Below, piece by piece: positions 1 to 21,576 of a DNA stretch of 21,576 nt; position 1 is the stretch's first letter, and the number at the start of each line of letters is the position of its first letter. Both the position numbers and the translations under genes were made by a program. This DNA comes from a virus: positions 1-21,576 of IMG/VR virus record IMGVR_UViG_3300030451_003776. The stretch is one strand, 5' to 3'. The notes under the pieces were generated by a model, which was not told where the DNA came from, made no database searches, and saw only the letters and a program-made list of their open reading frames with translations.

Positions 1-1
1 A

Positions 2-742
2 AACAGTAAAGCGGTTAGAGATAAAAGACAAGCGGCTGTAGACGAAAAACAAAAAAGACAAAACTTAGTTACTATGCGAGCGATGATGAGTCCTCGTGAT
101 AGAGGAGGAAACTTTGTAGTACCTCAGTCGCAAATAAATGCTCAGGCTTTACTGATGGGTGTTGACATGCCAGCCGCTATGCCACAACTGTCAGACATGG
201 ACGAAGAAACAAGGCGTGGCTTGCTGTATCAAACATTCCCTAATCTTGCAAAGGTTGACACGGCAGCAGGCGAACAGGCTCAAAGATTGCTTCTTGAGCG
301 TCTGGGGGCTATGTCTCAATCTTTTCTTGTTAACCCGCTTGAGCGAGAAATGGCAGAAGAACAAAGAAGGGAACGAGAAGCGAAAAACAACCCTCTTGCC
401 GCAGGTGAAAAGGATATCGCTAATGGCGACCTCAACACAGCTTCCGCACTTAAATTCAGAGAAGAAAAATATAGCAGCTTGAATCGAAGTTACACTTCTA
501 TTGGTCTTAGTGCTGACGAACAAAAGGAGTATCGCGCCTATTATATTGGACTCGGTGTTCCCCCTGATGAGGTTGAACAAATGCTTCAAGAAGACGAACG
601 GAAATACTCGTTGTTTGGTTTAGGTGGAATACGCAAACCGCCAGCGGGTGCTGGAGGAACGGGCGGAACTGGGGGAACAAAGCCTCCAACAAGTGGCGCA
701 TCACAGGGTGGTCGCCGAGGAGGAAAAGGCAAAGGTCCATAG
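2..742 (+). CDS. Partial virion-region protein, 5' end missing
   Basis: The reading frame is open from the left edge, with no stop between base 2 and the first internal ATG at 74, so the true start lies upstream. The visible part is about 246 residues. It is rich in charged residues and Gln, with predicted helices, and ends in a glycine-rich low-complexity tail (repeats of GGTGG type, then GGRRGGKGKG) that is likely disordered or nucleic-acid binding. I do not recognise a family. It sits 4 bases before the giant virion protein gene, so a structural or internal-virion role is likely from position alone. ATG 74 has no clear ribosome-binding site, which also argues against it as the real start. 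Confidence 0.75.
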   Translation, partial: NSKAVRDKRQAAVDEKQKRQNLVTMRAMMSPRDRGGNFVVPQSQINAQALLMGVDMPAAMPQLSDMDEETRRGLLYQTFPNLAKVDTAAGEQAQRLLLERLGAMSQSFLVNPLEREMAEEQRREREAKNNPLAAGEKDIANGDLNTASALKFREEKYSSLNRSYTSIGLSADEQKEYRAYYIGLGVPPDEVEQMLQEDERKYSLFGLGGIRKPPAGAGGTGGTGGTKPPTSGASQGGRRGGKGKGP

Positions 743-746
743 TTAA

Positions 747-3700
747 ATGCCTATATCTCCTTTAATTCAAAGATATGACCCATACGGCCAACTGCAACGC
801 CAAGCAGCGATGGGCATGTTGCGTGGCCGTGAGTTTGGAGATGACCGCGACCTTACGATAGCTGACCTCATGGAACCGGAGGAAAAGCAGTCTTACATCT
901 CTTGGTTAGCCGAGCAAGGTGCTACAGGTCTAGGGACCGTAGCTTATGGTCTTGACACACTTGGTGCTGGCGTTCGTGGTTTGCTTGCAGGTAAACCTGG
1001 AAGTGTGTTTGGAAGTTCTGGCGAGCGAGTCAGCGGTCGAGACTTGTTACGGGAATACAACTTAATTGGCGACGAAGATACGTGGGGCAATTTTGCAGCG
1101 GGAATCGCAACGGAAATATTAACAGACCCAATTTCTTACGTTAATCCTTTGGCATGGCTGGGAACTGGGGCGAAGACAGCAGCAGCTAAAGCGGCAGGCA
1201 AGTCTGGTTTACTTAAAACGGCCCGTGCTACAGCCGATGAGCTTGCTGGCCTTCCAAAGTTTTCAGGCAAGGGCGTTCGCCAAATTATGAAGGAAGCAAC
1301 GCCGTCTGATTTTATTAATCAAATATCAGAATCTGTTCCTACCTTTAATAAGGCACAGGCACAAGAAGATTTTATAAATGCTTTTGTAGCGCAAGGCGGG
1401 ACACGCGAAGCTGGGGAAGAAGCACTCAACCAAGTTTTGTCAAAAGACTTTGGCTTCAATGTGCCTTTTACCAACAAGCTGGATTCAGCTTTTAATGTTC
1501 CCGGCGTTAACATGGCCAAGGTTGGCGATGCAGTCGAAGGATATTTAGGCACTGGATTCCCAGCAGGAATGACTGCTCGAGCAGCAGCACTTTTTGATAC
1601 AGACGTACAAGGAGTGTTTGATCCGAAGAATATAGACCAAACCATAGCAGCACAGAAAGCTGCAAGGATAGCAACCAGAAACAAAAAGTTTGCTGAAGAA
1701 CCTGTGTCAGAAGAGTTCTTCAATCTTGTTTCACAAGCACGGCAAGCCAAGCCATCACTGCCGGAAGGTTTGCGTAATGTAGAGGATGTAAAAATCCAGC
1801 GGGCGTTAAATGATTACGCAGAAGACCCACAGTATTTCATGGCAAACCTACAAAAGCCTGAATACGCCGCAGTGTACCAAGTGCCAGAGTACAAAAATCT
1901 AGCAGAATATATTCGTCGATACGGAGATTCCGCAAAGGGACGCATTCGTGCTTCAGGTGGTAATCCTCAACAGTGGTCAACAAAGAACTGGGCTGAACGA
2001 CAGTTCTTAGATGCCGACAACAAGATGAACTTTGTGCCTAGACAACGCGCTGAGTTTGTCAATCCAGATTTACCTGAGCAAGCGTTTAGTAAAACTGGTC
2101 GGTACAAAAATACGGACACGGTATTCGGAACAGGTGTTCGCGGTCGTAAGGCTAGCATGGATTTACCGCAGTGGGTTATGCGAGAGCTGGCATCTGGTGA
2201 ACGTGGCAAAGCTTTAAAGAAAGTCTTGCAGGAAACAAAAGACATAGATGTTCGGTCTAAAATTGACGAAGCCTTCCGCGAAGTAGCAAGCGAAGGCTAT
2301 GGGCAAGAGGTTACAGAAGGGCTGTACGGAGGCGTTGAGGCTGGGCTAAGAAAAAAGATAGACAAGTTACAATTTAATGCTGGCAAAAAAGCCAAAGCTT
2401 TAATTGACAAGATGTATGACTCTGCGACAACCGCCGACGAATACGACATGCTGCAAAAGCAAGTCTTGCAGATAGACAAAAAACTAAAGCGGGACATTGC
2501 ATCGCAAGAAAAACTTATCGGCAAAGAACTTGACATCTTGTACAAGGACATGGCTAACAGGCTGCGATTTGCTGACAATCAATTCACTGATCCAAATGTT
2601 GGCACAGCGTTCTTCGATTCCGATATCATCAAGAATATGCAGCAGTCCATTCGCTCGACTGCACAAGACCAAGCTAACTACGATGCAATATACAATTTGC
2701 TTGGTGACAAAAGCCTTGGGATGTTGCGAGCTGGAGATGCCGCCAATGCAATTGAGGGCGGTGGGTTCAGGTCACTTAAGGATGTTGCTAACGAACTAAG
2801 ACTCGACAAAGCCAGCGACAGATTTAAGGACCTTATTGGCGACACACCTCTGTCTCAAATGGCTGTAGACGAAAAGGCAATGCAAGCACTCAAGTCTTTA
2901 GCGCCACGCACTTCGATAGCTGAACCAACACAAGGCTTGCTAAAGTACATTGATAAATTTACCAGCGGTTGGAAGACAGGTGCTTTAACTTTTCCGTCTT
3001 ACGCTACACGTAACCTGTACTCTGGCTACTTAAACAATCTAGTGTCTGGAGCTGGTGACCCAAGAGATTTTGCGGCGGCGTTGCTTCAGTCACTTGGCAG
3101 ACCGGGATACCTAGTCAGTAGGCTAAGAAAAGTCCCTCGCTACGCTAACATGAACGACGAAGAAATCTTATCTCGATTTGCTGCTGATGTTGCAAGCCAA
3201 GGAGTCGTTTCTGGTAATGTAGTCACAGATGCTGCACAGAGGCCAAGCAATCGCCTGTTCCCCGGTCGCACTGTTAAGCCCGCTCCAATGGTTGCTAAGT
3301 CCGAGCCGACTTTCGGTCAGCGGTTTGGTCAAAACATAAGCAACATATTGACGACCCCCAAGCGACTGTTCACCGACCCGCAGTCGTTTGCAATAGTCAA
3401 GGGCATGAACAGGATAAATGAAGCTGTTGAAGATGCGTTGCGTGTTGGCACGTTTTCAAATCAGATGAGAAAGGGGTCAACAGTTGGCGCTGCTGGCGAC
3501 ATGACTCGCAAGCTCAACGTGGATTATACACCAGAAGCATTTACAGAATTTGAACAGAATGTTTTAAAAAGAATCTTTCCGTTTTATTCTTTTCAGAGAG
3601 GCATCATTCCTTCCATTCGTGACAACTTACTAGAGCGTCCGGGTGGCACGTTAGGACAAACTGTAAGAGTTGTTAATCGAAGTACAGAGCCCGGAGATGA

Positions 3701-4457
3701 TTCGTTTACCCCCGAGCGTCTGAGGCGGCAGGTAAGCTTGCCACTTCCTGAAGGTGCTAGCGATTTAATGCAGGCCATTGGGTTCGGCAGTGATGGTAAC
3801 GAGGTTCGGTTGTCCAACATCGACTTGCCATTTAGCTCCTTGTTTAACTTAATTACACCGGGAACTAGCCTAGCTGACACGGCTACAAATACGTTAGGTA
3901 ATATTGCAGGAGACATGCACCCTGCGTTGAAGTATCTTATCGAATCGGCAACTGGTCGCCAGCTCTACAGTGGTGCTCGCCTAAAAGATTTGTATAGCAC
4001 TTTGGAAAACCTCCCAGGGTTTGATCAGTTGCCGGGAGGATATGCAAGAGGAACTGAAAACATAATCCGAAACCTCTTGCCATATGGAAGTCGTGGCATG
4101 AGCTTGGCTGGGCAGTTGCTTGACGACAGAAATACTGGTCTTGCGAATATCGCTAAGACAGGACTGAGCACTTTGACAGGAAGTCGTATGTCCCAGTACG
4201 ACCCACTGATGTCCAAGGAGCAGTTTGTCCGACAGAAAGTTCAAGATGTCTTGAGGGATGCTTCAGGGACTAAGACGTTTGAGAACATCTACGTCAAAGA
4301 CGAAGACCTAGCGAACATGTCTAAGCGAGAGCAAGACTTGTATTTGCTGTACCGTACCATTCAGTCTGAAGCACAGGCCCGAGCACGAGCCAATCGCAAA
4401 GAAGAAGAAGCGAAGGAACTGCTAAAGTTTATACCGGCTCAATACCTGCCGCAGTAA
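747..4457 (+). CDS. Large internal virion / DNA-ejection-type protein (1236 aa)
   Basis: This is the longest gene in the window. Two segments recall very large phage internal or ejection proteins. One, near residues 740-762, contains WKTGALTFPSYATRN and is like the 'fPsfhlRNl' segment of that group. The other, near residues 942-965, contains RIFPFYSFQRG and is like their 'PFYtw.R' segment, followed by LLERPGG. The N-terminus has a Gly/Ala-rich stretch (about residues 55-85) that could associate with membrane. The middle is long, helical and charged. No transglycosylase or peptidase catalytic motif is visible. The ATG lies 4 bases after the previous stop with only a weak AAAGG-like site, so translation may be coupled. 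In podovirus-like phages such proteins are packaged and ejected with DNA; that role is inferred here. The family match is by recognition only. Confidence 0.75.
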   Translation: MPISPLIQRYDPYGQLQRQAAMGMLRGREFGDDRDLTIADLMEPEEKQSYISWLAEQGATGLGTVAYGLDTLGAGVRGLLAGKPGSVFGSSGERVSGRDLLREYNLIGDEDTWGNFAAGIATEILTDPISYVNPLAWLGTGAKTAAAKAAGKSGLLKTARATADELAGLPKFSGKGVRQIMKEATPSDFINQISESVPTFNKAQAQEDFINAFVAQGGTREAGEEALNQVLSKDFGFNVPFTNKLDSAFNVPGVNMAKVGDAVEGYLGTGFPAGMTARAAALFDTDVQGVFDPKNIDQTIAAQKAARIATRNKKFAEEPVSEEFFNLVSQARQAKPSLPEGLRNVEDVKIQRALNDYAEDPQYFMANLQKPEYAAVYQVPEYKNLAEYIRRYGDSAKGRIRASGGNPQQWSTKNWAERQFLDADNKMNFVPRQRAEFVNPDLPEQAFSKTGRYKNTDTVFGTGVRGRKASMDLPQWVMRELASGERGKALKKVLQETKDIDVRSKIDEAFREVASEGYGQEVTEGLYGGVEAGLRKKIDKLQFNAGKKAKALIDKMYDSATTADEYDMLQKQVLQIDKKLKRDIASQEKLIGKELDILYKDMANRLRFADNQFTDPNVGTAFFDSDIIKNMQQSIRSTAQDQANYDAIYNLLGDKSLGMLRAGDAANAIEGGGFRSLKDVANELRLDKASDRFKDLIGDTPLSQMAVDEKAMQALKSLAPRTSIAEPTQGLLKYIDKFTSGWKTGALTFPSYATRNLYSGYLNNLVSGAGDPRDFAAALLQSLGRPGYLVSRLRKVPRYANMNDEEILSRFAADVASQGVVSGNVVTDAAQRPSNRLFPGRTVKPAPMVAKSEPTFGQRFGQNISNILTTPKRLFTDPQSFAIVKGMNRINEAVEDALRVGTFSNQMRKGSTVGAAGDMTRKLNVDYTPEAFTEFEQNVLKRIFPFYSFQRGIIPSIRDNLLERPGGTLGQTVRVVNRSTEPGDDSFTPERLRRQVSLPLPEGASDLMQAIGFGSDGNEVRLSNIDLPFSSLFNLITPGTSLADTATNTLGNIAGDMHPALKYLIESATGRQLYSGARLKDLYSTLENLPGFDQLPGGYARGTENIIRNLLPYGSRGMSLAGQLLDDRNTGLANIAKTGLSTLTGSRMSQYDPLMSKEQFVRQKVQDVLRDASGTKTFENIYVKDEDLANMSKREQDLYLLYRTIQSEAQARARANRKEEEAKELLKFIPAQYLPQ

Positions 4458-4501
4458 TACTAAGTGTCCAGCTTGCGTTTTCCCCTGCATTGTAAGTCGT
4501 A

Positions 4502-4530
4502 TTGACTAGCCCTGCCTCATGTGATACATT
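4502..4530 (+). promoter_or_regulatory. Candidate sigma-70 promoter of the recombination module
   Basis: TTGACT at 4502-4507 matches the -35 consensus at 5 of 6 positions. An exact 17-base spacer leads to TACATT at 4525-4530, preceded by TG-A as in an extended -10. Transcription would start near 4537, about 25 bases before the ATG at 4562. The site is in the only sizeable gap (4458-4561) between the virion gene and the recombination genes. A 6-bp inverted repeat (ATTCCT 4528-4533 / AGGAAT 4542-4547) overlaps the -10 and could be an operator, but is short. Confidence 0.5.
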
Positions 4531-4561
4531 CCTCTGCCCAAAGGAATGGTGAGGTGAGGAA

Positions 4562-5425
4562 ATGGAATACCCAAGTCTGATTGAGGGTTTGTCGAACCCT
4601 GAATATCAAGCAATGAACGACCACATGTCTCGGTCGTTTATACATTCTATAAGTCAGTACGGACCCGAAGCTCTTTGGTTCTTAGACCAAGGCCACTCGT
4701 TATTTAACGGGTCGCGAGCAACATCTATAGGCACGAACTTTGACGACTTAGTCATGCAAGCCATCGCAGGTAAATCCTTTGATGATTCCGTGGCGAAGTG
4801 CGACCCTTCGATTCTTTCTCCGACAGGCAGGAGAACAGGGAAGAAGTACACAGAGTGGAGAGACGAACAACGCAAGCTAGGAAAGATAGTGGTATCTGCT
4901 GATGATGAGATACAGTTGCGACACATGTACGATAGCTTGTTGCGGCATCCATCTGCCGTGAAGTTAGTAGCTGACACAAAGCGTACACAACTATCTGCGT
5001 TCTTTATGTTCGAGGGTGAGCCTTGCCGAGTACGGCCTGATGGTGTAGTTGATTTGGACCAAGAAGAACCATTGTGGTGGGATTTAAAAACAACTAGTTC
5101 AACATGGGACACGTTGTACAAAAGTATCTTCAGGTTTGGTTACGCCGCACAGGAATACTTTTACAAACAAGCAAGCTACCAACTGGGTTGGCCCGAGTAC
5201 AGGATGCCGTTTATATTCGTGCAGACAGTCCCTCCGTTTTCCTGTAGGGTGTACCGAATCCCAGAGGATGTGGTTGCGGATGCGGGGGCAAAGATAATAA
5301 ATACTATCGCTGAGATAAGGCTGCGGCGACAGACCGGGGTGTATATGCCTGTTACGGCAGAAGGCATTCAGGAATTGGAAGTGCCTCACTACGCTAGAAA
5401 ACATGAGGAGGTTTTCGATGGTTGA
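4562..5425 (+). CDS. PD-(D/E)XK exonuclease, RecE / exonuclease VIII-like
   Basis: This 287-residue protein has the core of the RecE-type PD-(D/E)XK nucleases: RPDGVVD with Asp160, then WWDLKTT with Asp174 and Lys176 (D-x-K), followed by QEYFYKQASYQLGW, like the Q-xxx-Y helix of this group. An IGTNFDD segment near residue 56 lies where the family often has a GxxxH motif; the His is not conserved here. Such enzymes degrade one strand of double-stranded DNA to leave a 3' single strand. The next gene is an annealing protein, so the pair forms a two-component phage recombination system. A GGTGAGGTGAGGAA ribosome-binding site lies just before the ATG, and the 3' end overlaps the next gene by 8 bases. 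The isolated unit has no helicase domain. Confidence 0.85.
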   Translation: MEYPSLIEGLSNPEYQAMNDHMSRSFIHSISQYGPEALWFLDQGHSLFNGSRATSIGTNFDDLVMQAIAGKSFDDSVAKCDPSILSPTGRRTGKKYTEWRDEQRKLGKIVVSADDEIQLRHMYDSLLRHPSAVKLVADTKRTQLSAFFMFEGEPCRVRPDGVVDLDQEEPLWWDLKTTSSTWDTLYKSIFRFGYAAQEYFYKQASYQLGWPEYRMPFIFVQTVPPFSCRVYRIPEDVVADAGAKIINTIAEIRLRRQTGVYMPVTAEGIQELEVPHYARKHEEVFDG

Positions 5426-6032
5426 TAACTATGAGATTGGACCGACCGGCTCACCGGATCAAGACAAGTACTCTGATGCAAAGCATTCTTTGAGTAAAGA
5501 CTTGAGTGCCATCAAGTATGATTCCACAAACCCGCACTTCCGCAGCAAGTTTGCAAGCTATGGAGGAGTATGCGAGGCACTGCAACCCATACTAGTAAAG
5601 CATGGATTCAGTATGCCTGAGTGGGGTTTTAAGGAACACAACGGCAAGCTGTACTTGACAGGAAAGCTGACTCACAAATCTAATCAGTGGAGAGCAAATG
5701 TATGCCCTTTGTTTCTGAAGTCGCAAACCATGCAAGACCTTGGTGCAGCTACTACATATGCGAAGAGGCAATTGCTTTTAGGATTTACTGGGGCGTGGGT
5801 TGGTGAGATGGACGACGATGGTAACTCTGCGTCGTTGAAATCTAAACCACAGTCGCAAGGACAAGATGGTAGCAACTATTTTAAGATTGCATCAAAGGCC
5901 ATTGAAACAGCTAACTCAAAACAAGATGCCGAAAAGGCATTGGGTGTTGTAGAACTTCGATGCCGAGAAGGTTTCGTGGAAAAAGAAGTCTTGCAGCGTT
6001 GCAAGGCTGTGTTTGATAAAGCCTGGAAATAG
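5418..6032 (+). CDS. erf: ERF-family single-strand annealing protein
   Basis: A 204-residue protein with the ERF pattern: NPHFRSKFASYGGVCEAL, then PILVKHGF, TGKLTH, and QDLGAATTYAKRQLLLGF followed by the acidic EMDDDGN. This matches 'kskYa.l.dvl..i.P.l...G', 'GsaiTYarRY.l...lgi' and 'eDDDgn' in the ERF superfamily. ERF proteins bind single strands and anneal complementary DNA. The start chosen is ATG 5418, which has GAGGAGG at 5405-5411 with 6-base spacing; an upstream in-frame ATG at 5403 would itself overlap this site. It overlaps the nuclease gene by 8 bases. The C-terminal third is helical and variable, as usual for the family, and may contact SSB or the nuclease. Confidence 0.88.
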   Translation: MVDNYEIGPTGSPDQDKYSDAKHSLSKDLSAIKYDSTNPHFRSKFASYGGVCEALQPILVKHGFSMPEWGFKEHNGKLYLTGKLTHKSNQWRANVCPLFLKSQTMQDLGAATTYAKRQLLLGFTGAWVGEMDDDGNSASLKSKPQSQGQDGSNYFKIASKAIETANSKQDAEKALGVVELRCREGFVEKEVLQRCKAVFDKAWK

Positions 6033-6042
6033 GAGGTGAGTT

Positions 6043-6408
6043 ATGAGTGCTTCGTATAACAGAACGATTTTAATGGGCAACCTTACTGGTGACCCGCAGG
6101 TTAAAGAGTTAGGAGAAAAAAGTTTAGCTTTGTTTAGCATTGCCGTGAACGACAACTTTAAGAAAGACGCTCCCCCGTTGTTTATGGATTGCGAGTATTG
6201 GAACCCAACTAGGGTGATTGACTATATGAGCAAGGGAACTTCAATGCTTGTTGAAGGTAGACTTAAGATGCACAATTACGAAAAGGATGGCGTTCCTCAA
6301 AGGAAGATACGCCTGACTGTTCAGAATGTGCAGTTAGTAGGTGCTCCCAAGGGTGGTGCTGATAAAAAGGAAAGTGAACTCATGGACGACTTTGCCGGTA
6401 GATTCTAG
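6043..6408 (+). CDS. ssb: Single-stranded DNA-binding protein (SSB)
   Basis: 121 residues with a bacterial-type SSB OB fold: NRTILMGNLTGDPQVKELG at the N-terminus, then SLALFSIAVND, MDCEYWN, GTSMLVEGRLKMHNYEKDG and RKIRLTVQNVQLVG. The tail is short and acidic (ELMDDFAGRF). It recalls the SSB protein-docking tip but does not end in the classical DDDIPF, so interaction with host SSB partners may be altered. It has a near-perfect Shine-Dalgarno, AGGAGGTGAG, that begins in the stop of the ERF gene. Together with the nuclease and ERF genes it completes a recombination operon, and it is followed directly by an intrinsic terminator. Confidence 0.92.
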   Translation: MSASYNRTILMGNLTGDPQVKELGEKSLALFSIAVNDNFKKDAPPLFMDCEYWNPTRVIDYMSKGTSMLVEGRLKMHNYEKDGVPQRKIRLTVQNVQLVGAPKGGADKKESELMDDFAGRF

Positions 6409-6425
6409 TCGCAGGGAAGCGACTC

Positions 6426-6469
6426 GCTGGGGGGGGACGCTCCTCACCTCGTCCTCCCCCAGCATTTTT
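6426..6469 (+). terminator. Strong rho-independent terminator after ssb
   Basis: A 13-bp stem (6426-6438 with 6451-6463; one G-T pair) begins GCTGGGGG and closes with CCCCCAGC. The loop is 12 bases and is followed by CATTTTTA. A smaller 6-bp stem-loop (AGTCGC 6407-6412 / GCGACT 6419-6424) starts inside the ssb stop codon just upstream. The strength of the hairpin suggests that most recombination-module transcription stops here and that the helicase gene has another promoter or is reached by antitermination. I see no convincing promoter in 6464-6483. Confidence 0.85.
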
Positions 6470-6483
6470 ATGAAAGGGATTTT

Positions 6484-7044
6484 GTGAAACTACGAGACTA
6501 TCAAGAGCAGGTTGTCGCTAGTGTGCTTGGCTGCATGAAGCAAGGATTTAAAAGCAGCCTCAATGCAATCTTTACAGGTGCAGGGAAGACAATAATATTT
6601 TCTACTTTGGCTAGTAGAATTTCAGGTCGGACATTAATTATTGCACCTTTGAGAGAACTAGTATGGCAAGCCGCAGATAAGGCTCGTGCTATTGTTGGTG
6701 AGGACGTTGACATTGAGATGGCTGAGTACAGCGCTCCAACTCGGAGTGAGTTTGTTATTCCCAGCAAGGTAGTTGTGGCTTGCAAGCAGACGCTACTGAG
6801 TGGCCGCAAAGACAGTAAGCGATATAGAAAGTTCAATGACTTTCAGTTGGTTATCGTGGACGAAGCACACATGCAGTGCAGTGATGCGGTGGTTGAGATG
6901 CTAACGTACTTTCAAGAGCAAGGGGCTCATGTCAGTGGGTTTACAGCTACGCCATTCAGGATGGATTCTAAACCAATGCTAAAGGGGGGAGCATGCGATT
7001 TTACGAATGCGTCACAGCAAATTATGGAATTACATGGGGAGTAG
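6484..7044 (+). CDS. SF2 DEAD/DEAH helicase, N-terminal RecA domain (first part of split gene)
   Basis: 186 residues starting at GTG 6484, with GAAAGGGA just upstream. Motifs in order are LRDYQ (Q-like, residues 3-7), Walker A TGAGKT (31-36), APLRELVWQ (motif Ia, 54-62), VDEAH (motif II, 125-129) and FTATPFR (motif III, 153-159). These define the first RecA-like domain of an SF2 helicase, similar to RadD/YejH-type DNA-dependent ATPases. After residue 169 the frame leaves the homologous sequence and stops 17 codons later. The expected continuation (linker and second RecA domain) is in the -1 frame and starts at the same place. Alone, this product could bind ATP but should not unwind. Either a frameshift joins the two halves (about 525 residues) or the gene is broken. 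Confidence 0.85.
   Translation: MKLRDYQEQVVASVLGCMKQGFKSSLNAIFTGAGKTIIFSTLASRISGRTLIIAPLRELVWQAADKARAIVGEDVDIEMAEYSAPTRSEFVIPSKVVVACKQTLLSGRKDSKRYRKFNDFQLVIVDEAHMQCSDAVVEMLTYFQEQGAHVSGFTATPFRMDSKPMLKGGACDFTNASQQIMELHGE
6981..7011 (+). other. Candidate -1 ribosomal frameshift site in helicase gene
   Basis: In the upstream frame the codons read CTA AAG GGG GGA GCA. Two X-XXY-YYZ heptamers overlap here: A-AAG-GGG (6981-6987) and G-GGG-GGA (6984-6990). A slip back by one base after GGA continues as AGC ATG CGA into the frame that encodes the second helicase domain. A possible hairpin follows at once (GCAT-G-CG, loop ATTTTA, CG-A-ATGC, 6991-7010), closer than the usual 5-8 base spacing. A six-G run is also a classic indel or sequencing-error site, so the sequence cannot decide between recoding and error. 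Confidence 0.45.
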
Positions 7045-8060
7045 AAAATGGTTATGTGGCCCCACCCAATAAACTGGTTCTCGCTCAGTTATCAGGACTC
7101 GACCTCTCAAAAATCAAAATTGTTGGAGGAGACTACCAGCAAACCGAGTTGCAAAAACAACTTAACAAAGAGGCAAACTTGCACAGGCTGTGCCTCATTA
7201 CAAAAGAGTACATGGGCAAAGCAACAGTCGTATTCACCGCAAGTGTATCGGCGGCTAAAGGAGTAACGCATTACTTAAAAAACAACTACGGCATTCGAGC
7301 TGGGTATGTGCATGGCAAACAAGATTCTGAAGAGCGTACTGAAGTTATTAATGATTATAAGCACGGGCGTATTGACGTTCTCGTCAACGTCGCTGTGTGT
7401 GCTACCGGCTTTGATGCACCAAGGACAGACACTCTCATTCTTGGCAGGCCCACTCGCAGCCGTGGTTTTTGGCTACAGTGCGTTGGTCGCGCTACTCGTC
7501 CTTTACCTGGCGTGGTCGATGCTACAGGACTAACAAAGGAGCAGCGCATTGAAAGAATCGCAAAGTCTGACAAGCCGTTTTTTACAATCGTCGATTGCAC
7601 GGATGCTTCTTTGGATCACAAACTTATTACCAGTGTTGATATGTTTTGTGACCTTACTGAAGACCAGCGAAAGGCTGCTCGGAGGATTTGTAGCAAGTCC
7701 GAATCTCCTCTCACGCCTGCTGAGATTGAGGAAGCTGCAAGAATTGAAGCAGAAAAAATTGCAGCAGCAAAAGCCATCGAAGACATGCGAAAGAAGTCAG
7801 CAGGCGTTGCTAGCGGAAAACTGCATTCCTCTGAACACGAACTCGGTGAGGATGGAAAGCGTTGCGTTGGAACATACCGTAATCCTCTCAAAGGAAAGTA
7901 CGCAGGACGACAGTTAAATGAATTGCCTTCATACTATCTTGAGTGGGGTGCAGGCAATCGCAAGCTGGTGCATTGGATAAGAAACTTATACTTAAAAGAA
8001 TTAAGGAGACGAGATGCAAAAAACCTTGAAGCATACAAACGAAAGTACGCCTCACGATAA
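6993..8060 (+). CDS. SF2 helicase, C-terminal RecA domain (second part of split gene)
   Basis: The -1-frame continuation of the helicase. It starts with the inter-domain segment (YGITWGVENGYVAPP) and then carries the second RecA-like domain: ATVVFTASV (motif IV region), VHGKQ, LVNVAVCATGFDAPRTD (motif V) and QCVGRATRPLPG (motif VI with arginine fingers). A Glu/Ala-rich helical stretch follows around residues 235-265, then a C-terminal region with YLEWGAGNRKL. ATG 6993 has GGAG only one base away, too close for efficient initiation. This favours fusion to the upstream part over independent translation, with the joint product read through from base 6990. The role in phage replication or recombination is inferred from the family. 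Confidence 0.82.
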   Translation: MRFYECVTANYGITWGVENGYVAPPNKLVLAQLSGLDLSKIKIVGGDYQQTELQKQLNKEANLHRLCLITKEYMGKATVVFTASVSAAKGVTHYLKNNYGIRAGYVHGKQDSEERTEVINDYKHGRIDVLVNVAVCATGFDAPRTDTLILGRPTRSRGFWLQCVGRATRPLPGVVDATGLTKEQRIERIAKSDKPFFTIVDCTDASLDHKLITSVDMFCDLTEDQRKAARRICSKSESPLTPAEIEEAARIEAEKIAAAKAIEDMRKKSAGVASGKLHSSEHELGEDGKRCVGTYRNPLKGKYAGRQLNELPSYYLEWGAGNRKLVHWIRNLYLKELRRRDAKNLEAYKRKYASR

Positions 8061-8202
8061 AAGGCAAGACTTCTTACTCGAGGAAACAGCCAAGCAGTTC
8101 ATCCATCGGTTTGACATCGAGCATGCTTTTCCGCCAGGTGAACGTCCTAAAAGAAAAGTCGGCTTTTTAAAAAGAATGTTTAGTTGGTTAAAAGGAAAGT
8201 AA
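8014..8202 (+). CDS. Small basic protein of unknown function (62 aa)
   Basis: It starts inside the end of the helicase gene, overlapping by 47 bases, behind a good AAGGAGACG ribosome-binding site. The N-terminal half is polar. The C-terminal half (residues 45-62, PKRKVGFLKRMFSWLKGK) is a strongly basic, amphipathic helix that could bind membrane or nucleic acid. No family recognised. The good ribosome-binding site and the tight packing with its neighbours argue that it is a real gene. Confidence 0.6.
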   Translation: MQKTLKHTNESTPHDKRQDFLLEETAKQFIHRFDIEHAFPPGERPKRKVGFLKRMFSWLKGK

Positions 8203-8205
8203 TAG

Positions 8206-8325
8206 ATGTCAGAGTCAATAAAACAAATGAGCAACGCTCAATTAATTAAAAGAATTAAAGAGTTGGAGAAAGAAGTTGAGCGATTAAAACAAAAGTTAAT
8301 CATGTCGTGGGGTAGTTGTGATTAA
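8206..8325 (+). CDS. Tiny coiled-coil protein (39 aa)
   Basis: ATG 8206 lies 4 bases after the preceding stop, with AAAGGAAAG about 6 bases upstream. The product is mostly one charged helix with heptad-like Leu/Ile spacing (LIKRIKELEKEVERLKQKL), ending MSWGSCD. A short coiled coil of this kind usually mediates dimerisation. Its stop overlaps the start of the next gene by 8 bases. Function unknown. Confidence 0.55.
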   Translation: MSESIKQMSNAQLIKRIKELEKEVERLKQKLIMSWGSCD

Positions 8326-8545
8326 AAGAATCAACCCTGAAATATACGTCAACACTCCTGCCGGTGAAGGTCACGCCATGTTCCTTATAGACTATGGTCC
8401 CATGATTAATTCGGTGTGGATAATACACCTATTCAAAGATGGAAGCGTAGTGCATGTAGATAGCCCTGAAGTAAAAATCATGGGCAACGCAATGTATGGA
8501 ATCAATGACCCCGCAAGCCCAGTTAAGAGGATGAAAGGTAGATGA
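8318..8545 (+). CDS. Small conserved-type phage protein (75 aa)
   Basis: GTG start at 8318, overlapping the coiled-coil gene. The sequence looks like a small beta-rich domain: NTPAGEGHAMFLIDYG, WIIHLFKDGSVVHVDSPEVKI, GNAMYGIND. The pattern 'TP.GeG.a.f..dyG ... v.l.dG......s.evr...N...G' occurs in short uncharacterised phage proteins near early genes. Its stop overlaps the next start as ATGA. Function unknown. Confidence 0.6.
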   Translation: MIKRINPEIYVNTPAGEGHAMFLIDYGPMINSVWIIHLFKDGSVVHVDSPEVKIMGNAMYGINDPASPVKRMKGR

Positions 8546-8721
8546 AAAGAAAAGAATACTTACCAAGCCCGGATGAAATAAAAGAAGAAACAAGAAAGCT
8601 TAGAGAGAAACATTTAAAAGCAAAGGCTGAATCAAGGTACTCGGATGGACCGACTGTGCCTCGGCTGTTCCTTCATCAACCTAAAGTTAAGGTTGTATAC
8701 AATAGGTTTTATGACTGGTGA
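8542..8721 (+). CDS. Small charged protein (59 aa)
   Basis: ATGA overlap with the preceding gene. The first 30 residues form a Lys/Glu-rich helix (PDEIKEETRKLREKHLKAKA). The C-terminus is different and conserved-looking: PTVPRLFLHQPKVKVVYNRF then YDW. AAAGGTAG just upstream can serve as ribosome-binding site. No family recognised. The strict overlaps on both sides make it very likely real. Confidence 0.6.
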   Translation: MKRKEYLPSPDEIKEETRKLREKHLKAKAESRYSDGPTVPRLFLHQPKVKVVYNRFYDW

Positions 8722-8927
8722 TATTTAGAAAAGCACGAAGACACTTGCGTCGAAACAACATGACTTACGTCCAGCATTTTAGGTTTGCCTTTCGGCACGG
8801 CCTGCGATGTCTACTAGCCGGAGTGTTTCTTATTGTTCATGCCATCTGTCCAGCTTGGTTTCGTAGAGTTGGCTCACGACTTGTGAACAGGTTAGCTAGA
8901 GACTTTACGTTGCATAGAAAAAAATGA
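8718..8927 (+). CDS. Small membrane-associated protein, DUF6356-like
   Basis: The sequence TYVQHFRFAFRHGLRCLLAG, then VFLIVHAICPAWF and RVGSRLVNRLARDFT, matches the small-protein pattern of DUF6356 ('Y..Hf..A...g..ll.ag...iHa..P..f...gs..i..L'). It has one hydrophobic segment (about residues 31-46) flanked by basic residues. GTG 8718 overlaps the preceding stop; ATG 8760 is the alternative and would give a 55-residue protein starting MTYVQHF, which fits the family start better. Neither has a clear Shine-Dalgarno sequence. Function unknown; the family name is from memory. Confidence 0.6.
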   Translation: MIFRKARRHLRRNNMTYVQHFRFAFRHGLRCLLAGVFLIVHAICPAWFRRVGSRLVNRLARDFTLHRKK

Positions 8928-9067
8928 GTATTGGACTTGTTGCAGTTACAGGATTAATTTACCTTTACGTTTCCATTGATCAATTCCAAAAAGGAAATTG
9001 GCCAATGGGTGTCACTTACTTCGCGTATGCATTAGCCAACCTTGGTCTAATGTTCGCGGTTAAATAG
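8924..9067 (+). CDS. Very small two-helix membrane protein (47 aa)
   Basis: ATGA overlap with the preceding gene. The product has two hydrophobic segments (SIGLVAVTGLIYLYVSI and GVTYFAYALANLGLMFAV) joined by a short polar turn (DQFQKGNWPM), typical of small hairpin inner-membrane proteins in phage early regions. It is too short for a typical holin but that cannot be excluded. It is the last gene before the 350-base non-coding stretch. Confidence 0.65.
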   Translation: MSIGLVAVTGLIYLYVSIDQFQKGNWPMGVTYFAYALANLGLMFAVK

Positions 9068-9195
9068 CTTTGCAGTTTGACCTGTCGGTTGCAAAGTTAA
9101 ATCGGTTGACAGGCGGAGGCTCTCCGCAAGGAGGGATTGACGGGACGCAGCATGACCGAGAAGGCAAGCCCGAAAGCCAGATAGCCTAGCTGCAA

Positions 9196-9209
9196 ACAAT
9201 CGCGATTGT
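9196..9209. repeat. Perfect 14-bp palindrome
   Basis: ACAATCG/CGATTGT is a perfect inverted repeat without a spacer, as expected for a dimeric protein binding site, in the middle of the non-coding stretch. A second, shorter perfect palindrome (TGTCGCGACA, 9233-9242) lies 24 bases further on and shares the TCGCGA core. Confidence 0.6.
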
Positions 9210-9231
9210 AAAAGAAGTTGGCAAGCTGAAG

Positions 9232-9261
9232 TTGTCGCGACACTTTAGCCGACCGTATACT
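9232..9261 (+). promoter_or_regulatory. Candidate sigma-70 promoter within the non-coding region
   Basis: TTGTCG (9232-9237, 4 of 6 matches) is 18 bases upstream of TATACT (9256-9261, 5 of 6). Transcription would begin near 9268, just before the folded segment 9272-9349, giving a leader of about 150 bases for the nuclease gene at 9416. The -35 element falls in the TGTCGCGACA palindrome, a possible operator. Moderate to weak by itself. Confidence 0.35.
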
Positions 9262-9269
9262 GAATACTC

Positions 9270-9372
9270 AAGCGAGCAAGAGGTGTGGGTCAGGGGGTCA
9301 CTTCGCTAGATTCAAAGCTAGCGTTGGGACTCTCTCCCTACCTTCTCGCAGCCAGAAGCCTAAGCGAGCAAG
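9270..9372 (+). repeat. 11-base direct repeat flanking its own complement
   Basis: AAGCGAGCAAG occurs at 9270-9280 and 9362-9372. A single CTTCTCGC-type complement (CTCGC 9345-9349) lies between them, so the two copies can compete for the same partner. A second imperfect repeat pair, AGCCAGATAGCCTA (9175-9188) and AGCCAGAAGCCTA (9350-9362), is also present. Confidence 0.6.
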
Positions 9373-9415
9373 TGTTAGTGTTTTAAGTATCAAGCTTGTA
9401 CTAGCAGGAGTATCA

Positions 9416-9910
9416 ATGAGTCAATGGATTGACTTATCTGGTAACTGGGAAAGGATTGCCCAGCTTGACCAAGAGCGTCAGGAGCAGAAGAAGGATTACA
9501 AGTCCGGGCTGCACCTGAGCAAGCAAAGCACATGGCTGATAGGACTATGCGGTGAGTACGCCGTATCGTCCCTGTGCGGCCAATCTGTAGACGAGGCACT
9601 GAAACCACACGGCGACTCTGGAATCGATTTCAGGTGCGATTTCGGAACCGTAGACGTAAAGGCTAGCACTCGCCTGCGAGATGCTGACCTCGTTTTGTTT
9701 CCCAATCAAAAACATTGGGCTGATTTCTACATACTCGTTTCTGTTGACGTTGAAAGAAAACGTGCTCGTATCTGTGGCTGGGCGACACTGGATGAGATAC
9801 GGGCGGGCGAATTGCATGACTATGGCTATGGCCAGCGGCTTCGGCTGAAAGAGCAATGCCTGCACCCAGGCATCGTACCTAGTATGGAATTCTTTAATGA
9901 AATGCAGTAA
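9416..9910 (+). CDS. PD-(D/E)XK-type phage nuclease
   Basis: 164 residues. A catalytic core of the PD-(D/E)XK type is visible: Glu47 in CGEYAVS, Asp71 in SGIDF and the D-x-K pair Asp80/Lys82 in VDVKAST. A strand-rich region with WADFYILVSVD and ARICGWATLDEI follows, a layout shared with restriction-endonuclease-like phage proteins. The first 40 residues are a charged helix. The start has GCAGGAG 6-10 bases upstream. It is the first gene after the structured leader and opens a run of nuclease genes. The substrate is unknown: it could be a host-DNA nuclease or a repair enzyme. Confidence 0.75.
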   Translation: MSQWIDLSGNWERIAQLDQERQEQKKDYKSGLHLSKQSTWLIGLCGEYAVSSLCGQSVDEALKPHGDSGIDFRCDFGTVDVKASTRLRDADLVLFPNQKHWADFYILVSVDVERKRARICGWATLDEIRAGELHDYGYGQRLRLKEQCLHPGIVPSMEFFNEMQ

Positions 9911-10313
9911 GTGCAAGAAGGACTTGCCAAAATCACACTTCAACAAATGGAATAAAGTTAGTCGCGGTTATCAATACTATTGCAAGGAATGCAATCGCAA
10001 AGGGAGGGCAAAGTACTATTGCTCAGAAAGCAACTCGCGGTATAAGAAACGACACAAATACAATTTAAGCGAGGAAGACTTGGATGTCCTAGAGAGTGTT
10101 AGCAACTGTGACATATGTGGCAATGAAGTATTGTGGAGCCCATCAGAACGTAGCAAGAAAGCTTACATTGACCACTGTCATGACACAGGAGAAGTGCGGG
10201 GTGTACTGTGCATGCATTGCAATACTAGCATTGGCAAGCTAGGCGATGACATTGAAAGTATTGAGCATGTTTTAAATTATATGAAGAACTCTCCAGGTAT
10301 ATGTCGTGAATAA
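9897..10313 (+). CDS. Recombination endonuclease VII (His-Me finger resolvase)
   Basis: 138 residues. An N-terminal zinc-ribbon-like part has CSKC (residues 3-6) and CKEC (about 30-33). The C-terminal part has the endonuclease VII signature: CDICG, then YIDHCHDTGEVRGVLCMHCN and IGKLGDD. DHCHDTG...RG.LC..CN carries the zinc cysteines and the catalytic His. T4 endonuclease VII (gp49) resolves Holliday junctions and branched DNA before packaging, and the same role is likely here. The gene overlaps its neighbour by 14 bases; its ribosome-binding site (GGAA) is weak, suggesting coupling. The N-terminal CxxC pair is a common fusion in HNH-type phage enzymes, including free-standing homing endonucleases, an alternative role. 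Confidence 0.88.
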   Translation: MKCSKCKKDLPKSHFNKWNKVSRGYQYYCKECNRKGRAKYYCSESNSRYKKRHKYNLSEEDLDVLESVSNCDICGNEVLWSPSERSKKAYIDHCHDTGEVRGVLCMHCNTSIGKLGDDIESIEHVLNYMKNSPGICRE

Positions 10314-10707
10314 ACAACAGCGTCAAGAGCTGGTGGATTGGGCGGCAGAGCATAGGTGCTGTGCCATCTGCCATTGGCCTGAGTCTGACCACCGCAGACG
10401 GCTTGAGGTACACCACATAGTAGGTGGTTCTAACCGTCACAAAGCTCATACTCCAAGGGCTTATCTCTCGTTATGTAGCAGATGCCATCACGTTTACCAT
10501 AGTGGTAAAATAGTGGCTTTGACCCCAGATATTACTATGGGTATCATATTGCAGGCGAAGCAGGAGAGCGACCCGGATAACTACGACCCAAAGTTTCTTG
10601 CTTCTCTAAAAAACAAACAACATCTGGGACATGACCCAGAACCTATACCGCAATTTTTCATGGATGAAAGAGAGCGAAACCTAACTTGGTCACTCCGAAA
10701 GCCCTAG
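10306..10707 (+). CDS. HNH-type zinc-finger protein
   Basis: 133 residues from GTG 10306, overlapping the endonuclease VII gene by 8 bases. The core is CCAICHWPESDHRRRLEVHH then IVGG, AYLSLCSRCHHVYHSG: a CxxC...CxxC zinc scaffold with a VHHI core typical of HNH nucleases. The last 60 residues are polar without recognised motifs. Phage HNH proteins include homing enzymes, terminase partners and recombination nucleases; no terminase is visible here, so its exact role is open. Confidence 0.75.
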   Translation: MNKQQRQELVDWAAEHRCCAICHWPESDHRRRLEVHHIVGGSNRHKAHTPRAYLSLCSRCHHVYHSGKIVALTPDITMGIILQAKQESDPDNYDPKFLASLKNKQHLGHDPEPIPQFFMDERERNLTWSLRKP

Positions 10708-11069
10708 AATGTGAAGTCATCAGAGTCACTCGGCCTGACACTCTGCTTGTCCGTACCTTCGTGCCATCAGTGACGCAGAAGCTATGCGTGTATGTCACTC
10801 CCATAGCAACAGCCAAGCACAAAAAAGAATGCCAGCAAGCTATATTAGATTGGGTCGAGCTGCATTCTGAAAACGGAAAAGTAATGCTTGATTCTCAGAT
10901 GTGGTGGCGCGATAGTTATGGCAGGTTGTTAGCTGATTTCTTTGATATTCAAACCAAGGAAAGCATGTGCGATTACTTGGTGGATAATAATTACTGTGAA
11001 CTAAACCCCAATCACATACACGACTGTCTGTCTGTTCTACTAAATAGTCAGGAGCCACGAGATGCCTAG
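10686..11069 (+). CDS. Staphylococcal-nuclease-like (SNase fold) protein, divergent
   Basis: 127 residues from a TTG start; no better start is in frame and the ribosome-binding site is poor, so coupling to the HNH gene (22-base overlap) is likely. The pattern is SNase-like: CEVIRVTRPDTLLVR (compare 'v.vvDGDTl.v'), a middle QAILDWVELHSENGKVML, then RDSYGRLLADFFD ('D.YGR.la.v') and MCDYLVDNNYCEL ('n..Lv..Gla'). The usual DGDT is reduced to RPDT, and the segment that should hold the first catalytic Arg and Glu (KLCVYVTPIA) shows neither, so activity may be lost. It may instead be a nucleic-acid-binding relative. Confidence 0.6.
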   Translation: MVTPKALECEVIRVTRPDTLLVRTFVPSVTQKLCVYVTPIATAKHKKECQQAILDWVELHSENGKVMLDSQMWWRDSYGRLLADFFDIQTKESMCDYLVDNNYCELNPNHIHDCLSVLLNSQEPRDA

Positions 11070-11319
11070 TGTTTTGTCAGGTGCAAAGGTAACGCTTACT
11101 AAGTGGAGCGTTCGTGTGTACTGGGATTCTCTTGGTGAGTCCGGAGACTTTCGTCTTGCTAGTAAGGTAGGTACATGGATTGGTCAGAACGAAAAGGTTC
11201 TTGGTAAAGCCAAGCCAACAAAAGTTTGCAAGCTGGTGTACGAACAGTTCGCATCGGTAACTGACGTAAAGGTAGAGGACCGAAGTAACTACGGAGAAAT
11301 AGCGTGGCTAAAAAGCTGA
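11062..11319 (+). CDS. Hypothetical small protein (85 aa)
   Basis: Starts at ATG 11062 with CAGGAG about 8 bases upstream and overlaps both neighbours (8 and 16 bases). It looks beta-rich, with regularly spaced aromatic and basic residues (KVTLTKWSVRVYWDS, GTWIGQNEKVL, KVCKLVYEQFASV). No family recognised. Its place between nuclease genes suggests a DNA-metabolism accessory, but that is only context. Confidence 0.6.
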   Translation: MPSVLSGAKVTLTKWSVRVYWDSLGESGDFRLASKVGTWIGQNEKVLGKAKPTKVCKLVYEQFASVTDVKVEDRSNYGEIAWLKS

Positions 11320-11714
11320 ACTCAAGAGCCAAGGGGGCCTCCGGGGAACGCCAGGCTGCAAAGGCTTGGAGTAAAACATTTAACGTGTCCGCAAGAAGAG
11401 GATGCCAATTCTCAGGCGGTCCAGAAAGTCCAGACATCGTGACTGATCACAAAGAAATTCATGTTGAAGTCAAGAGGACAGAGAAAGGGAATCCATACAA
11501 TTGGATTGCTCAAGCGGTGGTAGATGCTAGAGGGAAGATACCCTGCGTGTTGCATCGTCGCAACAATGAAGAGTGGATACTTATATTGAGGCTTGAAGAT
11601 GCGCCAAGATTTGCAGAGACAATTACTAAACAAGGTACGAAACTGGCTGATGAAAACATTTCCTCTGAGATTCAAACTGAGGATACAGATAGTGCCGGGG
11701 ACCAGGATGCCTGA
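11304..11714 (+). CDS. Hjc-type Holliday junction resolvase (PD-(D/E)XK)
   Basis: 136 residues from GTG 11304. The N-terminal motifs are those of archaeal/phage Hjc-like resolvases: KGASGERQAAKAW (Glu15), ARRGCQFSGG, SPDIV (Asp44), HVEVKRTE (Glu55, Lys57) and WIAQAVVDARG with the conserved Gln. CVLHRRNNEEWILILRLED matches the following strand of the family. The final 25 residues are acidic and variable. Such enzymes cut four-way junctions symmetrically. Together with endonuclease VII it gives this phage two unrelated junction nucleases. The last 116 bases overlap the next gene in another frame, but all catalytic motifs lie upstream of the overlap. Confidence 0.85.
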   Translation: MAKKLNSRAKGASGERQAAKAWSKTFNVSARRGCQFSGGPESPDIVTDHKEIHVEVKRTEKGNPYNWIAQAVVDARGKIPCVLHRRNNEEWILILRLEDAPRFAETITKQGTKLADENISSEIQTEDTDSAGDQDA

Positions 11715-11985
11715 CAGGTTGGGCGAGTGGTATCTAGTCAACGAAGAAACTGGTATCATTAGACTACGAGATGACTTGACGAAGGACACGCTAATTGACA
11801 CTCTCTTGGAGGAATATGCTCATGCTCGCACAGAAGGTTTGGAAGACACAGACGGACGAGAAGACCCTCACCACCACCCGACCTTCTGGGCAGAGCTTGG
11901 AAGAATCACAGTCGCTTATCGAAACACACCTTGGAAAACTAAGTCTGCTTCAGCAGGACGACCCTTACTGGGAAGCTTGCGTTAA
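11599..11985 (+). CDS. Zincin-like (SprT-like) protein with degenerate HExxH
   Basis: 128 residues. TGAGG 7 bases upstream supports ATG 11599; TTG 11593 and ATG 11650 are alternatives. The order VRNWLMKTFP...LGEW...GIIRLRDDL...IDTLLEEYAHAR...HHHPTFWAELGRITVAY matches small phage proteins that carry LLHEWAHA followed by a downstream H..eW. In those the HE.AH motif binds zinc; here the first His is Glu (EEYAH), while the second His and downstream His residues remain. It may be an inactive metalloprotease relative or use altered metal ligands. It overlaps the resolvase by 116 bases and the next gene by 164 bases. Confidence 0.65.
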   Translation: MRQDLQRQLLNKVRNWLMKTFPLRFKLRIQIVPGTRMPDRLGEWYLVNEETGIIRLRDDLTKDTLIDTLLEEYAHARTEGLEDTDGREDPHHHPTFWAELGRITVAYRNTPWKTKSASAGRPLLGSLR

Positions 11986-12226
11986 TCTTTACAAACTATT
12001 GTCCCGTAAAAGAAACTACTACAACTGTAAAGAAGATGCTTTGGCTAATGCTAAAGGTGTAGAGGAAGTGGGCATAGAGCCTTGGAAATACCAGCTTGCA
12101 CGTATTGGTGAAAAATATCGTAGGCTTGGTGGCGAGTTGAAGACATTAGATAATAGGATGACTTTGATGGACATTGCCGGTCATTCAATTATCGCAGCAA
12201 TACTTGTTAGCGAAGGAGAAAAGTAA
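11822..12226 (+). CDS. DUF6378/DUF1599-like phage protein (134 aa)
   Basis: The C-terminal 100 residues fit a helical phage family seen near nucleotide metabolism genes: NYYNCKEDALANAKGVEEVG, ARIGEKYRRLGGELK, RMTLMDIAGHSIIAAILVSE, compare 'g....ri.dKi.RL..l......es..DtlhDlagYaii'. The catalytic role is unknown. ATG 11822 has GGAGG 9 bases upstream and is preferred; ATG 11816 is too close to that site. Its first 54 codons lie within the zincin-like gene in a different frame, so the N-terminus is uncertain. Ends in TAATG with the next gene. Confidence 0.6.
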   Translation: MLAQKVWKTQTDEKTLTTTRPSGQSLEESQSLIETHLGKLSLLQQDDPYWEACVNLYKLLSRKRNYYNCKEDALANAKGVEEVGIEPWKYQLARIGEKYRRLGGELKTLDNRMTLMDIAGHSIIAAILVSEGEK

Positions 12227-12555
12227 TGGCAACTGTAGTTCAGATTACTCGATGGCTTCTGTCTCATAGAGAAGCCGCAATGAAGATATACGAGTTAACA
12301 AAAGAGTGGAGTCAGGATTTAAGCGTGGCTCAGAAGTGGGCCATCGTAAACAGCGTGGCTGAAATTGTTCTGCCACTACTTGAAGGGGCGAACATCCTCA
12401 GTATAGATGCTGACTTTGATTACGATGATGATGTTGAATTGATGGCATTGGGCAGTGAGGTATCTGCTTTAGGAATACCTTGGATTGCTGTAACATCTAT
12501 ACTGATACCAGTGCTTCAAATAATATTCGACTTTGTTCAGAAAGAAGGAGAGTGA
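12226..12555 (+). CDS. Membrane-anchored hypothetical protein (109 aa)
   Basis: TAATG overlap and GAAGGAG give a clear start. The N-terminal two-thirds are helical and soluble-looking, with an acidic patch (DADFDYDDDVEL, about residues 61-72). The C-terminus has one hydrophobic helix (IPWIAVTSILIPVLQIIFDF). It is directly upstream of and overlaps the subtilase gene, so it might anchor, chaperone or inhibit that protease. Holin-like function is possible, but one C-terminal membrane helix is not diagnostic. Confidence 0.6.
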   Translation: MATVVQITRWLLSHREAAMKIYELTKEWSQDLSVAQKWAIVNSVAEIVLPLLEGANILSIDADFDYDDDVELMALGSEVSALGIPWIAVTSILIPVLQIIFDFVQKEGE

Positions 12556-13430
12556 GCTTAGTTCACCTCCCGCCATACCGATTAGAATTCGGGCCTAGTG
12601 CATTACACCTTGGAGTAGATTGGGGAGTCTCCTGCTACGGAGTCCCTGCTCTGTGGCACAGGACCGAAGGTGCGGGTGCTACTGTTGCAGTAATTGATTC
12701 TGGAGTTGCAGACCACAAGCACTTGGAGGTTGCAGACCATCGCAACTTTACAAGCGACTCCGAGCATACTGATACCCTTGGTCACGGCACTCACGTAGCA
12801 GGCATTATTGCTAGCACGGGAGGTAGGTATCGTGGCATTGCCCCGAAGGCAAGAATACTTTCACTAAAGGCTTTAGGCCATAGTGGATTTGGGAGTAACA
12901 CTCACGTTGCTCAAGCTGTTCATCATGCCGCAGATGTCAATGCGGATATTATCTGCATGAGTCTCGGCGGACCAACTCAGAGCGAGGAGGTTAGCGATGC
13001 TATTAAACAGGCTCGTAAGAAGGGGGTGATCATTGTCTGTGCAGCGGGCAATGATGGAGGGTCAGTTAACTGGCCTGCTGCACTTCCGGAAACTGTAGCT
13101 GTTGGAGCTGTAAACAGCGAAGGCCAAGCGTGTGAGTTTAGTTCTCGTGGCAGACAAATTACTGTTGCCGCACCCGGAGAACGAATAACAAGCACATGGC
13201 TCAATAACGATTACGCTACTTTGTCTGGCACAAGTATGGCAACTCCGTTTGTCGCAGGTGTGCTGGCCCTCTATGTCTCCGCCTGGAAAGGAAGAGACGA
13301 CCGCCCCAATTGTTTCGACGTTCTTCGTGAGACCTGCACAGATGTTGGCGAACAAGGTCGAGACAGTTTGTATGGGTGGGGTTTAATTGATCCAAAGAAA
13401 ATTATTGAAGGAGACAGGACGTTCCTATGA
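12552..13430 (+). CDS. Subtilisin-like serine protease (S8 family)
   Basis: 292 residues from GTG 12552 (GTGA overlap with the preceding gene). A complete subtilase triad is visible: Asp49 in VAVIDSGV, His78 in GHGTHVAGI and Ser228 in SGTSMATPFVAG, plus the oxyanion Asn167 in AAGND. The length equals a mature catalytic domain: no signal peptide and no obvious I9-type propeptide, so it probably acts in the cytoplasm or in the virion and folds without the usual prosequence. GGAG is only one base from the GTG, so initiation probably depends on coupling. Possible roles are cleavage of host proteins, processing of virion proteins or counter-defence; none can be shown from sequence. It is not a typical phage prohead protease. 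Confidence 0.92.
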   Translation: MSLVHLPPYRLEFGPSALHLGVDWGVSCYGVPALWHRTEGAGATVAVIDSGVADHKHLEVADHRNFTSDSEHTDTLGHGTHVAGIIASTGGRYRGIAPKARILSLKALGHSGFGSNTHVAQAVHHAADVNADIICMSLGGPTQSEEVSDAIKQARKKGVIIVCAAGNDGGSVNWPAALPETVAVGAVNSEGQACEFSSRGRQITVAAPGERITSTWLNNDYATLSGTSMATPFVAGVLALYVSAWKGRDDRPNCFDVLRETCTDVGEQGRDSLYGWGLIDPKKIIEGDRTFL

Positions 13431-13666
13431 ACACACAGCAGGTTGTTTCGTTAGTCGTCGTAGGTGCGATACTTTGTTGGATGTACCTTCCAAACTTAAC
13501 GGAAGCTCTCAAGCAAGTGAAACCATCTATGCCAACAATCACTCCCAAGAAACCAGAGCTGCTTGACCAGATAGCAGACATCGTAGCTATACGAGAAGCC
13601 AGCTCTAGCCCCGAAGTAACTAAGGCATGCAACGCATTGCTCGAAGTATTATTACAGGTGAAGTAA
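13427..13666 (+). CDS. Small N-terminally anchored membrane protein (79 aa)
   Basis: ATGA overlap with the subtilase gene. One N-terminal hydrophobic helix (VVSLVVVGAILCWMYL, residues 6-21) is followed by a proline-containing linker (VKPSMPTITPKKP) and a helical C-terminal domain with one Cys. The likely topology is a cytoplasmic tip with a periplasmic domain. No lipobox and no recognised spanin motif. Same architecture as the next gene. Confidence 0.6.
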   Translation: MNTQQVVSLVVVGAILCWMYLPNLTEALKQVKPSMPTITPKKPELLDQIADIVAIREASSSPEVTKACNALLEVLLQVK

Positions 13667-14067
13667 TGAAGCACATCATATTAGTCGCCGCTGTGCTCTA
13701 TGCAGCATACACATTCCTGCCATCATCCCCTGCCCCAGTAGCCAAGACAGGACCAGTGGCTGATGCTCTAAGGAATGCTACTCCGAAAGACAAGCAGACA
13801 GTAGCAAGCATCTACGATTCCCTTGCGGACATCACTGAGCGTGACGGTGGCGAGAGAATACCAACTACCGCAGCGTGGCGAGAGATGCATCAAACTGCAT
13901 TAGGACTTAGCGTTGGTGGTACAGACCTAGTAGGTAAGTACGATGGCCTCGATGATGCGGTTGAAGAAGTACTTCAGAAACATGTGTCGCTCGACAACGT
14001 AGCACTGTCAGGTGTAGCTGATGATTTAGTCAAAGCTTGCAAGGAGATAGCAGACAGTGCCAGATGA
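13666..14067 (+). CDS. Secreted or membrane-anchored protein of unknown function (133 aa)
   Basis: The start is ATG 13666 (TAATG overlap, AGGTGA upstream); longer forms would begin inside the preceding gene. The N-terminus is MKHIILVAAVLYAAYTFLPS, a signal peptide or single anchor, with a possible processing site after residues 18-24. The rest is helical and acidic (AVEEVLQKHVSLDNVAL, ADDLVKACKEIAD). It resembles small phage proteins with a TM anchor placed before large enzymes. It overlaps the start of the cysteine-protease gene, so it may cooperate with that enzyme at the membrane. Confidence 0.6.
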   Translation: MKHIILVAAVLYAAYTFLPSSPAPVAKTGPVADALRNATPKDKQTVASIYDSLADITERDGGERIPTTAAWREMHQTALGLSVGGTDLVGKYDGLDDAVEEVLQKHVSLDNVALSGVADDLVKACKEIADSAR

Positions 14068-15001
14068 ATTTAGGATTAAAGAACTCGTCAAACAATATGA
14101 GGACGGGTTGCCTGGTTATATCGAAGATGAGGTTGCTCGAGCAGAGTATCTTAGTTCTCAGGTTGAGCCATACTTTGCTGAGTTTAATTTGCTTGGCAGT
14201 GGTAAAGGCAAACGTGCTTTGCTATGGCAGTACTACATGGCATTTGATAAAGGTGCTATGTCCGAACGACAGACTACTGGGGACTGTGTATCGCATGGAT
14301 CACGCAATGCCCGTGACATAGCACGTTGCTGTAGGATACTAGTAAACAAAGAACCTTTTGACTATTACAAAAGAGGTGCAACTGAGCCGACCTATGGAGC
14401 ACGAGGTCACTCTGGCCAAGGCATGTCTCCAGCTCGAGCATCTAGATTTGAGAGAGATACGGGGTATTTGGTTAGAGAGAAGTACGAGCCATGTGACCTG
14501 ACAAAATACAAGAGTAGTATTGGAACTGGTTGGGGTAGAGGTGGTGTCCCTGAAGATGTCAAAGAGTTGTGCAATAACCAAAAAGTAAATCACATCAGGT
14601 TAGTCAAGACACAAGACGACTTGATGGATGCGATGATCAATGGTTACTGTGCTCACTCAGGCCAGCAAGCAGCATGGTCTGCAACTCCTAACAGTAAGAA
14701 TGTACACCCACGAAAAGGGTCGTGGAATCACGACATGTGTATAGCTGGGTACGACGACACAAAAGAATTCTGGCCGTTTCGTGTTTGGTTCATCGCCAAC
14801 TCGTGGGGTGCTTGGAATAAACCAGTAAAAGATTGGCCCTCGTCATACCCGAAAGCTCCACCAGGGTTAATCGTTACAACAGCAGAAGACTTCGATGTAT
14901 GTGTGCGGAGTCAAGACTGCTGGGTGTACGGTGGGGTTGATGGATTCCCTCCACAAAAGCTGCCCGACTTTGGAACTATAGGAATGCTGAGTGATGATTG
15001 A
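14057..15001 (+). CDS. Papain-fold (C1-like) cysteine protease
   Basis: 314 residues from GTG 14057 with AAGGAG 10 bases upstream. A complete papain-type active site can be read: ERQTTGDCVSHG with Gln72 (oxyanion) and nucleophile Cys77; GSWNHDMCIAGYDD with His225; and WFIANSWGAWN with Asn248 (NSWG). The central part (about residues 105-165) is Gly-rich with GARGHSGQGMSPARA. There is no signal peptide or propeptide. C1 peptidases are uncommon in phages. Beside a subtilase in the same overlapping gene row, it suggests a dedicated proteolysis module. Targets are unknown: host surface proteins, immunity proteins or peptidoglycan cross-bridges. Amidase or peptidoglycan hydrolase activity is an alternative for papain folds. 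Confidence 0.85.
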   Translation: MPDEFRIKELVKQYEDGLPGYIEDEVARAEYLSSQVEPYFAEFNLLGSGKGKRALLWQYYMAFDKGAMSERQTTGDCVSHGSRNARDIARCCRILVNKEPFDYYKRGATEPTYGARGHSGQGMSPARASRFERDTGYLVREKYEPCDLTKYKSSIGTGWGRGGVPEDVKELCNNQKVNHIRLVKTQDDLMDAMINGYCAHSGQQAAWSATPNSKNVHPRKGSWNHDMCIAGYDDTKEFWPFRVWFIANSWGAWNKPVKDWPSSYPKAPPGLIVTTAEDFDVCVRSQDCWVYGGVDGFPPQKLPDFGTIGMLSDD

Positions 15002-15302
15002 ATTAATACTCGCACTGTTTACTAATCCTGCACCTGACTACACGCCAGTAATTGCATGCGAAACCGCATACGTTTTGTCTGCGGCATCAGACGAAGTGGA
15101 CACTGAATGTTGCGGCTTGTGTGAAGGCGGAAAGATAATACATGGAGATGGACACATAACAGATTGCCCATGCCCGGAAACCTGTGAGTGCAAGACAGAG
15201 AATAAGGCCGTAGTCCACGAAGAGGTCGTGATACCGCCAGTAATAAATACTCAACAGGAGAGTTGCCCGGATGGCAGATGCAAAACGATTCGCGTTCGAT
15301 GA
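14994..15302 (+). CDS. Cysteine-rich small protein (102 aa)
   Basis: ATG 14994 (GTG 14991 is possible) overlaps the end of the cysteine-protease gene. After a short hydrophobic N-terminus (MIELILALFTNPAPD) comes a dense Cys/His array: ECCGLCEGGKIIHGDGHITD then CPCPETCECK, and near the end CPDGRC. The spacing suggests zinc binding (DnaJ-like or ribbon) or, if exported, disulphides. The N-terminus is a poor but possible signal sequence. No family named with confidence. Confidence 0.6.
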   Translation: MIELILALFTNPAPDYTPVIACETAYVLSAASDEVDTECCGLCEGGKIIHGDGHITDCPCPETCECKTENKAVVHEEVVIPPVINTQQESCPDGRCKTIRVR

Positions 15303-15492
15303 AGAAATCGAATACGACATTGATGACATGGTAGATGTCACGATTACCTGTAATGGTCACACGCACAAATATATTTATCCAGCGGATGAAGAAGAGAGAA
15401 TGCGTGACATAGTGTTCGACCAAGTAGAGACAGGCCGACTGCATCCATACGTGGGGCTGATGGCATTGCTTGCGATGGGAGAACAAGAGTGA
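15271..15492 (+). CDS. Small acidic protein (73 aa)
   Basis: AGGAG 10 bases upstream of ATG 15271. It overlaps the cysteine-rich gene by 32 bases and the next gene by 4 (GTGA). The N-terminus is very acidic (DEEIEYDIDDMVDV), followed by VTITCNGHTHKYIYPADEEE and a helical end. It may be a DNA-mimic-like or adaptor protein, but no family is recognised and acidity alone proves nothing. Confidence 0.55.
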   Translation: MADAKRFAFDEEIEYDIDDMVDVTITCNGHTHKYIYPADEEERMRDIVFDQVETGRLHPYVGLMALLAMGEQE

Positions 15493-15716
15493 ACATAGAA
15501 GTAGAGATACTAGCTGTACTGCTAGCTGGTTTGCTGGCTGTAATACCTTGGGCATTTTCCATACATGCCAAGGTAGCTCTTATAGCGCAGTCAGTAGAGG
15601 CGTTGCCTGAACTCATAAAAGAGTTGCGGGTTAAACTAGACCAACACGAGACACGGCTTGATGCCCACGAAAAAGAAATCCAAATTATCAAAGTCAAGAC
15701 AAACTCTGGCGATTGA
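15489..15716 (+). CDS. Membrane protein with coiled-coil tail (75 aa)
   Basis: GTG 15489, with GGGAG upstream and GTGA overlap. One N-terminal hydrophobic helix (VEILAVLLAGLLAVIPWAFS) is followed by a long amphipathic/coiled-coil helix (ELIKELRVKLDQHETRLDAH) to the end. This build occurs in haemolysin-XhlA-like and spanin-like phage proteins as well as other small anchors. A lysis role is possible but no endolysin is recognised nearby. Confidence 0.6.
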   Translation: MNIEVEILAVLLAGLLAVIPWAFSIHAKVALIAQSVEALPELIKELRVKLDQHETRLDAHEKEIQIIKVKTNSGD

Positions 15717-16326
15717 TTACATGCCACTGGTCAGGATGCTGGCCAGATATTTCGTAGCACAAAGACCTGCATGGCAGAAAGCAGCAATGCTGCCTGACCT
15801 TGAGGGCGAAGGATATCTTGCGTTATCTAAAGCTGCTCAGACATACGACAAGAAAAAACTGCCGTATCCAAAAGCCTACTTTGCTCGAGCCATACTGAAT
15901 GCTATGTGCAAGTTCATGAAGAAGGCTACCCGAACGCCTGGAGAAAAGGTTACGCTTGCTCAAGCTGAAGCATCGCAGCCTGTAGAAGACGAGCTGGATC
16001 ACTTGATGCTGGCAATCAACCAGCTTAATCCCAGTGATCAAGAGTTTGCGTACCAAAGATTTGTTGAGAACCTGACGTTGAGAAAGATATGTGAAATCAA
16101 CGACACTGCCATGAGGATAGTGTCTATGAAGAATCGGAGACTAGTGAAGGAGATTGCGGGACTTTTGGAAATCCATCTTTCGCCGCCTTGTAAAGACCAT
16201 ACACATCAGGCTTGTGATAAATCCCAGAAGACTTCCGTTGACACACAGGCTTTCTCACCCCTGCAAACTTCAACTTTAAAACTATTTTCTCGAAAGACAG
16301 ACCGTCAACCTCATGGTAATGAATAA
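15661..16326 (+). CDS. Sigma-70-family RNA polymerase sigma factor
   Basis: 221 residues from ATG 15661 (TTG 15658 adjacent; ATG 15721 would remove 20 basic residues). Region 2 is clear: YMPLVRMLARYFVAQRP, LPDLEGEGYLALSKAAQTYD, KAYFARAILNAMCKFMKKATR. Region 4 follows: INQLNPSDQEFAYQRFVENL then TLRKICEIND and MRIVSMKNRRLVKEIAGLLE, a helix-turn-helix. It lacks regions 1 and 3, like phage and group-4 sigmas. It probably directs host polymerase to late or middle phage promoters. The last ~50 residues, beyond GLLE, have no sigma features and lie antisense to the recombinase, so they may be only a read-through tail. Confidence 0.8.
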   Translation: MPTKKKSKLSKSRQTLAIDYMPLVRMLARYFVAQRPAWQKAAMLPDLEGEGYLALSKAAQTYDKKKLPYPKAYFARAILNAMCKFMKKATRTPGEKVTLAQAEASQPVEDELDHLMLAINQLNPSDQEFAYQRFVENLTLRKICEINDTAMRIVSMKNRRLVKEIAGLLEIHLSPPCKDHTHQACDKSQKTSVDTQAFSPLQTSTLKLFSRKTDRQPHGNE

Positions 16327-16873
16327 TCAGGGCGGCTATCTCGCGTTCCTTTTTATTCTCTTTGTACTTCCTGCCTTTTACTAACCAACCGAATGGTCTT
16401 GTTGGTCCGTATGGTGTCTGCTCTCGATACCCCGTGACTGCTACTCTATGCTGACTATCTCCGTCAGTCCTGCTTCGCATCTCGTCAAACACGCCATACA
16501 TCTTCTCTTGCAACCACTCAGTTGTGTTCTGCCTGCGTTGTGGTTTCTGTGGAGCTTGGCCTAGAATCTGTAGGGTAATGCCTTGGTTGTTCCATGCTTC
16601 CCTAGTCTCTGTCCTGTCACTGTCCTGTCTCCACAGACGGCTGTAAGATACAGCTATCACAGTATCGCCTTGGGTTAGTGCGTCGTGCATCCTCCTACCA
16701 CTGGGCCTGTCTCGCAGCTTAACCTTAAACGCAGACACGCCATCGTCTACATACACGCCACCCCACTCGTCGTCGATGCTCTTTGCGAACTCTTCTAGTT
16801 CTTTGATTTGATTAGGCAAAGAGGTAGCTTGGTCTGGCTTGTCAGTAGAAACCCTGGCGTAACCGTATATCAT
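16124..16873 (-). CDS. Serine recombinase (resolvase/invertase family), short form
   Basis: 249 residues. The catalytic domain shows YGYARVST with Ser9 as nucleophile, YVDDGVSAFK, RDRPSGRRM and VIAVSYSRLWR; the last replaces the usual DRLxR by SRLWR but keeps both Arg. A C-terminal recombinase-domain-like part follows: YGPTRPFGW, LSFEKIVLKLKFAG and VYGLYKAAKDG. It is longer than gamma-delta resolvase yet lacks the zinc ribbon and coiled coil of large phage integrases. The start is ATG 16873: GGAGG is 9 bases upstream and the codon forms ATGA with the preceding 22-residue gene; ATG 16882 abuts the ribosome-binding site. It may act as DNA invertase, resolvase or integrase. The last ~67 codons overlap the convergent sigma-factor gene. 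Confidence 0.85.
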   Translation of the reverse strand: MIYGYARVSTDKPDQATSLPNQIKELEEFAKSIDDEWGGVYVDDGVSAFKVKLRDRPSGRRMHDALTQGDTVIAVSYSRLWRQDSDRTETREAWNNQGITLQILGQAPQKPQRRQNTTEWLQEKMYGVFDEMRSRTDGDSQHRVAVTGYREQTPYGPTRPFGWLVKGRKYKENKKEREIAALIIHYHEVDGLSFEKIVLKLKFAGVRKPVCQRKSSGIYHKPDVYGLYKAAKDGFPKVPQSPSLVSDSS

Positions 16874-16938
16874 GACGCACATCCTCCGCTAGTGTAAAGA
16901 ACAAACATAATAAACAAGGTGCATATGATGTATTCCAT
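16870..16938 (-). CDS. 22-residue hydrophobic peptide coupled to the recombinase
   Basis: Reads as a hydrophobic segment (residues 4-15) followed by YTSGGCAS. It has GGGAGAGG upstream, forms TAATG with the stop of the preceding gene and ATGA with recombinase start 16873. The perfect overlaps on both sides support translation. It may be a leader that carries ribosomes to the recombinase start, or a small membrane peptide. Its GGAGG-coding codons (SGG) are the ribosome-binding site of the recombinase. Confidence 0.5.
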   Translation of the reverse strand: MEYIICTLFIMFVLYTSGGCAS

Positions 16939-17390
16939 TATCCTCTCCCTTTGAATGCTTTGATTTTGACTTCGGTCAAGTCGTCGTTAGTCCACACGGT
17001 AACGCAACGCTCACCATCAAACCACACGGGCCAGTGATTGGGAGGATACCTACCCTCATTGACATCCACTGGGGACTTGCAGATGTCACCCCAATCGTCA
17101 GCAAATCTCTGCGTGACTTGGTCGCCGTTGGGCATGATGCCTTTGACTACCTGTGGTTTACTGGCCATGCCACACAGGACTAGGAACTTTTCTACAGGCA
17201 TACCTTCCGCCAGCTTGTGTATCTCTTTCTGTACTTCACGCATAACTGACTCACCTGTTTGGTGCGACAGCCTGCCAAGATTGAGTACTGCTGATATACA
17301 ATCTTCCCACAATATAATCTCACCGTCTGGGTCGAATGCATCTGTCTGTAACAACGACAGTAGTGCAAGTGTATCACTGCTTAACTTCAC
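16938..17390 (-). CDS. Hypothetical protein (150 aa)
   Basis: GTG 17390 is preferred because AAGGAGG ends 8 bases before it; the in-frame GTG 17399 lies inside that site. The N-terminal half is helical (TLALLSLLQTDAF, REVQKEIHKLAEG). The C-terminal half is beta-rich with aromatic residues (NHWPVWFDGERCVTVWTND). No family recognised and no catalytic motif visible. Ends in TAATG with the 22-residue peptide gene. Confidence 0.65.
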   Translation of the reverse strand: MKLSSDTLALLSLLQTDAFDPDGEIILWEDCISAVLNLGRLSHQTGESVMREVQKEIHKLAEGMPVEKFLVLCGMASKPQVVKGIMPNGDQVTQRFADDWGDICKSPVDVNEGRYPPNHWPVWFDGERCVTVWTNDDLTEVKIKAFKGRG

Positions 17391-17403
17391 GGGACTCACC
17401 TCC

Positions 17404-17565
17404 TTATCGTATCCATTCCAAGCGGATGCCTACGTTGACATCCTCTAATGCTCTCTCATCAAGTTCAATCACCTTGTTTAATGTGATTGTGTTTCTGTGT
17501 GGTACAATCGTACAGCCAGACCACAAGGTACTGGCAATCAAAGCTGACTTAATAATTGTGCTCAT
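17404..17565 (-). CDS. Small secreted protein or lipoprotein (53 aa)
   Basis: ATG 17565 has CGGAGG 4 bases upstream and overlaps the preceding stop as TAATG. The N-terminus is STIIKSALIASTLWSGCTI: one Lys, a hydrophobic core and then SGC, resembling a lipoprotein signal with Trp rather than Leu at -3. The remaining 35 residues are polar. A small outer- or inner-membrane lipoprotein is possible, for example in superinfection exclusion, but this is inference. Confidence 0.5.
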   Translation of the reverse strand: MSTIIKSALIASTLWSGCTIVPHRNTITLNKVIELDERALEDVNVGIRLEWIR

Positions 17566-17843
17566 TATTCCTCCGGTCGCATCGGGTAATCGGGGCCATT
17601 GATCCACTTGTCCATGTCATCGACATCGACATGGTCAAACGTAACCTTGAGTCCGATGCCTGTTGCAGCCTCCATAAACTGCGTAGCTTCATCGTCCTCC
17701 TCGTAGTAATCGCATTGTGCTGTGGTGTAGGACGTTCCTCCTGCCAGCTCCGGACAGATATGCTTACTTAAAAACTTTGGTATCTCAAGCCAGCCATGCC
17801 GGGGGTCATTGATTACTCGTATCGATAGGTGGTCTAGTGCCAT
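17565..17843 (-). CDS. Small phage protein with HGW...CDYYEEDDE motif (92 aa)
   Basis: AGGAG is 6 bases before ATG 17843; ATG 17846, which forms ATGA with the preceding stop, is equally possible. The sequence PRHGWLEIPKFL, GGTSYTTAQCDYYEEDDEAT resembles short phage proteins with 'HGWl.Vp...i..ySY......yLEeDcD...f'. Function of that group is unknown. The C-terminus is acidic (FDHVDVDDMDKWI). Confidence 0.65.
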   Translation of the reverse strand: MALDHLSIRVINDPRHGWLEIPKFLSKHICPELAGGTSYTTAQCDYYEEDDEATQFMEAATGIGLKVTFDHVDVDDMDKWINGPDYPMRPEE

Positions 17844-18019
17844 CATCCTCTCCTCATTAGAACACTGGGATCAATCCTTTCGAGTGGCAGACGTACCACT
17901 CCTGGTTTAGTTTGAATCACTACCTCTTTCTTCTTGTAGCCTGACCCAACCATTTGGCTAGGTGCATAGTGTCTACACTTACGCTTCTTGTTGAAGCCTC
18001 CTGTCCTTCTCTTACCCAT
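17843..18019 (-). CDS. Small basic protein (58 aa)
   Basis: Starts at ATG 18019 behind the perfect GGAGGTGAGTG site and overlaps the preceding stop by one base (TGATG). The N-terminus is strongly basic with MGKRRTGGFNKKRKCRHYAP, then KKKEVVIQTKPGVVRLPLE. It is probably a nucleic-acid-binding protein by charge. No family recognised. Its tight fit between neighbours supports it as real. Confidence 0.6.
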   Translation of the reverse strand: MGKRRTGGFNKKRKCRHYAPSQMVGSGYKKKEVVIQTKPGVVRLPLERIDPSVLMRRG

Positions 18020-18052
18020 CACTCACCTCCTTTCTTCTTCGGTTCAATTAGT
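18011..18052 (-). repeat. Gene-boundary repeat, copy A
   Basis: About 42 bases around the start of the 58-residue gene. They read leftward as the end of one gene, a Lys-rich A-tract, AAGGAGGTGAGTG and ATGRGTAAG, and are almost the same as copy B at 18428-18468 (about five differences). Shorter relatives lie at 18697-18716 and, weaker, 18253-18268 and 17391-17406. Confidence 0.6.
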
Positions 18053-18258
18053 ATTTCACAGACAGGCTGACAAACCTCTGTGTCCTGAGCACACAGCAGA
18101 AGACTGCGACCGTCTGCAAGTTCTATGCTAATTGCTGAAGTGAATCCATTTCCGCATGGGTCGTTATCTTTCGGTATCCTTTCGGTAGTTATGTCCTTAA
18201 TGACCGCACCCTTTAAGCGTTCAATCCTCTTCGGTGTTAGTCTTTGACGTAACATCAT
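18019..18258 (-). CDS. Hypothetical protein (79 aa)
   Basis: ATG 18258 is 7 bases from GGAG; GTG 18261 and ATG 18255 are neighbours that cannot be excluded. It is probably a beta-rich small domain: LTPKRIERLKGAVIKDITTE, TSAISIELADGRSLLLCAQ, VCQPVCEILIEP. Two Cys pairs occur near the C-terminus. It ends with codons for KKKGGE-stop, which also form the ribosome-binding site for the next gene. It overlaps the preceding gene by 38 bases. Confidence 0.6.
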   Translation of the reverse strand: MMLRQRLTPKRIERLKGAVIKDITTERIPKDNDPCGNGFTSAISIELADGRSLLLCAQDTEVCQPVCEILIEPKKKGGE

Positions 18259-18436
18259 CACTCATCTCCTCTGCGTCATAGTGATTGTCAAAAACGAAAC
18301 TGTCACTTGTTTCCCATATGGTGTCTTCGATGTCGCGAGCCATGCGAACTGCATCGTCAGCACTAGTTGCTTCAATAACGACACTTTGGCCACATGATAA
18401 TTCTCGTGATACAACAAATCTTTTTTTCTTACTCAT
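18221..18436 (-). CDS. Small protein with DpnD/PcfM-like pattern (71 aa)
   Basis: ATG 18436 lies 6 bases after a perfect AGGAGG. RFVVSRELSCGQSVVIEATS then ADDAVRMARDIED fits the small 'y.V.........v.A.s.eeA...a' domain found in phage and plasmid proteins (DpnD/PcfM group). The C-terminal 20 residues are acidic and polar. Exact function unknown. Confidence 0.6.
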   Translation of the reverse strand: MSKKKRFVVSRELSCGQSVVIEATSADDAVRMARDIEDTIWETSDSFVFDNHYDAEEMSDDVTSKTNTEED

Positions 18437-18468
18437 CACTCACCTCCTTTTTCTTCAATTGAATTAGT
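18428..18468 (-). repeat. Gene-boundary repeat, copy B
   Basis: About 41 bases that match copy A (18011-18052) around the start codon, Shine-Dalgarno and upstream A-tract, including the ACTAATT-type end. Here the upstream part is a 27-base gap rather than the coding end of a gene. Confidence 0.6.
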
Positions 18469-18703
18469 CCCATACAAGTTCTACGCATTCACAAGCCTGC
18501 TGATTATTGAATGCTGGTTGATACCAGCCGCACTTATTACACCAATCAAAACCATGCTCCGTTTCAACTTCGTCCGCACAAAGTAAGCCATATCTTGCAG
18601 CACATTTCATAGAACAGAAGCGGTTATAGTCACACACCCTGGTTCCAACTTTGCGTACTGGTCTGGTTTCGCACACGATGCATAACTTCTTGAGCCTACC
18701 CAT
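18464..18703 (-). CDS. Cysteine-rich zinc-binding protein (79 aa)
   Basis: ATG 18703 with the perfect GGAGGTGAGTG site. Three Cys clusters appear in order: CIVC (8-11), CDYNRFCSMKCAARYGLLC and CNKC...CEC. FCSMKCAARY is reminiscent of FCS/MYM-type zinc fingers. It probably binds zinc and perhaps nucleic acid. It lies two genes downstream of the PP-loop protein in the leftward block; whether they cooperate is unknown. Confidence 0.65.
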   Translation of the reverse strand: MGRLKKLCIVCETRPVRKVGTRVCDYNRFCSMKCAARYGLLCADEVETEHGFDWCNKCGWYQPAFNNQQACECVELVWD

Positions 18704-18706
18704 CAC

Positions 18707-18865
18707 TCACCTCCTTTTCTTTTCGTCCTGTGCCTTCATTTCCTTTCGTGCATCTGCCAACGTCATGTTCGGATTGTCCGCCATGATTCGTCCTATACGT
18801 GCAGCGTATCGCATTCGCTGACCACGGATAACTCGTTGTTCTTTTGTCAGCTTCTTGTATTGCAT
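18707..18865 (-). CDS. Small basic helical protein (52 aa)
   Basis: ATG 18865 has a perfect AGGAGG with 8-base spacing. The product is helical and basic, with RMRYAARIGRIMADNPNMTL, ADARKEMKAQDEKKRR, a layout seen in short phage proteins with 'nP.ltlaeAr'. The stop codon is part of the AGGAGGTGAG site for the next gene. An overlapping longer frame (18696-18908) has no ribosome-binding site and low-quality composition, so this frame is preferred. Confidence 0.65.
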   Translation of the reverse strand: MQYKKLTKEQRVIRGQRMRYAARIGRIMADNPNMTLADARKEMKAQDEKKRR

Positions 18866-18883
18866 AGCGATTACCTCCTGTGT

Positions 18884-19750
18884 TTAGTTGCCACAATATC
18901 CTTCGCATTCATCTTGCCATCCGGAGAACAAATGTTTCTGCCCGCTCTTATCATCGTCGGAACGGAAGTCCACTTGGTCAATTGGCACACACGACTTATG
19001 TAAAAATCTACTAGCATCTAATCCAGTTCCTGTCCTGCAAATGTTGTCTACTTCTACCGCTCGCTTCCAACCAGTAGGGTCATTGTTCTTCAGGTCTGCC
19101 CATTCGTGGTCATCTTTGAATGGACAGAATACACATGCACTGCGTGGCACTTCATGAGGCACACGGTCTTTCAAATATGCAACACAATCACTACGAGTCA
19201 TCTCCAAATCAAACAGTGGAAATTCAACAGACCAAGTCTTTGGCTTGCCTAAGAATCTTTGCTTGACTCTGATGACCCGCTTTGGTTCGTCGTAACTCAA
19301 ACCCATGATTTGTTTTACATGACAGTCCTTTGGTATGGGCCTGCCCTTTGGGGTGTCGAACAAAACCTGGCGTATGTAGTTCTCGATTGGCTTTATCTTA
19401 AAGTCCCCAGTGCATTGCCTGCGTATCATCCCTTTCTTATTTGTTTGAGGATTCAAAGTGAAAGCTGGAATAGAAATGTAATGACCACCATCAGTGCGAG
19501 CATTGCCTCGTGCGTCAGTGCCATTCTCCAGTGCGTCACCTAACTTGCCTGCTGTTACTGTAATTATCTCAGGCCCGTTCAAACTTTTCAGCCATTCAAT
19601 GTGCTCGTATACAGACTCAGGTTCCTCCTGAACGTCTGCAAATATTGCACAGTCAATTGGATCAAGCTCGCCATCCAACGCCAGCAGGTATATTGCTGTA
19701 CTCTGAATGCCTGCTCCAAGATTCAAAACTGTTTTGTGTTTACCATCCAT
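18884..19750 (-). CDS. PP-loop ATPase, PAPS-reductase-like (288 aa)
   Basis: LNLGAGIQSTA (residues 9-19) is an N-type ATP pyrophosphatase loop. RRQCTGDFKIKPIENYIR (about 110-127) and SACVFCPFKDDHEWADL (about 205-220) carry paired cysteines typical of the phage group annotated as PAPS reductase / adenine nucleotide alpha hydrolase. Relatives include CysH and DndC. Members without the other Cys or Dnd genes probably modify nucleic acids or nucleotides rather than reduce sulphate, but the reaction in this phage group is not known to me. GGGAG precedes ATG 19750. It lies 3 bases from the preceding gene. Confidence 0.82.
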   Translation of the reverse strand: MDGKHKTVLNLGAGIQSTAIYLLALDGELDPIDCAIFADVQEEPESVYEHIEWLKSLNGPEIITVTAGKLGDALENGTDARGNARTDGGHYISIPAFTLNPQTNKKGMIRRQCTGDFKIKPIENYIRQVLFDTPKGRPIPKDCHVKQIMGLSYDEPKRVIRVKQRFLGKPKTWSVEFPLFDLEMTRSDCVAYLKDRVPHEVPRSACVFCPFKDDHEWADLKNNDPTGWKRAVEVDNICRTGTGLDASRFLHKSCVPIDQVDFRSDDDKSGQKHLFSGWQDECEGYCGN

Positions 19751-19753
19751 GAT

Positions 19754-20539
19754 TTACTCCCAATCTTCAGGGTGTTTGCCGCCTCTGTAATTCCTTGTAA
19801 GTTCTTCCGGCATTGTTATGCACACATTACCAACCGCATCAACGAGAGTGAATAGAGATTTCTCTTGGTCGTACTCCGCAATGAAGAATGGTTTGGACAC
19901 TCGGTCGAATGCTGTACCTTCTTCAGCCTCACCCCTAACAAATACCATGTCACCTGGTTTACCATACAGGCCATCAATCACTGGGCCGTGTCGCAATGCT
20001 TTGTTAAAGAATGCCGGGTCTTCCGCTCCGTATGGTAGCAGTTGGAATGGCTCCTCCTCGTATGCCTTTGGTTCCACGCCTCGGATTTCACACAGTGCCT
20101 CGTAATCATCTCTCTCTTGTTTCTCTATTAACCAGCCGGGGTCTATTAGGTTTAGTTCTTCGTACCTGTACAGGTACAGCATGTGGGCATGAATAAGGAC
20201 ACTAAACTTTTCCATCTGTTGTAAGTCATCCCAATCTACTAGAGTGTACTCATTGTGAGCGTCACTCAGTATTACTTCCCATTTAGAATCCTGCATGAAC
20301 CCAGCAGAGTTTGGCTTGCCCTCGACTAGGTCAATCACTGGATGAAACTTCATGCCTGGCTCCAGCTTGGACTCCAGTTCTTTGGGGATGAAGTTGTTAA
20401 GCAATCCCGAATCAATGTCGGAAGGCTCCAGCTCGAACGCCTTGTAGACTACGCTAACCTCGTTGGGCTCATCGCCCTCAAAGCGATAGCACATCTCGAG
20501 GCAATCAGGTGCGGCAAAGTCATGTGGCGAACGAGTCAT
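19754..20539 (-). CDS. Hypothetical protein (261 aa)
   Basis: A clear TTGGAGGAAG site and TAATG overlap mark ATG 20539. The protein is acidic. It may have two beta-rich parts: residues 60-110 (PGMKFHPVIDLVEGKP, YTLVDWDDL) and 195-250 (KPGDMVFVRGEAEEGTAFDR, KPFFIAEYDQEKSLFTLVD), separated by helices (HAHMLYLYRYEELN). The two parts could be diverged repeats of a small barrel. No family or active site recognised. The first residues include CLEMCYRFEG. Confidence 0.65.
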   Translation of the reverse strand: MTRSPHDFAAPDCLEMCYRFEGDEPNEVSVVYKAFELEPSDIDSGLLNNFIPKELESKLEPGMKFHPVIDLVEGKPNSAGFMQDSKWEVILSDAHNEYTLVDWDDLQQMEKFSVLIHAHMLYLYRYEELNLIDPGWLIEKQERDDYEALCEIRGVEPKAYEEEPFQLLPYGAEDPAFFNKALRHGPVIDGLYGKPGDMVFVRGEAEEGTAFDRVSKPFFIAEYDQEKSLFTLVDAVGNVCITMPEELTRNYRGGKHPEDWE

Positions 20540-20703
20540 TATTCTTCCTCCAAAAATTGGTGCGTGTATTCCCAGTCTATACTGTCTTCGGTATGGCCTG
20601 TCGTATCAATCAGGTCAACCTTCATCTCAAAGAGCACTTCATCTACATCGACATCATCGTCAACCATAAATTGAACTCGAATGTCTTGATATACTTTCTT
20701 CAA
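20539..20703 (-). CDS. Small acidic protein with TTG start (54 aa)
   Basis: TTG 20703 is 6-7 bases from GGAGG and overlaps the preceding stop (TTGA). Internal ATG 20667 lacks a site. The sequence is acidic throughout (MVDDDVDVDEVLFEMKVDLI then TEDSIDWEYTHQFLEEE). It may be beta-rich. Function unknown. Its end supplies the GGAGG of the next gene and its stop forms TAATG. Confidence 0.55.
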   Translation of the reverse strand: MKKVYQDIRVQFMVDDDVDVDEVLFEMKVDLIDTTGHTEDSIDWEYTHQFLEEE

Positions 20704-20957
20704 AATCCACCTCCGGGTTGAGGAACGTAGTTGAGTTCGTTCTTAATGAACTGAGCATAGTCCCAGCACTTACTAGCTACTTCGTCCCATGCTTCTTCCT
20801 GCGCCTCTCTTTCTTCCACGTTAATCACATGATCAATCGTGTCACGTTGGTAGAAGTCAGGCTTGATATGCTCCTCCATGAGCAGGTCAGATATCATCTC
20901 AAGGTGAGTCGCTATCTCTTCTAGCTTGCCTACCTCTATACTTCTTACATACGGCAT
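20700..20957 (-). CDS. Small helical protein (85 aa)
   Basis: AGGAG 5 bases before ATG 20957. Mostly helical and acidic: VGKLEEIATHLEMISDLLME, EEREAQEEAWDEVASKCWDY, ending PQPGGGF. No family recognised. It overlaps the preceding gene by 13 bases and the following one by 4. Confidence 0.6.
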   Translation of the reverse strand: MPYVRSIEVGKLEEIATHLEMISDLLMEEHIKPDFYQRDTIDHVINVEEREAQEEAWDEVASKCWDYAQFIKNELNYVPQPGGGF

Positions 20958-21427
20958 GTCTGCTCCTCTCTCTTGGGTTCAACGTATCCTGTGCCATGAG
21001 TGGTGAACAGGAATCCAGGGCCATTACCTTCGGGGTCTTGCGAAGGGATGATCAAACTGCCATCAGACATGACGAGAGTTTGAGGTGCATCCCCGTAAGA
21101 ATCTGTAGGCTCAAAGCCAACCTGCTTCAGGTCTTCTGATGTTGACCACCTAACCGCAGTGATTGTCAAGCCAACTGGGTACGCAGGCTTGGCACTGAGT
21201 GGTATCTTTGTTTCCGGTCGGCATAACTCGTAGGGTACACGGTACTCTCTGCCTGTCGAGTAATGATAAGCATCTTCAGGGTGAGATGAAACAATCTTGC
21301 ATCTGATTGTAGTGGGATTGAGGCGTACAATCTCTGCGTACACCCGGTGTCCCCTGCGGCTAACCCAACTGCAACCATGCACATCTTCGGCAAGGTACTT
21401 TATTTTTTTCTCATGAAAACTTTTCAT
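20945..21427 (-). CDS. Hypothetical beta-rich protein (160 aa)
   Basis: ATG 21427 has GAGG 9 bases upstream; GTG 21442 would begin in the preceding gene. N-terminal SRRGHRVYAEIVRLNPTTIR and YHYSTGREYRVPYELCRPE suggest a small SH3-like or translation-KOW-like barrel, followed by ITAVRWSTSEDL and MSDGSLIIPSQDPEGNGPG. The last part could form a second small domain. No function assigned. Confidence 0.6.
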   Translation of the reverse strand: MKSFHEKKIKYLAEDVHGCSWVSRRGHRVYAEIVRLNPTTIRCKIVSSHPEDAYHYSTGREYRVPYELCRPETKIPLSAKPAYPVGLTITAVRWSTSEDLKQVGFEPTDSYGDAPQTLVMSDGSLIIPSQDPEGNGPGFLFTTHGTGYVEPKREEQTCRM

Positions 21428-21431
21428 CAAT

Positions 21432-21575
21432 TCAATCCTCACTTTCTAAATCTTTTGCGGGAATAAATTCCCACGAACCACAAACATTTCCATTGATGTC
21501 CCGAAGGACACGGCTTGACCTGCACTGTGGCGATGGATCAAGTTGGCGTGATGCAGACCGCAGCACCCTTGCTAT
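21432..21575 (-). CDS. Partial hypothetical protein, start beyond right edge
   Basis: The leftward frame is open from the window edge to TGA at 21432. The visible 47 residues include RVLRSASRQLDPSPQCRSSR, DINGNVCGSWEFIPA and an acidic end (LESED). Its stop is 4 bases before ATG 21427. The piece is too short to classify. Confidence 0.55.
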   Translation of the reverse strand: MARVLRSASRQLDPSPQCRSSRVLRDINGNVCGSWEFIPAKDLESED

Positions 21576-21576
21576 C

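Follow-up and report, generated by a model that had tools for sequence, protein, structure and literature searches.

GOLLD and ROOL are large pseudoknotted "ornate" RNAs of phages and prophages that contain kissing loops, form RNA-only oligomers (nanocages) and have no known function. In ROOL one kissing loop was first detected by covariation; tRNA islands are often close to both RNAs, and a length above 800 nt is common in GOLLD (PMC12286853). Here we describe an RNA of about 310 nt encoded in a viral DNA of 21,576 nucleotides (IMG/VR record IMGVR_UViG_3300030451_003776), referred to below as the window. Being a phage RNA with pseudoknots, kissing loops and no assigned function, it is in kind most like GOLLD and ROOL, but it is unrelated to them, all membership tests run having given negative results: it is only about 310 nt long, has no tRNA nearby and matches no Rfam model. 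It joins a small group of large phage RNAs without a known function.

Known families were searched in several ways. With Rfam 15, the regions of the window and of the homologues L103 and L008 gave no GOLLD or ROOL match at the gathering score or at E ≤ 5–10. The whole window had no Rfam match at the gathering score and, at a relaxed threshold, a single match at chance level that falls immediately beyond the stretch considered here; for the window and two divergent homologues no credible match to an intron, ribozyme or other RNA family was obtained. ARAGORN detected no tRNA or tmRNA in the window and no tRNA in L001 or L005. The first-pass annotation of this DNA recognised no tRNA, tmRNA, intron core or riboswitch in the stretch. 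The RNA is previously undescribed, and a short search of open-licence papers yielded no description of it.

Other RNA elements located within operons are the antiterminators HK022 put and EAR. These phage and bacterial elements are far shorter, and their action is confined to cis. The RNA described here shares the location within an operon and differs in size and in having no Rfam match.

Locus and structural elements

The stretch 9068–9415, annotated earlier as gene-free, indeed lies between the stop codon (TAG, 9065–9067) of a 46-aa ORF (8927–9067) and an ATG at 9416, and all three frames of the + strand are interrupted by stops. The elements of the RNA are as follows.

9068–9375, +: whole structured RNA, about 310 nt, ends approximate and 3' end unmapped; homology to L001, L006, L008, L101, L103, L116 and others
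9068–9074, +: 5' strand of stem 1 (S1) of pseudoknot PK1, CUUUGCA, pairing with 9090–9096; also given by the automatic search
9090–9096, +: 3' strand of PK1 stem 1, UGCAAAG; curated table and automatic search
9081–9086, +: 5' strand of PK1 stem 2, CCUGUC, pairing with 9108–9113; four different helices, all paired
9108–9113, +: 3' strand of PK1 stem 2, GACAGG; curated table and automatic search
9114–9118, +: conserved CGGAG, immediately or shortly 3' of the pseudoknot; alignment and leaders
9120–9135, +: hairpin P3, CUCUCC-GCAA-GGAGGG, with a GNRA-type loop; 95% of cells paired across eight helix versions
9147–9151, +: 5' strand of P4, GCAGC, pairing with 9189–9193
9189–9193, +: 3' strand of P4, GCUGC; curated table
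9162–9187, +: P5, AGGC/GCCU, closing the conserved core AAGCCCGAAAGCCAGAUA; near-invariant in all homologues
9196–9209, +: hairpin P7, with loop K7 (UCGCGA, 9200–9205); covariation counts
9210–9217, +: conserved linker AAAAGAAG; alignment
9226–9248, +: hairpin P8, with loop K8 (UCGCGA, 9235–9240) pairing with K7; covariation counts
9267–9280, +: small hairpin P9 and first copy of a motif (GCGAGCAAG, 9272–9280); sequence comparison
9282–9342, +: long hairpin P10; predicted fold and by-eye comparison with L001, L006, L008, L101 and L116, outside the statistics
9364–9372, +: second copy of the motif, GCGAGCAAG; direct repeat, the copies changing in step in L001, L006, L101, L103 and L116

In the DNA of the window the strands of PK1 read CTTTGCA (9068–9074), CCTGTC (9081–9086), TGCAAAG (9090–9096) and GACAGG (9108–9113). 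Taken alone, the window provides limited evidence. Exact 7-mer inverted repeats spanning no more than 130 bases numbered three vs 1.9 expected, and 28% of shuffles did equally well; the interleaved 7+6 pseudoknot arose in only 1.1% of shuffles. The folding energy was slightly better than that of shuffled sequences on the + strand (z −1.2) and showed no excess on the − strand (z +0.75). As this excess was weak in every homologue folded (z from −0.1 to −1.75), it was dropped as a proof of structure. The inverted repeat by itself is near chance level, and the deciding evidence is the comparison with relatives.

The 3' part of the RNA, P10 with the flanking motif copies, was compared by eye only. 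The motif reads GCGAGCAAG at both sites of the window, TCGAGCAAG in L001, GAAAGCCAAGG in L006, AAAGAGGCAGAC in L101, AGAGAGGCAGAC in L103 and AAAGGGCACA in L116; in L008 the two copies have diverged from each other. In most genomes the two copies are thus alike, and they vary from one genome to another, a pattern suggestive of a duplicated binding site.

Homologous sequences and covariation

The set of homologues contains 11 distinct sequences from five divergent lineages, found in IMG/VR phage contigs and in one short contig of a Pirellulaceae MAG. The IMG/VR contig L001 matches the region at 80% identity overall; the genes vary, and large parts of the non-coding stretch show almost no change. 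Judged by this comparison, the RNA changes less than the genes around it. Further contigs were reached through a papain-like protein encoded at 14057–15001 of the window, which served as a lead, and were then searched by nucleotide sequence; this search gave L006 (E = 6e-19), weaker matches in L008 and L009, and a short match at the corresponding position in L007. The protein was assigned by reading its sequence, without a Pfam match; it has hundreds of relatives in viral contigs and none in the phage collection.

The core pattern GCAAGCNCGAAAGN{2,5}ATAGC was then scanned over IMG/VR. The scan gave L090, L098, L105, L101 and L103, together with five near-identical contigs (L087, L089, L097, L100 and L107), with profile E-values below 1e-17. 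A single short match to the pattern in L004 was taken as chance. A covariance model of the core (R1) was built from ten sequences, the window included and L116 not. The search with R1 identified the fifth lineage, L116 (91 bits), in the genome that holds L085 and is recorded as a Pirellulaceae MAG; the window itself scores 115 bits at 9134–9280, being among the sequences behind the model. In the family so defined, the P4/P5 core, P7 and P8 follow each other in order, and K7 pairs with K8 in every sequence including L116. No further convincing copies were found in 241 family-level and 392 phylum-level genomes. Weak model matches were not accepted in L117 (26.9 bits, resembling repetitive coding sequence), in L118 (26.6 bits) and at 7723–7897 of the window (16.9 bits).

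Cultured phages gave no DNA match to the window or to the L103 RNA, and nothing resembling the RNA was found in 50,697 phage records, a collection from which the RNA-carrying phages themselves are absent. The hosts of these phages are probably planctomycetes, given two contigs of one MAG (L085 and L116) and a second MAG, of a Planctomycetaceae bacterium, in which the papain-like protein has a distant relative (L086).

Covariation was counted as follows. An alignment of the core was made by MAFFT without structure, and the hand-made structure was then counted on it. In this alignment 86.5% of cells were paired, compared with 68% after shuffling and 24–46% when the 3' strand was slid; there were 52 doubly changed cells, and 15 of the 25 pairs had double changes. 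In the curated table, where helices of 11 sequences were registered by hand, 459 of 467 cells (98.3%) were paired, and double changes occurred at 37 of 47 positions. When whole strands of this table were shuffled, pairing stayed below the observed level for every helix but the nearly invariant P5, where shuffles occasionally attained it. Since registration by hand favours pairing, the MAFFT figure of 86.5% is the cautious one. When L116 was added in an alignment fitted to the model, 88.6% of cells were paired and 59 were doubly changed.

PK1 was additionally searched for automatically in nine leaders with 200 shuffles each, the CGGAG anchor being the sole prior input. An H-type pseudoknot scored better than at least 199 of the 200 shuffles in eight leaders; the ninth, L087, failed because a wrong CGGAG was used.

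Stem 1 of PK1 is represented by seven different helices in ten sequences, with 99% of cells paired. The pairing of CTTTGCA with 9090–9096 proposed in the first-pass annotation is therefore supported, the helix being conserved and replaced on both strands in L001 (CTTCATA/TATGAAG); its interleaved CCTGTC/GACAGG helix is likewise present as described, with four different versions and all cells paired. The second partner suggested there for CTTTGCA, at 9190–9196, is not conserved, because L001 has TTCATAG and CTGCAAG at these places. In the window 9190–9196 reads CTGCAAA, which is the complement of 9069–9075 (TTTGCAG) and not of 9068–9074, and the alternative was placed where the 3' strand of P4 is found (9189–9193). 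P4 occurs as GCAGC/GCUGC, GAGAC/GUCUC, UCGGC/GCCGA, CCGGC/GCCGG and GCGAC/GUCGC, with the core of conserved sequence (RGGCAAGCNCGAAAGY..AUAGCCY) located inside it; the outer pair of P5 shows a change from A-U to G-C.

Seven different sequence pairs form K7/K8, with 98% of cells paired and double changes at all six positions in the curated table; the helix is supported on the unbiased alignment as well. It is a kissing interaction, in which the six-base loop of P7 pairs with a six-base segment of the P8 loop whose position is almost constant. In L116 the loops are GUGCAG/CUGCAU, which still fit the structure built without this sequence. On these comparisons K7/K8 is the most telling helix, and it was recovered in a lineage on which the model had not been built. 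The palindrome TCGCGA, found twice in the window, is not conserved as a palindrome and is the version of K7/K8 in the window lineage.

The covariation indicates that selection keeps the pairing of PK1, P3, P4/P5, P7, P8 and the P7–P8 helix while the sequence changes, hence a folded RNA is the best account of the stretch. The first-pass suggestion of a structured RNA or an origin is thereby upheld in its first part, with strong covariation across five lineages; the origin received no positive support. The + strand is favoured as the RNA strand because it folds better, has the same direction as the neighbouring genes and uses G-U pairs. Given the consensus, the covariance model and the five lineages, the family is now open to searching, transcription studies and probing.

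Genomic setting and possible roles

In phages the RNA lies between the genes of a DEAD/ResIII helicase and an HNH protein, the latter followed by a PDDEXK gene; in the window the helicase is preceded by SSB and an Erf-like annealing protein. The upstream neighbour across lineages is either the helicase or a small protein predicted to lie in the membrane. In the window, L001, L006 and L008 the gene starting at 9416 comes next after the RNA, and in L101 and L103 the helicase is directly upstream and a different small gene is downstream. Wherever the contigs of a phage lineage extend far enough, HNH and PDDEXK genes are found beside the RNA. The helicase, HNH and nuclease proteins of phages that still keep the RNA are only about 25–39% identical to those of the window. 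As the RNA is kept while the surrounding proteins diverge, it probably has a job of its own; an RNA that outlasts nearby protein sequences, with a pseudoknot and a kissing helix backed by covariation, likely does something the phage needs.

A different setting is seen in the Pirellulaceae MAG contig L126 (G001:C164, 7870 bases), where the RNA is near a 759-aa protein of no known family and a tyrosine integrase (Pfam Phage_integrase). None of the genes of the window is recognisable on this 7.9-kb contig. It is possibly a mobile element with the RNA as cargo, although this is a single short contig and MAG binning may be wrong.

No promoter-like site just upstream of the RNA was found by the scan in the window, L006, L008, L103 and L116; weak candidates noticed by eye in L006 and L008 were not reported by the scan and were discarded. 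On the 3' side of the L006 RNA there is a hairpin resembling a terminator, as well as a promoter-like TTGACA-17-TACAGT.

We consider it somewhat probable that the region from 9068 to about 9375 (+) gives rise to a structured phage RNA of about 310 nt, belonging to a new family, that acts in trans, a mode we infer. The unfixed neighbours and the MAG copy without genes of the window favour an RNA acting on its own, the MAG part of this argument being weak as it relies on a single short contig. The RNA would be transcribed from, or processed out of, the transcript of the phage replication region. PK1 may give the 5' end its fold and shield it, and the kissing helix could lock the middle of the RNA or link one copy to another. 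The conserved core with the duplicated motif would form a surface binding a phage or host partner. In an extended version, which we hold to be rather unlikely, kissing of P7 and P8, whose loops are palindromic in the window (UCGCGA), would produce a homo-oligomer, a compact analogue of GOLLD and ROOL acting in trans during infection by planctomycete phages and present also on integrative elements, with another element (type B, below) filling the same slot in sister phages.

The main rival is a cis-acting mRNA element, since the stop codon of the upstream gene lies next to the pseudoknot or within it. Such a structured 3'UTR or inter-gene leader might stabilise the upstream message, set an RNA-processing site or antiterminate like put and EAR. 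We rate it as appreciably possible, yet on the whole improbable. The RNA is on the same strand as the genes of an operon-like block and tightly embedded between them, and in the window it lacks a strong promoter to itself; as PK1 overlaps the helicase stop codon in L101, L103 and L087, the RNA is at least partly in an mRNA 3' end. However, the flanking genes differ between lineages, one copy is found away from the phage gene block, the RNA of L006 is followed by the promoter-like site and terminator-like hairpin, and the RNA is larger and more elaborate than any antiterminator RNA known to us. Replication provides another setting. An origin, or a primer RNA like ColE1 RNA II, beside the SSB, annealing-protein and helicase genes would suit the location in a replication module and the two TCGCGA palindromes. 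We think this very unlikely, as the palindromes are merely K7/K8 of the window lineage, it is pairing that is conserved and not iterons (none were seen beyond the one co-varying two-copy motif), and one copy is on a contig devoid of the replication genes of the window.

We think it just as unlikely that the RNA is a ribozyme, or a mobile RNA of intron or guide-RNA type, acting together with the endonuclease VII or HNH genes close by. A conserved core with pseudoknots is typical of catalytic RNAs, and HNH and PDDEXK are its constant phage neighbours; against this, the Rfam intron, ribozyme and other families gave no match, no gene is interrupted (the flanking ORFs are complete on both sides), the copy in L126 has no adjacent HNH gene, and HNH relatives without the RNA are present in L085, L010 and L012. 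Hardly any weight is left for a degenerate or permuted tmRNA. Like tmRNA, the RNA has several pseudoknots, and the window contains the pieces GGATTGACGGG, CTCTCTCCCTA and TAGCTGCAAAC, which we take to resemble tmRNA motifs and which occur in the tmRNA order. Unlike tmRNA, it has no tRNA-like domain or conserved tag frame, in line with the negative ARAGORN and Rfam searches; the GGAUUCGACGGG-like and CUCUCUCCCUA-like motifs are lost in L006, L008 and L101, and in L001 the GCA-frame reading that begins at 9192 has a different end. The alignment thus in practice refutes this reading, as the motifs are not kept in relatives.

Other sequences in the same slot and neighbouring genes

In three sister phages the slot upstream of the endonuclease VII/HNH genes is occupied by another, unrelated conserved non-coding sequence of about 250 nt, termed type B.

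L005:5120-5485, L013:1-318 and L016:931-1290: copies of type B, in the same slot

The L005 copy has a good promoter-like site upstream (TTGACT-16-TATTAT) and no Rfam match. Type B was rejected as a diverged member of the RNA family, given no match by profile or covariance model. Only one of 55 predicted pairs shows a double change, and with three sequences covariation is too thin for a structure to be claimed. Further non-coding stretches in this slot, at L010:5300-5640 and L012:5430-5800, match neither family; by eye, that of L010 has short motifs in common with type B. A promoter-like site recurs just past the slot, before the nuclease genes (L005:5485-5512, L006:3287-3315, L010:5644-5672).

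The DEAD/ResIII helicase of the window (6484–8060) is encoded by two overlapping ORFs in different frames, 6484–7044 and 6993–8060. The split is similar in L005 and L006, and L101 and L103 have one ORF; either the gene is truly split or the overlap marks a site of recoding, both being possible. Downstream, the window encodes a subtilase-family protease (12480–13430) and, on the − strand, a serine recombinase with a Resolvase domain (16124–16882). The latter overlaps, at a switch of the coding strand, the end of an oppositely directed gene (15658–16326, +) with a weak match to sigma-70 region 2.
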